Virus record (IMG/VR): IMGVR_UViG_3300012931_000759
Coordinates: 1-64,000 of that record
Direction: 5' to 3' (one strand)
Origin: a virus
Length of the DNA stretch: 64,000 bases
Shown: in pieces, positions 1-64,000 of the stretch
Layout of the letters: every line of letters starts with the position of its first letter
Numbering within the stretch: the stretch's first letter is position 1
Program-made: the position numbers and the translations under genes
Notes under the pieces: model-generated
What the model saw: only the letters and a program-made list of their open reading frames with translations
Told to the model about the DNA's origin: nothing
The model's database searches: none

Positions 1-165
1 CCGCACGTCGAGGCCTGGGGGTCGAGCCAGCCGCACGTCGAGGCCTGGGGGTCGAGCCAGCCGCACGTCGAGGCCTGGGGGTCGAGCCAGCCGCACGTCG
101 TGGCCCGGGAGTCGAGCCAGCCGCACGTCGAGGCCTGGGGGTCGAACCAGCCGCACGTCGAGGCC
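1..165 (+). repeat. tandem 30-bp coding repeat
   Basis: Five full 30-base units (1-30, 31-60, 61-90, 91-120, 121-150) and a partial sixth. In frame +1 each unit encodes the decapeptide PHVEAWGSSQ, with minor variants. The array runs off the left edge, so the true copy number is unknown. Because the unit is a multiple of three and stays in frame with the downstream ORF, it is a protein repeat. Confidence 0.9.
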
Positions 166-726
166 AAAGGCACGGTACAGCTGTCGATCCGCGGCGCCGT
201 GTCCGTAGTCGCAGCAGCCACCGTCGCTATCGTCGTAGGTGGCGGGACGCCGACAATCGAAGGCGGTGGATTTGTCCAGCGTGTCGACAGAACAACTCCC
301 GAGACGTGGTGTGCTTACTATGGGGTTGATGTCTGCGACGGGCATGCATTGCTCTATAAAGGAGTCCGACCGGACCTCTGCGCTCCCAGCCATAGTGAGT
401 TCTGCTACCCGATCGCCTCGACCCCAGAGGCTCCGGACTGGGACGGTGGCGAGGCGGAGTGCGGAGGCGGGCTACATTTCTCACCGACGCCACGGCATAC
501 GCATGAATTCATGGATACCAATGCCACGCGATCGGCCAGGTATCTCGCGTGCCCGGTGCGGCTCGATGAGATGGCTGTCCACCCCGATGGGGACTATCCT
601 CAGAAATGTAAGGCAAAGCGCGTAGCGCTGCCGTTGTGGGAGGTCGACATTGATGGCAAGCCGGTGCCGGGCGCCGTTGTCTCCTGGCCGCCGCCATCTG
701 TCGCTACAGCGAGTAAAGAGATGTAG
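1..726 (+). CDS. repeat-bearing putative membrane/surface protein (5' partial)
   Basis: The frame is open from base 1, so the gene starts upstream of the window. An internal GTG at 100 lies inside the repeat and is unlikely to be the start. Residues 1-55 are decapeptide repeats. Residues about 65-80 form one hydrophobic segment rich in Ala and Val, a plausible membrane span. The remaining 160 residues hold about ten cysteines, which fits a disulfide-bonded exported domain. No family was recognised. A repeat stalk next to a membrane anchor suggests a surface or virion-associated protein, but that is inference. Confidence 0.6.
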   Translation, partial: PHVEAWGSSQPHVEAWGSSQPHVEAWGSSQPHVVARESSQPHVEAWGSNQPHVEAKGTVQLSIRGAVSVVAAATVAIVVGGGTPTIEGGGFVQRVDRTTPETWCAYYGVDVCDGHALLYKGVRPDLCAPSHSEFCYPIASTPEAPDWDGGEAECGGGLHFSPTPRHTHEFMDTNATRSARYLACPVRLDEMAVHPDGDYPQKCKAKRVALPLWEVDIDGKPVPGAVVSWPPPSVATASKEM

Positions 727-753
727 ACAATACCACAAATCGTAGAGCCACTA

Positions 754-957
754 TTGCCAAAGCGTGTGAAGTGCGACAAGTGCGGCGCGACCATGGAGTA
801 TCTGCCCATGACGTCTAACAGTAATATCATGAAAATCATCTATTCGGTGAACTATCCGTGTCTCACAACGTTTGATCCGCTCTGGCGATCGGTTTTTTTT
901 GGCCGGGCCAACGCCAAGGGATTCGAGTGTCCCAAGCTGGCGTCCGGAGGCTATTAG
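754..957 (+). CDS. small ORF with one CxxC pair, overlaps the next gene
   Basis: TTG start, 67 residues. The N-terminus has a single CDKC pair. The last 86 bases overlap the deoxyribosyltransferase-like gene in another frame across a run of eight T (893-900). A +1 slip in that run would join the two frames. It may be a separate small protein, an N-terminal extension of the next gene, or a remnant. Confidence 0.35.
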   Translation: MPKRVKCDKCGATMEYLPMTSNSNIMKIIYSVNYPCLTTFDPLWRSVFFGRANAKGFECPKLASGGY

Positions 958-1324
958 GTTGTTCGAGTCCATGGGACACAGAGGATGGATCTTCGTTCCC
1001 GAGCCAGCGGCCGGTTTGGATGCTTGGGCATGGGGTGGAAAAGAGCAGATGGACTGGGAGCGCCACCATCTGGCGCAGGCCAGCGTCATCCTGTTCTGGA
1101 TCCCTCGCTCTGAGGATAAGTTGCCAGGACTGACAACAAACCTTGAGTTCGGAATGTGGATATGCCGTGATCCGCACAAAGTTGTGTTCGGGGCGCCAAT
1201 AGACGCCTGGAAAATGGATTCTCTGGAGTACTATGGTAGAGTCCACAACGTTGAGAGACATCTCACCCTGTCTGATACGGTTTATGCTACCATGGAGCTT
1301 CTAAGCAAGCGCAAGGAAGTGTGA
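872..1324 (+). CDS. nucleoside 2-deoxyribosyltransferase-like protein
   Basis: 150 residues from a TTG start. The N-terminus has FLAGPTPR, the strand-loop typical of the nucleoside 2-deoxyribosyltransferase-like superfamily. Further on are DWERHHLAQASVILFW and a TNLEFGMW segment, where the family keeps its catalytic Glu. Members cleave or transfer the sugar of deoxynucleosides or related N-glycosides. In phages they usually sit with nucleotide-metabolism genes, as here (RdgB and a deoxynucleotidase follow). The substrate cannot be told from sequence. The start is uncertain because the upstream frame overlaps it at a T8 run. Confidence 0.7.
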   Translation: MIRSGDRFFLAGPTPRDSSVPSWRPEAIRLFESMGHRGWIFVPEPAAGLDAWAWGGKEQMDWERHHLAQASVILFWIPRSEDKLPGLTTNLEFGMWICRDPHKVVFGAPIDAWKMDSLEYYGRVHNVERHLTLSDTVYATMELLSKRKEV

Positions 1325-1326
1325 AA

Positions 1327-1614
1327 ATGAGACGGATTGTTGTGATACTTACATTGCTGTTGTTCTGCGGAACCGATGATTGTAACGAAGCCAACAGGTC
1401 CAAGCAAGCCAGCGCTCCACCTACCTCGATGCGCGTCATTGAGTACAGCGAGATCACTGGAACGGTGCCAGGTCCGACAGTCCATGTGTGGATGGTCGCA
1501 GACGACAAGCGGGATCTTTGTTTTGTTGTGTTCAACAGCGGTGGTTCCAGTGTAGCTCCTGTGAGGATCGACTGCGCGGTAGTGAATTCAAAAACAGAAA
1601 GGGGATACCCATGA
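1327..1614 (+). CDS. small exported protein, unknown function
   Basis: 95 residues from ATG 1327, with AAGGAAG seven bases upstream. GTG 1321 is a less likely start. The N-terminus is a signal peptide: two arginines, a hydrophobic stretch, then a Cys that does not make a clean lipobox. The mature part is short and beta-rich by eye. Its stop overlaps the start of the next gene (ATGA), so the two are probably translated together. Confidence 0.55.
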   Translation: MRRIVVILTLLLFCGTDDCNEANRSKQASAPPTSMRVIEYSEITGTVPGPTVHVWMVADDKRDLCFVVFNSGGSSVAPVRIDCAVVNSKTERGYP

Positions 1615-1913
1615 GATTTCCATACGTTCCTGGAGCGAGGGTGCGCGCCATCCAAGTTATCACTGAGTCCGGACCAGGCTGCCCGCCGGATCGCTCCAGG
1701 ACGCTGGAGGATAACGGCGGCCACTTCTTCCCCGGCTATGTCCACGCCGAGGTGGGCGAACTGGGCATAGTGATCGAAGTCGACGACCCCTATGGTGAGA
1801 GGGAGGACCCGGAGACCGGTGAAATCCGCCAGTTGAACCCCATCCCGACGGTGCGTTTCGACCGGACGAGAACGGCCACGATCGTACGCGAAGATGAGAT
1901 CGAGTTAGTGTAG
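1611..1913 (+). CDS. small SH3-like protein, possibly NifZ-like
   Basis: 100 residues; the ATG at 1611 follows AAAGGGGA and overlaps the previous stop. The pattern of a basic N-terminal strand (PGARVRAIQVI), a central VGELGIVIEVDD turn and a C-terminal strand pair ending in DEIELV resembles the short beta-barrel of NifZ-like proteins. That similarity is weak. It ends in TAG, and the frame beyond that stop does not look coding. Confidence 0.45.
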   Translation: MRFPYVPGARVRAIQVITESGPGCPPDRSRTLEDNGGHFFPGYVHAEVGELGIVIEVDDPYGEREDPETGEIRQLNPIPTVRFDRTRTATIVREDEIELV

Positions 1914-1993
1914 CCGCTCACACCCTTCAACAATACATTGCGTGTTGGTCATATTCCAATACGAAATAATTTATAAAACTACAGAAGGCAAAG
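1914..1993 (+). promoter_or_regulatory. AT-rich intergenic gap, possible promoter
   Basis: 80 bases, clearly richer in A and T than the flanks, before the next gene. A TTGCGT lies about 16 bases before TACGAA, and a TTATAA-like stretch sits close to the start codon. No strong -35/-10 pair is present, so this is only a candidate. Confidence 0.25.
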
Positions 1994-3190
1994 ATGGAAT
2001 TCGACCTCTCTAGCCGGACAATCTTTCTTGTTCTTCACGGAAGTCACTCATACGGAATGGCGCGTCCAGAGTCCGATGTTGACCTTCGTGGCATCGCCAT
2101 TCCCCCAGCAGAGTATTTCCACGGCTACCTAAAACAGTTCGAACAATCCGAGGAAGAGTTTCCACGCAATTTCCAAGTTGAAGGCGGGGAGACTTTCTTA
2201 GAAAAAATCCAACGAATGGTTGGACGGGCAATTCCCGAGGACGAGAAGATCGACTTCGTAGTTTACAATATCAAAAAAATCATATACTTAGCCGCACTTG
2301 GAAATCCAAACATTTTAGATATCTTATGGGCAGATGAGAGTTGTCACATTCTGAAAACCAAATTGGTTGAACCGCTTCTTGAGAACCGTGATCTGTTCCT
2401 GTCCACCAAGGTGCGCTGGAGTTACTCGGGTTACGCAGTGAGTCAACTCAAGCGTCTGAAACTCCACCGGCAGCACCTGCTTCATCCCCCGGCACGCAAG
2501 CCGTTGCGGGCCGACTTCGGCCTGCCGGAGCACACTGTGATGCCCCGCGACCAGTTAATGGCGGCTGAGAGCCTGGTGTCCCGCAAGATCGAGGAGTGGC
2601 TGGGATCGAAAGAGGAGTTACCCAAGGATGTCCTGCTGGAGATGCGCCAACGGACGACGCTAGCGATCAGGGACATCTGGTCCGCCCTTGCGACCGACGG
2701 AAAGGTTACTCCGCCGCTCACGGGGGATGGCGACCTGGACGAGGGACGGATTCGCTGCGCCGCTGGGAAACTGCTGGGATACGACAGCAACTTCCTTGAA
2801 CTGCTCGACCGAGAGAGGGCTTACAGATCCAAAATGACCCAATGGCGGCAATACGAGGACTGGAAAGCGAATCGTAATCCGGCGCGTGCCGAAATGGAGG
2901 CGCGGTTCGGATACGATTCAAAACACGCCTGCCACCTCGTTCGGCTGATGCGTCAGGCCAAGGAGATCCTGGAAACCGGTAAGGTGATCGTGAAGCGTCC
3001 GGATGCCGCCGAACTGCTGGCCATCCGCAACGGAGCCTGGAGTTACGAGAAACTCATCGAGTGGGCCGAGCAGCAGGACAAGGAACTTGGCGAGTTCTAT
3101 GAATCTGGCAAGTCGCCCCTGCCCAAGAAGCCCGACCATGTGAAACTGGACGCCCTGTGCCGCCAGATGGTGGAGGAGTCGATGCGATGA
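1994..3190 (+). CDS. RlaP-type nucleotidyltransferase (Pol beta superfamily)
   Basis: 398 residues. Near the N-terminus HGSHSYGMARPESDVDLRG is the GS...SDxD signature of the Pol beta nucleotidyltransferase fold, in the form used by the RlaP family. That family was named for its association with RNA-repair operons. The rest is alpha-helical. The substrate is unknown. It is one of several RNA-repair candidates here (PNK-like at 6804, Rnl1 at 11447, Thg1 at 45768). A Shine-Dalgarno-like AGAAGG precedes the ATG. Confidence 0.75.
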   Translation: MEFDLSSRTIFLVLHGSHSYGMARPESDVDLRGIAIPPAEYFHGYLKQFEQSEEEFPRNFQVEGGETFLEKIQRMVGRAIPEDEKIDFVVYNIKKIIYLAALGNPNILDILWADESCHILKTKLVEPLLENRDLFLSTKVRWSYSGYAVSQLKRLKLHRQHLLHPPARKPLRADFGLPEHTVMPRDQLMAAESLVSRKIEEWLGSKEELPKDVLLEMRQRTTLAIRDIWSALATDGKVTPPLTGDGDLDEGRIRCAAGKLLGYDSNFLELLDRERAYRSKMTQWRQYEDWKANRNPARAEMEARFGYDSKHACHLVRLMRQAKEILETGKVIVKRPDAAELLAIRNGAWSYEKLIEWAEQQDKELGEFYESGKSPLPKKPDHVKLDALCRQMVEESMR

Positions 3191-3345
3191 TCATTCCAGG
3201 CGAGGTCAAGTTGAGGATCGAGGAACTCACCAAGGAGCAGCTTGTGGTCGAGGTGCTGAAGCTCCAGCACATGCTGGACAGCCGCGTGGACGACCGCGAA
3301 CTGCGCAGAAAACTGGCCACTTTCGAGGACGAATGCTACAAATAG
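3187..3345 (+). CDS. small helical protein; frame continues past TAG to 3492
   Basis: 52 residues to a TAG at 3343-3345, with the start overlapping the previous stop (ATGA). The N-terminal half is a charged helix. After the TAG the same frame runs 48 more codons to TGA at 3490-3492 and keeps a protein-like composition (for example LDKICQTLHHFGYETPDLPS). No ATG, GTG or TTG restarts it early. Either the TAG is read through, or a roughly 100-residue protein has been cut by a nonsense change. Confidence 0.5.
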   Translation: MIIPGEVKLRIEELTKEQLVVEVLKLQHMLDSRVDDRELRRKLATFEDECYK

Positions 3346-3475
3346 GGCTTTGTCCTGGACAAGATCTGCCAGACCCTGCACCATTTCGGGTACGAGACGC
3401 CCGACCTCCCAAGCATCGCCAAGGCGATCCAGAAGGTTTTCTATGTCGACTGGAAACCACAGAGGAAAACCGACG

Positions 3476-3718
3476 ATGTCGAACAAGGCTGACAGGTACC
3501 AGTACCAGCCGTGGTATGTCAAGCTTTGGCGGCGCAGGCACTACATCCCGATCCCGTTCGTCGCCCTGCGCGCCTACCTGGCGGGCAGGCGGGTGCGGGA
3601 GGACCTGCCATTCAGGGTCTGCTGGAGCATCGCGATCGGCCTTGCCCAGGTCAAGATGGTCTGGCTCCACGACTGGTCCGAGCTGCGGTCGAAGGAGGAG
3701 AGCGAATGGAAAGACTGA
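3476..3718 (+). CDS. hypothetical basic protein
   Basis: 80 residues from ATG 3476, rich in Trp, Arg and Tyr, with one short apolar helix (CWSIAIGLAQVKMVW). No family recognised. It overlaps the start of rdgB by 13 bases, so they are probably co-translated. The start was chosen because AGAGGA lies ten bases upstream and the longer upstream frame has no coding character. Confidence 0.55.
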   Translation: MSNKADRYQYQPWYVKLWRRRHYIPIPFVALRAYLAGRRVREDLPFRVCWSIAIGLAQVKMVWLHDWSELRSKEESEWKD

Positions 3719-4299
3719 TCTTCGCTTCGCACAACCGCAACAAACTCCGCGAGGTGCGCCAGCTGCTCGACTTGCCGAATGTCGAGCTGCTTTGCCTGGA
3801 CGACTTGCCGGGCATGCCGGACATCGAGGAGACCGGCTCGACCTTCGCGGAGAACGCCATCCTGAAGGCGCGCGGCGTGTCGGAATGGAGCGGCCTGCCC
3901 GCGCTGGCCGACGACAGCGGGCTTGAGATCGACGCGCTCGGCGGCGAGCCGGGCGTGCGCTCGGCCCGCTACGGCGGGCCGGGAGCCGACGCGATCGACC
4001 TTCTGCTCCGCAACCTTGAGGATGTCCCAACAGGGAAGCGCACGGCGCGCTTCCGCTGTGTGGTAGCTTTCGTGGATCCCGGCAACCCAGGCAGGGTCAA
4101 ACTGCGCGAGGGAACCTGCGAGGGCATCATAACCGAGGTTCCGCGTGGCTCGAACGGTTTTGGGTTCGATCCTGTCTTCTACATGGATGAGCTTGGCTAC
4201 ACGCTGGCAGAGGCCGCGCCAGAGGACAAGAACCGGATCAGCCACCGTGGCAGGGCCGTGCGCGCCATGGCCGAATTCCTGCACCTTCATTTTGAATAG
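3706..4299 (+). CDS. rdgB: RdgB/HAM1-type XTP/dITP pyrophosphatase
   Basis: 197 residues, the normal family length. It hydrolyses non-canonical purine triphosphates (dITP, XTP) to monophosphates and so cleans the dNTP pool. Visible motifs: N-terminal SHNRNKLREV (substrate loop), TFAENAILKA, ADDSGLEIDAL with the metal-binding acids, the GFGFDPVF loop, and C-terminal ISHRGRAVRAM. AAGGAGGAG lies just before ATG 3706. It ends in TAG at the expected position, which shows TAG is normally a stop here. Confidence 0.93.
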   Translation: MERLIFASHNRNKLREVRQLLDLPNVELLCLDDLPGMPDIEETGSTFAENAILKARGVSEWSGLPALADDSGLEIDALGGEPGVRSARYGGPGADAIDLLLRNLEDVPTGKRTARFRCVVAFVDPGNPGRVKLREGTCEGIITEVPRGSNGFGFDPVFYMDELGYTLAEAAPEDKNRISHRGRAVRAMAEFLHLHFE

Positions 4300-4308
4300 G
4301 GAGGCAAC

Positions 4309-4641
4309 ATGGACGTAAAATCTGTGACAACAGAGGATGTGAGACAGGAGATAGAGGCCGAGGCGGAGGATATCAATCAGTGCGCCAAAGAAGACGGCTG
4401 TCCGCATTGGCTCCTTCCGCTTTTCCAGGCCGGAGAATGGATTGGCCGTAAGGTAAAGAGGGCGGGCGGATCCGAACAGGAGTCCAAGAACCTGAGCTTT
4501 GCGTTCGGGCAGATCATTTGTATGAAGGGTGTCGAACAATCTTTTGAGGTAGCCGCCGAGTGCTTTAACCGTTGGCTCGAAGGGAATCCGGATAAGCCCG
4601 GCGCAGAGCTTGCCAAGGCACTAATCACCGGAAAAAGATGA
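4309..4641 (+). CDS. hypothetical acidic protein
   Basis: 110 residues with GGGAGGC before the ATG. The N-terminal third is very acidic, then come three Cys and a predicted helical repeat (FEVAAECFNRWLEG, PGAELAKALI). Family not recognised. It lies nine bases after rdgB and probably belongs to the same transcription unit. Confidence 0.55.
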   Translation: MDVKSVTTEDVRQEIEAEAEDINQCAKEDGCPHWLLPLFQAGEWIGRKVKRAGGSEQESKNLSFAFGQIICMKGVEQSFEVAAECFNRWLEGNPDKPGAELAKALITGKR

Positions 4642-4650
4642 GTAAATCCG

Positions 4651-4794
4651 ATGGAGTCTTATAAGTACAACCCAAACGCCGCCGGGCATGTCTAGCCGGT
4701 CGACCACGGCGCGCACCGTCTTTGGCGGACTACGGAGGGAGGAAGGGAAAGCTGGATGGGGGGCTGCCATGGGCTACATACAGACCGGCATTGA
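4651..4794 (+). other. possible TAG-interrupted small ORF
   Basis: In the 178-base gap between genes, an ATG at 4651 opens a 47-codon frame with one TAG at 4693-4695, ending in TGA at 4792. No good Shine-Dalgarno is seen and the predicted protein is unfamiliar, so coding status is doubtful. It is listed because the pattern matches the frames at 3187 and 6550. Confidence 0.2.
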
Positions 4795-4819
4795 CCTGTA
4801 AGAATACCAAGGAGACTGG

Positions 4820-5398
4820 GTGGACAAGATGAAGGAGCTACGAGAACTGATTGCCCTGATCGACATGGACGGCACTATTGCCGATTTCGACGGCGCTATG
4901 CTCCGCGAGCTGGAGCGGATCGCGTCGCCAGGCGAGCCCTCCCTCATTGGGCAGGACGGGCAGTCTGTCGACCTGCCGCACATTAGATCTCGCCGTAAAC
5001 TGATCAGGAATCAGCCGGGCTTCTGGCGATGGCTGCCAATCTACCCTCCCGGTTTCGAGATCATGGCGGAACTGAAGGCGCTTGGGTTCCAATGCCATGT
5101 GCTGACCAAGGGTCCGAAGAATGAGCCTGCCGGGTGGATGGAGAAGGTTGAGTGGTGCCGCAGGCACCTGCCTGACACGCCCGTCATCATTTCCGAGGAC
5201 AAGAGCTTGGTGTATGGTCGTGTGCTTGTAGACGACTGGAGTGACTATTTTCTGCCTTGGCTGGAACATCGTCCGCGCGGTCTGGTTGTCGCTCCAGCCC
5301 ATCCGTGGAACAAAGATGTCAAACATCCACAGGTTGTGCGGTATGATGGCAACAATTTGGAAGAGGTTCGGCAACGGCTGACAGAGGCAATAGACTGA
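4820..5398 (+). CDS. 5'(3')-deoxyribonucleotidase-like HAD phosphatase
   Basis: 192 residues from GTG 4820, five bases after AAGGAG. HAD motifs of the NT5C family: I, DMDGTIADFDG; II, the Thr in HVLTKG; III/IV, Lys in EDKSLVYG then VLVDDWSDY. Such enzymes remove phosphate from deoxynucleoside monophosphates. In phages they tune dNMP pools, sometimes to favour modified bases. Neighbours RdgB and the deoxyribosyltransferase-like protein fit a nucleotide-metabolism block. Confidence 0.85.
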   Translation: MDKMKELRELIALIDMDGTIADFDGAMLRELERIASPGEPSLIGQDGQSVDLPHIRSRRKLIRNQPGFWRWLPIYPPGFEIMAELKALGFQCHVLTKGPKNEPAGWMEKVEWCRRHLPDTPVIISEDKSLVYGRVLVDDWSDYFLPWLEHRPRGLVVAPAHPWNKDVKHPQVVRYDGNNLEEVRQRLTEAID

Positions 5399-5514
5399 TG
5401 TACGGCTGAAAATAGATGCCTTGACAGTTTCGTACATACAGGCCCAAACAAGGTTCTCATCAAATACTTCTTTGTATAGAGCCCTGAAAATGTTTCCACC
5501 TTTATACAAAAAGT

Positions 5515-5522
5515 ATTGATAG
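5515..5522 (-). promoter_or_regulatory. CTATCAAT motif, copy a
   Basis: On the minus strand the sequence reads CTATCAAT followed by an AT-rich stretch with GTATAA. No clear minus-strand gene lies downstream, so this copy is the weakest of the set. Confidence 0.3.
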
Positions 5523-5533
5523 AAAGGCTCATT

Positions 5534-5995
5534 ATGAGATTTGTTCTTGGAGATGTTACCAAACCACAAGGCGAAGGACTAAAAATAATAGCCCATGTCT
5601 GTAATGATGCTAATGGCTACGGATCAGGCGTGGCTGGAGCTATAGCCAAATGCTGGCCTGAGGCCAAATTAGCCTATCATAGGTGGCACGCCAAGGCCGA
5701 GAATTTCGCGCTGGGCATGGTCCAGCTGGTCAAGCTTCCGGATGGGATCATCGTCGCAAACATGGTGGCCCAGCACGGGTACGCCTACAAGGGCCATCCG
5801 GCCATCCAGTATCCTGCACTCCACATGTGCCTGTCCAAGGTCGCGAAGCGCGCCAAGGAGTTGGGAGCCTCCATACATTGCCCGCGTATAGGGTGCGGAC
5901 TGGCTGGAGGGACATGGGACAAGGTCGAGCCCATTATCCTCGAGACCATGGACGGTGTCGATGTGACGGTGTACAATTTTCGGGAAGATGTGTAA
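5534..5995 (+). CDS. macro domain protein (ADP-ribose binding)
   Basis: 153 residues from ATG 5534 after AGAAAGG. Macro-domain features: GDVT near the N-terminus, IIAHVCNDANGYGSGVAGAI (the Asn and Gly-rich loop that hold ADP-ribose), VANMVAQHGY and PRIGCGLAGGTW (phosphate-binding loop). Macro domains bind or hydrolyse ADP-ribose and some remove it from proteins. The window also encodes a PARP (35644), PncB (27207) and NadE (52150), so a role in reversing or sensing ADP-ribosylation is plausible. Whether it hydrolyses or only binds cannot be read from sequence. Confidence 0.88.
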   Translation: MRFVLGDVTKPQGEGLKIIAHVCNDANGYGSGVAGAIAKCWPEAKLAYHRWHAKAENFALGMVQLVKLPDGIIVANMVAQHGYAYKGHPAIQYPALHMCLSKVAKRAKELGASIHCPRIGCGLAGGTWDKVEPIILETMDGVDVTVYNFREDV

Positions 5996-6447
5996 TGAGC
6001 GAATTCATAAAGAATGTCAGGATGGCGTGGGCAGGGATGAAACCGCAGGACCAAGTCTGTACTGTCTTGATGATCCCGCTGGGAATTGTGGGCGTGGCCT
6101 TTATCGCACACGGGATACTTGCTGACAGAGGATGCGCCGCACATGTCGGAGTGTGGACTTATGCCACCGACGGGTTAGCGGCCCTCATCCTTGGTATAGT
6201 ACTTGGGACTTATGCCGCCTTTCTGGTGCGCATCGTCATTGGCGTGCCGGAGATTGCCATGGCGGCCAAGAAGAAGGTATACAAGATCCGGGATGAGCGC
6301 GAGTGGCGTAGGACGCACTATCCTAACGACCGTAGTTTCGATTGGGGTCCAATCCTGCGCACGACACTGTTATTCCTGGTAGTCGCAGCGACAGTCATCA
6401 TGATTGGCGGTGGTATCGGGTACATTACCTGGCTTCTGTTCTGCTAA
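5995..6447 (+). CDS. membrane protein with three hydrophobic segments
   Basis: 150 residues; the ATG shares its A with the upstream TAA. Hydrophobic segments lie at about residues 22-42, 57-82 and 121-147. A basic loop (MAAKKKVYKIRDEREWRR) lies between the second and third. Family unknown. The tight coupling to the macro domain gene suggests co-expression. Confidence 0.6.
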   Translation: MSEFIKNVRMAWAGMKPQDQVCTVLMIPLGIVGVAFIAHGILADRGCAAHVGVWTYATDGLAALILGIVLGTYAAFLVRIVIGVPEIAMAAKKKVYKIRDEREWRRTHYPNDRSFDWGPILRTTLLFLVVAATVIMIGGGIGYITWLLFC

Positions 6448-6450
6448 GGA

Positions 6451-6495
6451 ATCGTGCGCGTTGATGCAGCGAAAAAATTTCGCGCCACTTTTTCG
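6451..6495 (+). promoter_or_regulatory. GCGCGTTGATGYAGCG element, copy 1
   Basis: Conserved intergenic element; other copies are at 16859, 35546 and 56644. This copy has GTGCGCGTTGATGCAGCG followed by a hairpin (GCGAAA-AAA-TTTCGC). It lies just after a stop codon and before a run without a clear start codon. Confidence 0.55.
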
Positions 6496-6549
6496 CAAAA
6501 TGAAGGGTAGGATACATAAAAACCATGGTAGAGTTGGAGGCTTACCAAC

Positions 6550-6807
6550 TACGAATATGACGACGTCGGTGGGAATGAGGTAGCCGGATTGTTCACATAG
6601 TCAAGGGAACTCGATTTACCTCTTCTTGTGCGCGGCGTGAACATGAGGCTCGACAACAACACCTATGGCGTGATGCAGGTTGTCGTGGACTAGGACGGCG
6701 CGCAGACGATCACATGTCGCTACAATATTGGCTACGACGGGTTCCGCGAACGCAAGTTCGCCAACCTGATCAAGAGGGGCTGGACCCTGGTCAAGGAATA
6801 CAAATGA
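6550..6807 (+). pseudogene. TAG-containing frame coupled to the PNK-like gene
   Basis: A single frame from about 6550 to TGA 6805-6807 contains TAG at 6598-6600 and 6691-6693 but otherwise reads like protein. The last segment (GYDGFRERKFANLIKRGW) looks fully coding. Its TGA overlaps the ATG of the next gene (ATGA at 6804), the arrangement of genuine upstream genes here. No convincing start codon is visible. It could be a decayed gene or one that needs amber suppression. Confidence 0.45.
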
Positions 6808-7382
6808 TGCGAATTTTCGTCATGATGGTTGGGCTCCCCGGAGCAGGAAAGACTTGGCTGCGCCAGAAGGCATTTTTCGACGCCAAGGTCATCTGTCCCG
6901 ATGACAGGATTGGATACACCAAGGACAAACCGTGGACGCCAAGGGTGGCCTCGGCTGCCTGGCGCGACGCCGACGAAAAATTCGATGCCGCGCTCGCGGA
7001 CAAACAGGCGGATCTTGTGGTTTTCGATGCCACGAATGTGGCGGCGAAGCGGCGGCGGAAGTACATGTCGAACGCCATCAAAGCAGGTATGCAGACCGTG
7101 GCCGTCTATTGCCAAGCGGGAAAGAGCGTATGCCTGGAGAGGAATGCCGCTCGGAATGAGCACCGCAGGGTGCCATTGGATGTCATCGATAGGATGTGTG
7201 GGAACCTGGAGCCGCCAAGTCTTAAGGAGGGTTTCCATATGGTGGCACGCATCGATCCGCTCGAAGGTATCCACAGTTTCCACGAGTCCATGGACTGTAG
7301 ATGTGGAGACGCGATCCGCGAACGGTTTAAATTCTTGTGGGGAAACGCGCAGCATCGGTCAGTCACCGTCACGAAGCAATGA
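6804..7382 (+). CDS. polynucleotide kinase-like P-loop kinase
   Basis: 192 residues. GLPGAGKTWL is a Walker A (residues 10-19). PDDRIGYTKD and VVFDATNVAAKRRRKYM match the DD/R and DATN motifs of T4 Pnkp-type 5'-OH kinases and the related YjdB/zeta-like kinases. The C-terminal part has AARNEHRRVPLDVIDRM, a lid typical of this group. There is no 3'-phosphatase domain, so it is a kinase-only version. With Rnl1 at 11447 it could heal cleaved tRNA ends, as T4 Pnkp and Rnl1 do. The substrate is inferred. Confidence 0.75.
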   Translation: MMRIFVMMVGLPGAGKTWLRQKAFFDAKVICPDDRIGYTKDKPWTPRVASAAWRDADEKFDAALADKQADLVVFDATNVAAKRRRKYMSNAIKAGMQTVAVYCQAGKSVCLERNAARNEHRRVPLDVIDRMCGNLEPPSLKEGFHMVARIDPLEGIHSFHESMDCRCGDAIRERFKFLWGNAQHRSVTVTKQ

Positions 7383-7390
7383 GGATGGTC

Positions 7391-7939
7391 ATGGCTGAGA
7401 ACATCCTGGGTTTCCTGATTTTCATTTTCGGCGGCGCGATCTTGGAGTTCCTGGAGGTCCGGCGGCAGCAGAAGTGCGCGCACGAGCGGGAGACGGTTAG
7501 GATCAAAACGTCAGTCACAATGGGGCGGTGTGGTAAAGGAAAAAGAAATGACCGACCAGGAACTTCAACTCCGCCTACTCTACGCCGTGATCGTCGCGGG
7601 CAAGTCGGCCAAGTTCGCCGAGCAGGCGATGGCCAGGCTGTTTGTCGGACTCGGAGGCAACCTGCCGTTCGACAGGGTGCGCGCCTGGGTCGCGGAAGGC
7701 GCACTGGAAACCAGGCTGTGGGAAGCGCGGGTCGGGAACTACAGCAAGGTGCTCCGGGCGTTCGCCGCCTTGGCCGAAGCCGGGCTCGACCTGCGCAGCT
7801 GCGGTCCGGCCGACCTGGAGGCGATCCATGGCATCGGCCCGAAGACCGCACGATTTTTCATCATCTGGACGCGCCCTCTCGCGCGGGTAGCCGCGCTGGA
7901 TGTCCATATTTTACGCTGGATGCGCCAGCATGGCTATAA
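7391..7939 (+). CDS. small membrane protein; real C-terminus uncertain
   Basis: Starting at ATG 7391, residues 3-22 form one hydrophobic helix followed by a basic tail. There is no stop in this frame until 7939, so the ORF overlaps the glycosylase gene by almost 400 bases, and that overlapping part looks like shadow composition. Either a long overlap is really translated or a frame change before about 7540 has been missed. Confidence 0.35.
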   Translation: MAENILGFLIFIFGGAILEFLEVRRQQKCAHERETVRIKTSVTMGRCGKGKRNDRPGTSTPPTLRRDRRGQVGQVRRAGDGQAVCRTRRQPAVRQGARLGRGRRTGNQAVGSAGRELQQGAPGVRRLGRSRARPAQLRSGRPGGDPWHRPEDRTIFHHLDAPSRAGSRAGCPYFTLDAPAWL

Positions 7940-8129
7940 TGCGCCGCATCAGACCCCTCCATCCGGTAAGCGGTATGCCGAACTGGAGGCCGCCTTCCTG
8001 GCGGAGGCCGACAGGCGCGAGCTGACGCCGAGGGAACTTGACGAACAGATATGGAGCAGAGGATCAGGATTACGCCAAGACGTCTGTTTCGATTCTGTGT
8101 CAGCTAGTGTCACAACTGTGGACAAATGA
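7548..8129 (+). CDS. HhH-GPD-type DNA glycosylase-like protein
   Basis: 193 residues from ATG 7548 after AAAGGA. LEAIHGIGPKTARFFIIW is a helix-hairpin-helix and VAALDVHILRWM carries the catalytic Asp of the HhH-GPD superfamily. There is no Fe-S cluster, so it is closer to 8-oxoguanine glycosylase-like or AGOG-like members than to Nth/MutY. It probably excises damaged bases. A second HhH glycosylase with an Fe-S cluster lies at 16905. Confidence 0.75.
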   Translation: MTDQELQLRLLYAVIVAGKSAKFAEQAMARLFVGLGGNLPFDRVRAWVAEGALETRLWEARVGNYSKVLRAFAALAEAGLDLRSCGPADLEAIHGIGPKTARFFIIWTRPLARVAALDVHILRWMRQHGYNAPHQTPPSGKRYAELEAAFLAEADRRELTPRELDEQIWSRGSGLRQDVCFDSVSASVTTVDK

Positions 8130-8173
8130 TTCCTGGTGTTTAGATGGTTCCCAATCTTGTGTGGGAGGGGCAT

Positions 8174-8671
8174 ATGGCGACCGAGATCGAACGAAAGTAC
8201 CTGGTCAATAACCGGTGGCAAGACGTGGTTCCTGATGACATGATTAAGATTACGCAGGGATACCTAGCGACTGCCGAGGACACAACGGTCAGGATCCGCA
8301 TGATGGATCGGAAAGGGACGCTGGAGGCCAGACTTGCCGTGAAGGGTCCGACTGTCGGCATCTCGCGCCCGGAGTTTGAATATGCCATTCCCCTTAGTGA
8401 TGCCCAGGAGATGTTATATTTGTGCGGCAGCCGGATCGTCTGGAAGATCAGGTTCTTTGTGCCGTCATCTCGCAAGGGTCTGGTGTGGGAAATTGACGTG
8501 TTCAAGGGTAAGCACGAGGGGCTTGTGCTCGCCGAGATCGAGCTTGTCAGTCCTGAGGACCGCATGGTCCGCCTTCCGAAGTGGATTGACAGAGAGGTCT
8601 CAGGGGATTGTAGATATTCCAACCATAGTCTGGCCATCCACGGGCTGAAGCTTGTCGGGAAAGAAGCATAG
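8174..8671 (+). CDS. CYTH-domain triphosphatase-like protein
   Basis: 165 residues from ATG 8174 after GGGAGGGG. The EIERKYLV signature near the N-terminus is the metal-binding EXEXK motif of the CYTH superfamily. Alternating charged strands follow (VRIRMM, LEARLAVKG, WEIDVF, LAEIEL), forming the tunnel fold. Members hydrolyse triphosphates, either inorganic or RNA 5'-triphosphate. In an RNA-repair context 5'-end processing is possible but not shown. Confidence 0.85.
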   Translation: MATEIERKYLVNNRWQDVVPDDMIKITQGYLATAEDTTVRIRMMDRKGTLEARLAVKGPTVGISRPEFEYAIPLSDAQEMLYLCGSRIVWKIRFFVPSSRKGLVWEIDVFKGKHEGLVLAEIELVSPEDRMVRLPKWIDREVSGDCRYSNHSLAIHGLKLVGKEA

Positions 8672-8672
8672 C

Positions 8673-8939
8673 ATGACCGTCTGTAACTGGTGTAAACAAG
8701 AGATGAGGAACAAGGTGTCCTGTAACGGCGAGCCGGTCAAGTTCCCGGACGGGACAGAACTGCTCCCGATCCCGTATGATCCTGAGTATGGCGGATCGGA
8801 GCAGATCTGCCACGATTGTAAAACTCCGAGAGGCGGGTTCCATCATCCTGGGTGTGACATGGAGCGGTGCCCGAAATGTGGCGGCCAGCTCATCGGCTGC
8901 GGATGCCTGAGCGACGGGAACGACTGCGAGGACGAGTAG
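8673..8939 (+). CDS. zinc-ribbon protein
   Basis: 88 residues with CNWC, CHDC, a late CPKC and a CGC cluster, enough for two zinc sites. The C-terminus is acidic. It follows the CYTH gene by one base and probably belongs to the same operon. No specific family recognised. Confidence 0.6.
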   Translation: MTVCNWCKQEMRNKVSCNGEPVKFPDGTELLPIPYDPEYGGSEQICHDCKTPRGGFHHPGCDMERCPKCGGQLIGCGCLSDGNDCEDE

Positions 8940-9287
8940 ATGTATCCCGAGACCAAGGAGGCCGTCCGCAGGGCCATGCGCGTATGCCAAATTTTATGGG
9001 GAATGGATTCTGAGGAATACGTGCGCCTGTTCGAGGTCGCCAGTGCGGTGGAGTTTCCTACCCGAAATATAATCGCCACGCGCCTGCGCGAACGCTTCAG
9101 GGACGAAGTCATAGGTGACGAGGAGTTCGCTTGCCTCGTCGACGCAGAATTGATCGAAGAGTTAAAAACCAGGTACTCAAATGCCGCCGTGGCGGCCGGA
9201 TTCGATGCCGAATACGGCCTGGCGATGCTGGAATACGCCGCAATTCTCCGAGACTTGGAGGATGATGACGGCTACGAGGATCCATGA
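8940..9287 (+). CDS. hypothetical helical protein
   Basis: 115 residues starting directly after the previous stop and overlapping the next ATG (ATGA). Mostly helical and acidic toward the C-terminus. No recognised motif. Confidence 0.55.
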   Translation: MYPETKEAVRRAMRVCQILWGMDSEEYVRLFEVASAVEFPTRNIIATRLRERFRDEVIGDEEFACLVDAELIEELKTRYSNAAVAAGFDAEYGLAMLEYAAILRDLEDDDGYEDP

Positions 9288-9589
9288 GGATACCGACACC
9301 CGACCAATGGCGATATGAAGGGCTGGCAGAATCCCTTGCCAAGATGATTCGGCAGGATCCGGATTTCCTGACCCAGGAGGAGCGTCTTGAGGAGTTCCTC
9401 CTGGACGCTTTTGACAAGGTCTACAGGATGGGGCAAAATGATCCGGCTGCCGCCCACGAGAATATCACCAAGGGAATCGAAGTCGGCCTCCGCATTGCTC
9501 GCCCGGTGATATCGGTCACTGACCTTTCCGGAATGCCGGAAATACTCGAGCGGATCAAGGAAAGATGGAAAACAGGATCTTGTCATTAA
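9284..9589 (+). CDS. hypothetical helical protein
   Basis: 101 residues, start coupled by ATGA to the previous gene. Acidic helices (QEERLEEFLLDAFDKVYRM). Its end overlaps the next membrane-protein gene by 25 bases. No family recognised. Confidence 0.55.
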   Translation: MRIPTPDQWRYEGLAESLAKMIRQDPDFLTQEERLEEFLLDAFDKVYRMGQNDPAAAHENITKGIEVGLRIARPVISVTDLSGMPEILERIKERWKTGSCH

Positions 9590-9891
9590 GGCAGGGAAGG
9601 CTGGCCTGGTTCTCGGCAGCCATGACCATCGTGTTGGCTGTAGCCGACGCCTTGGGCACGCAGATCATCATCGGCATGGGTGGAGAGGAGAAGAATCCCA
9701 TCTGGGCATGGTTCATATCGGTGGCCGGTGTCTGGTGGATTGCTCCGAAGTTGCTCCTAAACGCTGCGGCAAGTCTTTTACTTTTGGCTTGTTGGCGGAT
9801 TACGCTCGCAAGGGTGGCGATGGCTGCCTACATCGTGATATACTTTGCCGTTGTAGTTCTCCATATCTGGCTTATAGCACATAGAGGATGA
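9565..9891 (+). CDS. three-segment membrane protein, DUF5658-like
   Basis: 108 residues with hydrophobic segments at about 15-35, 45-70 and 80-104. The pattern of an Asp-containing first helix (VADALGTQIIIG), a short acidic loop ending in NPIW and a second helix starting near Lys resembles the DUF5658 group of small membrane proteins. Function unknown. Confidence 0.55.
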   Translation: MENRILSLRQGRLAWFSAAMTIVLAVADALGTQIIIGMGGEEKNPIWAWFISVAGVWWIAPKLLLNAAASLLLLACWRITLARVAMAAYIVIYFAVVVLHIWLIAHRG

Positions 9892-9892
9892 C

Positions 9893-10501
9893 GTGGTCAA
9901 GACCTTACTACCCCTGATCGCCCTACTGGTCGCCTGTGAATCGCGTCCCCCGATGATTACCCCAACACCCGCCAAGGTTTGTGACAAATGGATGGATTTG
10001 GAGGTAGACAGTCTTTTCACTATCCTGGAGAGGACTGAAATTCTCAAGGCCATCTCGGACTGGAGAGCCGCATCATCTGATCGGATATGTTTCCAGATTA
10101 CCTGGTGGGACACGTCCAAGGACGAAAGAACATTCCGATTCGACGGCAGATTTGTGATCTACAGCTGGCGCAGATCATGGCAAATCAGGGCCGCCACCTC
10201 GATCGACCGGAGCCCATGCCCGACCAGGAACATTTGCCTAGGGGTCACGATCTGGGAGCACGACGTGCGGGCATCGGACGTGTTCGTGTTCACCAAAAAA
10301 CTAGAATACTTGAGAGCCATCGCGACACATGAGTTGGGCCACGTATTCGGTCTGAAGCACACCGGTGTCTACGACAGCATCATGTACGAAACCGTCCGCC
10401 AGGACAAGACCATCGGCGGGATCGACCGCAAGAACCTCGCCTGTCTCCTGAAGACCAGATGGTTCCTCAATCCCAGAAACGACTGCACGTACACCAGGTG
10501 A
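9893..10501 (+). CDS. metzincin metalloprotease lipoprotein
   Basis: 202 residues from GTG 9893. The N-terminus is a lipoprotein signal ending in LLVAC, a good lipobox, so the protein should be anchored in the host envelope. HELGHVFGLKH is a full HExxHxxGxxH zinc site and SIMYE a Met-turn, which places it among matrixin-like metzincins. A phage-encoded envelope protease could act in lysis, entry exclusion or host-surface remodelling. The target is unknown. Confidence 0.85.
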   Translation: MVKTLLPLIALLVACESRPPMITPTPAKVCDKWMDLEVDSLFTILERTEILKAISDWRAASSDRICFQITWWDTSKDERTFRFDGRFVIYSWRRSWQIRAATSIDRSPCPTRNICLGVTIWEHDVRASDVFVFTKKLEYLRAIATHELGHVFGLKHTGVYDSIMYETVRQDKTIGGIDRKNLACLLKTRWFLNPRNDCTYTR

Positions 10502-10522
10502 GGGAGCGAACTGAATAAGTCC

Positions 10523-11392
10523 CTATGGACAATGAGAGGAAATTCTATGGACGCGAGACAGAAATCTCTCCTTGCCCAGTTTGCCCTTCATAAGGTTACA
10601 AGTCCAGCAGCAAGGGACTACATTCTCGGGCAGATAGCCCCGCGAATTGTCGAGCCGGTCGACGCCTATCATGTGCCCAGGAATATCTGCTGAATCACCA
10701 CAGTAGTGGCATACCTGTGTAACAAGTGCCTCAAACTGTCCTGCGGTAAGGGTGAAATCAAGTTGCCTCTGTTCGGCTCCCCGTTTGTAGACGGCGTACA
10801 TGGCTTCGGGGGATCGTCGGCGTTGACAGGTTGAGCAACGTATGGATCCGTTGGGAAGACGGACATTGGGCACGCTTTCTTCCCCGCAGTCGGAACAGAT
10901 CTCCAAGTGCCTTTTCTTGGAGCACCACGAGCACAGAGCGGTTCCGTCTGGTAGGCGCCTTTCTACAGGTCGCTTACGACCACATTCTGCGCACGGCTCT
11001 GTTCTGCGTTTTCTGCGACAATCGGCGCAGACGGATCCACCATCTGGAAGCCGCACACAGGTAGGTTTGTCTTTGCCGCAATCAACGCAAAGTTCTTTGT
11101 GCTTGTTGTTCCAGTCCTGAACTTTCTGGTTATTACAGGTTTTGCAACTGTAGCACATACCGTCCGAGTTCCGCTTGTGGGGAGAGAAAAATTCCAAAGT
11201 GGCTGGTTTGTCTTTCCCGCAATCTGCGCACCGCTTTGTGCGAGTCGGATCCTCGGCTGGCTGAAAAGTTCTGGCTTTGTTGTAATTGGACTTACACTTT
11301 TTACACATAGCACAGAGCCCATCTCGGGCTCGGCTGTTTCTGTGAAACTCCGTTTCGGACAATTCGTCCTCACAGGCGCAACAACACTTCAT
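10523..11392 (-). CDS. HNH endonuclease with repeated zinc fingers
   Basis: 289 residues on the minus strand, ATG at 11392 after a run of Gs. The N-terminal two thirds has at least six CxxC pairs in repeated C-x2-C...C-x2-C modules. The C-terminus is an HNH domain (CHYCGDSADI, IGVDRLDNSRGY, PCCWTCNLMKG). It is one of the few leftward genes and carries its own CTATCAAT motif, as expected for a free-standing homing endonuclease. Confidence 0.85.
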   Translation of the reverse strand: MKCCCACEDELSETEFHRNSRARDGLCAMCKKCKSNYNKARTFQPAEDPTRTKRCADCGKDKPATLEFFSPHKRNSDGMCYSCKTCNNQKVQDWNNKHKELCVDCGKDKPTCVRLPDGGSVCADCRRKRRTEPCAECGRKRPVERRLPDGTALCSWCSKKRHLEICSDCGEESVPNVRLPNGSIRCSTCQRRRSPEAMYAVYKRGAEQRQLDFTLTAGQFEALVTQVCHYCGDSADIPGHMIGVDRLDNSRGYLPENVVPCCWTCNLMKGKLGKERFLSRVHRISSHCP

Positions 11393-11424
11393 TCTCAAGT
11401 CCCCCTTTACCTTAATAATGAATT

Positions 11425-11432
11425 ATTGATAG
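11425..11432 (-). promoter_or_regulatory. CTATCAAT motif, copy b
   Basis: Lies between the divergent HNH gene and rnl1, reading toward the HNH gene about 33 bases before its ATG. The minus strand reads CTATCAAT-N4-CATTATTA. Confidence 0.5.
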
Positions 11433-11446
11433 GAACGGAGCAAAAA

Positions 11447-12598
11447 ATGTGGAGACGGGGAAACGATAGGACTTTTCTAGACCTGTCGAGAATAGATAGG
11501 TCAGAGTTCAAGGTTGTCTCGGAAAACGGTTTTCATCTAGTATATCCCAAAAAGAACAAATGGGACTGGACCCTCGAAGAGCGATGGTTGAGATCGATCA
11601 TAGTGGGTGACGACGGCGCAGTTCTTTCCTGCTCGTGGCCAAAGTTCGGCAACTTTGGAGAGTTTCTCTCCGATACAGACGCCTTGAAAACAGCCCTTGC
11701 CGATGGATCAACTGTCCGATTTACAGCAAAAGAAGACGGAAGTCTTCTAATTCGCAGCGTCGTCAATGGACAGGTCATCATGCGCACGCGTGGTACCCTT
11801 TTCGGCGGCGAGTCGGACGATGGCAGCGAGACCTATGGCGAAAAGTTCCGCCGGGTCGCGGCCGCCAAGTACCCGAAGCTCCTGGATCCGGCATGGATGC
11901 CAGATGTGTCCCTCCTGTTGGAATACATTGCGCCCGACAACGCGGTAGTGGTGCGGTACAAGGATGAGGACCTGATCTTCCTAGGAGGCGTGGAGCATCG
12001 CGGGCCCTCCATAATCCCGTGGCACGACGCCACTATGATCGCTTTTCTCGGCGGCCTACGGCTCGTCGAACTGAAGGAGCTTCCGTCCGATCCGGTGAAG
12101 TTGCTCGAGGAGGTCAAGGAGTGGCGCACGGAGGGCGTGGTGGCGCGGTGCGACGGCGACCAGGTCTTCGTGAAGGTCAAGAGCGCCTGGTACCTCGCCA
12201 ACCATCGCATGAAGTACTCCATGAAGTACAGAACCATCGTGGAGTTCGTAGCCCTGTCTGGCGTGGCGAGCGAGGACGAGCTGGTCGCCAAACTGCGCGA
12301 ATACGACTACGATTTCGAGGTCGTCGAGGGCGGCAGGGAGTTTTACAGGCGGTATGCGGCGGCCCGCTCCGCAGCGCTAGAGTTGCGCGCCAAAGCAGAA
12401 GAACTGTATGCCGGATCAGGCATCGGCATCATGCTGTTTGATACCGAAGCTGCCAGGCGCAAGTACTTCGCGCAGATTGCCTGTGCTCAACAGCCATCCA
12501 TCAAGAGCATGATGTTCGCGCTCTACGACAACAGGACCGAGCGTCTGGATACCGTGGTGCGCAAACTGATCCTCTCTGAGGGCGAAAAACACAAATGA
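11447..12598 (+). CDS. rnlA: T4 Rnl1-type RNA ligase
   Basis: 383 residues from ATG 11447 after GGAACGGAG. Nucleotidyltransferase motifs: I, KEDGSLLI (adenylated Lys at about residue 95); RTRGTLFGG; III/IIIa, LLLEYIAPDNAVVVRY; IV, EGVVAR; V, VFVKVKSAWYLANH. These match T4 RNA ligase 1, which seals tRNA broken in the anticodon loop after Pnkp heals the ends. The helical C-terminal domain (FEVVEGGREFYRR onward) is the tRNA-recognition part in T4. With the kinase at 6804 it forms a repair pair. Confidence 0.88.
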   Translation: MWRRGNDRTFLDLSRIDRSEFKVVSENGFHLVYPKKNKWDWTLEERWLRSIIVGDDGAVLSCSWPKFGNFGEFLSDTDALKTALADGSTVRFTAKEDGSLLIRSVVNGQVIMRTRGTLFGGESDDGSETYGEKFRRVAAAKYPKLLDPAWMPDVSLLLEYIAPDNAVVVRYKDEDLIFLGGVEHRGPSIIPWHDATMIAFLGGLRLVELKELPSDPVKLLEEVKEWRTEGVVARCDGDQVFVKVKSAWYLANHRMKYSMKYRTIVEFVALSGVASEDELVAKLREYDYDFEVVEGGREFYRRYAAARSAALELRAKAEELYAGSGIGIMLFDTEAARRKYFAQIACAQQPSIKSMMFALYDNRTERLDTVVRKLILSEGEKHK

Positions 12599-12705
12599 TT
12601 CCAAGGGTCGGACAGAAAGTCCAGGTTTCCTCGGAACTGATAGCCTGGGCCAAAGCGACCAACCGTCTTCGGCTCGCGCATCTCGGGGGCGTTGGGACGT
12701 TGTGA
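12595..12705 (+). CDS. N-terminal half of a split small protein
   Basis: 36 codons, start overlapping the rnl1 stop (ATGA). The frame ends at TGA 12703-12705 and the coding signal continues in the -1 frame (next entry). Together they would make a 70-residue beta-rich domain (VGQKVQVSSELIAWA ... GGVGTV ... FGKVGTSLSVGIDKDGW). A -1 shift near TTGTGA, or a lost base, would join them. Confidence 0.4.
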   Translation: MIPRVGQKVQVSSELIAWAKATNRLRLAHLGGVGTL

Positions 12706-12812
12706 AAGAGGCCAAACCGGATCCTCTCCTCGTGAATTTGACAATAGTGATCACCAATTTCGGCAAAGTCGGCACATCCTTGTCCGTTGGGATCGACAAG
12801 GATGGCTGGTAA
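12702..12812 (+). CDS. C-terminal half of a split small protein
   Basis: 36 codons opening with GTG inside the previous stop (GTGA). It looks like the second half of the small domain above. Translational coupling of two cistrons is possible, but one interrupted gene is simpler. Confidence 0.4.
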   Translation: MKEAKPDPLLVNLTIVITNFGKVGTSLSVGIDKDGW

Positions 12813-12830
12813 CGTCGGCGAAGGCCACTG

Positions 12831-13142
12831 ATGCTTTTTGTCTGCGAACTGGTCGGAGATCCGTGTCCGAGATGCGGGAGATTTGGCGCCCGCGCCGATG
12901 GCCTGCGTTTGCCGAAACCCCGAATGTGGACAAGGTGTCATCTGGAGGATCTGATGAAGCAATCCCACCACATGCTCTGCGAGGTTGTTCCGCTCAGTGT
13001 GGTAAATCTGCGTCCAGAGGCCATCCGTGATCGTCTACGCGAAGAGGTCCAACTCTACCTACATGGTGGATGGACACTGCGCGCCCAGGCGGTGTACGGT
13101 GATTTCATTTACCTGACTTTCGTGCGGAAAGAGACGCGATGA
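12831..13142 (+). CDS. hypothetical zinc-finger protein
   Basis: 103 residues from ATG 12831; ATG 12954 is an alternative start giving 62 residues. The N-terminal part has CPRC and further Cys/His. The C-terminal part is strand-rich (WTLRAQAVYGDFIYLTFV). Its stop overlaps the AAA ATPase start. Confidence 0.5.
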   Translation: MLFVCELVGDPCPRCGRFGARADGLRLPKPRMWTRCHLEDLMKQSHHMLCEVVPLSVVNLRPEAIRDRLREEVQLYLHGGWTLRAQAVYGDFIYLTFVRKETR

Positions 13143-14530
13143 CGAAAACAATCAGTTTTGATTTCGGGACCTACGTGGAAGACAACCGCGCAACCCTGAA
13201 TCGCCGCCTGAAAGATGACGCCCCGGTGGCCGAAACTAGGCGCGCGCGCCGACAGAAGACCAGGAAGACCATTGCGAAGATCGCTACAGTCGCAAGGGAG
13301 GTGCTCGACATCTACACTGCGGTGAAGCGCAAGGATCCGATCTCCGTGGCGCTTGGTGCGCTCTCAGCATACGGCTGCGTCAGCGAGCTGTTCGAGAAGC
13401 CATCGCCGCAGGCCCAGGAGCACCTCAAGTCCATTGGGGCCACCAAGGTCTTCCCCATGATGTGCTCTTTTATCTTCCACACGCTTCAGCAGATGGATAT
13501 ACCAATCAAGCGCGCCTGGAGCTACTCTGATACCAGCGATGATGGGAACGAAACCAAGGAGGGAATCGAGGAGTTCGACCTTGGCGGCGATGTGAAGGTG
13601 TGGTTCATTAACTCGGGATCCGACGACAAGATGGAGGGTCCCGAGCATGGGCCGTATGTGCTCGATCAGGCCGCCTTCACGGCACGCTTATCGTCCGTTC
13701 TCGAAGAGAAGCTTAGCCGCATCATGGCGGTCAACACAATCGTGAAGGGGTGGGAAGACATGTACTATCTCGGCCCCCTGAGGATACCAACATCCCTTTA
13801 TGTCAGTCACATCGACGAGGACGAGCTGATGCGGCGTGTGTTTGAGCTACAGAAGCTCGGTTTTAATCGTTCGGTGCTTTTTTTCGGCCCGCCAGGCATC
13901 GGTAAGACTACCTTGGCTGCCAAACTAGCCGAGCGAATGGATGGCAGGCTGCTTGTGGCATCCTCTGCGATCCTGGATTCTCCGCGCGGGCGAACCATCT
14001 TGGAAGAGCTGACGGATCTGGTCGATCCGGCTGTCATACTGCTCGATGACCTGGACAAGATGTGGCGGCCAAGCGAGATGCTCGAGAGTATGGAGCGCCT
14101 CAATCGCAAAGTTGGAGTGCGCCGCCGCTTGATTATCGGGACTGTGAACACCCTCTCCGAGATCCCCGAGCCTCTGAGGAGGCCAGGACGTTTCGACGAG
14201 ATCGTGGAGTTCCCCCCGCTGACGCTCGAGCAGCGTCACGCCATCCTCGCCGTCTACACCAAGGAGTTCGGCTCCTCACTGACGGAGATACAGCTTGACA
14301 GGCTCGCGAGGGCCTCGAATGACATGACTGGGGCCTACCTGAAGGAGATTGCTATGCGGACCACGGTCGTTCCGTTCGACCTGATGTGTGAGCACATTGC
14401 ACAGATGAAGAGGATCTGTAACATGGTCGATAAGGTTGAGGAGACAAAGAAGGCAGAGAAGGTTCAGAAGCTGACCGAAAACCGCCGCCGCAAGGGCGGA
14501 TCCAAGACCAGACTGACAACACCAAGGTGA
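13139..14530 (+). CDS. AAA+ ATPase
   Basis: 463 residues. The N-terminal 215 residues are family-specific. The AAA module follows: Walker A GPPGIGKTT (about 250-258), Walker B VILLDDLDK, a sensor region IGTVNTLSEIPEPL and Arg finger RRPGRFDE, then a small helical lid. The RRPGRFD form is typical of classic AAA unfoldases (BCS1/FtsH-like). The C-terminus is a basic tail. It is coupled to Lon by three bases, so the pair may form a protein-unfolding and degradation unit. Confidence 0.8.
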   Translation: MTKTISFDFGTYVEDNRATLNRRLKDDAPVAETRRARRQKTRKTIAKIATVAREVLDIYTAVKRKDPISVALGALSAYGCVSELFEKPSPQAQEHLKSIGATKVFPMMCSFIFHTLQQMDIPIKRAWSYSDTSDDGNETKEGIEEFDLGGDVKVWFINSGSDDKMEGPEHGPYVLDQAAFTARLSSVLEEKLSRIMAVNTIVKGWEDMYYLGPLRIPTSLYVSHIDEDELMRRVFELQKLGFNRSVLFFGPPGIGKTTLAAKLAERMDGRLLVASSAILDSPRGRTILEELTDLVDPAVILLDDLDKMWRPSEMLESMERLNRKVGVRRRLIIGTVNTLSEIPEPLRRPGRFDEIVEFPPLTLEQRHAILAVYTKEFGSSLTEIQLDRLARASNDMTGAYLKEIAMRTTVVPFDLMCEHIAQMKRICNMVDKVEETKKAEKVQKLTENRRRKGGSKTRLTTPR

Positions 14531-14533
14531 ACG

Positions 14534-16852
14534 ATGGAAGTGATTCGACTACCTTTCCTGCCTTTGCGAGGGCAGAACCTCATCATGTTCCCGACGCTGG
14601 GATATCACGTCGACCTCACGCGCCCAGGCTCGCTGTCAACCGTCAGAAAGGCCATCGACACAGGAAAACGCATCGTCATCGGGTTCCATAAAGCTCTCCA
14701 GAAAGGATCCTCCACGAGAAGTACCGTCTCCGACTTCTGGGAGACGGGCTGCGAAGCGGTGATCAAGGACATTTCCGATCAGGGCGACGCTAAGTGCGTT
14801 TTCGTAGAGGGCGTACGACGCGTCAGGATCTGCGCAATCAGGGCCGACAAGGGCCTGTACTCCTGCGATTTCGAGCCAATTGGCGAACTTGAGTTCGAAA
14901 TGACCGACCATCTTGGCGAACTCGCTATGTATCTCCAGAGCTTGGCGCTCGGTCTTGAGAGTACGGCTGCTTTTTCGCCAATGGTTAAACCTAGGACAAG
15001 CGGCGATCTTGGCCGGTTCGTCGACACGATAGCCTTCAAGATCGCATCAACCAGCAAGGAGAGGATCAGACTGCTTCGCGCCACTGATACACGAAAGCGG
15101 ATCGAGATGTTACACATGATCCTAACCCACTTGGTAGAGCGCGAGAACGAGCGTATTGCTGAACAAACTGTCAAGGAGATGGCTGGGCAACAGAGTGGAG
15201 GATCTACGGCCACCATTACTACGAACAGGCCAGAAGCTCCGGTGGATGTTAAGGATTCCGAAGTTAAACGTCTGACTGACCTCGTAGCAGCCGCCGGGAT
15301 GAGCGACGAGGCCAAAGCTATTGCATCGGGTGAACTTCAGCGCCTACAGTTGATGTCCACCAGTTCGTCCGAATACAACGTCACGGTTACTTACCTCGAC
15401 ATCCTGGCCGGGCTGCCATGGTCCAAGATGAGCGAGGACCGGGTCGACATCGAGGAGGCCCGCCGGGTACTCGATGAGGATCATTACGGTCTACAAGAGC
15501 CGAAAGAGCGGATCTTGGAATTCCTGGCCGTGCGAAAGCTGACCGCAAAAAACGGCGGAGCAATCCTGTGCTTCACTGGTCCTCCGGGCGTGGGCAAAAC
15601 CAGCCTCGGGCGGAGCATCGCTAAGGCCACGGGTAGGGTCTTCATCCGCACATCCCTTGGTGGGGTGCGCGACGAGGCTGAGATTCGTGGTCACCGCCGG
15701 ACCTACATCAGCGCGCTGCCTGGACGGATCCTACAGGAGCTGCGCAAGGCCGATGTCAGGAATCCCGTGTTCATGCTGGACGAGATCGACAAGCTTAGCA
15801 AAGATGTCCATGGCGATCCGGCGTCCGCCCTCTTGGAGGCGCTCGACTCCGAACAGAATTTTGCTTTCAAGGATAACTACCTCGGGGCCGGGTTCGACCT
15901 CTCGCAGACCTTCTTTATCGGCACGGCGAACGATGTGTATGGCATGCCACCTGCGCTGCGAGATCGGCTTGAGATCGTGGAGATCCCAGGCTATTCTGCC
16001 ATGGCCAAGTCCCACATCGCTAGGAAGTACCTGATTCCCAAGCAAAAGGAAAAAAACGGCCTGGCGGATCGGGACATTGTCATCCTGGACGAGGCCATCG
16101 ATCACATTATTGGATCCTACACGAGCGAGGCCGGCGTCCGCGTGCTTGAGCGATGCTGCGGATCTATCTTCAGGAAGCTGGCTGTGTATGCCGCCGCAGA
16201 ACGCGATGTACCAAGCACCGTGGACACCAGGATGGTAAAGGAGCTACTTGGACCGCCCAAGCTATTTGTACAGAAAATGGCCGACAAGCCATTGGTTGGA
16301 ACCAGTACCGGCTTGGCATGGTCGGCAGCAGGCGGATCTATCCTATTCGTGGAATCGGCGTTGATTCCAGGCTCTGGCGGCTTAGAGATGACTGGGAACC
16401 TTGGGCAGATCTTACAGGAGTCAGCTCAGGTGGCACACACCTGGATCCTGACCAACGCAAAACGGTTCGGTATGGATACTGGGTCATTGGAGAAGAAGAC
16501 TATCCGTATTCATCTTCCCGCAGGAGCTATCCCGAAGGATGGTCCAAGTGCGGGTCTGGCCATGGTGGTTTCGGTCTTCTCGCTGTTGTTCAATATTCCA
16601 GCAAGGAACGATATCGCTATGACCGGCGAGATTTCCCTACGCGGCAAGGTCATGCCGGTCGGCGGGATCGTGGAAAAACTTCTGGCGGCGCATAGGGCTG
16701 GGATCAGAGAAATTATTCTGCCGAAGGACAATACAGACTCACTGACCGAGGTTCCCGAAGAGGTGGCGCGGGAGATGAGAATTCATCTGGTCGACCAGCT
16801 AGATGAGGTTCTAGATATCGCACTGGTCGAACGCAAGGAAATAGCGACTTGA
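14534..16852 (+). CDS. lon: Lon protease
   Basis: 772 residues, full family length. An N-terminal substrate-binding domain (PFLPLRGQNLIMFP start) and helical linker precede the AAA module: Walker A GPPGVGKTS (about 349), Walker B VFMLDEIDK and the Lon-typical SLGGVRDEAEIRGHRRTYI segment. The C-terminal protease has KDGPSAGLAM with the catalytic Ser (about 672) and GGIVEKLLAAHRAG with the catalytic Lys (about 714). Phage-encoded Lon may remove host regulators or phage proteins on schedule. Confidence 0.96.
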   Translation: MEVIRLPFLPLRGQNLIMFPTLGYHVDLTRPGSLSTVRKAIDTGKRIVIGFHKALQKGSSTRSTVSDFWETGCEAVIKDISDQGDAKCVFVEGVRRVRICAIRADKGLYSCDFEPIGELEFEMTDHLGELAMYLQSLALGLESTAAFSPMVKPRTSGDLGRFVDTIAFKIASTSKERIRLLRATDTRKRIEMLHMILTHLVERENERIAEQTVKEMAGQQSGGSTATITTNRPEAPVDVKDSEVKRLTDLVAAAGMSDEAKAIASGELQRLQLMSTSSSEYNVTVTYLDILAGLPWSKMSEDRVDIEEARRVLDEDHYGLQEPKERILEFLAVRKLTAKNGGAILCFTGPPGVGKTSLGRSIAKATGRVFIRTSLGGVRDEAEIRGHRRTYISALPGRILQELRKADVRNPVFMLDEIDKLSKDVHGDPASALLEALDSEQNFAFKDNYLGAGFDLSQTFFIGTANDVYGMPPALRDRLEIVEIPGYSAMAKSHIARKYLIPKQKEKNGLADRDIVILDEAIDHIIGSYTSEAGVRVLERCCGSIFRKLAVYAAAERDVPSTVDTRMVKELLGPPKLFVQKMADKPLVGTSTGLAWSAAGGSILFVESALIPGSGGLEMTGNLGQILQESAQVAHTWILTNAKRFGMDTGSLEKKTIRIHLPAGAIPKDGPSAGLAMVVSVFSLLFNIPARNDIAMTGEISLRGKVMPVGGIVEKLLAAHRAGIREIILPKDNTDSLTEVPEEVAREMRIHLVDQLDEVLDIALVERKEIAT

Positions 16853-16858
16853 TATTGG

Positions 16859-16900
16859 ATCGCGCGCGTTGATGCAGCGGTTCGATTTCGCGTCGCTTTT
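16859..16900 (+). promoter_or_regulatory. GCGCGTTGATGYAGCG element, copy 2
   Basis: Same 16-base core, followed by TTTCGCGTCGCTTTT, between lon and the glycosylase. The core could be read as an in-frame TTG start here, but the same sequence elsewhere contains a TAG, so it is conserved as nucleic acid. Confidence 0.55.
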
Positions 16901-16904
16901 ATAC

Positions 16905-17615
16905 ATGGAATCCAATAGTGTTGCCGAAATGCTGAAGCTAATAATGGATTCATCCCCGGCACTGCCGTGTGAATATCCGGATGGCGAAGCGGGGGAATTC
17001 CTCAGGAATCCCACAACACAACCGATGGCGCTGTTATTGGGCACCATAAGCTTGTACGGTTCGGAGGATCCTTGGGCGCTTCCACACGGTATGGCGATCC
17101 GGCTGAATATGAATCGCTTTGATGCCAAGACAGTCGCCGCAGTGGGAGAGCAAAACCTGCGGTTCGCAATCAGTACTAAACCGGCACTACATATCGATCC
17201 ACATAGGATGGGCCGGTGGGCCTGGCAGGCAGCCAGCGTCGTAGTAGGACAGTATGGTGGGGCCAACTGGATATGGAACGATTACCGCACGATTGATGTG
17301 GATCGCCTTATTAGGCGTCTGATAGGGGTGCCAGGGGTAGGTTTTGTCAAGGCCATTATGCTTACGTTCCTACTCCACCGGGACTGGAAGGCTGACATCG
17401 TAGGTTGGGAAAGATTCGAGCCACCGATGGACGCCGGGATGATGTTGGCCGCCAGCCGACTCGGGGTGGTCGGAACCATTGGAGCACCAGATCCGGAGCG
17501 GGTTGTCAGGGCGTATGAGGGTTTACGGTCTGTATCGAAATCATTTTGCGTGAGGAATATGCCGCTTTGCGGCAGATGTCCCCTTTCTGAAAAGTGCCCA
17601 AGACAAGGAGTATAA
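16905..17615 (+). CDS. HhH DNA glycosylase with Fe-S cluster (Nth/MutY-like)
   Basis: 236 residues from ATG 16905; a TTG at 16869 would add 12. LIGVPGVGFVKAIML is the helix-hairpin-helix. The C-terminus has C-x6-C-x2-C-x5-C (CVRNMPLCGRCPLSEKC), the [4Fe-4S] loop of endonuclease III-like glycosylases. The catalytic Asp is not obvious; PPMDAGMM is a candidate. It probably excises damaged or mismatched bases. Confidence 0.75.
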   Translation: MESNSVAEMLKLIMDSSPALPCEYPDGEAGEFLRNPTTQPMALLLGTISLYGSEDPWALPHGMAIRLNMNRFDAKTVAAVGEQNLRFAISTKPALHIDPHRMGRWAWQAASVVVGQYGGANWIWNDYRTIDVDRLIRRLIGVPGVGFVKAIMLTFLLHRDWKADIVGWERFEPPMDAGMMLAASRLGVVGTIGAPDPERVVRAYEGLRSVSKSFCVRNMPLCGRCPLSEKCPRQGV

Positions 17616-17621
17616 CTAGAA

Positions 17622-17945
17622 ATGGACAATAGAAACAACAAGCGGCAGGACAGGTATCGTCATGGCCGCAAAAACGAGTTTGGAACGCTTCGGGACGCGC
17701 AGCGCCAGAAGCGCGACCGGCGCGAGCAGGTGAAGCAGCCGCAGCCGCCAAAGGCAGGCGGCGGAGGCGAGAGAACGCGATGTGAACATTGTGGAGGGTC
17801 ACTTAGGACGCGTGGTGCGGTCGGCCATGCTGGCCATTTGCGGTGGAAGTGTCGTAAATGTGGACGCACCATGTGGGTGCGCCCGAATTTTAAGCCCCCT
17901 GTGCCCATCGTTTTAGTGAGCAGGACGGGGCACTTCGGAGGATGA
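17622..17945 (+). CDS. basic zinc-ribbon protein
   Basis: 107 residues. Residues 1-45 are very basic and polar, then a four-Cys ribbon (CEHCGGSL ... CRKCGRTMW). A nucleic-acid-binding role is likely from composition only. Confidence 0.6.
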   Translation: MDNRNNKRQDRYRHGRKNEFGTLRDAQRQKRDRREQVKQPQPPKAGGGGERTRCEHCGGSLRTRGAVGHAGHLRWKCRKCGRTMWVRPNFKPPVPIVLVSRTGHFGG

Positions 17946-18185
17946 ATGTTCATCTGTGATGGATGTGGCCACACATCGCGGCCCGGTCAGGAGAGTTGGG
18001 CATGGGTGTCGCGAAGAAGACCGATGTCTTATGGGCTTCTGGACAGAGAGGGTAGGCGGATCGGGACGTCGTCCGGATGGGAAATCGTGCGCGAACTCAG
18101 ACTCTGCGAGAACTGCTACAAAGAAGTTATAAAAAACGATGAACATGGAAGTGAAACAGACAAGACAGATGTGCGACAAACCTAA
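17946..18185 (+). CDS. small zinc-binding protein
   Basis: 79 residues starting right after the previous stop. CDGC near the N-terminus and CENC near the C-terminus form one probable zinc site. It overlaps the next gene by 47 bases. Confidence 0.55.
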   Translation: MFICDGCGHTSRPGQESWAWVSRRRPMSYGLLDREGRRIGTSSGWEIVRELRLCENCYKEVIKNDEHGSETDKTDVRQT

Positions 18186-18507
18186 GCCGGACGAGACGGA
18201 GATTACATGTCGACTGCGAAACCAGGTTTCCGACCTGGAGGCAGCCGTCACTGTAGCTAAGAGGGAAGCTGTACAGCTCTTTCGGGAGCTGGACGCACGA
18301 GCCCGCAAAGCCAAGAACCTGGCTTCGACACTGGATGGCAGTGGAGACGACTGGGCCAGGCGTGTATCGAAACTCATGGATATCCTGGGGTATTGCCGGG
18401 AAACGATGGAGGGCATGAGCGCCATCGGCCTTCTGCGCGAAGCAGGATTCTCCTGGGGTGTCGAGAAGGTCTTCGATGGACCTGAAAACGATCGCGTTCC
18501 TGACTAA
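18139..18507 (+). CDS. coiled-coil protein
   Basis: 122 residues. Heptad-like helices at about residues 25-70 (LRNQVSDLEAAVTVAKREA). The 5' end overlaps the previous gene and the 3' end overlaps the next one. Function unknown. Confidence 0.5.
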   Translation: MNMEVKQTRQMCDKPKPDETEITCRLRNQVSDLEAAVTVAKREAVQLFRELDARARKAKNLASTLDGSGDDWARRVSKLMDILGYCRETMEGMSAIGLLREAGFSWGVEKVFDGPENDRVPD

Positions 18508-18670
18508 GCTATACATTGTCTTGGCCGTGGCTTTCGGGCTCCTGTCCATCTTTGCTGTGGTAGTTTCCTGGGCAAGGCCTGCCCTGAACATAGCGCTGGC
18601 AAACCTCGTCCTCACTGCCGCAATGGCTGTGATGAACAGTATTTTGCTGGACAGGCTGAAAGGGAAATGA
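18476..18670 (+). CDS. small two-helix membrane protein
   Basis: 64 residues with two hydrophobic helices (about 10-31 and 36-58) and a short basic tail. It overlaps the previous gene by 32 bases. Size and topology would also fit a holin, but nothing specific supports that. Confidence 0.5.
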   Translation: MDLKTIAFLTKLYIVLAVAFGLLSIFAVVVSWARPALNIALANLVLTAAMAVMNSILLDRLKGK

Positions 18671-18671
18671 T

Positions 18672-19706
18672 TCAGTGTCTCTTGCGCCATTCTTTTGCGT
18701 AGTGGTTGGCGCACAGTCTGCTCCCACGGGATCTTGCTTGATGTGAGCAGCCAGCGACGGAGCATCTGTTCCAGGCTCTCTCTGGAATTTCGGTCTGCCC
18801 CGTGCGAAGAAGCCTGCCATAGTGTAGAGCACATAGCCCTCGACATCGTTGCGGCGAGGAACAACCTGGAACAGAACAAGGTCGCTTCTGTGTAATCTGG
18901 CGAACAGGCTTCTCTGTTGACCCATGGCGGCGAAGACGCTCGTAGTGCTTCTCGCACCACTGATGGCTTAGGCAGGTAGCCAGGTGGTTACATCCGTCGG
19001 CCTGGCATACGGGTTCGTTTTCGCAGTCGACAACGATGTGCGGGGCAGAGAGAGCAGCCGATTTAAGTGCGCACACCAAGGTGTCTGGTATCTCGCCGAT
19101 CTCCTGGTAGAGGACAAGCCTTGCTCGTCGTTCGACTCGGTATCGCATCATGGGCACATTGTGCTCGGCGCACCACCTGTCCTTTGTGGCGGCGTTCTCC
19201 TGTGTCTTCTCGAAAATCTCGCCGCCATATATAGGTTGGAAGTGGGATGGGCCGTCCACCTCTATGGCACAGATCGGCTCTTGATTATTCCTGACAAGGA
19301 TGTCGATCTCCAGGCGTCCAGGAATGGTTCTCCTGTCGTTGTACAGGACATCCAGGTTTGCTGCTTTCAGGGCCAGATATAGGCGCCTTTGGATACAAGG
19401 CTCGTATTGCTTCTCCGCCTTGTCCTTTCTTGTGCGTTCGGGCACGGGATGGTTCCTTCTGCGTTCTTGAAGACGAGCCCGCAGATAGTGCTTGTGGCAC
19501 AGTCTCTTTGCCTCGACAATCCCATCGCAGGATGGAGAGGAGCATATGTTGTATCCATCGACGACCCTGTTTTCGACCCACCATTTTTTGTAATGCTTCT
19601 TACACATACCCCTTGAGATGGGTTTGCTGTCGCATCCGTGGGTTGAACACTTTGCGACGGTGGACGAGTAGGTGTTTTTCGAGGCGTGGTTTTTGGGGTA
19701 ATTCAT
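18672..19706 (-). CDS. Vsr-like (EDxHD) homing endonuclease with zinc fingers
   Basis: 344 residues, minus strand. Several repeated zinc modules (C..HGC..R.LC..HY type) flank a central nuclease domain. LEIDILV carries an acidic residue, then AIEVDGPSHFQ and a late RYRVE strand, matching the Vsr/EDxHD fold. The CTATCAAT motif lies 17 bases before the ATG. Probably a free-standing homing endonuclease. Confidence 0.75.
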   Translation of the reverse strand: MNYPKNHASKNTYSSTVAKCSTHGCDSKPISRGMCKKHYKKWWVENRVVDGYNICSSPSCDGIVEAKRLCHKHYLRARLQERRRNHPVPERTRKDKAEKQYEPCIQRRLYLALKAANLDVLYNDRRTIPGRLEIDILVRNNQEPICAIEVDGPSHFQPIYGGEIFEKTQENAATKDRWCAEHNVPMMRYRVERRARLVLYQEIGEIPDTLVCALKSAALSAPHIVVDCENEPVCQADGCNHLATCLSHQWCEKHYERLRRHGSTEKPVRQITQKRPCSVPGCSSPQRCRGLCALHYGRLLRTGQTEIPERAWNRCSVAGCSHQARSRGSRLCANHYAKEWRKRH

Positions 19707-19722
19707 ACTTTTAATGGAGAAT

Positions 19723-19730
19723 ATTGATAG
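19723..19730 (-). promoter_or_regulatory. CTATCAAT motif, copy c
   Basis: Between the divergent endonuclease and the gp88-like gene, reading toward the endonuclease: CTATCAAT-N6-CATTAAAA on the minus strand. Confidence 0.5.
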
Positions 19731-20516
19731 ATGGATCAGGCAATCGATCTGGCAAAAAGGACGGCGGCAATTTTTTCCTCGTATTCCGAAATGCTTGGAA
19801 CAAAAGAGGAAATCTGTAGCCACAACACCAAGACGGGATTCTCCTTGAATTTCCCGTTGGGCAGGTTTGGGGGATTTGGCACCTGCCTTGGATCCACTGA
19901 GGTTTGTCGGCAGGCATGCTACGGGGCAAGGAAAGGGCGACCGATAACCTGGGAGAACTCGCTCAGGAAACAGATCCGAGTCTACAGATATTTCCTGTCT
20001 GTCCCAGCGGAAGAGATTGCGAACCGCATCCATACGGAATACCAGAAGCACAAGATGACCTTCTTGCGCTGGAACGGAGTCGGTGACCTGTTCCCCGAGT
20101 CAGCAGCCGTGGTGAGAGAACTGACCAGGAAATTTTCCGAAGACATCCTGCTGGTGGTCACAAGGATCCCAGAGATGGTTTCCTTGATCCCGAGGGACGC
20201 CGAAAACCTCTACCTGATGTTCAGCCTTGACGGATCGTCGAGCAGCAGAGTGAAGAAGACGGCTGTCCTCCGGCGCAGGCATCCCCGCCTGTACTTCAGT
20301 TTCCTGCGCCGGTTCGCGGACGAGGACACCCTTGGGGCCAGGATCGTGTTCAACGCGCAGCAGTCCAAGAAGGTGCTGCCGTTCGACGATCCGGTGACGG
20401 TGTGCCCGGTCGACGCCGACAGGATCCCCGTGAAGGGGGCCTGCGCCAGCTGCCGGAAGTGCTTCAACCCCCATGTGCTGGATGGCAGGACGCATCCGGG
20501 GCCGAAGGAGATCTGA
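19731..20516 (+). CDS. gp88-like phage protein
   Basis: 261 residues. The N-terminal region has NTKTGFSLNFPLGR and a CLGSTEVCRQACYGARKG cysteine cluster. The C-terminus has CASCRKCF. This layout matches mycobacteriophage gene-product-88-like proteins, whose Cys clusters suggest a metal cofactor. Function unknown. The ATG directly follows the CTATCAAT complement. Confidence 0.65.
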   Translation: MDQAIDLAKRTAAIFSSYSEMLGTKEEICSHNTKTGFSLNFPLGRFGGFGTCLGSTEVCRQACYGARKGRPITWENSLRKQIRVYRYFLSVPAEEIANRIHTEYQKHKMTFLRWNGVGDLFPESAAVVRELTRKFSEDILLVVTRIPEMVSLIPRDAENLYLMFSLDGSSSSRVKKTAVLRRRHPRLYFSFLRRFADEDTLGARIVFNAQQSKKVLPFDDPVTVCPVDADRIPVKGACASCRKCFNPHVLDGRTHPGPKEI

Positions 20517-20517
20517 C

Positions 20518-20943
20518 ATGGTCGAGGGTCTAGAGGAGTTCATCCAAAACCGCAACATCAAGACGCGCGACGGCAAGCTCGTGCTCTACAAGGCAGTTTC
20601 CAAGGAATGGAGGTCCCTCTACATCCGGATGATAACGGGCGGAGACTCCAGGGCACATGGGGCCGTCGGCGCATATCGCCCTGGGACGGTCGTTAAGGCG
20701 AGCGTATGGAGCACCAACTCCAACAACGATTGTGGAGAAGGGTTACATGTTTGTACCCTGCGGCGCGCTTTGAAGTATCGTGATCTGACCTATTTTGACA
20801 ACAATGACTGGAAACGTCGACTGGTGGAAGTGCTTGTCAATCCAAAGGACGTGGTCTACGTGCCGCGCTATAACAGTAGCAAAATCCGTTGTAAGAGACT
20901 GTTTGTCGTTGCGGAGGTCAACAGCTATGGGCGGCCCTGCTAG
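20518..20943 (+). CDS. phage protein with GLHVCT motif (DUF7666-like)
   Basis: 141 residues from ATG 20518. KLVLYKAVSKEW, YRPGTVVKA, CGEGLHVCTL and VLVNPKDVVYVPRYNSSKIR form a conserved phage-protein pattern that I associate with DUF7666. Function unknown. It follows the gp88-like gene by one base. Confidence 0.6.
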   Translation: MVEGLEEFIQNRNIKTRDGKLVLYKAVSKEWRSLYIRMITGGDSRAHGAVGAYRPGTVVKASVWSTNSNNDCGEGLHVCTLRRALKYRDLTYFDNNDWKRRLVEVLVNPKDVVYVPRYNSSKIRCKRLFVVAEVNSYGRPC

Positions 20944-20964
20944 GGCCGCGACGAAAGGGAATGA

Positions 20965-21342
20965 ATGAAAATGTATTTCGATGCGAACGAGAAGCGGGAA
21001 CAGCAGGATCATAACGTGACCAAGAGTGCGCACACCTACCTGGTGTACGCTAAGCGTAATACCTCACAGTTCGGACAGAAACTTCAGGAAATTCGGTGCC
21101 GCGTGCTGGATGCTCGCACGGGCTATCTCTTGGTTGAGTCGCTCAAGCGGTGGAATAAAAAGTACGCCGTGGCATCCAAGACCAAGAGTGGGATCTATGA
21201 GGGGCTTCCGGTGCGGCGCATCAACAAGGATCAGGTTCTCAAGATCATCGACGAGAACACCGGCAAGGAAGTGAAGTACAACACGGTTCGCAGGCGCGAG
21301 GGCAGCCAGCAGACGCCTGGCCGAGCGCGAGGAGGCAAGTGA
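20965..21342 (+). CDS. hypothetical basic protein
   Basis: 125 residues, Lys/Arg-rich C-terminal tail (VRRREGSQQTPGRARGG). The start follows AAAGGGA; the stop overlaps the next ATG. Possibly nucleic-acid binding by composition. Confidence 0.5.
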   Translation: MKMYFDANEKREQQDHNVTKSAHTYLVYAKRNTSQFGQKLQEIRCRVLDARTGYLLVESLKRWNKKYAVASKTKSGIYEGLPVRRINKDQVLKIIDENTGKEVKYNTVRRREGSQQTPGRARGGK

Positions 21343-21765
21343 TGAGACTGCGACCGACTTCCGAGTACATCGAGGCCATCCGGACGATCCTGCCGGGTTC
21401 GGAGGCCGATGCCATGAACTACGGGACGCTCGTCCAGCAGACGGCCGGGCGGCTCCGGCCTCACCCAGGACAACTTGCGCGAGGTGCGCCCAAACGGCAC
21501 TGGGCGCGTCAAGAATCAACATCGATCCTCCGTGTCGTTCGCGATTTTCCGCATGGTGAGCGGAGGCGAAGTGCTCCACGCTGGATCGCGCCATCAGCGG
21601 CGCTATTGGACAGTTCCGCGCGCAAGATATGCTGGCGCGATCCGAACTACGACCCACGAGGAGATTGCTAAGAGGGCGTTCGAGATCTACGCTAGCCGTG
21701 GCTATGTCCACGGTAACCATGAGCAGGACTGGCTCCAAGCCGAGCACGAGCTGCGCGAGGAATAG
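21342..21765 (+). pseudogene. frameshifted gene with DUF2934-like C-terminus
   Basis: The frame from ATG 21342 reads sensibly to about 21450 (ATDAMNYGTLVQQTAGRL-like). The coding signal then moves +1 to the frame ending at 21765. That frame contains SVSFAIFRMVSGGEVLHAG and then HEEIAKRAFEIYASRG and DWLQAEHELREE, the DUF2934 pattern. A one-base change near 21450 would join them, or two overlapping genes are present. Confidence 0.5.
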
Positions 21766-21767
21766 CG

Positions 21768-21968
21768 ATGCCCAGGTTCAGGGTCGGAGTCGACATCGAA
21801 CGGACACAGTCCACCACGATCATAGTCGAGGTCGAGGCGGCTACGCTGGAAGAGGCCGAGCGCAAAGCCGTTTCGGAAGCCCAGCAGAGATGCTGCCGGG
21901 CAACCGGGATGGAGCATCTTGGCATCGGCCCGTTCCACGAGTGGGGAGAACCCGATCTCAAGGTGTGA
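21768..21968 (+). CDS. hypothetical small protein
   Basis: 66 residues; two strands then a helix (EVEAATLEEAERKAVSEA), a common small alpha/beta layout. Lies two bases after the previous stop. Confidence 0.5.
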   Translation: MPRFRVGVDIERTQSTTIIVEVEAATLEEAERKAVSEAQQRCCRATGMEHLGIGPFHEWGEPDLKV

Positions 21969-21969
21969 C

Positions 21970-22893
21970 ATGGACCGGACATTCTACGACGCCTTCGCCG
22001 GGATGGGTGGGATCAGGCTCGGCATGGAGCGTGCCGGGTTCCGCTGCGCGGGCTCGTGCGAGATCGACAGGGCCGCGCGTGCGACGTACGCGGCCAACTT
22101 CGGCGCGGAGCCGAAGCACGCGGACATTCGGGATGTGGAGTCTCTGCCGCGCGGAACGACCGTGCTGTGCGGAGGTTTCCCGTGCCAGGCGTTCTCCCAC
22201 CTTGGGCAGCGGCGCGGATTCAAGGATCCGAATGGCAACCTCTTTTTCGAGTTGGCGCGCCTAATGGACGCGTCGCGCCCAAGGGCCTGCCTATTCGAGA
22301 ACGTGAAGGGCCTGGTGAGCCACGACGGTGGCCGGACGCTCGGTACGGTTCTCGGTACGCTCGGGGAACTGGGGTACCACACGTCCTGGCAGGTTCTCGG
22401 GGCGCAGGACTTCGGGCTGCCGCAGCGGCGCGAGCGGGTCTTCATAGCCGGCTTCCGTCACCGGAAACATTGGGAAAGCTTCAGGTTTCCGGAGGGTTGG
22501 CCGATGGGGCCCAAGAAACCGTTGTCCGCGATCATGCAGAAGGGGGTCGGCAGGAACTTCGACGCCTCGTCCGCCGTCCTGGTGGGCTACCTGCGCAAGC
22601 TGCGCGAGAGGGGACCGAACAGGGGCGGCCGTTTCCTGCCCGCGCTCCACACGCCGAACGAGGTGGGGAACACCCTGGTCACGGACGGTGACAGGATCCT
22701 CGTGTTCGACGGCAACATAATCAGGCGTCTGACGCCGCGCGAGTGGGCGCGGATGCAGGGTTTTCCGGACAACTTCAGACTATCGGATGTGAAAACACAG
22801 GCATATCGGCAGATTGGGAACTCCGTGCCGGTGCCAGTTGTGGCTGCCGTTGCCAAGGCGATAGCCGCAGCCATGAATACAAGGAGGAAATGA
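21970..22893 (+). CDS. dcm: C5-cytosine DNA methyltransferase
   Basis: 307 residues from ATG 21970. Motif I FAGMGGIRLGMERAG; motif IV GGFPCQAFSH with the catalytic Cys; motif VI FENVKG; motif VIII QRRERVFIAG; motif IX/X RRLTPREWARMQGFPDNF and YRQIGNSVPVPV. All core motifs are present, so it should be active. It probably protects phage DNA from restriction or marks it. Confidence 0.93.
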   Translation: MDRTFYDAFAGMGGIRLGMERAGFRCAGSCEIDRAARATYAANFGAEPKHADIRDVESLPRGTTVLCGGFPCQAFSHLGQRRGFKDPNGNLFFELARLMDASRPRACLFENVKGLVSHDGGRTLGTVLGTLGELGYHTSWQVLGAQDFGLPQRRERVFIAGFRHRKHWESFRFPEGWPMGPKKPLSAIMQKGVGRNFDASSAVLVGYLRKLRERGPNRGGRFLPALHTPNEVGNTLVTDGDRILVFDGNIIRRLTPREWARMQGFPDNFRLSDVKTQAYRQIGNSVPVPVVAAVAKAIAAAMNTRRK

Positions 22894-22895
22894 GA

Positions 22896-23249
22896 ATGGT
22901 AGACATTGGTGAGATTCTGAAGGAAATAGCGCGTCTCCACCCAACCTTCACCCTGAAGATCGGGCAGGCCAATGGATCGCTCGTAGCCGAGATGCGTATC
23001 GCGAACCACAAGTCAGCTACGACCATGGGAACCAACTTGATCTCCATCTTGAATCAGGTACACGGTTTGGCCGTGAAGAATCTGGCCGACAGCCTCTTGG
23101 CAGAGAGCCGCCTAAGTGAGGCGGTGTTCGACAACAAGGTGACTGAGCTGGAGAGCGACTGCGGTGGGTGTGGATGTTCGTGCGCTGGGTGTAGTCTACA
23201 AGACGACAACGATGAGTACTCGGACGATTTCGACGACGACAACAACTGA
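22896..23249 (+). CDS. PRTRC-associated small protein, possibly protein E-like
   Basis: 117 residues from ATG 22896 after AAGGAGGA. The N-terminal half is alpha/beta (FTLKIGQANGSLVAEM). The C-terminus has a cysteine cluster (CGGCGCSCAGC) then a run of acidic residues. It directly precedes the PRTRC-like cassette. Assignment to protein E is by position only. Confidence 0.4.
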   Translation: MVDIGEILKEIARLHPTFTLKIGQANGSLVAEMRIANHKSATTMGTNLISILNQVHGLAVKNLADSLLAESRLSEAVFDNKVTELESDCGGCGCSCAGCSLQDDNDEYSDDFDDDNN

Positions 23250-23281
23250 TCGTCGCGACAAGGAAAAAAGGAGACAAAAAA

Positions 23282-23461
23282 ATGGAGAAGCGTAAGTACG
23301 TATATGGCGACCTCGAAGTTATGATCGACGCCAGTCTGACCCCAGCCCAAGTGAAGGAGAACTGGGCCACGATCTACCCGGAACTAGGACACGCGGCCAT
23401 CGTGAACCGCGACGACGGCTCGGTGGAGTTCGTGGAGCAGCAAGCCACCAAGGGGCAGTAA
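23282..23461 (+). CDS. PRTRC protein C-like small Ubl-like protein
   Basis: 59 residues from ATG 23282. The pattern YVYGDLEVMIDASLTPAQVK, YPELGHAAIV and a last strand matches PRTRC system protein C, a small protein predicted to have a beta-grasp ubiquitin-like fold. The sequence ends ATKGQ and has no Gly-Gly terminus. Confidence 0.65.
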   Translation: MEKRKYVYGDLEVMIDASLTPAQVKENWATIYPELGHAAIVNRDDGSVEFVEQQATKGQ

Positions 23462-23709
23462 TGGATGTCAAACGGATCTTCGACAGCCTTCCACAATGGT
23501 CGCGCACTCTTGGAGAAGAGCAGGCAGCCTTCCTCGATCAGCTGATGGCGGCCATGGATACGAAGGGTTTCTCGGGGATTCCGGTCGAGGAAATGCGCCG
23601 AATCCAAGAGCAACTGTTGCGCGCTAGCGAGGACGAGGGCCGCCAGGGGGGCATAAAGCGCGCGGCGGAAAACTTGGTTCCGGTCGTCTCCGGAACCAAT
23701 TTCATATGA
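23461..23709 (+). CDS. hypothetical protein in PRTRC cassette
   Basis: 82 residues, helical; the ATG overlaps the previous TAA. No motif recognised. Confidence 0.5.
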   Translation: MDVKRIFDSLPQWSRTLGEEQAAFLDQLMAAMDTKGFSGIPVEEMRRIQEQLLRASEDEGRQGGIKRAAENLVPVVSGTNFI

Positions 23710-23716
23710 GGGTGCC

Positions 23717-24337
23717 ATGAACAGGGCAACCGTCCTGAAACTCCAACAAATTGAGTTTTTCCTGCTGTATAGCCTGGTCGTGGACGAGCTGCAGCTAATC
23801 AAGCGGTCGAAGCGCATGACTCCGGCGTACCGTGCGAGAGCCTCTGCGCAGCAGCGCGAAGTCCTCATAGGGAGGTTGTTTCGCTCGTTCCTGGAGAAGG
23901 TATTTCGGCGCAATATTAGGATCTCGAAACGCCCATATTTCCAGGAATTCACAGTTGAGTTCGATGCGGACACGTGCGACCGGCTGCGGAACGCACAGGC
24001 TACGCACCATGACCTGTGCCGCACACTACAACCGACGGTTGAGGAGATTGGGTTTCTTCGCTTTAACTCCCCACAGTCACTGACCGTCACCATCATGACC
24101 GGCAACAAGCATAGGTACAACTACCGATATGGCTATGAGATAGGGGTGGCTGACATGGGAATCGGACGCTATTGCCCAGCGGTAAAGGCTGTCATGGCCT
24201 GGAGGGATCGTCTGGATACCGCGCTGGCCGCCTTGGACGCGGCCGAGATGGTCGGTCCACCAGAACCGAAACGTAACCAGGCGCAAGAACAGCTCGATGC
24301 CGTCCTCAAGGACGCTGCGAAGACTGGAAGGTTATGA
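23717..24337 (+). CDS. hypothetical protein in PRTRC cassette, possibly F-like
   Basis: 206 residues; a helical N-terminus and a mixed C-terminus (RYNYRYGYEIGVADM). Stop overlaps the next ATG. Position suggests a PRTRC accessory protein, but no family match is clear. Confidence 0.45.
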   Translation: MNRATVLKLQQIEFFLLYSLVVDELQLIKRSKRMTPAYRARASAQQREVLIGRLFRSFLEKVFRRNIRISKRPYFQEFTVEFDADTCDRLRNAQATHHDLCRTLQPTVEEIGFLRFNSPQSLTVTIMTGNKHRYNYRYGYEIGVADMGIGRYCPAVKAVMAWRDRLDTALAALDAAEMVGPPEPKRNQAQEQLDAVLKDAAKTGRL

Positions 24338-25026
24338 GGAGTATCAACATCAGCAAGGCCACACTCACCGTGGAAATCGGCGACGGATCCAGCGAAGCCG
24401 TGGCCAAGTTTAAAACCAAGGAAGGCGTCGTCGCGAAGACGATCTCTGTGGCCGACCTCCTGATAGAGCTTTCGCGCGATATGGAGATCACGACCGGCAT
24501 TCTGCCCGTGGGAACCAAATTCTATGCTGGAACGAAGAACTCATATCGGATCGGCGTCCAGGTTCCAGCCAAGGTGCGCTCGGCTGACTTTATGCTCCAC
24601 GAGGTCGGGACACGCAAGATGACGGTGCCGTTTCCCGAGATTCTGTTTGTGTTCAACATCAAGGATAAGCGGATCATAGAGTCGTCCCTGTACACGTGTA
24701 TCCCGCCAGTTGGCAGGCCGTACGATAGACTTTATTGCTTCCCGTTCGGGAATGTGTACGAGAACGGCAATATCTGCTGGGGAAATGCCGTCCATCCGGT
24801 GATCGGCGAGCCGATTGTCCTCGACAGCGTGGTGTCCCGCTTCTTCACCTCCGTGTTTAGTGGGCACATTGTCCACGGCACCAACATGTTCAACGCGCCC
24901 GAGGGCGTGGTGAATCTGAGGACTCTTCTCGAGCACCTGTCTGGACAGGAGCATTTTCCGGACAGGCTCCTGAAGCCCTCGGATGTAACAGTCGGTACGG
25001 CGATGGCCTCGCGCGACAGGAGATGA
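24334..25026 (+). CDS. PRTRC protein B (E2-like fold)
   Basis: 230 residues. YTCIPPVGRPYDRLYCFPFG followed by NVYENGNICWGN is the E2/UBC-like region of PRTRC B proteins, with a Cys in ICWGN at the candidate catalytic position. Such proteins are predicted E2-type conjugation partners. It is coupled to the JAB gene by ATGA. Confidence 0.65.
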   Translation: MRSINISKATLTVEIGDGSSEAVAKFKTKEGVVAKTISVADLLIELSRDMEITTGILPVGTKFYAGTKNSYRIGVQVPAKVRSADFMLHEVGTRKMTVPFPEILFVFNIKDKRIIESSLYTCIPPVGRPYDRLYCFPFGNVYENGNICWGNAVHPVIGEPIVLDSVVSRFFTSVFSGHIVHGTNMFNAPEGVVNLRTLLEHLSGQEHFPDRLLKPSDVTVGTAMASRDRR

Positions 25027-25904
25027 CCGTGATGGAAAAAAACGCGGCGTTCGAAGACATGGTTGGGCATTTCATCGGCGTCCCGACAAAGTGCGACAAG
25101 CCCGTGTCATGGGCCATGTGCGGAGACGGTCTTTGGGAAATCCGTAGGAATTCCCTCGGGATCTTCCGTAGGCACGTGGCCGAGGCGGCAATTCCTGGCC
25201 TCCCATCGGGACTCGAGGAGGGGTTTGACCTCGCGCTGCCGAAGGTGCCGGTCTCCCTCTTGTGGCAGACTGTATCTTTTTTCCGACACGTGTACTCGCT
25301 TCATCAGAGCGAGGCAGCTGTGCGCGTAGTGTGGAACCGCAAAACCAGGAAATACCTGCTCGACTGTCCGTCGCAGGACGTGAGCGCAGCCCGGTGTAAT
25401 TTCGACAGGCACAAGACCATCGAGAATTCCGTGGTGGTGGCGGAGATCCATAGTCACGGTCAGATGACCGCCGGGTTCTCCGGAACAGACGACAAGGACG
25501 AACTTGCCGACCGATTCTACGGCGTTGTCGGGAAAGTGCTCGACTTTTTCCCCCAGATGACCTTCCGCCTGGCCATCGGCGGCAACCACCTGGACGTTGA
25601 TATCTGCGATCTGTTCGACACGGCAAACGACCCGATGCTGGGTGCCAAGTTCCCGCTTGGCTGGATCGACCTAGTAAGGAAGCGGGAAGTGAAACCTCTC
25701 CGGTTTTCCAAAGGGCTGCGGAGGTTTCTCGATGATCCGGATGACCCGGAAAACGAAAGATCCCTGAGCTGTGATTCCGTGTTTGGGTCCGATGCGAATG
25801 GCGACAACCCCACCGATGAAGAGATGTGGGACGCCATGGATGTCATCGAAGCCGAGGAGGACGAGGAGCAGGAACAATGGCGAAAATATCAAAGAAGGCG
25901 GTAG
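25023..25904 (+). CDS. PRTRC protein A (JAB/JAMM-domain peptidase)
   Basis: 293 residues. VVVAEIHSHGQMTAGFSGTD contains the JAMM layout: a Glu, then His-Ser-His, then Ser/Asp downstream (FSGTDDKDE). JAB domains remove ubiquitin-like tags. The acidic C-terminus overlaps the ThiF start by 28 bases. Two of four PRTRC enzymes are thus adjacent and coupled. Confidence 0.75.
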   Translation: MTVMEKNAAFEDMVGHFIGVPTKCDKPVSWAMCGDGLWEIRRNSLGIFRRHVAEAAIPGLPSGLEEGFDLALPKVPVSLLWQTVSFFRHVYSLHQSEAAVRVVWNRKTRKYLLDCPSQDVSAARCNFDRHKTIENSVVVAEIHSHGQMTAGFSGTDDKDELADRFYGVVGKVLDFFPQMTFRLAIGGNHLDVDICDLFDTANDPMLGAKFPLGWIDLVRKREVKPLRFSKGLRRFLDDPDDPENERSLSCDSVFGSDANGDNPTDEEMWDAMDVIEAEEDEEQEQWRKYQRRR

Positions 25905-26770
25905 AGGCGCCAGTCTTGCCGGATATCAAGGCCATGAGCGGGTTCCAGCGGCCGCAAACTATCCTGGTGGTGGGATGCGGTGGAACAGGTGCCTACGTAG
26001 TCGGCCATCTGGCTCGTCTGGTGGCCGTCCTGAACCAGGCGCCAAGCGCGCCATACCAAGGATTTCACATCGTCCTGGCCGACGGGGACAAGGTGGAGCG
26101 CAAAAACCTGGAACGACAGCATTTCATCCAGAACGACCTCGACCTAAACAAGGCGGAAGTCCTGGCCACCAGGTACTCCGGGGCGTTTGGTATTGAGATC
26201 CGCGCTATCACATCTTACATCGAGGATATCTACATCATTGAGAGCGTTGCTCCACAGCTGGTGATCGGCTGCGTGGATAACAACGCATCAAGACGTGTAA
26301 TCCACGAATGGATGCTCTACAATCGCGAATACTGCCCAGACCGATTCTGGATCGACTCTGGCAACGAGGAAAATTCTGGACAGGTCGTGTGCGGGTTTGG
26401 TCCTAACTACTCTCAGGGTTCACAGAGCGATGACGAGGATAGCGGCTACAAGTTCAGCCTGCCGATGGTGACGGAGGTATACCCCAATCTGATGAAGGCC
26501 GGAGAGGACGAGAAGTTTGCCTCGCAGATGAGCTGCGCCGAGCTGGCCCAGGCAGCGCCCCAGAACATGATGACCAACATTACTGCGGCCACGATCATCC
26601 TGAATTTCGCGCAGAAGATTCTGCGCGGCAAGGCCCTGCGGACCCATGGGGCCATTTTCTCGGTGGACAATTCCTTCCGGACGCTTCTCAACACGCCGGA
26701 GAACCTGGACAAGGTCAACTCCAAGCGGCGGAGAAGCTGGGAGCAGACAGTACTAGTACAGACGATCTGA
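25877..26770 (+). CDS. PRTRC ThiF-family (E1-like) protein
   Basis: 297 residues from ATG 25877. ILVVGCGGTGAYVVGHLARL is the nucleotide-binding loop. DGDKVERKNLERQHF is the adenylation-site Asp/Arg region typical of E1/MoeB/ThiF enzymes, and VIGCVDNNASRRV follows. A catalytic Cys is likely in MSCAEL. E1-like enzymes adenylate the C-terminus of a ubiquitin-like protein. Confidence 0.85.
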   Translation: MAKISKKAVEAPVLPDIKAMSGFQRPQTILVVGCGGTGAYVVGHLARLVAVLNQAPSAPYQGFHIVLADGDKVERKNLERQHFIQNDLDLNKAEVLATRYSGAFGIEIRAITSYIEDIYIIESVAPQLVIGCVDNNASRRVIHEWMLYNREYCPDRFWIDSGNEENSGQVVCGFGPNYSQGSQSDDEDSGYKFSLPMVTEVYPNLMKAGEDEKFASQMSCAELAQAAPQNMMTNITAATIILNFAQKILRGKALRTHGAIFSVDNSFRTLLNTPENLDKVNSKRRRSWEQTVLVQTI

Positions 26771-26789
26771 TAAGGCAGGAGACGAGCTA

Positions 26790-27146
26790 ATGAATAATAC
26801 CACAAAGAACCAGAACCTCCCCTTCGCAACTGACGAGGAGTGTGAACAGCTCAGGCAGCGACTGGTACGCGCGGGCAAGATCGTTCCGGCCAAGCGCGTT
26901 GTAACTGCGACCGCAACAATCAAGCAGATTGCCGATGATTCTGACCTAGAGTTTGGGTCGCCCAGGCGCAGACGCAACGCGGCTGACGTTCCCGAGGAGG
27001 GCGTATACAGGATCCGCAAGATCACAAGTGACAAGGAGTACGAGAGCCGCAAGCGCAGTTATTTCGAAATGCTCCAGTCCGTACTTAGGTCAAGGATCGA
27101 GCTTGACCTTGAGTTTGGAGAGCATGAGGAGTTGGAGGGGACATAG
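26790..27146 (+). CDS. hypothetical protein downstream of PRTRC cassette
   Basis: 118 residues; a basic middle (RRRRNAAD) and charged helix (KEYESRKRSYFEMLQSVLR). No family recognised. The ATG follows a GGAGACGAG stretch. Confidence 0.45.
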   Translation: MNNTTKNQNLPFATDEECEQLRQRLVRAGKIVPAKRVVTATATIKQIADDSDLEFGSPRRRRNAADVPEEGVYRIRKITSDKEYESRKRSYFEMLQSVLRSRIELDLEFGEHEELEGT

Positions 27147-27206
27147 AGCAATTCTACCAGCTCATCGTACACTCTGTACAGATTGCTTAAACCGGAGCAG
27201 GATATA

Positions 27207-28556
27207 ATGTATTCCCTGAAAACAGACCTCTACCAGATAGCCATGATGGCCGGGTACTTTCATGGCGGAATGGCCGATAAGGTTGTGACCTGCGAGGCCT
27301 TCGCCCGCAAGCTGCCATCAAAACGCCGGTTCCTGGTCATGGCCGGCACCGAGGAGATCCGCGAGACGCTCGTCGGTCTGTGCTTCATGGGCACGGACAT
27401 CGAGTTTCTGCGGAGCATTCCGGCGCTGCGCAAGGTCATGACGCCAGCTTTCGAAGAGTGGCTGCTCAATTTCCGATTCACCGGTGACATGTGGGCCATG
27501 GCCGAGGGCGAGATCGTCTTCCCAGGCGAGCCGCTGGTTAGGATCACGGCGCCGGTCGCGCAGGCCCAACTTGCCGAGACCATGGTCCTGTCAGTCCTCA
27601 ATCACGACATGAGAGTTGCCTCGAAGGCGGCCAGGATCGTCCTGGCTGCGCGCGGCAAGCCGCTCATGGAGTTCGGCACGCGCCGGACGCACCACGAGGC
27701 TGCTCTCTACTCTGCGAGAGCTGCCTATCTGGCTGGATTCTCGGGGACATCCAACGTGGAGGCTGGCCTGCGATTCGGAATCCCGGTCATGGGCACCGTA
27801 GCTCACATGTGGACCATGGTCCATCAATCAGAGGCGGACGCTTTCAAGAAGTGGTCGGAACTGTGGGACAATCCGACTTTTCTGATCGACACCTACGACA
27901 CACTGCGCGGAGCTAGGCTGGTGGCTGGGATCAGGAACGCCTCCATGGTGAGGATCGATTCCGGGGACCTCTTGTCTCAATCGAAACTCGTAAGGTACAT
28001 TCTCGATGAAGGCGGATGTAAGGCAGGCATCGTTGTCTCCGGGGACCTAGACGAATACGCGGTCCATGAGCTTGTCTCATCAGACGCGCCAATCGACAGC
28101 TTCGGGATCGGCACTAAACTGGTCGCTCCGGACGACGCGCCATCTCTTGGGATCGTGTACAAGGCTGTCTACGACGAGACGGAGGCCAGGCCGCTCATGA
28201 AAACCTCGGGCGGCAAAGCAACCATGCCTGGCAGGAAACAGGTTTTCCTCGACCAACGCGAGGGCGGCTGGACCCATCTAGTCGCCTTGGACGGGGAGCT
28301 GGAGTCATCCGAGCTGCTCAGCCCACTGCTCGACAGGCATATCGCTGGCGGATTCATCGTGGACGGAGTGCGCGATGTGACCCTAGAGGTGTCGAGACGG
28401 TACTGTAACGCGGCGCTCGGATCGCTTTCGGCCCTTCCGGTCGGATACGACCTTTCGTCTATACTAGAGCCGAGCGTCGGCGTCCCGGTCAAGGCACACG
28501 ACAGCCTTACCAAAATGTTCGTGTCGGCGCGTTGCGCCATGGAGTCCGACGAATGA
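27207..28556 (+). CDS. pncB: nicotinate phosphoribosyltransferase
   Basis: 449 residues from ATG 27207 after GGAGCAGG. Type II PRTase fold: N-terminal TDLYQIAMMAGYF, FVVxxG-like core, PLMEFGTRRTHHEAA (about residue 155, phosphate/nicotinate pocket), SGTSNVEAGLRFGIPVMGT, MVRIDSGDL and SFGIGTKLVA. It turns nicotinate plus PRPP into nicotinate mononucleotide. With NadE at 52150 and the PARP at 35644 it points to phage control of NAD+. No NadD was found in the window. Confidence 0.93.
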   Translation: MYSLKTDLYQIAMMAGYFHGGMADKVVTCEAFARKLPSKRRFLVMAGTEEIRETLVGLCFMGTDIEFLRSIPALRKVMTPAFEEWLLNFRFTGDMWAMAEGEIVFPGEPLVRITAPVAQAQLAETMVLSVLNHDMRVASKAARIVLAARGKPLMEFGTRRTHHEAALYSARAAYLAGFSGTSNVEAGLRFGIPVMGTVAHMWTMVHQSEADAFKKWSELWDNPTFLIDTYDTLRGARLVAGIRNASMVRIDSGDLLSQSKLVRYILDEGGCKAGIVVSGDLDEYAVHELVSSDAPIDSFGIGTKLVAPDDAPSLGIVYKAVYDETEARPLMKTSGGKATMPGRKQVFLDQREGGWTHLVALDGELESSELLSPLLDRHIAGGFIVDGVRDVTLEVSRRYCNAALGSLSALPVGYDLSSILEPSVGVPVKAHDSLTKMFVSARCAMESDE

Positions 28557-28591
28557 TGGAGCTGCTTTGGGGACGAGGAGGTGGACACACG

Positions 28592-29461
28592 ATGTTCGAT
28601 CCCTATTCCCTCCAGCATGTGGTGTGGTTCTTCGCGATTACGGTCGCGCTGGCTGCACTGCGGTTCAGGCACTTGTGGGCATGGGTCCTCGGATTGGCGG
28701 CCCTGTGGGAAGTTGCCGAGTGGTGGATCGTCGACAACCTACCAGGGTTCCCCTTCGTCGGTCGTGAGGATATGTTGAACAAGGCGATAGGCGACCCGAT
28801 CAGCGACCTCGCCGGGTTCGCGCTTGGCCTGGTTGCCATGCGCGCCGTCCACCTGGTCATGAGCCGAAAGCCAGATTCGTTTGTCATGCTCCTGGAGCGG
28901 GCGAAGCGTTTGGCTGAGAAGGCGCACAGTGGGCAGAGATATGGCAGTTTTCCGTACACGCATCACCTTTTTGGAACCTGGGATGTGCTCGAGAAGTTCT
29001 GTTTCACCGGCAGAGAGCATGACAAGCCAAGGAGAGAGCGTAGTCGACGCCTGATCCTGGCTGCCATTCTACATGATACGCTGGAGGATACTGACCTGAC
29101 ATATGGAGAACTTGAAGACAACTTCGGGCGTGAGGTTGCTGATTTGGTTTTTGCCGTGACCAACGAGCCGGGAGCGAACCGCAAGGAGCGCTTCCTTAAG
29201 ACATACCCGAAGATCAAGGCTCACCCAGATGCTACAATATTAAAGCTGGCCGACAGGATCGCGAACATAATTCATGCCCTACAGTCAAACTGGGACATCC
29301 TGGTAATGTACAGGAAGGAATGGCCCATTTTCGAGCGCGAACTCCGGCGTCCGGGGGAGTGCGACCCAATGTGGGCGTATCTGGAGTCCATTTTGATACC
29401 CACGGATTCCGCTGGACAACAAGGTGCCAAAGCACCCTTTTTGGAGAACAAACATGGATGA
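28592..29461 (+). CDS. membrane-anchored HD hydrolase (SpoT-like)
   Basis: 289 residues from ATG 28592, ten bases after GAGGAGG; ATG 28553 coupled to the pncB stop is an alternative. Residues about 8-100 hold three hydrophobic segments (VanZ-like topology, with a Trp-rich second helix). The C-terminal half is an HD domain: ILAAILHDTLEDT, a regulatory-loop-like FGREVADLV, and KLADRIANIIHAL. The HDxxED pattern is that of (p)ppGpp hydrolases. The fusion to membrane helices is unusual for RelA/SpoT homologues. Substrate not established. Confidence 0.8.
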   Translation: MFDPYSLQHVVWFFAITVALAALRFRHLWAWVLGLAALWEVAEWWIVDNLPGFPFVGREDMLNKAIGDPISDLAGFALGLVAMRAVHLVMSRKPDSFVMLLERAKRLAEKAHSGQRYGSFPYTHHLFGTWDVLEKFCFTGREHDKPRRERSRRLILAAILHDTLEDTDLTYGELEDNFGREVADLVFAVTNEPGANRKERFLKTYPKIKAHPDATILKLADRIANIIHALQSNWDILVMYRKEWPIFERELRRPGECDPMWAYLESILIPTDSAGQQGAKAPFLENKHG

Positions 29462-29906
29462 GAAAAGGCCACAGCCCGCCTGGCGGCGGGACAGTCAGCA
29501 GGGGCGGAGGGATGATCGCGGACAGCGTCGCGACCAGCGCGACAGACGTCGGCAAGACAGCCCTCCGCCAGAGAGACGCGCCCCGGTGGTGGGGCCGCTT
29601 GAGGTCGAGGTCTACAACAACGATGTCGGACAGGCTCTGAAAGTTCTCAAAAACAAATTGGCAAAAGATGGGATCCTAGCAGAACTCAAGGCGCGCCGCC
29701 ATGCGGAAAAGCCTTCCGAAAAGAAAAGGCGCAAACATCGGGAAGCCCTGAAGCGTTTGCGGAAATCAAAAGGTAAACGTCGTCAGGGAGGTTGGAGACC
29801 TGATAGACCAAAGGCTTCCGAGTCCAGACCAATTCGGGAATCGGCCACGCCTGTTGACCAAATCGCAAATGCGCCAGCAGCATCGGATATAAAGGATCCA
29901 AAGTAG
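29454..29906 (+). CDS. rpsU: bS21-family ribosomal protein homologue
   Basis: 150 residues. Residues 1-45 are a basic, Gln/Arg-rich extension. Residues about 50-105 follow the bS21 plan: VEVYNNDVGQALKVLKNKL, GILAELKARRHAEKPSEKK and RKHREALKRLRKS. A second low-complexity tail follows. bS21 sits at the mRNA platform of the 30S subunit; phage copies are known in huge phages and may bias initiation to phage mRNAs. The two tails are longer than in host bS21. Confidence 0.85.
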   Translation: MDEKRPQPAWRRDSQQGRRDDRGQRRDQRDRRRQDSPPPERRAPVVGPLEVEVYNNDVGQALKVLKNKLAKDGILAELKARRHAEKPSEKKRRKHREALKRLRKSKGKRRQGGWRPDRPKASESRPIRESATPVDQIANAPAASDIKDPK

Positions 29907-29910
29907 GCAA

Positions 29911-29976
29911 TTATCTTCTTTGGATAAGTTGTTTTACGGTAGTATTCCTTATTGGGGAAGAATGATCTTGGTTCAT
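29911..29976 (-). CDS. possible 21-residue peptide downstream of CTATCAAT copy d
   Basis: On the minus strand, ATG at 29976 follows an AAAAGAGG Shine-Dalgarno-like stretch and encodes 21 codons to TAA. The motif lies about 30 bases upstream, as for the other motif-bearing genes. Very short, perhaps the remnant of a longer gene. The gap also has a stem with arms TTGGGGAA/TTCCCCAA. Confidence 0.3.
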   Translation of the reverse strand: MNQDHSSPIRNTTVKQLIQRR

Positions 29977-30005
29977 TTTGATACCTCTTTTCCCCAATGC
30001 CGAAA

Positions 30006-30013
30006 ATTGATAG
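30006..30013 (-). promoter_or_regulatory. CTATCAAT motif, copy d
   Basis: Minus strand reads CTATCAAT-N4-GGCATTGGGG, one of the better matches. It points at the 21-codon frame 29911-29976. Confidence 0.45.
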
Positions 30014-30048
30014 GCTTTCAAACTGCTGTCAGAAAGTGAAATATCATA

Positions 30049-31467
30049 TTGAAAACATTGAGGGAGTTCCGTAAAACAACAGGTCGTGGGAATAGAGACC
30101 AGGTCTGGTTTATTGGCATCAACCCTGCTGACGCTACTAGGATAATAATCAAGTGGGGCGTTTTGAATGGCACGCTCCAGGAGACACAGGATTGTCCTGG
30201 AGATTGCGGCACTATCGGTCATTCCGATTACCAGACACCAGAGCAGTATGCCAAGACTTGTCTTGAAAGGGAAACGAGACTAAAAAAAGAACAAGGGTAT
30301 GTCGAATGGGTGGATGGAAAACCTGTTTCCACGGTGGCGACCGCTATCGACTTCACAAAACCTTTGCCCAAAAACTTGTCTTTCTACAAACCACAAACCA
30401 AGATCGAGGACAAGAAACTGGCGAAGTTACATCTGGCTGGTCGGGCGATCTGGACCTTAAAGCGTGATGGGATGATGCATATTGCGGTGCGCAGTCGTGA
30501 CGCATGGCAGATCTACTCGCGCCGCATGGATCTGGCAACGGAGCGTTTCCCACATGTCGTGGAAGCACTTGGCAAGCTTCGACTGCCGGATGGCACCATA
30601 CTGCTTGGTGAGATGGTATTACTGAAGGATGATGGGCGCGACGATTTCAAGGGCGTCAGCCGTATCTGCCGGAGTGACACAGATCTTGCACTGGCTTACC
30701 AGGGGCTAGGGACTTTTCCGAAAGACCATGATGACAAGGTCATTCTGGGCAAGACCTCGTACTATGTTTTTGACATTGCGTTTTTAAATGGCAAAGATGG
30801 CATCATGGAGAAGGAGATCCACAAGCGTCTGCGTATTCTCCGGAATGTTTTCTTGGAGTTCGATCCCGACTTGTCGGAAAACGCAACAGGACAGGGGACT
30901 TCCATACGGGAACTGATGGCCGAAAGCAAGCGGCGTGAGCGCATGCTGCGCACCTACTATGTAGCACCCCTAAAGATCTTCCACGCCTCTCCTGAGACAG
31001 ATCTGGACATCGCGAAGAAACTCAAAATTGAAGGGTTTGTGGTCTTAGATGCAGACGCAATCTATGGAGACAAGGGGTATTCGTTCGACGGCAAAGCTCA
31101 GCGCCCAGAAGGCATCTGGAAACGGAAACCAAAATGCGAGGACGAATTCATCGTGGTAGGTGTGTACGAGGGCACTGGTAGAAATATGGGCAAGTTGGGT
31201 GGATTCTACCTGGAGCAGATCCATCCTGGAACCGGCAAGAGGATCGATTGTGGTAAATGCGGCGGAGGATTTACTGACGAACAGAGGGAGGAATTCTGGC
31301 AGGATCAAGACAGCCTGATTAACACAACGGTCAGGATTGAGTTTGACTCTCGGCAACCTGCCAAAAACGGCTCGTATGCGCTGCGTTTTCCAGTTTATCT
31401 GGGAGCTTCAGATAAAACTCCTAATGAATGTGTATCTCAAGGCCTGTCCGAAAACGATTCGGAGTGA
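30049..31467 (+). CDS. ATP-dependent DNA ligase with N-terminal WGR domain
   Basis: 472 residues from TTG 30049 (start not certain). Residues about 15-100 form a WGR domain (VWFIG ... IIIKWGVLNGTLQETQ ... AKTCLERETRLKKEQGY). The ligase domain has motif I TLKRDGMMH (Lys at about 138), III LLGEMVLL, IV EGFVVLD and V WKRKPKCED, then an OB-fold tail. It seals DNA nicks. WGR is a DNA-end-binding module also present in the PARP at 35644, so both may act at breaks. Confidence 0.85.
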   Translation: MKTLREFRKTTGRGNRDQVWFIGINPADATRIIIKWGVLNGTLQETQDCPGDCGTIGHSDYQTPEQYAKTCLERETRLKKEQGYVEWVDGKPVSTVATAIDFTKPLPKNLSFYKPQTKIEDKKLAKLHLAGRAIWTLKRDGMMHIAVRSRDAWQIYSRRMDLATERFPHVVEALGKLRLPDGTILLGEMVLLKDDGRDDFKGVSRICRSDTDLALAYQGLGTFPKDHDDKVILGKTSYYVFDIAFLNGKDGIMEKEIHKRLRILRNVFLEFDPDLSENATGQGTSIRELMAESKRRERMLRTYYVAPLKIFHASPETDLDIAKKLKIEGFVVLDADAIYGDKGYSFDGKAQRPEGIWKRKPKCEDEFIVVGVYEGTGRNMGKLGGFYLEQIHPGTGKRIDCGKCGGGFTDEQREEFWQDQDSLINTTVRIEFDSRQPAKNGSYALRFPVYLGASDKTPNECVSQGLSENDSE

Positions 31468-31515
31468 CTCTGTTCTGGCATTGTGTCGTTTTTTGACAAG
31501 ATTTGGAAGAGGACG

Positions 31516-32562
31516 ATGCGAACAGTTAGCAGCCTAGTGGCTCTAGTTTTCCTTGTTGCTACCTTTGCGGCTTGCGACGACGAATCATCCCTGCCTTATG
31601 TGCATGTCGACAGCGGAGTGACCGATGTGGGAATGCCTAGCGTTCCGAATACGACATCCTACCCGCGCTATCTGTCCTGGGCCAACATCGACACGGACGG
31701 AGATGGGATCGGTGAGAACTACATCACCTCTGTAAAGAGACAGTCCTGCTCTGATTGCTATATGTATGTAGCAACGGCACTTGTAGAGGCTAGATGGCAG
31801 ATCGACCACAAGGCTGCCGTGTCCCTCGACCTATCCGAGCAGAACATTCACAACTGTATGAAAATACCATGCGATGGCGTAGGGGATCTGTGGTGGATGT
31901 TCGACTATATACGGAATTACGGTGTGATGCCCGAGGAGAATATGCCGTCTGGCATGTGGCTTCCTTCCTGCGAGAACTGCCTTGGGATCGCATGGAGCGG
32001 AATCGGACCCCTTTCGATACGTAATGTACCGTTCTACCGCATCACAAAGTACGACACACTTCCATTCCAGAAAGAATACGCGAAGCGCAAGGATGCGCTG
32101 GTTGCCGCGCTCCAGGAGGGGCCTGTAGGAATAGGGATTAACTCCTGGTATGGATACACAAACTACAACGGCGTTCTATATTGCGATGATCCTAAACCTG
32201 TAGGATCCGGGCATGTTGTCCTCGTAGTCGGCTACCTCGAAAGCGGGATGGCTTTTCTGGTGAAAAACAGCCATGGCGAAGGAAAGCTGATCACTATGGT
32301 CTTCGCGGGCGGTGACAAGTGTGGATTTGCCTCCGAGATGATCAAGCTCTCGCCCGGCAGCGTCTATATCTCGTGGGGATGGGGCGAGACGTTTTGCTAC
32401 TCCACGCTTGACAGCGACGGAGATGGTGTCCCCAATTCGCATGACAATTGTCCATGGAATTCAAATGCTGATCAGATGGACTCCGACCTGGACGGATGGG
32501 GAGACGCATGCGACCGTTGTCCAAAGGACAAAGGCCCTACAGGGTACTACTGTTCCCCTTAA
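31516..32562 (+). CDS. papain-like (C1A) cysteine protease lipoprotein with TSP3 repeats
   Basis: 348 residues from ATG 31516 after AGAGGA; GTG 31483 is less likely. The signal peptide ends in ATFAAC, a lipobox. The protease has [13 protein letters not shown] around the catalytic Cys, [11 protein letters not shown] with the catalytic His, and FLVKNSHG with the Asn. The usual GSCGSCWAFS is changed to SCSDCYMYV, still with a Cys at the active position. The C-terminus has calcium-binding TSP3-type repeats ([26 protein letters not shown]). Probably outer-membrane anchored; target unknown. Confidence 0.82.
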
Positions 32563-32628
32563 TCAGCTGAGTTCTCCTACTTTTTGTCCAGATTGTACCC
32601 AAGAAACATTGACCGGAAGGTGTGTGAC

Positions 32629-33687
32629 ATGTCGGACGCGAACCAGCCGCAGGTGATCTACCTACCGGCCCAAAGCAAGTGGCGGACTATAGTGACAGTG
32701 GTAGGTGTGGTAATGGCCATCCTTCTCATCTTGGCAATTGGCGGACTGCTGAAAAAGTTGTTCGACGAGAACGCCAAGCTGCGGACCGAAATAATCGAGT
32801 TCAAGCAGCTCACTGACGGCCTCGTGCACGCCAGCACAAAGTGGGCAACCAAGGCAGACCTTGAGGAGAAGTTGAAGGACATGCTCACAAAGGAGGATCG
32901 CAAGGCCCTCCAAAAGGATCTGGGGGAGCTTCGTGCCACTCTGGTGGCCGTGGGCAAGACTGTGGGATCACTTGGCCGGAAGATTTCTGATCTCGAGAAA
33001 AGTACCTCGGAAGGTCCTCCAAACCCAGACGTGGAGAGGTGTCCGGACGGCCGTGTGATCGATACGTACGGGTACACCAAGGCTCCGCAGAACAAGGAGC
33101 TGACGGACGTCAATACAGCTCCATTGGCTTTCGTGACGTTCGACGCGGCCAAGGATAAGCCTTGGAAGTACAGCGTGTATGAGCGTCAGTTCTACTTGTC
33201 TACGGCCGTGGCACGACAGGACAACGGGCAGTTCATCTTCTACCATACACTTAACTACAGCGTGCCGGAGAAGTCGAATGAGAAGCATCGGATCAAGTTG
33301 ACGTCGTCCGAGTATCTCCAGGTGCCGGAGTCGCGGAAGATGTTTTGGTGGAATCCGCTGCTCGACGTGGGTGCATTCGTTGGCGCGAACATCCATTCGT
33401 TTACCATCGGCCCCGGTCGGTCGGATGGGGTGTTCTCGTTTGGAGCGGAACTGGGTATCTCGTTCTCGTCGTATGGATACACAAAGGCGGACAATCTGTG
33501 GCGGTTATTCCGCGTTGGTCTCGGCTACGACGCGGAACGCCGAGCCGGACATCTCTCGTTCAGCCCGGCCGCGTTCAACATCGGTGATCCTCTTCCGCTC
33601 CTAACCAACCTCTGGGTGTATCCATATGTAGGCATCGACAGTGGAGGCGGAGTCTTGCTCGGCGGAGGCATCGGGTTCCAACTGTAG
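32629..33687 (+). CDS. membrane-anchored coiled-coil protein with beta-rich C-terminus
   Basis: 352 residues from ATG 32629 after GGAAGG. One hydrophobic helix (about 19-43), then a coiled coil to about 125, then strand-rich sequence with alternating aromatic residues and a final GGGVLLGGGIGFQL, reminiscent of outer-membrane barrel ends. No family recognised. It could bridge inner membrane and periplasm. Confidence 0.55.
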   Translation: MSDANQPQVIYLPAQSKWRTIVTVVGVVMAILLILAIGGLLKKLFDENAKLRTEIIEFKQLTDGLVHASTKWATKADLEEKLKDMLTKEDRKALQKDLGELRATLVAVGKTVGSLGRKISDLEKSTSEGPPNPDVERCPDGRVIDTYGYTKAPQNKELTDVNTAPLAFVTFDAAKDKPWKYSVYERQFYLSTAVARQDNGQFIFYHTLNYSVPEKSNEKHRIKLTSSEYLQVPESRKMFWWNPLLDVGAFVGANIHSFTIGPGRSDGVFSFGAELGISFSSYGYTKADNLWRLFRVGLGYDAERRAGHLSFSPAAFNIGDPLPLLTNLWVYPYVGIDSGGGVLLGGGIGFQL

Positions 33688-33697
33688 GAGGGAGAAG

Positions 33698-34162
33698 ATG
33701 AAAGTAATCGAACGCCTGCGCAATGAACTACTGGATCGGGTTGAGGAACTCGTGGTGCGATCCAAAAGGTGGAACGAGAGGAGTGTCCAGGACCTGTCCA
33801 GCAAGGCCAAGAAAATTAAGGCCTTTATCGAGGAGGAATTCGACGAGTCCGAGCAGGGGAAGTTCCTTGGCCTGTGCTCACTCCTCATTGGCGAGGAGAT
33901 TTCTACTAGCGACGTGGAATACAAACCCGGCCTTTTCCTGGTTGATGAGAATACGGTCCTCTTCACCTGTGGAGGCCTGGTCAACAGCGAGGGCGACACT
34001 TTGGGGAATAACTGTGCCTTGGACTCCGAGGACGATGTGTACTACGACATTGTATTCAGTGACGCCGCCACGGCAGACGAAATCAAGGAGTTCCTCGAGA
34101 AAGCAAACAAGGGCGCGCTTCTGGACATGGACGAGATTCTGAACAAGGGAGATGAAGAATGA
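33698..34162 (+). CDS. hypothetical acidic protein
   Basis: 154 residues after GGAGGGAG; a long N-terminal helix and an acidic C-terminal half. Family not recognised. Coupled to the next gene. Confidence 0.55.
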   Translation: MKVIERLRNELLDRVEELVVRSKRWNERSVQDLSSKAKKIKAFIEEEFDESEQGKFLGLCSLLIGEEISTSDVEYKPGLFLVDENTVLFTCGGLVNSEGDTLGNNCALDSEDDVYYDIVFSDAATADEIKEFLEKANKGALLDMDEILNKGDEE

Positions 34163-34581
34163 AATTTTACCATGTGATCGACAACAGGCGGAGACGGAGT
34201 TCGGGCATCACCATCGCAGTGGAAATCGTTCCCGCGCCCGACCATCCGGGGAAACAGCGCGTGTTTTGCGGCCTCTCGTATTGTGCTCCGGTGGAGCGTC
34301 AATTTTCCCGGCCGCGAGGGCGCGTCATCGCGCAGTCGCGCCTGTCCAGCAATAAAGAACTCCCATTCTTCAAGAGGTTCGGTTTCGTGACCGAGAACAC
34401 GGACGGACTGAAGACCCAGATCCTGGGATTTCTCAGGGATCACCTGAGCATATACTGGGCACAGGCGCTAGTCAATAAAGAGCTGGCGCGCCTGGAGGAA
34501 ATCCAGTGCCTGAAAGCTATCTCTTCCAGGGTAATCGGGCAGGACGATGGTGGTCAGGAGTTGACAACGGCCAAGGAGTGA
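34159..34581 (+). CDS. hypothetical protein
   Basis: 140 residues, start coupled by ATGA to the previous gene. Strands in the N-terminal half and helices in the C-terminal half. No motif recognised. Confidence 0.5.
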   Translation: MKFYHVIDNRRRRSSGITIAVEIVPAPDHPGKQRVFCGLSYCAPVERQFSRPRGRVIAQSRLSSNKELPFFKRFGFVTENTDGLKTQILGFLRDHLSIYWAQALVNKELARLEEIQCLKAISSRVIGQDDGGQELTTAKE

Positions 34582-34629
34582 TTATCTTCTGTTTGCGCGG
34601 ACAGATTCGCGCAGGCAAGGAGGTGCCAA

Positions 34630-34992
34630 ATGCTGGAAAGAAAAGATTGGTTCGACAGCCTTTTCCATGATTTTCTTGGTCTCAGGGATGTGCCGATGGA
34701 TGTGAGGGAGAACGACAATGGGTTCGAGGTCGAGGTAGACCTGCCCGGGGTCGAACCGGCCGACATCGACATCCAGGTATTAGATGGTAAATTGTACATT
34801 AAAGCTGAGCGTAAGTGGGCGAAATCGGGCGTAAAAGCGGCGTTCAGTCGTTCGTTTCACGAAACATTCGTCCTGCCGACGAGCGTTGATTCCTCAGGAA
34901 TCACAGCCACATATACACAAGGCGTGCTCAAGGTGGCCATCCCTAAACGAACCGATTCGTCGGCAAGGAAGGTGGAGGTGAAGGCGGTCTGA
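34630..34992 (+). CDS. small heat-shock protein (Hsp20/alpha-crystallin)
   Basis: 120 residues after AAGGAGG. The alpha-crystallin core is clear: PMDVRENDNGFEVEVDLPGV, IDIQVLDGKLYIKAERKW, FSRSFHETFVLPTSVDSSGI, YTQGVLKVAIPKR. A GVLKVAIPK end is diagnostic. Acts as an ATP-independent holdase. Joins Lon, AAA and GroEL as phage proteostasis genes. Confidence 0.92.
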   Translation: MLERKDWFDSLFHDFLGLRDVPMDVRENDNGFEVEVDLPGVEPADIDIQVLDGKLYIKAERKWAKSGVKAAFSRSFHETFVLPTSVDSSGITATYTQGVLKVAIPKRTDSSARKVEVKAV

Positions 34993-35037
34993 CTTTTCCA
35001 TAAGATCCGCTTAGATGGAGCCTGTGGCTGAATGGCT

Positions 35038-35045
35038 CTATCAAT
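35038..35045 (+). promoter_or_regulatory. CTATCAAT motif, copy e
   Basis: CTATCAAT-N5-GGCATTATTGG, the best-matching copy, 48 bases before the ATG of the next gene in the 100-base gap after hsp20. Confidence 0.55.
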
Positions 35046-35092
35046 TTTTGGGCATTATTGGCAGAAGGTAAGCCTCGATTTTGGAGGTACCT

Positions 35093-35521
35093 ATGACTGC
35101 CACTGTTCAAGAAAGTGTTGGAAAAGTCCAAAAGATCTTGAGGGTTTGGGAGAAGATCACAAAGCGTTTGCCGCGCACATACCCTAGGGCTTCCTTAGTT
35201 TTCCATGCGGACGAAAAGCGGCTCATGGAGTACTTCTTCGTCTTCTATGAATGTTCAGACGAAGAACGCAACAACCCGCCATATGCATTCTGCGACGCAA
35301 ACACGAACACGGTTCATGTACATACCACGATGGCTGAGTGTCCTATCAGAGAGATCGCCGGTTATCTACTACATGAAATAGGCCATCTTCGAGCTTTCCA
35401 GAAATATGGCGACAATGATCCTAGAGCGCATGACCCCAACGAGAAGGTTGATGAAGCGTATGCCTGTCGATTTTCTTCCCGATGGGTTTCCCGTCTTTGT
35501 AAAGAGGGATCCTTAAGATGA
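35093..35521 (+). CDS. HExxH zinc metallopeptidase-like protein
   Basis: 142 residues after TTGGAGG. YLLHEIGHLRAF is a zincin HExxH site and EKVDEAYACRFSSRW may supply the third ligand, as in ImmA/IrrE-like or small phage metallopeptidases. It follows a CTATCAAT motif and is probably its own transcript. A substrate cannot be named. Confidence 0.7.
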   Translation: MTATVQESVGKVQKILRVWEKITKRLPRTYPRASLVFHADEKRLMEYFFVFYECSDEERNNPPYAFCDANTNTVHVHTTMAECPIREIAGYLLHEIGHLRAFQKYGDNDPRAHDPNEKVDEAYACRFSSRWVSRLCKEGSLR

Positions 35522-35545
35522 CATCTGATCATCAACGCTTTCGGA

Positions 35546-35580
35546 ATCGTTGCGCGCGTTGATGTAGCGGAGCCATTTTA
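35546..35580 (+). promoter_or_regulatory. GCGCGTTGATGYAGCG element, copy 3
   Basis: TGCGCGCGTTGATGTAGCGG followed by a different tail (no TTTCGCG). It sits just before a terminator and 64 bases before the PARP gene. Confidence 0.5.
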
Positions 35581-35585
35581 ATACG

Positions 35586-35616
35586 GGGCGCGCCGTTAGG
35601 GCGCGCCCTTTCTTTT
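35586..35616 (+). terminator. rho-independent terminator
   Basis: Perfect stem GGGCGCGCC / GGCGCGCCC with a five-base loop, followed by TTTCTTTT. Would end rightward transcription of the metallopeptidase gene before the PARP gene. Confidence 0.8.
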
Positions 35617-35643
35617 GGAAAACACCGGGGAAAAGGACAGCAA

Positions 35644-37122
35644 ATGGGCGCATCGATGAAGGTCAAAGCCTGGACGGACGGGGAAAAAGGCCAACCATCT
35701 TTCCCATCTAATTTCTCTGTCACTAAACGTTGGGAGGGTAGCTGTACCAGCTTGGCAAAAAATAGCAATAAATTCTTCCACATAGAGGTACAGGTTGCCC
35801 TAAACGGGCAAGCTCGCATTTACACGGTGTATGGTCGTGTAGGAAACAGCGGCGCACGAGAGTTTCGGTATTACTCTTCGGAGGCTGCTTGTTTGTCGGA
35901 CTATGAAGCACTGATCCACAAAAAACGCGATCGGAAAAAGGAGCCTTATACGGAGATCGACCTGGCCATCACGTCCGTTGGCTCCGAGGGTGCAAAGGCA
36001 ATCACCAAGCCGATGACTGGCATCTCGGCCTCGTCCGCTCCGGAGCAGAAAAGCACGCTCCATGCCGAGATACAACGGTTGGTGCGCCGATGGTTCGGGG
36101 ATACAGGACACTTCGTCGAAATGAACCTCAAATGCCCACTGGGCCAGCTGAGTGTCGAGCAAATCGACAAGGGGCGCGCCGTCCTGGATGAGTGTCGCAA
36201 CCGGATCAACACAAAAAGGAAAACCGATGAGGCCGAGTGGGATATGCTGACGTCCCAATTCTACAGCCTTGTACCTCATGTTCTCCCACGAAAAATCGAC
36301 GCTAGTGCCCTGCGGCTCGATGCCATAGACCGTATTATGGCAAGATCGGATATTCTTGACACTTTCCTTGACGCCAAGAATGTAGCCTCGGTTCTGGCTA
36401 AAGGCACGTCGGCGGATGCGCAGTATGCCAAACTACAGGCAAAGATGGAGTGGATGGATCCGCAGGATCCTGTTCGCCAATGGATAGAAAAACTTGTCCA
36501 CGAAACAAGGGCAAAGAACCACGCAGGTCTAGGCAGGCTCAAGGTGTTCAATGTATTCAGACTTTTGCGCAATGGGGAACTGGATCATTTTTCCGCCTCG
36601 CTCGAACGGATAGGCAGAGAAGTCAAAGGCAAAGGCCAGAAGCCAAGGTTTACCACCTTAGAACGCCCTGATTTGAGCAAAGACGAGCAGCAGGCTTTCG
36701 TGAATGCTAATGTCTGGCCCTTGTGGCACGGGACGCAGCCACAGAACATGGTCGGCATCATCTCGGCTGGACTGAAGATCAGACCTTCCGGATCGGTTTA
36801 CTCTGGCAGTATGTTTGGTGATGGAGCTTACTTTGCCGAGTCTTTTAGTAAGAGCGCAAACTATTCTGGTTGTAGGGGATCTTACTGGAGTAGAGATAGC
36901 GGGGAAGACAGAGCATTCGTGTTCTTGAACGATGTAATCATAGGCAATCCGCATATCGTATACACCTCCCAGTTTTTCCATGAGCCACCGTTCGGCACGC
37001 ATAGTGTGTATGCTCTGCCAGGACGGGGACTTTACAACTCGGAGAACATCACCTACAAACAATCTGGAGCTGGACAGCAGAACAGACTGCGCTATATCGT
37101 GGAGTTTCAATCGAACCAGTAG
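35644..37122 (+). CDS. PARP: WGR, regulatory and catalytic ADP-ribosyltransferase domains
   Basis: 492 residues. Residues about 25-100 form a WGR domain (FHIEVQVALNG, VYGRVGNSG). The PARP regulatory domain follows at about 135-270, with CPLGQLSVEQIDKGRAVLDE and LTSQFYSLVPH. The catalytic domain has the H-Y-E triad: LWHGT (His about 362), FGDGAYFAESFSKSANY (Tyr about 395) and SENITYKQ (Glu about 467). This is the full three-domain form of DNA-dependent PARPs. It uses NAD+ to modify proteins. PncB, NadE and a macro domain lie in the same window. Terminator and element copy 3 precede it. Confidence 0.9.
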   Translation: MGASMKVKAWTDGEKGQPSFPSNFSVTKRWEGSCTSLAKNSNKFFHIEVQVALNGQARIYTVYGRVGNSGAREFRYYSSEAACLSDYEALIHKKRDRKKEPYTEIDLAITSVGSEGAKAITKPMTGISASSAPEQKSTLHAEIQRLVRRWFGDTGHFVEMNLKCPLGQLSVEQIDKGRAVLDECRNRINTKRKTDEAEWDMLTSQFYSLVPHVLPRKIDASALRLDAIDRIMARSDILDTFLDAKNVASVLAKGTSADAQYAKLQAKMEWMDPQDPVRQWIEKLVHETRAKNHAGLGRLKVFNVFRLLRNGELDHFSASLERIGREVKGKGQKPRFTTLERPDLSKDEQQAFVNANVWPLWHGTQPQNMVGIISAGLKIRPSGSVYSGSMFGDGAYFAESFSKSANYSGCRGSYWSRDSGEDRAFVFLNDVIIGNPHIVYTSQFFHEPPFGTHSVYALPGRGLYNSENITYKQSGAGQQNRLRYIVEFQSNQ

Positions 37123-37131
37123 GAGGAAGAG

Positions 37132-37503
37132 GTGAATCCAACCGAGATATTCGTAGACAAGACTCGCAGGCTCGTTCTTCCGGGCGACTACATCGTCTAT
37201 GGGCACGCCCTTGGGAGATGCGCCGGGCTCCAATACGGTCGGGTGATCGCCGTCCTGCCCCCGGTTCGGGACCCGTACGGTGGAGTCTGTGCGAAGATCA
37301 GGGTACAGGGAGTCGACGCCCACGACAACTGGCTCGGCTACTCGAAGAAGAACAAGGGATACAAGGCCGGCAAGGTCGAACTCCTGAGACCAGGGACGCT
37401 GTGCTACCCGTCCCGCGTCCTGAAGGTCGAGCCGCACCAGATCCCCGAGCAAGTGCTGGCGCTGCTCGAGCAGGTCAAAATCCCGGACGCGGCGCAGCAA
37501 TGA
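37132..37503 (+). CDS. hypothetical SH3-like protein
   Basis: 123 residues from GTG 37132 after AGGAGGAAGAGG. Beta-rich N-terminal part (LVLPGDYIVYGHALG, RVIAVLPP). Stop overlaps the next ATG. Its nine-base gap from the PARP gene suggests co-transcription. Function unknown. Confidence 0.5.
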   Translation: MNPTEIFVDKTRRLVLPGDYIVYGHALGRCAGLQYGRVIAVLPPVRDPYGGVCAKIRVQGVDAHDNWLGYSKKNKGYKAGKVELLRPGTLCYPSRVLKVEPHQIPEQVLALLEQVKIPDAAQQ

Positions 37504-39065
37504 TCTGGAGAAAGCTGATGAATTACCTGAGGAAAACGGCTACTTTGGTGGATGCCGCCAAACAGATGCTCGAGGACGCCGGGTTCGGAGACCATGAGTC
37601 GTTTTTCGCGCGACGCGTCAAAGACGGGGTCCTCAACCTGGCCAACCAGTTCCAGCAGGAGAACTATTCGACGGTGGTGGGCAGGCTGGTCGTGGCCCTG
37701 TTTTCCAGGGTCGCGCGCGGCTCTCCGCCGACGCCGGATTTCCTGAAGGAGGTCTGGCGGGAGATCGAGGCGTTCGCCAAGGACGAGCCGTACAACGAGA
37801 AGGAGGAGAGGGGGCACTGGATACAGAAGCGGTACCCCATGCTCAATTGGGTCGGAGATCTCCACAAGCACATCAGCGATGAGGTGCTCCAGCGGCCGAA
37901 GGCGCAGACGTTCTCCGGCGCGCCGCTCGTCAGGGATGACCAGGAGCCTGCTCCTGTTCTTGTGGATGACGAGGTCTCCAAGCCGTCGCGCCAAGTGCGC
38001 GTGTCGGAACTCAGGGCCATGGCCAAGGACGGGAAGGTAATCGCGGCAATCAAGCTGTACCGCGATGCCACCGGAAAAGGTCTAAAGGAATCCAAGGATT
38101 TCGTGTTGGCATTGCGCGACGAACCGACCGAACTCGTGGACGACAGGCTGCCGCCTCTCGACCATTACGGATTCGGGGCTCCAGTGGTTCCGTTCGTAAA
38201 GCTCGACAGCTACGGCTCAGAATCCATGGCCCTGGCGCCCGGCAAGGCGTCCGGGACGATCGGCGCCAAAAACGTCACAGTCGACCTGGCCGCGAAGAAG
38301 GAAATCGAGGGGAAAATGGACGCAAAGAGCAAGATCGTCGGGGTCATCAGGGAGTTCTGCAGGAACATGGAGTCGTTCACCAGCCTGGACGTCAGCAACA
38401 AGGCCAAATCCGAAGGTCTGGTGGCCAGGCACCGCGAGGTTGCCGAGCTGGTGCGCGGCGCCCACGCGGATGGCGTGATGGACACCTACGGGTACGTCCG
38501 CGACCTGATCGACGTCACCCTGCCTGGCGGGGGAAGCGCGCAGGCGTACCTCTACCGGCACACTACCGTTCCGGCGGACGACTACAGGAACCGCGCCCAG
38601 GTGGCGCTCAAGCCGCAGCTCCAATCGGCTCCGCAGGCGTACGACGATGACGGTCTACCGCCCCTGCCGACGCCGATCATCCCGCAGAATCTCGTCAACC
38701 TACCGCAGCCCCCGACCTTCGCCGCGCCCCCGGCTCCGCCGACCGTCGGCAGGCTCACCCGCGTGCTGAACACCTCGTCCGTGACCCGCACTCAGAAGGG
38801 CGACGGGCGCCTCGAGGTTCCGCACGTCTGGCTGGCCAGGCTCGGCTGGCAGGTCGGCGACACTGTGTCGGCGGTCGTAGATGGAAATGGCCTTGTCCTG
38901 AAAACCACAGTCCAGCTAGGCGAACAGGTTGTGCGGCAATTCACCGTCGACAGGTGGAACCGCATCAGGATCACTACCAAAGCTCTCAGCGAAGTTGGCA
39001 TCCATTTTGGCACCGGTGGACAGCATATCATGACGCTCCGCACGGGCGACATCAGGATCGACTGA
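37500..39065 (+). CDS. large protein with L7/L12-like and AbrB-like segments
   Basis: 521 residues from ATG 37500. Residues about 165-205 (RAMAKDGKVIAAIKLYRD ATGKGLKESKDFVLAL, split here for length) resemble the C-terminal domain of ribosomal protein bL12, which recruits translation factors. Near the C-terminus DGRLEVPHVWLARLGWQVGD resembles a SpoVT/AbrB-type barrel. A proline-rich linker lies between. It may bridge to the ribosome stalk or bind GTPases; this is inference from the L7/L12-like part. Confidence 0.55.
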   Translation: MIWRKLMNYLRKTATLVDAAKQMLEDAGFGDHESFFARRVKDGVLNLANQFQQENYSTVVGRLVVALFSRVARGSPPTPDFLKEVWREIEAFAKDEPYNEKEERGHWIQKRYPMLNWVGDLHKHISDEVLQRPKAQTFSGAPLVRDDQEPAPVLVDDEVSKPSRQVRVSELRAMAKDGKVIAAIKLYRDATGKGLKESKDFVLALRDEPTELVDDRLPPLDHYGFGAPVVPFVKLDSYGSESMALAPGKASGTIGAKNVTVDLAAKKEIEGKMDAKSKIVGVIREFCRNMESFTSLDVSNKAKSEGLVARHREVAELVRGAHADGVMDTYGYVRDLIDVTLPGGGSAQAYLYRHTTVPADDYRNRAQVALKPQLQSAPQAYDDDGLPPLPTPIIPQNLVNLPQPPTFAAPPAPPTVGRLTRVLNTSSVTRTQKGDGRLEVPHVWLARLGWQVGDTVSAVVDGNGLVLKTTVQLGEQVVRQFTVDRWNRIRITTKALSEVGIHFGTGGQHIMTLRTGDIRID

Positions 39066-39072
39066 GGTACAT

Positions 39073-39414
39073 ATGATGGAAGAGAAGAAAGTTGAGTCGC
39101 ACGAGAACGACTATGGACATGTTCACAACCATCCGGTTGCTAAACGCCCCATGAATGAGCGATTCACCGCGCTGCTTCTCCAGTGGGCCAGCAGTAAGAG
39201 GCCGAAAACTGTCAAGCCCTACGAAGAGATGACCGAAGAGGAACGGAAAGTAGAGAAAATCGAGCGGAACCACAGACGCAAGTATAAGGCTAAGGCAGCT
39301 AAGGCCGCAAAGGCGGCTACTAAGAGACTGGGCAACAAGCCGCCGAAACCGAATCAATGTCGCCGACGTAGGCTGGCAGCGAAGCACCCTGATCGCAAAG
39401 GGAGGAGGAAGTGA
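39073..39414 (+). CDS. hypothetical basic protein
   Basis: 113 residues; His-rich start, then Lys/Ala/Arg-rich helix (KYKAKAAKAAKAATK). Resembles histone-like or ribosome-associated basic tails only in composition. The stop overlaps the GTG of the next gene. Confidence 0.5.
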   Translation: MMEEKKVESHENDYGHVHNHPVAKRPMNERFTALLLQWASSKRPKTVKPYEEMTEEERKVEKIERNHRRKYKAKAAKAAKAATKRLGNKPPKPNQCRRRRLAAKHPDRKGRRK

Positions 39415-40062
39415 GGCCGGTTCGTTGTGGAAACAGCAGGCCAACCCCGTACCTACGCAGGAATCTGCCAGGCATTCCTTTGGTTGGGACCTGGCCGCGT
39501 GCGCTGGATCTCGGTGCGGGCAACCTGCGGAACACTGTGTTCGCAGAATCGCTGGGCTGGACAGTCACACCAATTGATGTAGCCGGAGATAATGGAAACC
39601 CATCCCTGGGTGTTCAAGAGGAGGATACGATGGACGCCACGGAGAAGACTGATTTCGTGAGGATGTCGCTCAAGATACCAAGGGCGGAATACGATCTTCT
39701 TCGCAAATATGCGGACGATAAGAACATTTCCATAACTGATGGAATTCGGCGGGCAATAGGGTTGCTGACCTTCATAGAAGGCCTTCTGGACAAACACAGC
39801 CTCTTGCTCGAGAACAAGGACACCGAGAGAATCAGAGAAGTTGTTTTCCCTTGGTGACTCTGCGTCGTGGCGGTATCCTAGCCAACGCATCGGCAATTCG
39901 GTTCCCCTATTCCTATGTAACTATGTGATATGCTTTATGAATAAAGGACAGCGCACCCATCTCTTCTCGGAGATCCGACGAGCCGCGCGTCCGGGGGCAC
40001 ATATAGTCGCCGAAATGTACCAGGCCAAAAACTCATCCCGATACGTCGAAAAGTACAGGTAG
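39411..40062 (+). pseudogene. class I SAM methyltransferase gene split by a 244-base insert
   Basis: The 5' half (from GTG 39411 after GGGAGGAGG) has RALDLGAGNLRNTVFAES, motif I of Rossmann methyltransferases, and TPIDVAGDNGNPS. The 3' half ends at 40062 with NYVICFMNKGQRTHLFSE and ARPGAHIVAEMY, late motifs of the same fold, in another frame. Between lies a 244-base piece flanked by CCCTGGGTG (39604-39612) and CCCTTGGTG (39848-39856). Joining at these repeats restores one open frame of 135 residues. The insert holds the RHH gene below. Confidence 0.7.
39630..39857 (+). CDS. ribbon-helix-helix-like regulator inside split methyltransferase
   Basis: 75 residues from ATG 39630 after GAGGAGG. VRMSLKIPRAEYDLLRKYAD then ISITDGIRRAIGLL fits the strand-helix-helix RHH fold (MetJ/Arc-type DNA-binding). 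The C-terminus is a helix. It occupies most of the 244-base insert and its stop lies within the right-hand repeat. Confidence 0.6.
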   Translation: MDATEKTDFVRMSLKIPRAEYDLLRKYADDKNISITDGIRRAIGLLTFIEGLLDKHSLLLENKDTERIREVVFPW

Positions 40063-40064
40063 CC

Positions 40065-40508
40065 ATGGGAAGATCAACAGCTATAACGCGTTTCACGAAA
40101 CTGTCCCCGGATGGGCGGCAGCCGCAATACGCAACCAACGAGTCGGCCGGGGTCGATCTTGTCAGCGTAGAAGAGATAACCCTTCTTCCCGGCGAGCGCA
40201 AGCTGGTCGGCACTGGAATAGCCGTGGAGTTCCATGGGGGCTTTGCGCTCCTGATTTGTCCGCGCTCGGGATTGGCGCTACAGCACGGTGTGACAGTTCT
40301 GAATGCTCCAGGGGTTGTCGACTCGGATTATAGGGGCGAAGTTAAGGTCCTGCTTATCAATCTTGGCAACTCGCCATATGTGATCAAGTCAGGCGACAGA
40401 GTCGCCCAGGGGGTCCTGGTCCAGATAGCCAAGGGCACCTGGAAAGAGGAGGATCTTCTCAGCGACACCGGACGCGGATCCGGAGGTTTTGGATGTACGG
40501 GGAGATAA
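40065..40508 (+). CDS. dut: dUTP pyrophosphatase
   Basis: 147 residues, trimeric dUTPase length. Motifs: ESAGVDLVS; PRSGLALQHGVTVLNAPGVV (motifs 2-3 in shortened order); DSDYRGEVKVLLINLG; GDRVAQGVLVQI; and the C-terminal arm GRGSGGFGCTGR. It turns dUTP into dUMP to keep uracil out of phage DNA. Confidence 0.94.
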   Translation: MGRSTAITRFTKLSPDGRQPQYATNESAGVDLVSVEEITLLPGERKLVGTGIAVEFHGGFALLICPRSGLALQHGVTVLNAPGVVDSDYRGEVKVLLINLGNSPYVIKSGDRVAQGVLVQIAKGTWKEEDLLSDTGRGSGGFGCTGR

Positions 40509-40512
40509 GCTA

Positions 40513-40908
40513 ATGAACAGAAAGGCATCTATTGTCCTGGGTATCATAGGATTGGTGGCATTTAGCATTGCGATCGTACTGGGTATGTCGTCCTGCTACT
40601 CGGAAGAGAAGCTCGAGAGACAGGAAATCCTGCTCTCATTTCCGGAGATTTCGTCAATGACCGTGGGTCAGACGCATCCATTCTCTGTGGGTTTGAACCT
40701 GCCAGCGGAGGGCATTGAATCGATGTCCGCGCAGAGCGTGTCCGGCAACTTTATGGTTCGGCCAGAATCACAGTTGCTGTCGAAAGGCCAGGATAATCTC
40801 GTTTTCAATCTCAAAGCCCTTCGGCCGGGCGACGACAAGATTATGTTCTGTCTAGACCAGCTGCTGTGCGAGACTCTGCCGGTCAGGGTGTTCACCCAAC
40901 CAGAGTAA
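40513..40908 (+). CDS. exported or membrane-anchored protein
   Basis: 131 residues. Hydrophobic residues about 7-25 then SSC may be a signal anchor or weak lipobox (LGMSSC). The mature part is strand-rich and probably Ig-like. Family unknown. Confidence 0.5.
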   Translation: MNRKASIVLGIIGLVAFSIAIVLGMSSCYSEEKLERQEILLSFPEISSMTVGQTHPFSVGLNLPAEGIESMSAQSVSGNFMVRPESQLLSKGQDNLVFNLKALRPGDDKIMFCLDQLLCETLPVRVFTQPE

Positions 40909-40917
40909 GAGAGCCAT

Positions 40918-41154
40918 GTGGCTATTTATTCCATCAATGTCCTGTTCCTCTGCTCCGGAATCGGAGGGCTCAAATTCGGGATCAGGCTTGCCGAGTCAGC
41001 ATGCGCCGCAGATCATAAACCCAGATCTAACGGCCTGCCTTTGGAGTTCATCGTGTACAAAATTGTAGAGGTTGAGGCCTGCGCAAGAAGTTTGGACTTG
41101 ATCGGAAAGTACAAGTTTTCCTCAACATACACGTATTGTACTAACAATGCCTGA
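40918..41154 (+). CDS. truncated C5-methyltransferase N-terminus
   Basis: 78 residues from GTG 40918. FLCSGIGGLKFGIRLAES is motif I of C5-cytosine methyltransferases and IVEVEACARSLDLIG a motif II-like strand. The frame then stops; the catalytic Cys motif and everything after are missing. It overlaps the helicase start by eight bases. Probably a remnant. Confidence 0.55.
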   Translation: MAIYSINVLFLCSGIGGLKFGIRLAESACAADHKPRSNGLPLEFIVYKIVEVEACARSLDLIGKYKFSSTYTYCTNNA

Positions 41155-43075
41155 CTACATTGACGACATCTTCGGCCCACATGGGGTGATGTCCAAGGCG
41201 TTCGAGGGATATGAGCCACGTCCAGGCCAGATGGTTCTAGCACGAGCAGTAGACCGGGTTTTCGTAGATGGCCGACATCTTATGATTGAGGGACCAACAG
41301 GCATTGGTAAAAGTTTAGCCTATTGTGTTCCTGCTATCTACCACGCTGTCGCGAATGGTCGGCGTGTTGCCGTCGTCACGGCTAATATCGCCCTTCAAGA
41401 GCAGCTACACACCAAAGATCTCCCGATGCTGGAAAAGCTGCTTCCGTGGCGGTTCAAGCATTCCCTGATCAAGGGGCGCAGTAACTACCTCTGTATCGAC
41501 AGGTGGCAGAACGAATCCGCCGGTAGCGGCCTGAAGAACCGCAGGGCGAAGAAGGACAGGGACCAGTACCGAGCCATTATGTCCTGGGCGCGACGCACCG
41601 GGAGTGGCGACATGTCGGAACTCAGTTTCGTTCCCCAGCCAGCCGTATGGCATCTGTTCTCATCCACCAGCGACGAATGTAAAGGCCAAGACTGCCGGAG
41701 TCATTTCGACTGCTTCGCCGAACGGGCCCACAAGGAGGCGGCCGGTTCCCACGTGTTCGTCACGAATTACCATCTTCTGTTCGCGCACCTACAGGTCCGA
41801 ATGAGAACCGGAAAGGACCTGATCCTGCCGGAGTTCGACACAGTAGTGTGCGACGAGGCCCACAAGGCTGCGGACATAGCGAGGGATTTCTTCGGATTCA
41901 GGATCGTGGAAGGAAGTATCCGCTTTGTCTCTCGACTCCTTGGCAAGCTGGGGATGAATAGCGAATACGACGCCATCGATTCCTTGTCCATCGAGTTCTT
42001 CGGCGACCTCAAGAGGTTCAGGAGATCCGGAGGGTATCGCATCCGATTCAGGAGTTCGCCGCCAATCCAGTCGTGGCAGCCCCTCCGGGACGCCATGCTC
42101 GACATCAGATCCAAGTTCATCTCGCAGGCTTTCGGGATCACGGACACAGGCAAGGCGGACGAGAAGGCTGCCCTGATGCGCGCAGCCGCCACAGCTGGCA
42201 AACTGGCGGAGAACCTCGAATCCGCCATGACGATGGCTGACCCGGAAATGGTGTACTATATCGAGGAGAACACCGATGGTTCCATTGCCCTGATGGGCAA
42301 GCCGGTGTTTGTGGCACCGCTTCTCGCGTCCGAGCTGTTCGCAAAAACCCGAAGCGTGGTGGCTACCTCTGCAACTTTGGCGGTCGGGGGCAGATTCTCG
42401 CATACCATTAGCGAACTTGGGATGCCAGATCCGATGACGCTCGCTGTGGATAGTCCGTTCGATTTCAAGAAGCAGGCGATTCTGGTGATCCCAGAGGGCA
42501 TGCCGGGTGCGACAGACTCCGGATTTCCCAAAGCAGTGGCCAAGGCTGTCGAGCAGACGATCAACCTGGCAGATGGGCGGACCCTGTGCCTATTCACATC
42601 CTACAAAAATCTTGAGGAGGCCTGGAGACATGTGTTGTCGGATCCGAAGCATAAGATCTTAAAGCAAGGGGACAAGCCGCGCACCACGCTGATTGAGGAG
42701 TTCAAGAACGATATCCATTCCGTCCTACTAGGGACAGAATCATTCTGGGCCGGGGTCGATGTGCCTGGTGAGGCTCTGTCGTGCGTTATCATGGACAGAT
42801 TGCCGTTCCAGACCCCGGATGATCCGGTGCTCAACGCCATATCGGATAGGGACGAGGACTGGTTTATGAACTACAGCGTCCCGAAGGCCGTCATAGCATT
42901 TAAGCAGGGATTCGGACGACTCATTAGACGCGTCACGGATCGCGGAGTTGTGGTTCTGCTCGACCGTAGAATTGTCACCAAGAACTACGGGCGCAGTTTC
43001 CTTCTTAGCATACCAGATGTGCGCCGAAGCAAAAAATTGGAAAGTATCAAGGTTTTCCTGGATAAGGAAACCTAG
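41147..43075 (+). CDS. dinG: DinG-type superfamily 2 helicase with Fe-S cluster
   Basis: 642 residues. Motif I EGPTGIGKS (about 48-56), motif Ia VVTANIALQEQL, four Cys for an Fe-S cluster between about 116 and 193 (YLCIDR, CKGQDC, HFDCFA), motif II CDEAHK, and C-terminal motifs LCLFTSYKNLEEAW, ESFWAGVDVPGE and FKQGFGRLIR. Full-length. It unwinds forked or R-loop DNA 5'-to-3'. Confidence 0.88.
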   Translation: MPDYIDDIFGPHGVMSKAFEGYEPRPGQMVLARAVDRVFVDGRHLMIEGPTGIGKSLAYCVPAIYHAVANGRRVAVVTANIALQEQLHTKDLPMLEKLLPWRFKHSLIKGRSNYLCIDRWQNESAGSGLKNRRAKKDRDQYRAIMSWARRTGSGDMSELSFVPQPAVWHLFSSTSDECKGQDCRSHFDCFAERAHKEAAGSHVFVTNYHLLFAHLQVRMRTGKDLILPEFDTVVCDEAHKAADIARDFFGFRIVEGSIRFVSRLLGKLGMNSEYDAIDSLSIEFFGDLKRFRRSGGYRIRFRSSPPIQSWQPLRDAMLDIRSKFISQAFGITDTGKADEKAALMRAAATAGKLAENLESAMTMADPEMVYYIEENTDGSIALMGKPVFVAPLLASELFAKTRSVVATSATLAVGGRFSHTISELGMPDPMTLAVDSPFDFKKQAILVIPEGMPGATDSGFPKAVAKAVEQTINLADGRTLCLFTSYKNLEEAWRHVLSDPKHKILKQGDKPRTTLIEEFKNDIHSVLLGTESFWAGVDVPGEALSCVIMDRLPFQTPDDPVLNAISDRDEDWFMNYSVPKAVIAFKQGFGRLIRRVTDRGVVVLLDRRIVTKNYGRSFLLSIPDVRRSKKLESIKVFLDKET

Positions 43076-43122
43076 ACAGGTGTGGACGAACGCAATAAGT
43101 TTACACCGGAAGGTTTTGCCAA

Positions 43123-44742
43123 ATGTCGAAAATTGTCAAGTACGACGATGAAGCACGCCAACTGATCAAGAGCGGCGTGGACAAGCTCGCAAACGCCGTG
43201 AAGGTTACGCTCGGCCCAAAGGGCCGAAATGTCCTGCTACGCAGGGAATACGGCATGTCACACGTCACAAAGGATGGGGTGACCATTGCCAAGGAGATCA
43301 CTCTACGCGACCAGTTCGAGGACATGGGTGCACAGATGGTGAAGCACGCAGCCCAGACCACATGCGACGAGGCTGGGGACGGCACGACCACCGCAGCTCT
43401 GCTGAGCCAGGCCATCTACGCCAGCGGGTTGAAGCTGATGGCGGCTGGACACAATCCAATGGATCTGAAGCGCGGCATCGACAAAGCTGTCACCAAGGTG
43501 GTCGAAACTCTCGGCGGCCTCGCGCAAGAGACCAGGGATCCGAAATTGATTGCGCAGGTTGGCACAATCAGTGCCAACGGCGACACTACGATCGGCGGCC
43601 TTATCGCACAGGCGATGGAGAAGGTGGGGCGCGACGGCGTCGTCACCATCGAAGAGGCCAAGGGGCTCGATACGACGCTCGAAGTGACCGAGGGCATGCG
43701 GTTCGACCGCGGCTATCTGTCCTCCTATTTCGTCAATGTGCCCGAACGCGCCGAAGCTGTGCTCGACAACTGCCTGGTCCTGATCAGCGCGAACCGGATC
43801 GACAACGTACAGGATCTGGTGGAGCTGCTCAACACCGTGGCGAACGCGCAGGCACCGCTGCTAATCCTGGCGGATGACGTGGGCGGCACCGCCCTGCCAG
43901 CCCTGGTGATCAACAAGATGCGCGGCCTGTTGAAGGTTTGCGCGGTGAAGGCACCCGGATTCGGAGACAGGCGGCTCGACATGCTGAAGGATATTGCCGT
44001 CCTCACCGGAGCCACTCTGTTCTCTGAGGAAACCGGGGTCAAAATTCCGACAGCTACCGTCGGCATGCTTGGAAGGGCTGAGAAGGTCGTGATTACCAGG
44101 AACCACACGACCATCATCGGCGGCATGGGCACCAAGGAGGCCATCCGGGAGAGGATCGAGCAGGTGAAGCTCGACATCGAGCAGGCCACGAGCGAGTGGG
44201 ACAAGGGCAAGGCCCGCGAGCGCCTGGCCAAGCTGCTTGGGGGAGTGGCCGTGGTGCGTGTCGGAGCGCCGACCGAGGCCGAGATGAAGGAGAAGAAGGA
44301 CCGGGTCGAGGACGCCATGAACGCCACCAAGGCGGCCGTCGAGGAGGGTATCGTCCCTGGCGGCGGCGTGGCCCTGCTCCGCTGCTCCAAGTCCGTGGCC
44401 GACTTCATCGGGTCGCTGCCGGAAGTCGAACAGGCGGGAGCCCGCGTCATCCTGGAGGCCCTGCGGGCCCCGCTGAGGCAGATCGCGGCCAATGCCGGCG
44501 AGAGCCCCGACATGGTTGTCGCCACGGTTGATGGCGAGGTTCCGAACTATGGTTGGAACGCCGCCACCGGAGAGTATGTGGACATGATGGAGGTCGGCAT
44601 CATCGACCCGAAGAAGGTCGTGCGCTGTGCGCTCCAGAACGCCGCCAGTGTGGCGGGCCTGCTGCTGACCACCGAAGCGATGGTTGCGGACGATCCGGAC
44701 GAGGAGAAGCCGAAAGGCGGCCCCCCGCAGATGGGGATGTAG
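43123..44742 (+). CDS. groL: GroEL chaperonin
   Basis: 539 residues, close to the bacterial length. ATP-site motifs NVLLRREYG with KDGVTIAKEI, CDEAGDGTTTA and VPGGGVALLR are intact; KAPGFGDRR marks the apical domain. The C-terminus ends GGPPQMGM. It folds proteins in a double ring. No groES partner is seen in the window, so it may use the host co-chaperonin. Confidence 0.97.
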   Translation: MSKIVKYDDEARQLIKSGVDKLANAVKVTLGPKGRNVLLRREYGMSHVTKDGVTIAKEITLRDQFEDMGAQMVKHAAQTTCDEAGDGTTTAALLSQAIYASGLKLMAAGHNPMDLKRGIDKAVTKVVETLGGLAQETRDPKLIAQVGTISANGDTTIGGLIAQAMEKVGRDGVVTIEEAKGLDTTLEVTEGMRFDRGYLSSYFVNVPERAEAVLDNCLVLISANRIDNVQDLVELLNTVANAQAPLLILADDVGGTALPALVINKMRGLLKVCAVKAPGFGDRRLDMLKDIAVLTGATLFSEETGVKIPTATVGMLGRAEKVVITRNHTTIIGGMGTKEAIRERIEQVKLDIEQATSEWDKGKARERLAKLLGGVAVVRVGAPTEAEMKEKKDRVEDAMNATKAAVEEGIVPGGGVALLRCSKSVADFIGSLPEVEQAGARVILEALRAPLRQIAANAGESPDMVVATVDGEVPNYGWNAATGEYVDMMEVGIIDPKKVVRCALQNAASVAGLLLTTEAMVADDPDEEKPKGGPPQMGM

Positions 44743-44781
44743 GAAAATTCCCGTAATGTTGCGTACTGGTGTCCTTCATTT

Positions 44782-44789
44782 CTATCAAT
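44782..44789 (+). promoter_or_regulatory. CTATCAAT motif, copy f
   Basis: CTATCAAT-N2-GGCATAATGATT, 31 bases before the endonuclease ATG. Confidence 0.5.
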
Positions 44790-44819
44790 CTGGCATAATG
44801 ATTGACGGAGGTGAAGCAC

Positions 44820-45762
44820 ATGGAAAGGACAGAAAAAGGAAAGTTCTCCAAACAGTTTGAGATCAATAGGGAGTTGTTGATGTCATACTGTGTAGAAGGT
44901 CTATCTCAGAACAGAATTGCGCAACTTTTGGGGTGTTCGCAAGCGCTCATAAGCAAACTTTTCAAGAAGTTTGTGATCCTGACCAGAAGGAATTTCAAAC
45001 CTCACGATGCCGTGGTTCTAACCGATGCTCAGAACGACATCCTGTTTGGCATCCTTCTTGGCGATGGGCATCTGACTGCTAGGAAAAGTGGGAACAGTCA
45101 ACTGTCGTACCTGTCGCATCTTGAGGCGCACTCCAAATACGTCGGGAGTTTTTTTTGAGGACATCTTGACGCCAGAAACAAGATGGGCACCCAAACACTC
45201 TTGCGTTTTTGACCAGAGGACAGGTCGGGCGTACCACCAATACCGCATACGGACACAGAACAATCCGACTTTTTCTGCGCTTCGCCAGAAATGGTACCGC
45301 AATGGCAGGAAAATCGTGCCAGCAGATCTTGTGTTGAACAGCCGTATCTGTTTATTCTGGTACATGGACGATGGCGGTCTTGTGAACACAAACGGCGGAC
45401 AGGAGATCAAACTGTCAACTCATGGTTTTCTGCGGGAAGAGTTGGAAAAAGTGTTGGCGCCTCAACTGGTCGCTTTCTCTCCGCGACTACAGAAAGAGAC
45501 GACCACGACCGGCTCGGAACAGTTCTCAATCAGGATCCCGAGGGGCAAAATATCGAAGTTCCTGTTGTTTGTTGGGGATTGTCCGGTTGAGGAACTCCGC
45601 TACAAATGGCGGTTCAAACCATACAAAAGACCGTCGCTGGCTGATCCCAATTTTGCCAGAACGATTAAGACCTTGTATGCCAACGGGCTCTCGAAAACAG
45701 ATATTGCCGCACAGTTTGGCGTGTCTCGTGGATGTGTCTCGTACCATCTGAACGCACGGTGA
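44820..45762 (+). pseudogene. LAGLIDADG homing endonuclease split at a T8 run
   Basis: The first frame (ATG 44820 after GGAGGT, to 45158) has an N-terminal helix-turn-helix (LSQNRIAQLLGCSQALISK) and FGILLGDGHLTA, a first LAGLIDADG helix. A run of eight T near 45151-45158 ends it. The second frame (to 45762) carries LFWYMDDGGLV, the second LAGLIDADG helix, and a final helix-turn-helix. Reading one T fewer joins them into one ~313-residue enzyme. Confidence 0.75.
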
Positions 45763-45767
45763 AGCAA

Positions 45768-46575
45768 ATGAAAGACTCTTTAGGCAACCGCATGAAACAG
45801 TATGAGTCGTTGAGCGATATCTCCCTTATGCGTCGCACTCCCGTTTTGGTGCGTCTTTGATGGCAAGGGCTTCTCCAGGCTGACCAAGCGGCTCAAGCTC
45901 GACAAGCCGTTCGACATGTGGTTTCTGGACGCCATGGCCGACACGATGTTGGCCGTGGCGTCCCAGGTTCAGGGGTGCGTGGTTGGATACACGCAGTCAG
46001 ACGAGATCAGCCTCGTGCTGGTCAACCACCAGTCCATCGACACCGAGCCGTACTTCGGCAACCGCGTGCTGAAGATCGCAAGTGTCACAGCAAGCATGGC
46101 AACCGCCAGGTTTAACCGCTGGCTGCGCGTGCGCGACGAAAAGGCAGAGGCTTGCTTCGACTCCAGGGTGTTCACGGTGCCATCCGCCATGGAGGCTACG
46201 AATGCCCTGGTCTGGCGTCAACAGGACTGCGTGAGGAATTCGATCCAGTCGGCTGCATACTACGAGATCGGCGCATCAAAGGGACGCAAGACAACCCAAG
46301 GTATGATACATGGACTGGATACCTCGAAACTCCAAGAACTCCTGTTCCAGGAGGTCGGAATAAACTGGAGCACGAAATATCCGGCGGAGCTGAAAAGGGG
46401 AACTGTGGCGTACCGCAAACCGGTGGAGGTCGAGACACCAAACGGCAAAGCCGTCAGGATGTGCTGGATCAGGGAGGCGGCTCCAGTGTTCCAGTCGAAG
46501 GATGGAAGGGCCTGGCTGCTGTCTCTGATGGAGACCGCGCCCAAAGACGGCAAGGAGCCGACCGATGGCGAGTGA
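45768..46575 (+). CDS. thg1: Thg1-type tRNA-His guanylyltransferase, needs +1 frameshift
   Basis: About 268 residues if joined as 45768-45857 plus 45859-46575. The 5' frame has DSLGNRMKQYESLS and MRRTPVLVRL and then hits CTT TGA at 45855-45860. The +1 frame continues at once with DGKGFSRLTKRL, GCVVGYTQSDEISLVL (metal-binding Asp pair) and QQDCVRNSIQSAAYYE, the bacterial/archaeal-type Q-x-x-x-N motif. Thg1 family enzymes add a nucleotide in the 3'-to-5' direction; some members repair truncated tRNA 5' ends. CTT TGA is the same slippery stop as in the release factor 2 gene. It lies directly after the homing endonuclease. Confidence 0.85.
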
Positions 46576-47629
46576 GATGATCCAAAGGTTGGCGAGGCTG
46601 GTCGCCCATAGGGACGGGACCCTCCTGTACCCGAAAGGCGACGGCCGTGTCGAGATACCACACGGCATAGTCCGGTTCATGGGATGGAGTGATAAGTCCA
46701 CGGTGTGGATAGGCAGGAGTCCTGGGTGCCTCGTCCTCTCAAACGAAAGGCAGGACGATACCGTTGGGCGGGTGGCAGTGAGCATGGAACGGGTCAGGGT
46801 GCCGATGTCCATCCTGAAGTCCGCCGCGATGGGCGACGGTCCTGTGGTGGTGTCCATAGACCTATCTGGAATCATCGTGGTGCGCAGGCATCTGGAGGGA
46901 TCGGCCGATCTGGCGGATCTCGAGGGTGCGTTCGGGGAGGCCGGGGAGCCGGTCTGCCAACGGCTTCTCGGCATTCTGGGCAGCTACAGGCAGGCCATAG
47001 ATGCTGAAGAACAGCCCATCGCTACCGTGGTGACGCCAAAGCCAATCGGTGTCCCGCAATCCTTGACCGAGTGGAAGTACGATATCATCAACAACGGGAA
47101 ACCCAAGCTTTTCTTGATGAACATGAACAAGCCCACGATCATCAGAGTTGTCGGCATGCCGTTCGCGTTCCAAGCCCATTGGGTTCCAGCCCAAGACCAC
47201 ACAGCGGGCAGGATCGTGCCACATTCCGACGGATGTTCGCTGTGCAGCATAAGGGCCCCCGAACGCATGTCGCTTGTTCCCGTCATCAAGAAATCTGATG
47301 GGCGTTCCGAGCACGGTTTCCTCCTGGCGCAGGAGGACCTGCGTTCGAAGATAGCCAGTCGGTTGGCTGGTAGGAACCCAACAGATTTTGATCTTGTTCT
47401 GTACTTTGCGCCCTTTCAGGATGGGATGTGCTCGGTGTACATAGTCCCTCCGGAAGTGCTGCCGGACGATCTTGTCAAGCTGGCGCAAGCAGCTTGCGCC
47501 GATCCAGATGGGTTCGTGGCGGAGACGTTTGGAAGCGATCCGCCGGAGGGGCGCCCGGCAAGGGCGCCAATGTTCATTGTCGAGGGGCATTTTGCCGAAG
47601 ACGCTAAACCCCGCAACCTTGCGAAGTGA
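46565..47629 (+). CDS. large protein with AbrB-like N-terminus
   Basis: 354 residues; ATG 46565 overlaps the thg1 end. Residues 15-55 (VEIPHGIVRFMGWSDKSTV) suggest a SpoVT/AbrB-like barrel. The middle is helical. The C-terminal half (CSLCSIRAPERM, FLLAQEDLRSKIASRLAG, DFDLVLYFAPFQDG) has a Cys pair and an alpha/beta layout I could not assign. It lies directly upstream of infC. Confidence 0.5.
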   Translation: MASEMIQRLARLVAHRDGTLLYPKGDGRVEIPHGIVRFMGWSDKSTVWIGRSPGCLVLSNERQDDTVGRVAVSMERVRVPMSILKSAAMGDGPVVVSIDLSGIIVVRRHLEGSADLADLEGAFGEAGEPVCQRLLGILGSYRQAIDAEEQPIATVVTPKPIGVPQSLTEWKYDIINNGKPKLFLMNMNKPTIIRVVGMPFAFQAHWVPAQDHTAGRIVPHSDGCSLCSIRAPERMSLVPVIKKSDGRSEHGFLLAQEDLRSKIASRLAGRNPTDFDLVLYFAPFQDGMCSVYIVPPEVLPDDLVKLAQAACADPDGFVAETFGSDPPEGRPARAPMFIVEGHFAEDAKPRNLAK

Positions 47630-47631
47630 GC

Positions 47632-48159
47632 ATGCGCGATTTCAAAAACCAGAATTATCCGCCTGAGAGGGCGATCAGGACGAGGACAGTACTACTGATC
47701 GATGCTAAGGGAAAGAACCTTGGTATTGTGGACACACGAGATGCGTATCGCATGGCAGAGTCCGCTGAGCTGGATCTGGTCCAGATCGGCGACGGAAAAA
47801 ACGGTGTCCCGGTCTGTAAGATAATGGACCACGGCAAGTGGAAATACGAGCAGTCCAAAAAGCGTAAAGCGACAAAAGCAGTCCAGCAATTGACCAAAGA
47901 ACTGAAGATTAGGCCGAACACCAGCGAGCACGATCTCAAGTACCGCGCTGAGCAGGCCGCGTCGTTCCTTACGGATGGAGACCGGGTCAAGGTCTTGGTA
48001 AGGTTCAAGGGTAGGGAGCGAACCCACATGACTAACACCGGCAAGCAGGTCATGGAGAAATTCCTGGCGATGCTCGACCCAACTAAGTACAAGGTTGAAA
48101 AGCCGGTAGAGATCGGGGAGAGAGACATATCCTTGACCCTAATTCCGGTGAAACAATGA
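47632..48159 (+). CDS. infC: translation initiation factor IF-3
   Basis: 175 residues. N-terminal domain: TVLLIDAKGKNLGIVDTRDAYRMAE. The linker VCKIMDHGKWKYEQSKKRK and the C-terminal domain (ELKIRPNTSEHDLKYRAEQA, FLTDGDRVKVLVRFKGRE) are those of IF-3. It binds the 30S subunit and controls start-codon selection. A phage copy may favour phage mRNAs; bS21 is also encoded here. GTG 47626 is an alternative start. Confidence 0.95.
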   Translation: MRDFKNQNYPPERAIRTRTVLLIDAKGKNLGIVDTRDAYRMAESAELDLVQIGDGKNGVPVCKIMDHGKWKYEQSKKRKATKAVQQLTKELKIRPNTSEHDLKYRAEQAASFLTDGDRVKVLVRFKGRERTHMTNTGKQVMEKFLAMLDPTKYKVEKPVEIGERDISLTLIPVKQ

Positions 48160-48662
48160 TTGTCACAGACCAGGCAGAACTCAGGAAGCCGAACGAGCTA
48201 GCTTCGTCCGACGAGGCAATCGGCATCATTACCAAACTTGAGCATGAACTTGCCACGTCCTCTCGGCTTGGTATTGGACTGGCAGCTCCACAAATTGGTG
48301 TACACAAGCGCGTTGCCATCATACGCACAAAGGAACATTTAATCGACCTCGTAAATCCCATCATATTCGACATGGAGCATGGAATACTCGTCAAGAATGA
48401 GGGATGCCTAAGTATGCCTGGGATGTCGGTCGATACGTGGAGATTCAGTGAGATCCTCTTCAGGTGCGATGGAAATCCAGCTGGCGTCGTGGCAACTGGG
48501 CTTGAAGCTGTTGCTATACAGCATGAGATAGATCATCTAGATTGTATGTTAATGGTTGATCGGGCCATCCGAGGTGGCGTTGGGAGAAATGACCCATGCC
48601 CTTGTGGTAAACATACAGATACTGGAAAACCGGTCAAGTTCAAAAAATGTCACGGACGTTGA
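48156..48662 (+). CDS. def: peptide deformylase with C-terminal SEC-C zinc motif
   Basis: 168 residues. Motif 1 GIGLAAPQIGV, motif 2 EGCLSMPG, motif 3 AIQHEIDHLD: the PDF metal and catalytic set is complete. The C-terminus adds GRNDPCPCGKHTD...KFKKCHG, a SEC-C zinc motif as in SecA. PDF removes the formyl group from nascent chains at the ribosome exit. The SEC-C fusion is unusual and may help it bind ribosomes. ATGA coupling to infC. Confidence 0.9.
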   Translation: MIVTDQAELRKPNELASSDEAIGIITKLEHELATSSRLGIGLAAPQIGVHKRVAIIRTKEHLIDLVNPIIFDMEHGILVKNEGCLSMPGMSVDTWRFSEILFRCDGNPAGVVATGLEAVAIQHEIDHLDCMLMVDRAIRGGVGRNDPCPCGKHTDTGKPVKFKKCHGR

Positions 48663-48665
48663 TTT

Positions 48666-48673
48666 TTATCAAT
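48666..48673 (+). promoter_or_regulatory. CTATCAAT-like motif, copy g
   Basis: TTATCAAT-N5-GGCACA, a one-base variant, in the 122-base gap after def. Confidence 0.4.
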
Positions 48674-48784
48674 AACCTGGCACAGATAGCAAAACTGGTG
48701 GGTTTACCGTGACAAAAAATGGAATGAATATTTGGAAGTAGCGACCAGCAAACAACTTTTTGTGGAGTTCTTCAAGGAGTCTCG

Positions 48785-49063
48785 ATGAGGGAAAACACAC
48801 ATTCAAAAAAACAAGGGTTTAGTTGTCCGGTGTCCCTATATGTCCCGTGGTACTGGGGCTTAATCTACCAGGATTGCCCGGTTGTCCCGCATGAGCGAGA
48901 CAGCGACGAATGTAGGAACTGTCCGCTGAGGGGAATTACCGAGCATCGACGCAACAAAGACAGACCAAAGCGAGAGGATCACGATAGGGATCGAGACAAG
49001 AAACCTCATGGCCTACGGAAACAAGGTACGCACGGTGGCGAAAAGAAGGTCTTCGCGGGCTAA
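48785..49063 (+). CDS. small Cys-rich, basic protein
   Basis: 92 residues after AAGGAG. CPVSLYVPWYWGLIYQDCP, CRNC: four Cys in the first half suggest a zinc site. The second half is basic and rich in Asp-Arg. No family recognised. Confidence 0.5.
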   Translation: MRENTHSKKQGFSCPVSLYVPWYWGLIYQDCPVVPHERDSDECRNCPLRGITEHRRNKDRPKREDHDRDRDKKPHGLRKQGTHGGEKKVFAG

Positions 49064-49097
49064 GATTGTGAGAAGAAAGTAAAACAGGAGTAGAAAA

Positions 49098-49337
49098 ATG
49101 AAAATTACCAATACCGTTCCGGGCCAGGTTGTGAAATTCACCGTCAAGGTGGAGCGGTCCAGCAAGGGCCAGTCGATTCAAGAGGTTGTACTGCGCGTAA
49201 CCGAGGTTGACGCGGCGTACATCAGAGGTGTAAATGTAAACAGGATTTTGGATGGAACCCAGGATACATTACCCTATCGCACCTACAAGGTGGCAAATAT
49301 TGTTGACGGAACCGTCTGGCTGAAGTTAGACGACTAA
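49098..49337 (+). CDS. small beta-rich protein
   Basis: 79 residues with AACAGGAG upstream. Sequence alternates strands (VVKFTVKVERSS, EVVLRVTEVD, YKVANIVDGTVWLKLDD). Function unknown. Confidence 0.55.
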   Translation: MKITNTVPGQVVKFTVKVERSSKGQSIQEVVLRVTEVDAAYIRGVNVNRILDGTQDTLPYRTYKVANIVDGTVWLKLDD

Positions 49338-49338
49338 A

Positions 49339-49346
49339 CTATCAAT
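49339..49346 (+). promoter_or_regulatory. CTATCAAT motif, copy h
   Basis: CTATCAAT-N4-GGACATA, between the previous gene and a terminator; the thioredoxin ATG is 85 bases downstream. Confidence 0.4.
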
Positions 49347-49373
49347 AATCGGACATACCCATTGGGCTTGGAG

Positions 49374-49403
49374 AGCGGCATCCAAAGGGGGCCGCTTTTT
49401 TTT
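49374..49403 (+). terminator. rho-independent terminator
   Basis: Stem AGCGGC / GCCGCT with an 11-base loop, followed by eight T. It would end the upstream unit, yet CTATCAAT copy h lies upstream of it, so the motif cannot simply drive thioredoxin unless read-through occurs. Confidence 0.7.
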
Positions 49404-49430
49404 GCCCGATTCCACATCGGAGGTTTGCGG

Positions 49431-49712
49431 ATGTCTTCACTGCCAACAAACGGTCTCGTGCTGCTAAAATTCTGGGCTCCATGGTGCGGCCCCTGTAAAA
49501 CCATGGCTCCAGTCTTGGAATCGGCCCTAGAGAAGTTTGGGGATGTCCGGTTCGAGAGCGTCAATGTGGATGCCGATCCCACCCAAGCGGCCGAGATGAA
49601 CATCCGTTCTATCCCGACGCTTGTTCTGCTGAAAGATGGCGCCCCGGCCGGGAGGCTGGTTGGCGCCCACTCGCAGGAAGAGATCGAAACCTTCCTATCC
49701 AGCCACCGCTGA
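49431..49712 (+). CDS. trxA: thioredoxin-like protein
   Basis: 93 residues after CGGAGG. FWAPWCGPCKTMAPVLE is the active-site loop with WCGPC; later VDADPTQAAEMNI and SIPTLVLLKDG give the cis-Pro region. A short thioredoxin, reducing disulfides in the cytoplasm; phage copies often serve DNA polymerase or ribonucleotide reductase. Confidence 0.93.
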   Translation: MSSLPTNGLVLLKFWAPWCGPCKTMAPVLESALEKFGDVRFESVNVDADPTQAAEMNIRSIPTLVLLKDGAPAGRLVGAHSQEEIETFLSSHR

Positions 49713-49731
49713 GAGAAGCAAGGGGAAAAGC

Positions 49732-50691
49732 ATGTCCAGGTACCAGATCCCAGTCCTGGATTCGCTGGTTGTCGGCCATGTGAATCCTGATGGGGATTCC
49801 CTATCTTCTATCAAGGCCGTACTCAACCACCTTAGGGCCTGCGGGAAGACCGCCAAGGCCAAGGTCATCGGAAAGGTGCCGGATCACCTTGGTTGGATCC
49901 TGCCCGAGGAGGATTTGGCTGACGAGGGTTTTGCGGGAGAGCAGACGATTGTTCTGGATTGCGAGCCCACCAATGAACGCGTCGGTTTCCAGTTGTCTGG
50001 AAGCGTGGTAAACATAGACCACCATGAGACAAGAGAGGGCGACCACAATCCGAAGAACGGCACATATGTTCTCGACAGATGTTCCACAGCGGCCGCGCTC
50101 ATCATGGATTTCGGTGTGCTTGATGAGATTCTTCTGGTGGGGCTGTACACGGACACGCTGTTTATCCGTGGATGGAACGAACTCCAGAAGTGTTTCCGCA
50201 AAGTCAAGGTCTCTGACGAGCGCGCACACACTATCCTATCGGCATGTAGGCCAACTAGGGACAAGAAAGCGCTCCATGTCGTTCAGACCGCCAAACTACA
50301 CAGATGTCGCAATGGGTTCATCCTAGCGGAGACAGAGGAGAAGGACCAAGGGGTCATCTCTGAGGTGATGGAGACTCTGTTCAGGTACGCCGAAGGTGTG
50401 TGCCTGATAGATGGGAGCGGCAAGGCTAGGCTTCGCACATCCAACGAGAGCATAGACGTTGGGGCGATAGCGAAGATGTTCGGCGGCGGAGGCCACGCGT
50501 TCGCGTCGGGATGTGACGCAAACGGCAAACGCACAGCGCTGATGGCTGTAATCAAGCAACTCGAGGTCCCGCCAATGAGGCTCGACCACGAAGGCGAAGC
50601 CGACGACGAGCCCGACCAGAAACGCGCAAGCCATGCGCAGAAAGAAAGCAAGGAAGGCAAGACATGCGTGGAACCTGGAACACAGGACTGA
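49732..50691 (+). CDS. nrnA: NrnA-like DHH phosphoesterase
   Basis: 319 residues from ATG 49732. GHVNPDGDSL, VLDCEPTN, VNIDHHETR (DHH), then DRCSTAAALIMD; the C-terminal DHHA1 part ends GGGGHAFASG. Such enzymes degrade short RNA and pAp, feeding nucleotides back. The C-terminal 40 residues are a charged tail. Confidence 0.82.
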   Translation: MSRYQIPVLDSLVVGHVNPDGDSLSSIKAVLNHLRACGKTAKAKVIGKVPDHLGWILPEEDLADEGFAGEQTIVLDCEPTNERVGFQLSGSVVNIDHHETREGDHNPKNGTYVLDRCSTAAALIMDFGVLDEILLVGLYTDTLFIRGWNELQKCFRKVKVSDERAHTILSACRPTRDKKALHVVQTAKLHRCRNGFILAETEEKDQGVISEVMETLFRYAEGVCLIDGSGKARLRTSNESIDVGAIAKMFGGGGHAFASGCDANGKRTALMAVIKQLEVPPMRLDHEGEADDEPDQKRASHAQKESKEGKTCVEPGTQD

Positions 50692-51315
50692 AGCCGTTCG
50701 GCGTTCCCTTGAGAGTCAACTGGACGTTCCTTCTGTGGCCGCTCATGGTGTGGTCCCTTGGATGGCTGATGGGCTACAGGTCCTGGTGATACTGACGCTC
50801 TCCCTTCTGATACACGAGTATTCGCACGTCATGGCAGCAAGGAGCGTGGGCTCTGAGGCAACCGACGTGACCGTGTTCATCTTTGGAGGGCGGCTAGGAT
50901 ACCGGACCTGATTCTCATGAGTCCCGGCAAGGAAGCCTTTGTGGCCGCCGCTGGCCCAATCTCCTCCTTCATTCTGGCAGCAATCGCCTTCATGGTCAGC
51001 GCCGCACTTACTGTGCTGGGCGTGTCGACGCCATGGATGCTATCGTACTCGGTGTTGATCAACATCGTGCTCGGCGTGTTCAACACGCTTCCGCTGTACC
51101 CCATGGATGGCGGCAGGATCTTGAGAGCCTTCTGCTCCAATAGGATGGGTCACGAACGCGGGACAAAGGTTGCCGTCTGGACGACGGCCATACTAGGAGG
51201 CATCCTGTGCGTTGCCTCCATCACATTCAAACTGTGGAGCGTCGCAGTCATCATGCCGCTCATCATCCTCGAGGCCTTGCTGAACTCAAGATGCTCAAGC
51301 ACAAGGCGTTCCTAG
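50664..51315 (+). pseudogene. site-2 protease-like M50 gene with two frame changes
   Basis: Pieces of one M50 protease lie in three frames. Frame A (ATG 50664) gives FLLWPLMVWSLGW; frame B gives LSLLIHEYSHVMAARSVG with the HExxH zinc site; frame C (to 51315) gives MSPGKEAFVAAAGPISSF and NTLPLYPMDGGR, the LDG-type third ligand. Both switches are -1. Either base loss in the assembly or real inactivation. Confidence 0.7.
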
Positions 51316-51407
51316 AGGAGATGTGCGTCCGACTGAGGAAAGCTGGCTACGAGGATGCCTGTGTTGAGATGGTAGACGGGCAATGGCAGATCAACTATCG
51401 AGAGTAG
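51291..51407 (+). CDS. small hypothetical protein
   Basis: 38 residues from ATG 51291, overlapping the end of the M50 frame. FLEEMCVRLRKAGYEDACV then a strand. No family recognised. Confidence 0.4.
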   Translation: MLKHKAFLEEMCVRLRKAGYEDACVEMVDGQWQINYRE

Positions 51408-51439
51408 AATACCTGAGGCGGGTTGTATAAGTATTAGAC

Positions 51440-51487
51440 AAGGAGAGTCTCTCATCAGTAGTGGTTGGTATACTCTCCTTCTTTTTT
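51440..51487 (+). terminator. rho-independent terminator
   Basis: Stem AAGGAGAGT / ACTCTCCTT with a long loop, followed by CTTTTTT. Ends the upstream unit. Confidence 0.7.
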
Positions 51488-51562
51488 CCAACAGCCCCCT
51501 TTTCCGGACGCGCCCTGAAAAGTATCGATGCGCCCCCGGATTGTCAAGTGGAAAATTCGAAC

Positions 51563-51916
51563 ATGCCGGATGAAAAGGAAGATTTCGACGGCGAAGCGAA
51601 GGATGGCGAGGAGGGTATTTCCTGCCCGCTGTGCCGGAGGTTGATCGAGGATACAAACCTGCTCTCCGACCATCACCTTGTGCCGAGAAGCAGGGGTGGC
51701 AGAGCTACTCAGATCCCGATCTGCCTGGATTGCCATAAGCAGATACATGCAATGTACAGCAATAAGCGGCTAGAGGAGGAGTTAAATTCTGTGGAGGCAC
51801 TTTTTGCCGATCCGAAATTTGCCAGGTTTGCGGCCTGGGTGGCTAAAAGGCCACTTGGGGCATTGGTCAGAGCAAGACGTTCAAAGGACAGTCGCAGACG
51901 TGGAAGGAGTGGATGA
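51563..51916 (+). CDS. small HNH endonuclease-like protein
   Basis: 117 residues from ATG 51563. CPLCRR, DHHLVPRSRGG and CLDCHKQIHAMY give a compact HNH with two CxxC; the helical C-terminus (LEEELNSVEALFAD) ends in a basic tail. No CTATCAAT motif upstream. Confidence 0.7.
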   Translation: MPDEKEDFDGEAKDGEEGISCPLCRRLIEDTNLLSDHHLVPRSRGGRATQIPICLDCHKQIHAMYSNKRLEEELNSVEALFADPKFARFAAWVAKRPLGALVRARRSKDSRRRGRSG

Positions 51917-52153
51917 ATGAAGACGTTGAACATCAAGTCGTGCGAGGATTGCCCGTTCGCAAAATGGCAAGGGTATTACTATCCTGTGGAAATGGCTTGT
52001 GAGTGTCCCGGAGCTCCAAAGGAAGACACCAGTGCGTTTGTATTTTCGCGCGCCAGCGGATGGTGGTACAAGACGCCTCCGGCCTTCTGTCCGCTGAGGA
52101 CCGATGGAGGGGTGCGATTCAAAGTGGAGGAATCAGTGGAGATAGGTAAATGA
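51917..52153 (+). CDS. small Cys-rich protein
   Basis: 78 residues, starting directly after the HNH stop. CEDCPFAKW, CECPGAP and a further CPLR suggest a zinc site. Stop overlaps nadE. Confidence 0.5.
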   Translation: MKTLNIKSCEDCPFAKWQGYYYPVEMACECPGAPKEDTSAFVFSRASGWWYKTPPAFCPLRTDGGVRFKVEESVEIGK

Positions 52154-53049
52154 TCAAGGATGGTCTCAAACTTATTGATATGCTGGTCGGTGCCATGCGT
52201 CAGCAGGCTTCTGAGGCAAGGACATCGAAGGCCGAGGTTGATATATCCGGAGGTGTGGATAGCGCAGTTGTCGCGGCCTTGGCATGTCGTGCATTCGGTA
52301 AAGACAATGTCATCGGTGTGTACAGTTCGATTAATTCTTCAGCAGAGTCTTGTCAATTGGCTGGGCTGGTGGCCGATAAGTTCGGTTTCAAACTCCTGAA
52401 ACTCGACCTGTCTGACGCGTATCGCCAAATAGTCATGGCCATTGCCACCGAGTTTGGACGTCTTGGTATCCCGTTTCCGGACCAGAATGACCCTCGACAA
52501 CGCACGGCGTTCGGGGGGTTGAGAAGCTGTCTGCGCGCCCCAGTGGGGCGCTTTGTGAACAGGGCGTTTGGTGGTATCCGCGAGGGTACTGGCAATAGGG
52601 ACGAGGATGAGTTGATCAGATTTTTCCAGAAGGGCGGCGATGGCGAGGTGGACAGTAACTGGATCGAGGGTCTGTTCAAGGGCGAGGTGTGGGAGTTGGC
52701 CGCATATCTTGGAGTTCCGCAGGAGATTATCGACGTAGCCCCGACGCCCGACCTGTGGGGAGGAACTGTACATACTGATGAGGGCGAATTGAAGGAGCTT
52801 ACTGGTGTGTCCCTGACCTACACCCGTCCAGGCGGACCAATGGGTACAATAGAGTGGGCCAGTAGAGAGAACGCGAGGAACGGCTGTGTCACGCGGAGCG
52901 GCTCGAATCCTGGCTGTATGGGATACAACGAGGCCCAGTCGACCATTATCCTGGCGATGCGAAAGTTGGAGCGATCCAGTAGGCACAAGACTTGTATGCC
53001 ACCATGTCTTCCGCGCGAGCGACTTCTCAAGGCGGGCGTGGTCGAATAG
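52150..53049 (+). CDS. nadE: NAD+ synthetase
   Basis: 299 residues. VDISGGVDSAVVAALACRAF is the PP-loop, GVYSSINSSAES follows, and NRDEDELIRFFQKGGDGEVD the NaAD/ammonia-site segment. It makes NAD+ from deamido-NAD+ with ammonia (no glutaminase domain). Partners here are PncB and PARP; NadD is not in the window, so the host enzyme or a gene elsewhere must link them. Confidence 0.9.
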   Translation: MIKDGLKLIDMLVGAMRQQASEARTSKAEVDISGGVDSAVVAALACRAFGKDNVIGVYSSINSSAESCQLAGLVADKFGFKLLKLDLSDAYRQIVMAIATEFGRLGIPFPDQNDPRQRTAFGGLRSCLRAPVGRFVNRAFGGIREGTGNRDEDELIRFFQKGGDGEVDSNWIEGLFKGEVWELAAYLGVPQEIIDVAPTPDLWGGTVHTDEGELKELTGVSLTYTRPGGPMGTIEWASRENARNGCVTRSGSNPGCMGYNEAQSTIILAMRKLERSSRHKTCMPPCLPRERLLKAGVVE

Positions 53050-53051
53050 GC

Positions 53052-53080
53052 TTGACAGAAGCGGCTGAAGTCGCTATATT
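53052..53080 (+). promoter_or_regulatory. sigma-70-like promoter
   Basis: TTGACA (53052-53057), 17-base spacer, TATATT (53075-53080). Overlaps the end of nadE and points at the next small gene and the tRNA region. Similar promoters occur at 57524 and 57831. Confidence 0.75.
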
Positions 53081-53094
53081 ACAATCAGGAGGAC

Positions 53095-53214
53095 ATGAAC
53101 ATGACGAGTTTTCTCATTGGTCTGGGGATCGGCCTCACCGGGGGACCGGTGCTGGTGTATTTTGTGAAATTGGGCTATAAGAAGCTCAAGGAGAAGTTTG
53201 GTTCGGTCGAGTAG
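53095..53214 (+). CDS. small membrane protein
   Basis: 39 residues from ATG 53095 after CAGGAGG. One glycine-rich hydrophobic helix (FLIGLGIGLTGGPVLVYFV) and a basic tail. Directly after the sigma-70-like promoter. Confidence 0.55.
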   Translation: MNMTSFLIGLGIGLTGGPVLVYFVKLGYKKLKEKFGSVE

Positions 53215-53309
53215 GCCGATAATGGCGGGCGACGGTTTTGCGACCCCCACCCACCACTGCGGTGGTGATCATGCCGTGCTATTAGATCAAATGGTGCGAA
53301 GCGTATGAG

Positions 53310-53429
53310 ATGAAAACTAGGGTCGTAATGCCTTCGCTTGATCTTTTTGAGGAATGGAAAGGCGACGAGGCAGTCATATATACGGAGATCGGTTTTACCA
53401 AGGTGAAAACGGAGCTGGTGGACAAATAG
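53310..53429 (+). CDS. possible small protein
   Basis: 39 residues from ATG 53310; LFEEWKGDEAVIYTEIGF looks coding. It ends in TAG. No clear Shine-Dalgarno. The rest of 53215-53582 holds a CACCAC/GTGGTG hairpin near 53250 and nothing else I can assign. Confidence 0.35.
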   Translation: MKTRVVMPSLDLFEEWKGDEAVIYTEIGFTKVKTELVDK

Positions 53430-53582
53430 GGTTTCTGTTGCTTGCCCACCGATCTTGAGCGCCTCGAGGACAAAAGCGACAAAAAAGACACAAACGATTC
53501 CGATAAGTTGTGAAATAGTTGGCTTTGGGAAGTCGACATCCGGAGAAAAAGCGTATATAGTAAGACACGACGAAAGAAATGT

Positions 53583-53699
53583 GGGGATGTTGCCAAACAG
53601 GAAAAGGCACCTGCTTCAGCATTCGGTTCTCGGGACCAAAACATCCGAAGCACACGCTGGGGCGCAAGCCCATTGTTGGTTCGATTCCAACCATCTCCA
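53583..53699 (+). tRNA. tRNA-like RNA with insert; possibly Leu-type
   Basis: 117 bases. Acceptor GGGGATG/CATCTCC (one G-T pair), D-arm, T-arm GTTGG-TTCGATT-CCAAC and a class II-like variable arm (GGGC-GCAA-GCCC). Where the anticodon arm should be lies a domain with stems GCTTC (53613-53617)/GAAGC (53647-53651) around a GGTTC/GGACC hairpin. A CAG triplet follows TT there and could be a Leu anticodon, but the same bases are conserved in other inserts, so isotype is left open. Confidence 0.5.
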
Positions 53700-53703
53700 C
53701 TGA

Positions 53704-53822
53704 AGACGCGCAAAGGAACGGAACTCACACGCGAAGATCAAATGGTTGATCATCTGTATTTGGAACAGAATGTTGCGGGTTCGAATCCCGTCGCACAAAT
53801 TAGTTCCCTCGCTCGCGCGTTT
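53704..53822 (+). ncRNA. YrlA-like Y RNA with tRNA-like domain (Gln-like)
   Basis: An outer helix closes the RNA: ACGCGC (53706-53711) pairs with GCGCGT (53815-53820). Next come AAAGG on the 5' side and CTCGCTC on the 3' side, then GGAACT/AGTTCC. Inside is a tRNA-like body: D-arm GATCA/TGATC, anticodon arm TCTGT-ATTTGGA-ACAGA (TTG) and T-arm with TTCGAAT. The acceptor is poor (only GCGA/TCGC pairs). A tRNA-like module on a conserved helix with an AAAGG internal loop is the plan of YrlA RNAs, which bind Ro60. Confidence 0.6.
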
Positions 53823-53831
53823 TCATTTTTT

Positions 53832-53961
53832 GGGGAGTAGAGGCACCTGGGGTGCCAACTAGCCGTAAACTAGTACAACCTGTTACGTTACTCGGACGAC
53901 GAGAGTCGACCCAATCTACGGAAACGCACAAGCATTTGCCGTTCGAATCGGTAACTCCCCA
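53832..53961 (+). tRNA. tRNA-Tyr(GTA)-like with 62-base variable insert
   Basis: 130 bases. Acceptor GGGGAGT/ACTCCCC, D-arm GGCA/TGCC, anticodon arm ACTAG-CCGTAAA-CTAGT and T-arm TGCCG-TTCGAAT-CGGTA. Between anticodon and T arms lies a ~62-base insert (CGTT 53886-53889 / AACG 53923-53926 around CGAC-GAGA-GTCG) ending in ACAAGC. Position 33 is C, not the usual U. If processed, a Tyr tRNA; if not, a chimera. Confidence 0.6.
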
Positions 53962-54137
53962 CTGAAGACGCGCAAAGGATCAGCTGTCGATAATTGCTGT
54001 GAATTCTAATAGGAAACTGGAGCCGCATCTTGTCGGCTCCAATGACGTGCCAGGCAGAACGGGCTATTGTGGGGATAACGTGTCGTGTTAACCTGAAATT
54101 GTCCTTATGCCCCCCACCGGACGAGGCGGGGTCAATT
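53962..54137 (+). other. partial YrlA 5' end and a hairpin
   Basis: Starts CTGAAGACGCGCAAAGG, identical to the 5' end of the Y RNA at 53704, but no matching 3' strand or tRNA-like body follows. A hairpin GGAGCCG/CGGCTCC lies at 54019-54040. Looks like a truncated duplicate. Confidence 0.4.
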
Positions 54138-54173
54138 ATGCTAATACATCGCGATGGAAGGAAGGGTTGCTTA

Positions 54174-54470
54174 ATGAGTTTTTCGAGCTACCTAAACGAC
54201 TCATACATGGAATGGGCCAAAGCCCTGGCGTCGTCACCGTCGCCCGACACGGAGGAGGTGCAGACTGACGATGTTTGCGGCCAGCTGAGGGGCCTGCTCG
54301 TGAATGGCGAGCTGACAGACAAGGGGAGTTCCGAGGCAGAGGACGTCATCTGGAAGTTTGTTCTGAAGCAGAAGCCACGGCTAAGCATGCGAGCGTTCGG
54401 GCAACTTCGCAAGTCTTTGCCACCGGTTTTTCATCCTGCTATCGAGCGGGTGTTCCTGCGCTGTCTCTAG
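54174..54470 (+). CDS. hypothetical helical protein
   Basis: 98 residues from ATG 54174; an in-frame ATG at 54138 is possible. The 5' region 54138-54172 is a near copy of the region starting the next gene (54486-54521). Helical, acidic; family unknown. Confidence 0.5.
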   Translation: MSFSSYLNDSYMEWAKALASSPSPDTEEVQTDDVCGQLRGLLVNGELTDKGSSEAEDVIWKFVLKQKPRLSMRAFGQLRKSLPPVFHPAIERVFLRCL

Positions 54471-54485
54471 GAATTTCTCTGCATC

Positions 54486-54758
54486 ATGCTAACTACATCG
54501 CGCTGGAAGGAAGGGTTGCTTGCGGCATCTGGCCGACACGCAGGGGAGAGCGAAACTGAAGCGGAGCGCTTCCAGTACCTGGCAATGCGAGTGGAACAGA
54601 GCGCTGGTTACCCAAATCGAATGCGGGACCTGGTCTTGAATTACTTGTGCCACATCAGTGCAACCGATCGGCCAGCGGTCCTCGATCGGCTCGCGAAGGA
54701 GGTCCCCCAGCCGTCGGTACTAGCCGTCGTGGAAGAAATTCGTCAACGCATTGCCTGA
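54486..54758 (+). CDS. hypothetical helical protein
   Basis: 90 residues; its first 12 codons lie in the repeated 36-base segment, one base longer than in the previous gene so the frame differs. The rest is helical and unlike the previous gene. Confidence 0.5.
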   Translation: MLTTSRWKEGLLAASGRHAGESETEAERFQYLAMRVEQSAGYPNRMRDLVLNYLCHISATDRPAVLDRLAKEVPQPSVLAVVEEIRQRIA

Positions 54759-54782
54759 TTCTTTAGCATCTGGAATATTTCG

Positions 54783-54959
54783 ATGTCGGCGATGATACAC
54801 TTAACACGCAAACCAGGATCCCAAACGGCGCGCGAAAGCGGGCATTGGGACACCTGCGTGTTGAAGTCGGCCTTCGCCGTCGTCCTGCCCGAGCGCCCGT
54901 ATACCTTCGCGGGCAATAGCACCCTCGGTCAGGACTCCATCGGAGGCACAGGCGCATAG
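54783..54959 (+). other. possible gene remnant
   Basis: A 58-codon frame from ATG 54783 ends in TAG and stays open after it through the terminator to the Endo VII gene. Some coding character (FAVVLPERPYTFAGN). No good ribosome-binding site. Likely a remnant. Confidence 0.25.
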
Positions 54960-54990
54960 GATCGAGGGACTGTATACCGACCTTCCAACG

Positions 54991-55018
54991 CGCCTGGGCC
55001 CACAAGCCCGGGCGTTTT
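54991..55018 (+). terminator. rho-independent terminator
   Basis: Nine-pair stem CGCCTGGGC / GCCCGGGCG, six-base loop, then TTTT. Just upstream of the endonuclease gene. Confidence 0.7.
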
Positions 55019-55037
55019 GGGTTTATGGGGAGAAAGA

Positions 55038-55625
55038 GTGCTAGATAAGACGCAAAGACCTGATAAACCAGAGAAACTCCATTGTAGGGAATGTAAACAG
55101 GAATTCCCATTTACTCCGGAGTTTTTCTATCGGGATCGAAAGCGCAAATATGGTCTCGATACCGTATGTAAGTTCTGTAGCAGACTTGGCACCAGGCGAC
55201 GCTATGCTGAAAACCCAGAATTGTGGCATCAAAGCAATCGTAAATATCGCCAAACCCATCTAGAAGAGACGAACAATAAAAAGAGAAAATGGGCAAAGAG
55301 GAATCCTGATAAGGAGCGGAACGCAAGGCTGAAATACACATACGGAATTACGCTGGACGAATTCAATCACATTTTGATGCTCCAAGAAAACTGTTGTGCT
55401 ATCTGCGGTTATTCTTTTGGGGGCAAGAAACCTAGCGTAGACCACGACCACACGACAGGTGTGGTTAGAGGGCTGTTGTGCGACAGGTGTAATTTCGGTA
55501 TAGGATGTTTCGAGGATGACGCCGCGCGACTTGAGAAAGCAGCCATTTACCTCAATAAGTGGAAGGAAAGCATCAAGAAGGTCGTAGGCGTCGAATCTCC
55601 CAACGAGATTGGTCTGGACATTTGA
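55038..55625 (+). CDS. Endonuclease VII-type HNH protein
   Basis: 195 residues from GTG 55038 after GGGAGAAAG. N-terminal zinc pairs (CRECKQEF, CKFC). The C-terminal half is T4 endonuclease VII-like: CCAICGYSFGG, SVDHDHTTGVVRGLLC, RCNFGIGCFEDD. Endo VII-type nucleases cut branched DNA; many phage copies are mobile HNH enzymes. Confidence 0.82.
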   Translation: MLDKTQRPDKPEKLHCRECKQEFPFTPEFFYRDRKRKYGLDTVCKFCSRLGTRRRYAENPELWHQSNRKYRQTHLEETNNKKRKWAKRNPDKERNARLKYTYGITLDEFNHILMLQENCCAICGYSFGGKKPSVDHDHTTGVVRGLLCDRCNFGIGCFEDDAARLEKAAIYLNKWKESIKKVVGVESPNEIGLDI

Positions 55626-55834
55626 AAGGAAAAGATGATGAAATCCAAGAGAGAGAACACTGTCCCGAGTTGTGTGAGTTTGTGGAGAATGTCAAAGATA
55701 TGGTGAATGCTGACAAGCAGCAGGATGAGGAGATTCCAAAGTTTAAGGTGCCTCTTTCTAGTTGGCTGGGACTCGGCGCTGTGATTTTAGGAATCGTGGG
55801 TTTCGTCGTTGTAATGTTCCGCATCTGGATATAG
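55622..55834 (+). CDS. tail-anchored small membrane protein
   Basis: 70 residues from TTG 55622, overlapping the previous stop. Acidic cytoplasmic part and one C-terminal hydrophobic helix (LGLGAVILGIVGFVVVMF). Function unknown. Confidence 0.5.
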   Translation: MKGKDDEIQEREHCPELCEFVENVKDMVNADKQQDEEIPKFKVPLSSWLGLGAVILGIVGFVVVMFRIWI

Positions 55835-55849
55835 GTTTCGTGAATAGTT

Positions 55850-55933
55850 GGGGTCGTTGACGATAAGGTCATCGAGCTGGGCCGTAACCCCAGCGCTGTA
55901 ATAGCCAATCCGATTCGAGTTCGGACGACCCCA
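55850..55933 (+). tRNA. tRNA-Tyr(GTA)
   Basis: 84 bases, class II. Acceptor GGGGTCG/CGACCCC, anticodon arm GCTGGG-CCGTAAC-CCCAGC, variable arm GCT-GTAAT-AGC, T-arm TCCGA-TTCGAGT-TCGGA. Position 33 is C instead of U. No insert. A second Tyr-type gene with insert is at 53832. Confidence 0.8.
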
Positions 55934-55947
55934 CCAAGGAGTAGCAG

Positions 55948-56172
55948 ATGGATATACAATACTTTGTATTTCTTGACAGGTTGAAACGGATGCGCCGCGA
56001 CGGCGATTCCAATTGTGACGCGCGCATCCTTAGTGAAATGGAATCACAGCAGGCTTTTGTTGATGAAAGGAAATTAGTTGGTTCGATTCCAACCATCAGC
56101 GCAACCTGCACATTGGGGGTTCGAGTCCCTCAGGATGCAAATGAGGCTGAAGCTTTGACGGCGAAGCCGTAG
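55948..56172 (+). CDS. doubtful ORF overlapping a tRNA
   Basis: 74 codons from ATG 55948 with AAGGAG upstream; the first half reads like protein (FVFLDRLKRMRRDGDS, SEMESQQAFVDERKL). It runs through the Lys tRNA-like gene 56024-56139. Either the N-terminal part is a broken gene into which tRNA sequence moved, or the frame is fortuitous. Confidence 0.25.
   Translation: MDIQYFVFLDRLKRMRRDGDSNCDARILSEMESQQAFVDERKLVGSIPTISATCTLGVRVPQDANEAEALTAKP
56024..56139 (+). tRNA. tRNA-Lys(TTT)-like with insert in the anticodon loop
   Basis: 116 bases. Acceptor GCATCCT/AGGATGC, D-stem GTGA/TCAC, anticodon stem GCAGG/CCTGC and T-arm GGGGG-TTCGAGT-CCCTC fit a tRNA. The anticodon loop CTTTT...AA is interrupted by 44 bases that fold as acceptor-like GTTGATG/CATCAGC around a second T-arm (GTTGG-TTCGATT-CCAAC). 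Without the insert the loop is CTTTTAA, a normal Lys loop. The insert's T-arm equals that of 53583-53699, so recombination is a simple source. Confidence 0.5.
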
Positions 56173-56214
56173 GCTCTTAACCTATAGAACCGAGTTCGAC
56201 TCTCGGCAGCCTCA
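56143..56214 (+). tRNA. tRNA-Lys(CTT)
   Basis: 72 bases. GAGGCTG/CAGCCTC acceptor, D-arm GCTT/AAGC, anticodon arm GTAGG-CTCTTAA-CCTAT, T-arm CCGAG-TTCGACT-CTCGG. Ordinary cloverleaf, three bases after the gene above. Confidence 0.85.
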
Positions 56215-56215
56215 C

Positions 56216-56286
56216 TTCGGAGTCGTCCAATAGGAAGGACGGCGGTCTTTGACACCGCATATCCCAGTCCGAGTCTGGCTCTGGAT
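56216..56286 (+). tRNA. tRNA-Gln(TTG)
   Basis: 71 bases. Anticodon arm GCGGT-CTTTGAC-ACCGC; acceptor TTCGGAG/CTCTGGA with two G-T pairs; D-arm GTCC/GGAC. The T-loop has TCCGAGT rather than TTCGA, and the T-stem has four clean pairs. Probably functional but divergent. Confidence 0.7.
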
Positions 56287-56294
56287 TTAATATT

Positions 56295-56367
56295 GATCTC
56301 GTCGTCTAGGGGCAGTGGATAGGACACTCTCACTGTCCAGACGCCAGTTCAATTCTGGTCGAGGTCA
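56295..56367 (+). tRNA. tRNA-Glu(CTC)
   Basis: 73 bases. Acceptor GATCTCG/CGAGGTC, anticodon arm GGACA-CTCTCAC-TGTCC, T-arm GCCAG-TTCAATT-CTGGT. All arms pair well. Confidence 0.85.
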
Positions 56368-56565
56368 CGAAAACTCCGATGCCCTTGGTATCGGCACCGT
56401 CGAATGCGCATTCCACGGTGGAGATGAGGCGATCGCCATCTTTTGGGATGGCGTGAGGTTTCAACATTGACAACTGAATAGTGGTAATTGACTGCGGTGA
56501 GCTGAGAATGTAGGCTCTCCGCCGGGGCATCGACGGCGCGAGCGTGCTGGGCGGTGTCCCATCGA
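56368..56565 (+). other. non-coding gap with a possible gene remnant
   Basis: Between tRNA-Glu and tRNA-Phe. A short + strand frame (ending ATAIAIFWDGVRFQH-like at TGA 56467) has coding flavour but no start. A minus-strand frame also exists. I see no tRNA or clear gene here. Confidence 0.35.
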
Positions 56566-56637
56566 GGGATCATAGCTCAATGGGCAGAGCGCGAGACCGA
56601 AAATTTCGTTACCCCCGTCCGAATCGGGGTGATCCCA
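56566..56637 (+). tRNA. tRNA-Phe(GAA)
   Basis: 72 bases. Acceptor GGGATCA/TGATCCC, D-arm GCTC/GAGC, anticodon arm CGAGA-CCGAAAA-TTTCG, T-arm CCCCG-TCCGAAT-CGGGG. Position 33 is C; T-loop starts TCC. Arms pair well. Confidence 0.8.
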
Positions 56638-56643
56638 CAATAG

Positions 56644-56685
56644 ATCGCGCGCGTTGATGTAGCGGAAAAGTTTCGCGTCGCTTTT
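56644..56685 (+). promoter_or_regulatory. GCGCGTTGATGYAGCG element, copy 4
   Basis: ATCGCGCGCGTTGATGTAGC, then GCGGAA-AAG-TTTCGC hairpin and GTCGCTTTT. Lies right after tRNA-Phe, 18 bases before the next ATG. Closest in sequence to copy 2. Confidence 0.55.
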
Positions 56686-56703
56686 GAATGAAAGGACGGC
56701 AGC

Positions 56704-57000
56704 ATGGGCAAGAGCATCGACCTGCGCGCCCAGTTCGGGCGCAAGTTCACCGAGGATGAGGAGGCTTTCGAGATGGCCCAGTGCGAGGAATGGATGGCCG
56801 ACGAGATGCGCTCCTACTGGAGAAGGATACAGCGCTCCTCGTGGCCGACTGAGGATCCAGGCGGGCGTTGCGCGAATTGCGGGCTTGAGGCGCGTTTTGC
56901 CAAAGCCTGTGTTGTTGGGGCCGCCTGCTACGATGGCGAGTGGTGTTGCTCTACCGAATGCGACGCGCAACTGACACGGGAAGGATGCCCGCTGGAATAA
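56704..57000 (+). CDS. small zinc-binding protein
   Basis: 98 residues after AAAGGA. Helical N-terminus and a C-terminal Cys cluster (RCANCGLEARFAKAC, CCSTECD). Possibly a treble-clef zinc site. Function unknown. Confidence 0.55.
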   Translation: MGKSIDLRAQFGRKFTEDEEAFEMAQCEEWMADEMRSYWRRIQRSSWPTEDPGGRCANCGLEARFAKACVVGAACYDGEWCCSTECDAQLTREGCPLE

Positions 57001-57021
57001 TAGACTAGGAAAGGGAAAGCG

Positions 57022-57204
57022 ATGAAGCTGAGGAAGCTACGCAGGATACTGAGGCAGGCGGCGTTTAACGCCGATGGTCTCAACCCTCAGGTTGAGGTCT
57101 GTCTGGGCGACAAAATATTGCGCATCAAGCACATTGGGCAGTTTGGGGTTGTACCGGATGTCGTTATCGAACTTGAGGATCCCGAGAAAGAAACGGGTTG
57201 TTAA
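57022..57204 (+). CDS. hypothetical small protein
   Basis: 60 residues after AAAGGGAAAG; basic helix (KLRKLRRILRQAAFN) and two strands. No family recognised. Confidence 0.5.
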   Translation: MKLRKLRRILRQAAFNADGLNPQVEVCLGDKILRIKHIGQFGVVPDVVIELEDPEKETGC

Positions 57205-57206
57205 TC

Positions 57207-57527
57207 ATGCCGCGCAAGAAGAAAGAGGCTCCTTCGGAGCCGAAGCCGACCAGGGTCGAAATCGAGACTTTTAGGGAACCTGATTCCTACTGGCTGGGCC
57301 AGCTCAGGAAAGACAATCCGTCCTGTTTCAACGGTGACATCCAGGTACACAGATATCGCGTGACGGTTGAACTGATCGAGGAGTCGCCAGAAGTGATCGG
57401 TGCGAGAATCCAGGAACTCTGGAACAATTGTGACAACTGGCATCATCACGATCCACTTAGATTCGCAGCCAAGAAAATTGGATGGGAGTTGAAAGGCGAC
57501 TTTGGGAACAAGAAGAAGGAGGCTTGA
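57207..57527 (+). CDS. hypothetical protein
   Basis: 106 residues; basic N-terminus, strand pair (VHRYRVTVELIEES) and a His/Trp-rich helix (WNNCDNWHHHDPLRF). No family recognised. Its stop lies inside the following -35 box. Confidence 0.5.
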   Translation: MPRKKKEAPSEPKPTRVEIETFREPDSYWLGQLRKDNPSCFNGDIQVHRYRVTVELIEESPEVIGARIQELWNNCDNWHHHDPLRFAAKKIGWELKGDFGNKKKEA

Positions 57528-57551
57528 CAATTGCTTTCGACATTATATAAA
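57524..57551 (+). promoter_or_regulatory. sigma-70-like promoter
   Basis: TTGACA (57524-57529), 16-base spacer, TATAAA (57546-57551). Directs the next small gene; the -35 box shares bases with the preceding stop codon. Confidence 0.65.
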
Positions 57552-57599
57552 TCGTCGGAAGCTGGAATTCAACTTTTGGGACACATTAAAGGAACAAAT

Positions 57600-57818
57600 A
57601 TGGCTGCCACAATCACGGTTCTCAAAAATAAGTTGAGTAAAGTGCGCAAACAGATAGAACTATTGAATTCACAAGAATCAGAATTATACAAACAGTTGGC
57701 CCTATTATGTGGGCGCACAGGTCACCAGTGGGAAGAGGAGTGGGCTGCGGTGGGTATTCATAAATACTCTCGAAAAATAGGATGTTTCCGTTGCGCGATT
57801 TGCGGTACACTGTCCTAG
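57600..57818 (+). CDS. coiled-coil/zinc small protein
   Basis: 72 residues from ATG 57600 after AAAGGA. Helical coiled coil (LKNKLSKVRKQIELLNSQES) and C-terminal CFRCAICG zinc-like end. Function unknown. Confidence 0.55.
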   Translation: MAATITVLKNKLSKVRKQIELLNSQESELYKQLALLCGRTGHQWEEEWAAVGIHKYSRKIGCFRCAICGTLS

Positions 57819-57830
57819 TGGAAAGGAGGC

Positions 57831-57858
57831 TTGACAATCGCCTCTAGGATGATAAATT
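57831..57858 (+). promoter_or_regulatory. sigma-70-like promoter for tRNA cluster
   Basis: TTGACA (57831-57836), 16-base spacer, TAAATT (57853-57858), directly before the tRNA-like genes at 57872. Confidence 0.55.
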
Positions 57859-57871
57859 GATTGTTGTAAAT

Positions 57872-57978
57872 GGGGAGGTCGCCCAATTGGTAGGGCAACA
57901 GACCTGCTTCGCCTCTCGGTTTTTTGGAACCATTTGATGAAGCCTACAAGCATGCTCGTTCGAATCGAGCCCTCCCCA
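57872..57978 (+). tRNA. tRNA-like RNA with insert, isotype unassigned
   Basis: 107 bases. Acceptor GGGGAGG/CCTCCCC, D-arm GCCC/GGGC and T-arm GCTCG-TTCGAAT-CGAGC are good. No anticodon arm is visible; instead there is the insert domain (GCTTC 57906-57910 / GAAGC 57939-57943 around GGTT/AACC) ending in ACAAGC. Its anticodon cannot be assigned. Confidence 0.5.
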
Positions 57979-57982
57979 CAAT

Positions 57983-58115
57983 GGGTCAGTAGCCGAATGG
58001 TATAGGCAAAAGCATTTTGGAGCTTTCAAACAGCAACAAGCTTTACCGCTCGGCTCCTCACGGAGCCATAAGGTAAAGCTCACAAGCATTGGAGGTTCGA
58101 TTCCTCCCTGGCCCA
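57983..58115 (+). tRNA. tRNA-like RNA with 8-base anticodon loop and insert
   Basis: 133 bases. Acceptor GGGTCAG/CTGGCCC (one G-T), D-arm GCC/GGC, anticodon arm AAAGC-ATTTTGGA-GCTTT (8-base loop), T-arm GGAGG-TTCGATT-CCTCC. A 59-base insert lies between, with nine-pair stem AGCTTTACC/GGTAAAGCT (58039-58047/58072-58080) and hairpin GGCTCC-TCAC-GGAGCC. The loop could read as TTG with one extra base. Confidence 0.55.
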
Positions 58116-58117
58116 AC

Positions 58118-58248
58118 AGGACGCGCAAAGGGGAAAAGTCTACAAGCGAATTAGCTCAGTCGGTTTGAGCGTCTGACTATGGATCAGAAGGTCAAGGGTT
58201 CAAATCCCTTATCCGCGACAAAATCCGACTTGCTCACTCGCGCGTCCT
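58118..58248 (+). ncRNA. YrlA-like Y RNA with tRNA-like domain
   Basis: Outer helix AGGACGCGC (58118-58126) / GCGCGTCCT (58240-58248), then AAAGG and CTCACTC, then AAGTC/GACTT. Inside is a tRNA-like body: D-arm GCTC/GAGC, anticodon arm TCTGA-CTATGGA-TCAGA (ATG), T-arm AAGGG-TTCAAAT-CCCTT, with a weak acceptor. Matches the RNA at 53704 in all outer parts. Its 3' strand overlaps the end of the minus-strand endonuclease gene. Confidence 0.6.
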
Positions 58249-58875
58249 AATTTTCTGTTCTACGATGCCGACAATGATATCTAGAAACCGTTGCCCTTTG
58301 GTTGGTTTGAAGTTTTTCATTGTCGACACGTCGATGATACAGAGAGCAATGCCCCTCTCGGCGCAGGCAGCGAATTTCCGATGGTCATTGGTTTGGATGG
58401 AGGCAAGTTTCTCCGTCCCGTGGATCGGCTCGTAATGGTAGATCCCGTTGAGTTCGAACGCTAAATTGAGGCTTGGAAAATGGATGTCGAGTTCGGAGTT
58501 GATCGCCTCTTTGGCGTTGAACATAATCTCCAGGTCGGGATAGAGTTTCCGCAGTTGCTCCTCCAGCCAGACCTCAAGTTTAGAGCGGCGGGTGCCATGG
58601 GTTTTGTGGAGATTGTTGTAGGTGGCGGCACATGATTTGGAACAGAAAAGATTGTTGCTTTTGCTGTGTTTCCTATTTTGAAGCAGGGTGCTTTTTCTGC
58701 GACCGAAAAGTGTACCGCATTGTTGGCAAGGGATCAATTTGGGAAGTCGTTTTCCACTCTGGTTGAATGCTTGGGCACACTTGTTGGAACAGAATTTGTA
58801 CTTGCGCGAGTCACGAATGAACCACGACCTGCGTCGTTTGAAGGTGGTACCACAGTTATCGCATTGAAGTTCCAT
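58234..58875 (-). CDS. Vsr-like (EDxHD) endonuclease with zinc fingers
   Basis: 213 residues, minus strand. Two N-terminal Cys4-type fingers (CDNCGTTFKR, CSNKC; CQQCGTLF, CSKSC). The nuclease core has SELDIHFPSLNLAFELNG, YHYEPIHG and a late ALCIIDV strand. It follows CTATCAAT copy i on the minus strand. Probably a mobile endonuclease inserted in the tRNA region. Confidence 0.78.
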   Translation of the reverse strand: MELQCDNCGTTFKRRRSWFIRDSRKYKFCSNKCAQAFNQSGKRLPKLIPCQQCGTLFGRRKSTLLQNRKHSKSNNLFCSKSCAATYNNLHKTHGTRRSKLEVWLEEQLRKLYPDLEIMFNAKEAINSELDIHFPSLNLAFELNGIYHYEPIHGTEKLASIQTNDHRKFAACAERGIALCIIDVSTMKNFKPTKGQRFLDIIVGIVEQKIRTRE

Positions 58876-58902
58876 AGATTTTCCTTGTTTTAATGCGAAA
58901 CA

Positions 58903-58910
58903 ATTGATAG
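58903..58910 (-). promoter_or_regulatory. CTATCAAT motif, copy i
   Basis: Minus strand reads CTATCAAT-N6-GCATTAAAAC, 27 bases before the endonuclease ATG. Confidence 0.5.
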
Positions 58911-58987
58911 ATTTCGACCCAAAATATCCACACGGCTCCACCCGCATTGCGCGGACAGAGCAATGAAGCCAATACAGGCTTCATCAC

Positions 58988-59125
58988 GCCCCCGTCGACC
59001 AATTGGAAGGTCAACAGTTTATTCAGACTGTCAAATCAGCACATCTGCTTCCGCACTCGGTTCTTTGAACCAATTGTTGAAGCCCACACGCGAAATTAGT
59101 CCAGGTTCGAATCCTGGCGGGGGCA
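58988..59125 (+). tRNA. tRNA-like RNA with 8-base anticodon loop and insert
   Basis: 138 bases. Acceptor GCCCCCG/CGGGGGC, D-arm GACC/GGTC, anticodon arm ACAGT-TTATTCAG-ACTGT (8-base loop), T-arm CCAGG-TTCGAAT-CCTGG. The insert after it has GCTTC (59047-59051)/GAAGC (59079-59083) around GGTTC-TTT-GAACC, then ACACGCG. Acceptor, D, anticodon and T arms all pair fully, so the insert lies in the variable region. Confidence 0.6.
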
Positions 59126-59223
59126 CGCCGGGGACGACTGAAAACACCAGCCTTGTCCGGAAGGGGACAAGGGGTCATCCCCAATTTATTCCAAACAGCG
59201 GGAAAGACAGCAAGGAACCAGCG

Positions 59224-59538
59224 ATGATCGATTTTGACAATGCCTCGGCGAATCTGGTCGAGTACTTGAGGAGATGCGGTTCCCGCAACGAGGCCAACAT
59301 CTCCATGGACAGGGAAGATCACTACAAACCGATGTACAGGGCGGTGGCTCTGCTGGTTGCCCCAACGCATCCGTTCATCGACGAAATGCTCGGCGGCGAG
59401 AGACCCACAAGAGAACAGGCACTCGCTATTCTTTGGCATGCGCATCCGTATTTCGCGCATGTGCTGGATACGGAACCGGAGTTGTTTGAACAGATGTGGG
59501 AACACCACACCAGTGCGTGGGATTGGGACAAGAAGTAG
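59224..59538 (+). CDS. hypothetical protein
   Basis: 104 residues after AAGGAACC. His/Trp-rich C-terminus (FEQMWEHHTSAWDWDKK). Family unknown. Just before the Ro60-like gene. Confidence 0.55.
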   Translation: MIDFDNASANLVEYLRRCGSRNEANISMDREDHYKPMYRAVALLVAPTHPFIDEMLGGERPTREQALAILWHAHPYFAHVLDTEPELFEQMWEHHTSAWDWDKK

Positions 59539-59585
59539 TTCAACTCGGGTCCTTGCGGACCCAAATATGGAAGGAGAATGACAAA

Positions 59586-61481
59586 ATGGTAGCCAGACAG
59601 AATGAAATTGACAGGCAGCGTGTCGAGGCTCTCGGTCCAGCCGAACGAATTATTCAGTCCCTTACAACCTATGTTGACCACGCTGTACATAATCGTCCAG
59701 GTTGTATAGTAGCAGATGGTCGAACCAAGGTTGGCGTGAGGTGGGATCCAGTGACCTGGAAGGAAGAGAACGGTCACAAGGTAGTCTACCGCCTCGATAA
59801 GGTGGGAACCAAGCAGAATAAGGTCAAGATCGGCGTCCTGGATGGCACCAAGGTTATGGATGGCGTTAGGCAGGTAGGCGAGTACCGTAAGCCGGGGATC
59901 TTCCCGGAGGTTGCGATTTGGCTATATCGGCAGATTGCTGAAGTGTACAAGCTGGATAATGAATTCGCAGCTCGTTGGGCATCTTGGGCTTTCACCAAGG
60001 AGCATCGTGATCTGAAGGTCGTGCTTGCGGCTTTCTTGCTTGTACAGAACCGCTGCGGCGAGCCGGTTGTCGAGGATGGTAAGGTTCTATTCCACGACGA
60101 GGACTTCAGGGATGTGGGCGAGGCAATGTGCCTTATTCGCGCCAAGAACGACCTCAACCCGAAACTCCTGCTCAGGATTGGCGACATTTTGAGTTTGCCG
60201 GGAGTTGCGGCGATCAACAGAGAACTCGGGTTTGGCAAGTCGGCTAGAACTCCAGCGAAGGGAAGGTACTACAAGGCGGTCGAGAAGTGGCTCCAGTACC
60301 GCGAAGATAACCCGAAGATGCTTGAAGGTCTCGTGGCAGCCGGTTTTCGCACCTCTGTGATGGAGCTTGCGCGCCGGGTCGGCTACAAGCCATCCACTCC
60401 AAAGTTTTTCGAGGTTTTGCGGTGGAAGCAGGTACAGGCTAAGGACGGCAGGCGTGAGTTGGCTATCGGAACCGAAGTCAAGAAGGCTGAGACTTGGAAG
60501 GGTCTTTCGGAGAAGAAAATCTGCGAGCGCATTGTAGCGACGAAGCCAAATTACAAGCGCATTGTTGGTTTACTTCCTTCGGAGGTTGGTCTAACCAGAG
60601 CTGTTATGATGGCAGCTATCGAGGCCGGATCGGTGTCGGACGCCGACCTGATCATTCTCACGCCGACGCTTGAGGAGTTAGGTCTCCTGACGGTGAAGGA
60701 AGTCTCCGAGCGTTGGAAGAAGGCGACCTCGGTGGCCGAGAATCAAAGGGCGGCGAACATCGCCAGGCGAGTGAAATCACAGGCGACCAAGGAGGCTCTC
60801 GCAGATGCGGCCGACAGCGTGGCGAAGAAGGCCATGGAAGAGGTCACAAAGGATCTGAGGATCTACGCGATTGTCGACAGGTCTGGCTCTATGCAGAGTG
60901 CGATCGACCGGGCCAAGGAGTACCTTGCCAAGCTGCTTGTGGGGTTTCCATTCGATAGGTTACATGTCAGCGTGTTCAATACTGTGGGTAGCGAGGTAGT
61001 GATTAAGCACCCGTCGGCCAAGGGCGTCGAGGCGGCCTTCAGGGGCTATTTTGCGGGTGGTGGCACGAGCTATGCCGAGGGTGTTAAGGCACTAGCTAAG
61101 CGCCGTCCGAAGGATGGTGAGGACGCCATCATGATCTTCGTCGGCGACCAGCTCGACTACGGTACACCGCAGCTGGTGGCGGCTGTCCAGGCCTCGGGTC
61201 TTAGGCCGGTGGCTTTCGGACTCCTAGAAGTCATAAGCCAGCAGTACGGGCGCGGCTCGATCGTCAGGGATGCCGCGCGGCAGCTGAATATTCCGTGCTT
61301 TGACATCGAAGAGTCAATCTTCGCTGACCCGTACGCCGTGACCAGGGTGCTCCGCAATCTGATCGCGAACACGCCGGTCGTGGCCGAGGCCCGCAGGGCC
61401 GTTGCCAGACAGACGCTGGTCGAAGAGATCCTCAAAACTCCGCTTTTACAGCTGCCTTTGTTTGCGCGATGCGGCAAATAA
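59586..61481 (+). CDS. Ro60-like (TROVE/vWA) protein
   Basis: 631 residues from ATG 59586 after AAGGAG. The N-terminal ~420 residues are helical repeats with blocks such as FGKSARTPAKGRYYKAVEKW and LARRVGYKPSTPKFFEVLRW, which resemble TROVE domains. The C-terminal vWA domain is clear: YAIVDRSGSMQSAID (MIDAS, about 430), GGTSYAEG and VGDQLDYG. The classic Ro60 N-terminal signature is not obvious, so TROVE assignment is probable rather than certain. Ro60 orthologues (Rsr) bind Y RNAs and help degrade or refold RNA; two YrlA-like RNAs lie 1.4 and 5.8 kb upstream. Confidence 0.65.
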   Translation: MVARQNEIDRQRVEALGPAERIIQSLTTYVDHAVHNRPGCIVADGRTKVGVRWDPVTWKEENGHKVVYRLDKVGTKQNKVKIGVLDGTKVMDGVRQVGEYRKPGIFPEVAIWLYRQIAEVYKLDNEFAARWASWAFTKEHRDLKVVLAAFLLVQNRCGEPVVEDGKVLFHDEDFRDVGEAMCLIRAKNDLNPKLLLRIGDILSLPGVAAINRELGFGKSARTPAKGRYYKAVEKWLQYREDNPKMLEGLVAAGFRTSVMELARRVGYKPSTPKFFEVLRWKQVQAKDGRRELAIGTEVKKAETWKGLSEKKICERIVATKPNYKRIVGLLPSEVGLTRAVMMAAIEAGSVSDADLIILTPTLEELGLLTVKEVSERWKKATSVAENQRAANIARRVKSQATKEALADAADSVAKKAMEEVTKDLRIYAIVDRSGSMQSAIDRAKEYLAKLLVGFPFDRLHVSVFNTVGSEVVIKHPSAKGVEAAFRGYFAGGGTSYAEGVKALAKRRPKDGEDAIMIFVGDQLDYGTPQLVAAVQASGLRPVAFGLLEVISQQYGRGSIVRDAARQLNIPCFDIEESIFADPYAVTRVLRNLIANTPVVAEARRAVARQTLVEEILKTPLLQLPLFARCGK

Positions 61482-61718
61482 ATGAGCACAGCCATCCGGC
61501 TCGAGGCCACCGTGACTCCGAAGTCCTCCAAAGGCAGGATCGAGAGGCTTGAGGATGGCACACTGAAGATCTTCGTCCAGGCTCCAGCTGTCAATGGCCG
61601 GGCCAACGAGGCCGCTATAAGGCTTGTTGCCAAGTGGCTGCGTGTGCCTCCTCGTGCCGTGTCGATCATCGTGGGGCACCGTAACCGTAGGAAAGTGTTC
61701 CAGATCGAAGTGAATTAG
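61482..61718 (+). CDS. DUF167/YggU-like protein
   Basis: 78 residues following the previous stop. TVTPKSSKGRIERLEDGTLK, QAPAVNGRANEAAIRLVAKW and VSIIVGHRNRRKVFQI match the DUF167 family. Function unknown. Confidence 0.85.
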   Translation: MSTAIRLEATVTPKSSKGRIERLEDGTLKIFVQAPAVNGRANEAAIRLVAKWLRVPPRAVSIIVGHRNRRKVFQIEVN

Positions 61719-61753
61719 CGACATTGGATGTTGGCTATTAAGTAAACCCGGAT

Positions 61754-61823
61754 CCTGTATTAGTTCAACTGGACAGAACCCGGTATATACTCGTAATTCT
61801 TAGTTTTACTCTAGGATACACGC
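61754..61823 (+). tRNA. possible degenerate tRNA
   Basis: A D-arm-like GTTC-AACTGGAC-A-GAAC with weakly pairing acceptor (CCTGTAT/ATACACG) and T-arm-like CTTAG/CTAGG. The anticodon arm is poor. This stretch is also inside an open frame. Low confidence. Confidence 0.2.
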
Positions 61824-61840
61824 CAATAGATCATGAGGAG

Positions 61841-61963
61841 GTGCTTCTAGGCAAACTATTCACAGAACTGAAAAGAGATTTAACAGTAATCAAACATGTA
61901 ACTGGATACTACAGGAATTGTATAATTCCAATAGCGTATGAACTTGTAGTATCCAAGAAGTAA
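61841..61963 (+). CDS. possible small protein
   Basis: 40 residues from GTG 61841; the frame is open further upstream to 61742 and reads like protein (LVILSFTLGYTPID, LFTELKRDLTVIK), but no standard start codon is seen before 61841. A-T-rich. The true start may be unusual. Confidence 0.35.
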   Translation: MLLGKLFTELKRDLTVIKHVTGYYRNCIIPIAYELVVSKK

Positions 61964-61976
61964 GGAGACAACAAAA

Positions 61977-62147
61977 ATGTCACGTAGAATGGCAGAATTA
62001 GAAAAACATACCTATGGAGAATCAACTGAAGAGCGCGAACGAATTGATAGAGTGAACAGAGAAGCAGAAAAGATTAACGAAGAACGCGAAAACCTGAATC
62101 GCGAAGATCGTTTCAATAATGGCTACCATTGGCCAGACTTAGATTAA
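61977..62147 (+). CDS. small charged coiled-coil protein
   Basis: 56 residues from ATG 61977 after AAGGAG. Glu/Arg/Asn-rich helix (TEERERIDRVNREAEKINEE), AT-rich codons unlike its neighbours. Contains a CTATCAAT complement by chance inside the gene. Confidence 0.55.
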   Translation: MSRRMAELEKHTYGESTEERERIDRVNREAEKINEERENLNREDRFNNGYHWPDLD

Positions 62148-62175
62148 AAATGTAAGAAGCAGAAAACAAAACGGT

Positions 62176-62246
62176 CGCGCGATAGCTCAATTGGTAGAGC
62201 AAGCCCTTGACCGGGCGGGATCCGGGTTTCGAGGCTCGGTCGCGCA
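62176..62246 (+). tRNA. tRNA-like gene, anticodon unclear (GAC?)
   Basis: 71 bases. Acceptor CGCGCGA/TCGCGCA (six pairs), D-arm GCTC-AATTGGTA-GAGC, T-arm CCGGG-TTTCGAGG-CTCGG with 8-base loop. The anticodon arm GCCC/GGGC has a loop of TTGACC or TTGACCG, so GAC (Val) is the nearest reading. Probably divergent or degenerate. Confidence 0.45.
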
Positions 62247-62260
62247 CTAGGAGAAAGACA

Positions 62261-63241
62261 ATGGGTTGGCAGGACCTGCTCGCATCGGACGACGACAAGA
62301 AGACGCTTCCGTGGACGGGCGGCAGGCAGATCCACGATAGGGAGCGCACCTGGACGATCGAGGGGAGGCTCCCGGACGAGCACGGCTGGTACTCGTTCCG
62401 CGTGTCTGGCGGTCGCAAGGCCGAGCTGGAGGGTCCTATGGACCCCGATTCCGATTTCGAGAACGGCCACAAGCTCGCCAAGGGGTACCTGGTGGGAGAC
62501 CGGCTGATCCAGGACGACGCGAGGGTCGATCCCGACCCGGTCAGGCTGGTCGACCAGACGACGCCCGTGTTTCTGGTGGAGCCGGGTCTAGATCGGTTCG
62601 TGAGGGCGGTGGTAGCTAGGACAAGAGGCGGTCTAGTGTATATCAGACAGGAGTTCCCGCAGGGTTCCGAGGCGGCCGTTCAGATGGCCTACCAGGACCG
62701 CAAGGACTCGGTGGTACACGTGGCCGGGGTCACCCCGGCGCTCGACTTGGCGTTCCGCTGGCTCTCCGGCCAGAGGCTGGCGGCCGAGGAGCGCGAACGC
62801 GAGATGGCGCGTATCAGGGCCGAGGAGGAGCGCAAGTGGGCGGAAGCTGAGCGATTTAAGCAGGCGATGAAGGATTCTGGAACCGGAGCAGGCAGAAGGG
62901 CGCTGGCACAGCGCGATTTCAACACAGCTGCCAAGGCGGCTTTGAAACTCACTGGAGCGGAATTACTGGATGCTAGACCGTCATACAACCGACGTGAAAT
63001 GGTAGTTCAGTATCGGTTTCAGAACAGGCGACTTGAGTGTGTGGTTGATAAAGACACACTACGCGTGGTTGACTCTGGTATCTGTTTGACCGACCACCAC
63101 ACTGGCGTGAAAGGTGATATGCGTTTTACGCTTGAATCGCTTCCCACCGTTGTTGGTCAGGCGATACGGGAAAACAAACTTGTGGTGTACCGGCATGTTG
63201 ACGGAGATCGGGATTATGCCGACGACAATTGGGACGATTGA
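62261..63241 (+). CDS. hypothetical protein
   Basis: 326 residues from ATG 62261 after AGGAGAAAG. The N-terminal 150 residues are strand-rich (WTIEGRLPDEHGWYSFRVSG), residues about 200-225 are a charged helix, and the end is strand-rich (VVQYRFQNRRLECVVD). No family recognised. Confidence 0.5.
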   Translation: MGWQDLLASDDDKKTLPWTGGRQIHDRERTWTIEGRLPDEHGWYSFRVSGGRKAELEGPMDPDSDFENGHKLAKGYLVGDRLIQDDARVDPDPVRLVDQTTPVFLVEPGLDRFVRAVVARTRGGLVYIRQEFPQGSEAAVQMAYQDRKDSVVHVAGVTPALDLAFRWLSGQRLAAEEREREMARIRAEEERKWAEAERFKQAMKDSGTGAGRRALAQRDFNTAAKAALKLTGAELLDARPSYNRREMVVQYRFQNRRLECVVDKDTLRVVDSGICLTDHHTGVKGDMRFTLESLPTVVGQAIRENKLVVYRHVDGDRDYADDNWDD

Positions 63242-64000
63242 TGTCATTTGTGCGAAAAACTGCCGCCAGAAACAGGCGCACCAATCATATGGTGACGGCG
63301 TTTGGGCGGACTCAATGTATTGCCGCCTGGGTCGAAGAGAGCGGTTTGCCTTATCATACTGTCCGTGTTCGTTTGAAACTAGGCTGGAATACGGAAGATG
63401 CGGTATCATTGCCCGTTGGTGCCAACAGGTTTGGACGCACTGTAATTTTGCCTCTTACTTTTGCGGATCTGGTGTCGGATCCAACAGTATTGAAACAATT
63501 TAGGGCCAGAGAACGAGTACCGCTGTTATGTTCAACTTGTGGGATACCTTTCGATAAGTTGAGAGAAGCGCTGACACCCAGTGATCTGAAGAGAAGCGGC
63601 GTTTTCTGTTCCCGTAGTTGTGCAGGTAAGTTCGGTCGGCAGTCACAACTAGAAACAGTGGACTCGGTCGTTGGTCGACATTGTATTAATTGTGGCATTT
63701 GGAAACCTCTTATTAAATTTGGTGAGAGCCGAGTATGCTATACATGTCGCAACAGCATGCCGAAGGTTCGATATCACGAATATATAAGGCACGATAAACA
63801 TGGTTTTGGTTTAACATTTGATGAATTTATGAAATTCTGGCAACAGCCTTGTTGGTATTGTGGTTGTTCGATTACAACCATTGGCATCGATCGTATAGAT
63901 AATGCCCAAGGCCATGTGATGGGAAACTGTGTTTCCTGCTGTGCTCGATGTAACCGTATGAAAAGTAAATTCTCTCAGGAGGATTTTTTAGATCAATGTC
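63241..64000 (+). CDS. HNH endonuclease (3' partial)
   Basis: Open from ATG 63241, which overlaps the previous stop (ATGA), to the window edge. At least 253 residues. Two zinc pairs in the middle (CSTCG, CSRSC, CINCG, CYTCR). The HNH core is at the end: CWYCGCSITTIGIDRIDNAQ and CCARCNRMKSKFSQEDF. Continues outside the window. Confidence 0.85.
   Translation, partial: MSFVRKTAARNRRTNHMVTAFGRTQCIAAWVEESGLPYHTVRVRLKLGWNTEDAVSLPVGANRFGRTVILPLTFADLVSDPTVLKQFRARERVPLLCSTCGIPFDKLREALTPSDLKRSGVFCSRSCAGKFGRQSQLETVDSVVGRHCINCGIWKPLIKFGESRVCYTCRNSMPKVRYHEYIRHDKHGFGLTFDEFMKFWQQPCWYCGCSITTIGIDRIDNAQGHVMGNCVSCCARCNRMKSKFSQEDFLDQC

What the first reader, a model, noticed from the sequence alone, without database searches (positions are those of the whole stretch)
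45855..45860. CTT TGA +1 frameshift site in thg1
The Thg1 frame meets CTT TGA after the VLVRL strand, and the +1 frame resumes with DGKGF, exactly where the family continues. CTT TGA is the same slippery stop as in the release-factor-2 gene, which depends on RF2 level and an SD-like spacer. If real, Thg1 output would depend on termination efficiency, and thus on host translation state. An SD-like GGTG lies just upstream but is weak.
Basis: partly seen in the sequence, partly recalled or inferred. Interest (0 to 1): 0.75.

Follow-up and report, generated by a model that had tools for sequence, protein, structure and literature searches.

The report
Homing cassette with frameshifted thg1 start
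A selfish DNA-cutting gene appears to have carried a replacement front end into a phage tRNA-repair gene, joined so that ribosomes must slip forward one base at CTT TGA; the same arrangement occurs in other phages, so it looks built in rather than a sequencing error.

Summary
In detail: thg1 (single copy) stops at CTT TGA (45855-45860) and the family sequence resumes seamlessly in the +1 frame at the catalytic Asp. It is not an assembly error. Scanning 2.9 million viral contigs with a pattern allowing any Arg codon and any NTN codon before T-GAY found six further thg1 genes broken +1 at the same place, all reading CGT CTT TGA; one is from a cultured bacterium (Eubacterium plexicaudatum). Five of the six, like the window, have a related LAGLIDADG homing-endonuclease gene (HEG) directly upstream; the sixth keeps what looks like its tail. 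No HEG of this family lies near about 94 intact thg1 genes. In four phages the block HEG + ribosome-binding site + thg1 codons 1-31 is 99-100% identical and ends at CTTTGA, while flanking thg1 is mostly 78-91% alike; the displaced native 5' fragment lies upstream of the HEG. So the HEG inserts into thg1 and supplies a new 5' end joined by a +1 shift. Best reading: programmed +1 frameshifting keeps Thg1 made while the extra base may hide the homing site, like T4 mobA/gene 60 bypass. Expression and immunity are untested. The SD-like GGTG is not conserved.

The parts
44820..45158 (+). 5' part of LAGLIDADG homing endonuclease gene (frame 0; ORF could start at TTG 44802), ends at TGA 45156-45158
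   Evidence: homologous to the L098 HEG, 35% identity and 177 bits when the parts are joined
45149..45156 (+). run of eight T where the HEG frame is broken (+1 continuation); indel, sequencing error or slippage site
45157..45762 (+). 3' part of the HEG in the +1 frame, LAGLIDADG_2 plus helix-turn-helix
   Evidence: PF03161 49.9 bits, HTH_7 25.4 bits
45768..45857 (+). cassette-borne copy of thg1 codons 1-30 (frame 0)
   Evidence: the equivalent part is 100% identical in four other phages and belongs to the cassette
45852..45860 (+). shift site CGT CTT TGA (E-site Arg codon, P-site Leu codon, A-site stop)
   Evidence: same nine bases in seven thg1 genes of four cassette lineages
45859..46575 (+). 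native 3' part of thg1 in the +1 frame, begins with catalytic D31-G32
   Evidence: PF04446 and PF14413; first possible start codon only at 45916, after the catalytic Asp
43123..44742 (+). upstream neighbour, GroEL-like gene; no native thg1 5' fragment found between it and the HEG
46565..47629 (+). downstream neighbour, 354-aa protein of unknown family overlapping the thg1 end

Best explanation
The CTT TGA site is the right-hand edge of a mobile homing cassette. A LAGLIDADG endonuclease gene invaded thg1 at the codons for its catalytic DG motif. The cassette carries the endonuclease gene followed by its own thg1 5' end (start, codons 1 to about 31), which replaces the severed native 5' end but meets the native 3' part with one base too many. 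Full-length Thg1 is then made only by ribosomes that slip +1 from CUU to UUU at the poorly terminated UGA, as in prfB. Likely purpose of the extra base: to keep the rebuilt gene from being a target of the cassette's own endonuclease, with the shift limiting the damage to the host gene. Shown here: the conserved site, the cassette with sharp borders, the displaced native fragments, its recent horizontal spread, and its association with the HEG. Inferred: that frameshifting occurs at a useful rate, and that the extra base gives immunity.
For: Six more thg1 genes have the same +1 break, all CGT CTT TGA, though the pattern allowed other codons; one lies in an isolate genome, L208, Eubacterium plexicaudatum ASF492. 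HEG homologs occur in the window, L097, L098/L208, L100, L102 and L187 and in none of the intact thg1 loci held. In L097/L098/L100/L102 the HEG is 98.8-99.9% and the RBS plus N-copy 100% identical, against 84-99% for the native 5' fragment, 78-84% for the native 3' part and poorly alike flanks; identity drops at the shift site. Native thg1 5' fragments lie upstream of the HEG in those four and in L187; in L098/L102 they carry a frameshift and in L100 the start codon is lost. In the window (HEG broken, native fragment gone) and in L095 (only an apparent HEG C-terminal tail left) the +1 thg1 frame is still full length. Among residues shared by the four N-copies, all degenerate codons except Tyr vary save the last two, CGT CTT. 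No start codon lies between the stop and codon 11 or later of the +1 part in any locus, so the catalytic Asp is reachable only by shifting. No intron RNA found. T4 precedent: PMC5009743.
Against: No protein or reporter data. No shared stimulator: no SD-like element, no common RNA structure, and CGU is not the usual prfB spacer codon (PMC13245932), so efficiency could be low. Constraint on the 3' parts of the L097 group partly predates the insertion, so their dN/dS is not proof of present function. L187 has a second frame break further in. The four lineages share the cassette by descent, so they are not fully independent origins of the site. Cleavage and immunity are not tested, and the window's own HEG is broken.
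Confidence: 0.75

Rival explanations
1. The homing cassette simply breaks thg1: the N-copy is a homology arm and the downstream part is a young pseudogene; the frameshift has no function.
For: L187 has a second break in its 3' part; the L097-group insertions look recent.
Against: The 3' frame is full length in the window and in L095, where the HEG is broken or gone; the N-copy keeps its protein sequence over deep divergence (pN 0.24-0.41, pS 0.47-0.82); CGT CTT is the only six-fold degenerate codon pair kept in all four lineages; a random indel would seldom give exactly CTT TGA.
Confidence: 0.13
2. A prfB-like regulatory frameshift that senses RF2 level or translation state, selected for control of Thg1; the HEG is incidental.
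For: Same CUU UGA motif as prfB; the large phage also encodes an RF1-like release factor.
Against: Every +1-shifted thg1 found has the HEG or its apparent remnant and no intact thg1 has it; no SD-like stimulator; 94 intact thg1 genes do without it; the phage factor has a PxT-type motif expected for UAG/UAA, not UGA.
Confidence: 0.08
3. Sequencing or assembly error in the window.
For: The neighbouring HEG is broken in a run of eight T; a single record.
Against: The same site in at least six other assemblies, one from an isolate genome; only three T at the site.
Confidence: 0.02
4. Thg1 is made without frameshifting, as a split protein or by internal initiation in the +1 frame.
For: HEG insertions in T4-like phages do give working split enzymes (PMC2988022).
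Against: The first start codon in the +1 frame lies 11-23 codons after the catalytic Asp in all loci, so D31-G32 would be missing.
Confidence: 0.02

Closest known systems
T4 mobA / gene 60 with the 50-nt translational bypass (PMC5009743)
   Same: Homing endonuclease inserted into a conserved phage gene, directly 5' of a recoding signal that lets the gene still be read; the recoding insert is thought to protect against the nuclease
   Different: LAGLIDADG instead of HNH; tRNA-repair gene instead of topoisomerase; a one-base +1 shift at CTT TGA instead of a 50-nt hop; the cassette brings a replacement 5' gene end
prfB (RF2) +1 programmed frameshift (PMC13245932, PMC3711429)
   Same: Shifty stop CUU UGA, early in the gene, +1 frame obligatory for the full product
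   Different: No AGGGGG, CGU instead of UAU/UCU spacer, T or C after TGA, not autoregulatory, linked to a mobile element
Split nrdA by mobE in phage Aeh1 (PMC2988022)
   Same: HEG inserted into a critical part of a host gene
   Different: Two polypeptides reassemble; no replacement 5' end and no recoding
Phage tRNA-His guanylyltransferase (Thg1, PF04446)
   Same: Same family, all catalytic residues present in the read-through product
   Different: All others held here apart from the cassette-bearing ones are one unbroken frame across the site

Membership tests
prfB-type +1 programmed frameshift | Shifty stop CUU UGA with product continuing in the +1 frame | tested here: met
prfB-type +1 programmed frameshift | SD-like AGGGGG a few bases upstream | tested here: not met
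   best duplex -5.1 (window), -3.1, -2.5, +0.4 kcal/mol versus -9.8 for prfB
prfB-type +1 programmed frameshift | UAU or UCU spacer codon and C after UGA | tested here: not met
   CGU in all seven; fourth base T in window and L187, C in L095 and the L097 group; norm from PMC13245932
prfB-type +1 programmed frameshift | Measurable frameshifting that rises when RF2 is low | not testable with these tools
   needs reporter or proteomics
T4 mobA/gene 60-type homing cassette with recoding signal | HEG directly 5' of the recoded gene part | tested here: met
   window, L097, L098, L100, L102, L187; L095 apparent remnant only
T4 mobA/gene 60-type homing cassette with recoding signal | Insertion splits the host gene; empty sites exist in relatives | tested here: met
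   native 5' fragments upstream of the HEG in five loci; intact L219 and about 94 intact loci; fragment absent in the window
T4 mobA/gene 60-type homing cassette with recoding signal | Horizontal spread as one block | tested here: met
   99-100% identity of the cassette against 78-91% for most flanking thg1 comparisons
T4 mobA/gene 60-type homing cassette with recoding signal | Endonuclease cuts empty allele and spares the recoded one | not testable with these tools
   needs purified enzyme
T4 mobA/gene 60-type homing cassette with recoding signal | HNH endonuclease and 50-nt bypass | tested here: not met
   LAGLIDADG_2; one-base shift
LAGLIDADG homing endonuclease (PF03161) | Family domain over the curated cut-off | tested here: met
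   49.9, 70.8 and 72.3 bits
LAGLIDADG homing endonuclease (PF03161) | Intact reading frame in the window | tested here: not met
   broken at T8, 45149-45156
Group I/II intron or intein | Intron RNA, or HEG in frame with the host protein | tested here: not met
   no intron family to E = 1; HEG is a separate ORF followed by a new thg1 start
Thg1 (PF04446) | Domain and metal-binding Asp residues | tested here: met
   113.3 bits for the read-through product; D31, D78, E79 aligned

The most novel reading that the evidence does not exclude
A new class of selfish element: a homing endonuclease that targets the active-site codons of an enzyme gene and carries a recoded 5' gene end, using a shifty stop both to hide its own target and to keep the host enzyme expressed; after the endonuclease decays (window, L095) the gene stays locked into obligatory +1 frameshifting as a scar, a route by which programmed frameshifting can arise in ordinary genes.
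Probability: 0.5. Interest if true: 0.92.

Novelty: new variant of a known kind. Interest (0 to 1): 0.85.

Why it matters
T4 gene 60 is the textbook case of a recoding signal tied to a homing endonuclease. Here a different endonuclease family, a different gene and a different recoding event (CTT TGA +1 shift) seem to solve the same problem, in several phage lineages, and one copy sits in a cultured gut bacterium. It offers a concrete origin for a programmed frameshift in a gene with no obvious need of one, and gene finders will miscall such genes as pseudogenes.

Tried and rejected
Two pattern scans of viral contigs were wasted by miscounted spacers; a pattern checked in Python replaced them. 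Searching by the downstream neighbour and by a large ATPase found no close relatives of this phage. An SD-like stimulator and a shared RNA structure (only the L097-type N-copy is more folded than shuffles, z about -3, and it is one sequence) were rejected. Synonymous constraint upstream of the site in the L097 group was first taken as a cis signal, then explained by recent spread of the cassette. Introns were rejected. The Acinetobacter dnaB-HEG overlap is a different arrangement, HEG at the 3' end. A coding-frame scan of the window was made for other breaks but its candidates were not followed up.

Full report
1. The site. Window 45852-45860 reads CGT CTT TGA. Frame 0 from ATG 45768 gives MKDSLGNRMKQYESLSDISLMRRTPVLVRL and stops at TGA 45858-45860; the +1 frame continues DGKGF... 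to 46575. The product read with CTTT as one step scores 113.3 bits against Pfam Thg1, the downstream frame alone 57.8. Against 13 phage Thg1 proteins the junction falls between R29-L30 and the invariant D31-G32, without gaps. thg1 is single-copy in the 340,392-base record.

2. Is it an error? Of the Thg1 loci first gathered, 95 of 99 cross the site in one frame. A pattern for CTTTGA in the right context found five other broken thg1 genes among eight viral contigs. A general pattern, with any Arg codon and any NTN codon before T-GAY, found 23 contigs; six are thg1 (L095, L097, L098, L100, L102, L187), and all six read CGT CTT TGA. L208, from Eubacterium plexicaudatum ASF492, is the same locus as L098. 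Among 62 intact thg1 genes CGT CTT occurs at those codons in 4. An assembly error is therefore very unlikely.

3. What lies upstream. The window has a LAGLIDADG_2 gene at 44820-45762 just before thg1, broken at a T8 run. The same family (35% identity, 177 bits) lies just upstream of the shifted thg1 in L097, L098/L208, L100, L102 and L187, and of no intact thg1 held here. L187's gene is open over 335 codons only if TAG is read as Gln, and it has the LAGLIDADG_2 domain. L095 has no HEG by search; upstream of its thg1 lies a 24-codon stretch that I align by eye to the HEG C-terminus of L187 (10 of 24 residues), followed by the same RBS.

4. The cassette. In L097/L098/L100/L102 the block from the HEG through the RBS and thg1 codons 1-31 is nearly identical (HEG 98.8-99.9%, RBS plus N-copy 100%), while the native 3' part of thg1 is 78-84% identical, the native 5' fragment 84-99% (84-91% except L098-L102), and the flanks further out are unrelated or poorly alike; identity falls at the shift site. 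Upstream of the HEG lies the native thg1 5' fragment, cut after LMRR in the L097 group and after PVI in L187. In L098 and L102 that fragment has a frameshift, and in L100 its start codon is lost, so the cassette's copy is most likely the working start. In the window no native fragment was found; GroEL lies directly upstream. No intron RNA was found.

5. Is thg1 still made? The +1 frame has no start codon until 11-23 codons after the catalytic Asp in any locus, so active Thg1 needs the shift. In the window and L095, where the HEG is broken or reduced, the +1 frame is still full length. Across four cassette lineages the N-copies keep the protein while synonymous sites diverge (pN 0.24-0.41, pS 0.47-0.82); of shared residues with degenerate codons, Arg, Lys, Glu, Leu, Arg, Pro and Val all vary, Tyr does not, and both six-fold codons CGT CTT at the end are fixed. 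The lineages share the cassette by descent, so this is conservation, not four independent origins. On a tree of the 3' parts the shifted label needs four changes, as expected for insertions into different thg1 lineages. For the L097 group low dN/dS does not prove present function because the insertions look recent.

6. Mechanism. CUU UGA is the prfB shifty stop: tRNA-Leu re-pairs from CUU to UUU while UGA is slowly recognised (PMC13245932). prfB's SD-like element and usual spacer codon are missing, so the rate may be modest, or an unknown stimulator may act. The extra base sits at the cassette's right edge, where a rebuilt gene would otherwise restore the homing site. I infer that it blocks cleavage of the cassette-bearing gene. 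The precedent is T4, where an endonuclease insertion and the 50-nt bypass in gene 60 go together and the insert is thought to protect against the nuclease (PMC5009743).

7. Novelty. The held literature has no paper with both a tRNA-His guanylyltransferase and programmed frameshifting; the GeneTack survey (PMC3711429) and the recoding review (PMC5009743, first 300,000 characters) do not mention it; searches for homing endonuclease with ribosomal frameshifting brought no like case. The library is open-access only. I rate it a new variant of a known kind.

8. Limits.

Noticed in passing
window 45149-45156: The HEG upstream of thg1 is itself broken at a T8 run, with the +1 frame continuing (TTT TTT TGA G); indel, sequencing error or transcriptional slippage.
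   Followed up: partly
G000:C1:94741-95439 (L211 742-1440), outside the window: The phage encodes a 232-aa release factor (PCRF plus RF-1 domains) with a PPT motif typical of RF1, adjoining a NUDIX-like gene.
   Followed up: partly
L187 (IMGVR_UViG_3300029305_009391): Its HEG is open only if TAG is read as Gln: a probable TAG-recoded phage, with a NUMOD-like tail on the HEG.
   Followed up: partly
window 56143-56288: tRNA-Lys and tRNA-Gln overlap by two bases in ARAGORN's calls; a phage Thg1-type 5' repair enzyme might matter for such tRNAs.
   Followed up: no
window 58145-58219: tRNA called His with anticodon ATG rather than the usual GTG; whether it has G-1 or is a Thg1 substrate is open.
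   Followed up: no
window 47626-48662: By sequence, what looks like translation initiation factor IF-3 (47626-48159) directly followed by a peptide-deformylase-like gene with a SEC-C-type tail, next to thg1: a translation-related cluster.
   Followed up: no
window 5516-6447: Two long overlapping ORFs (5516-5995 phosphatase-like, 5683-6447) where the coding-frame score switches at 5995; possible frameshift or gene overlap.
   Followed up: no
G000:C1:206145-206621 and 212186-212722, outside the window: Two further LAGLIDADG_2 genes in the same phage; a 5' gene copy beside them was not searched for systematically.
   Followed up: partly
L216 1201-3226 (Acinetobacter phage vB_Ab_02_KEN_02): A distantly related LAGLIDADG gene overlaps the 3' end of a dnaB helicase gene; possible other mode of insertion.
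   Followed up: no
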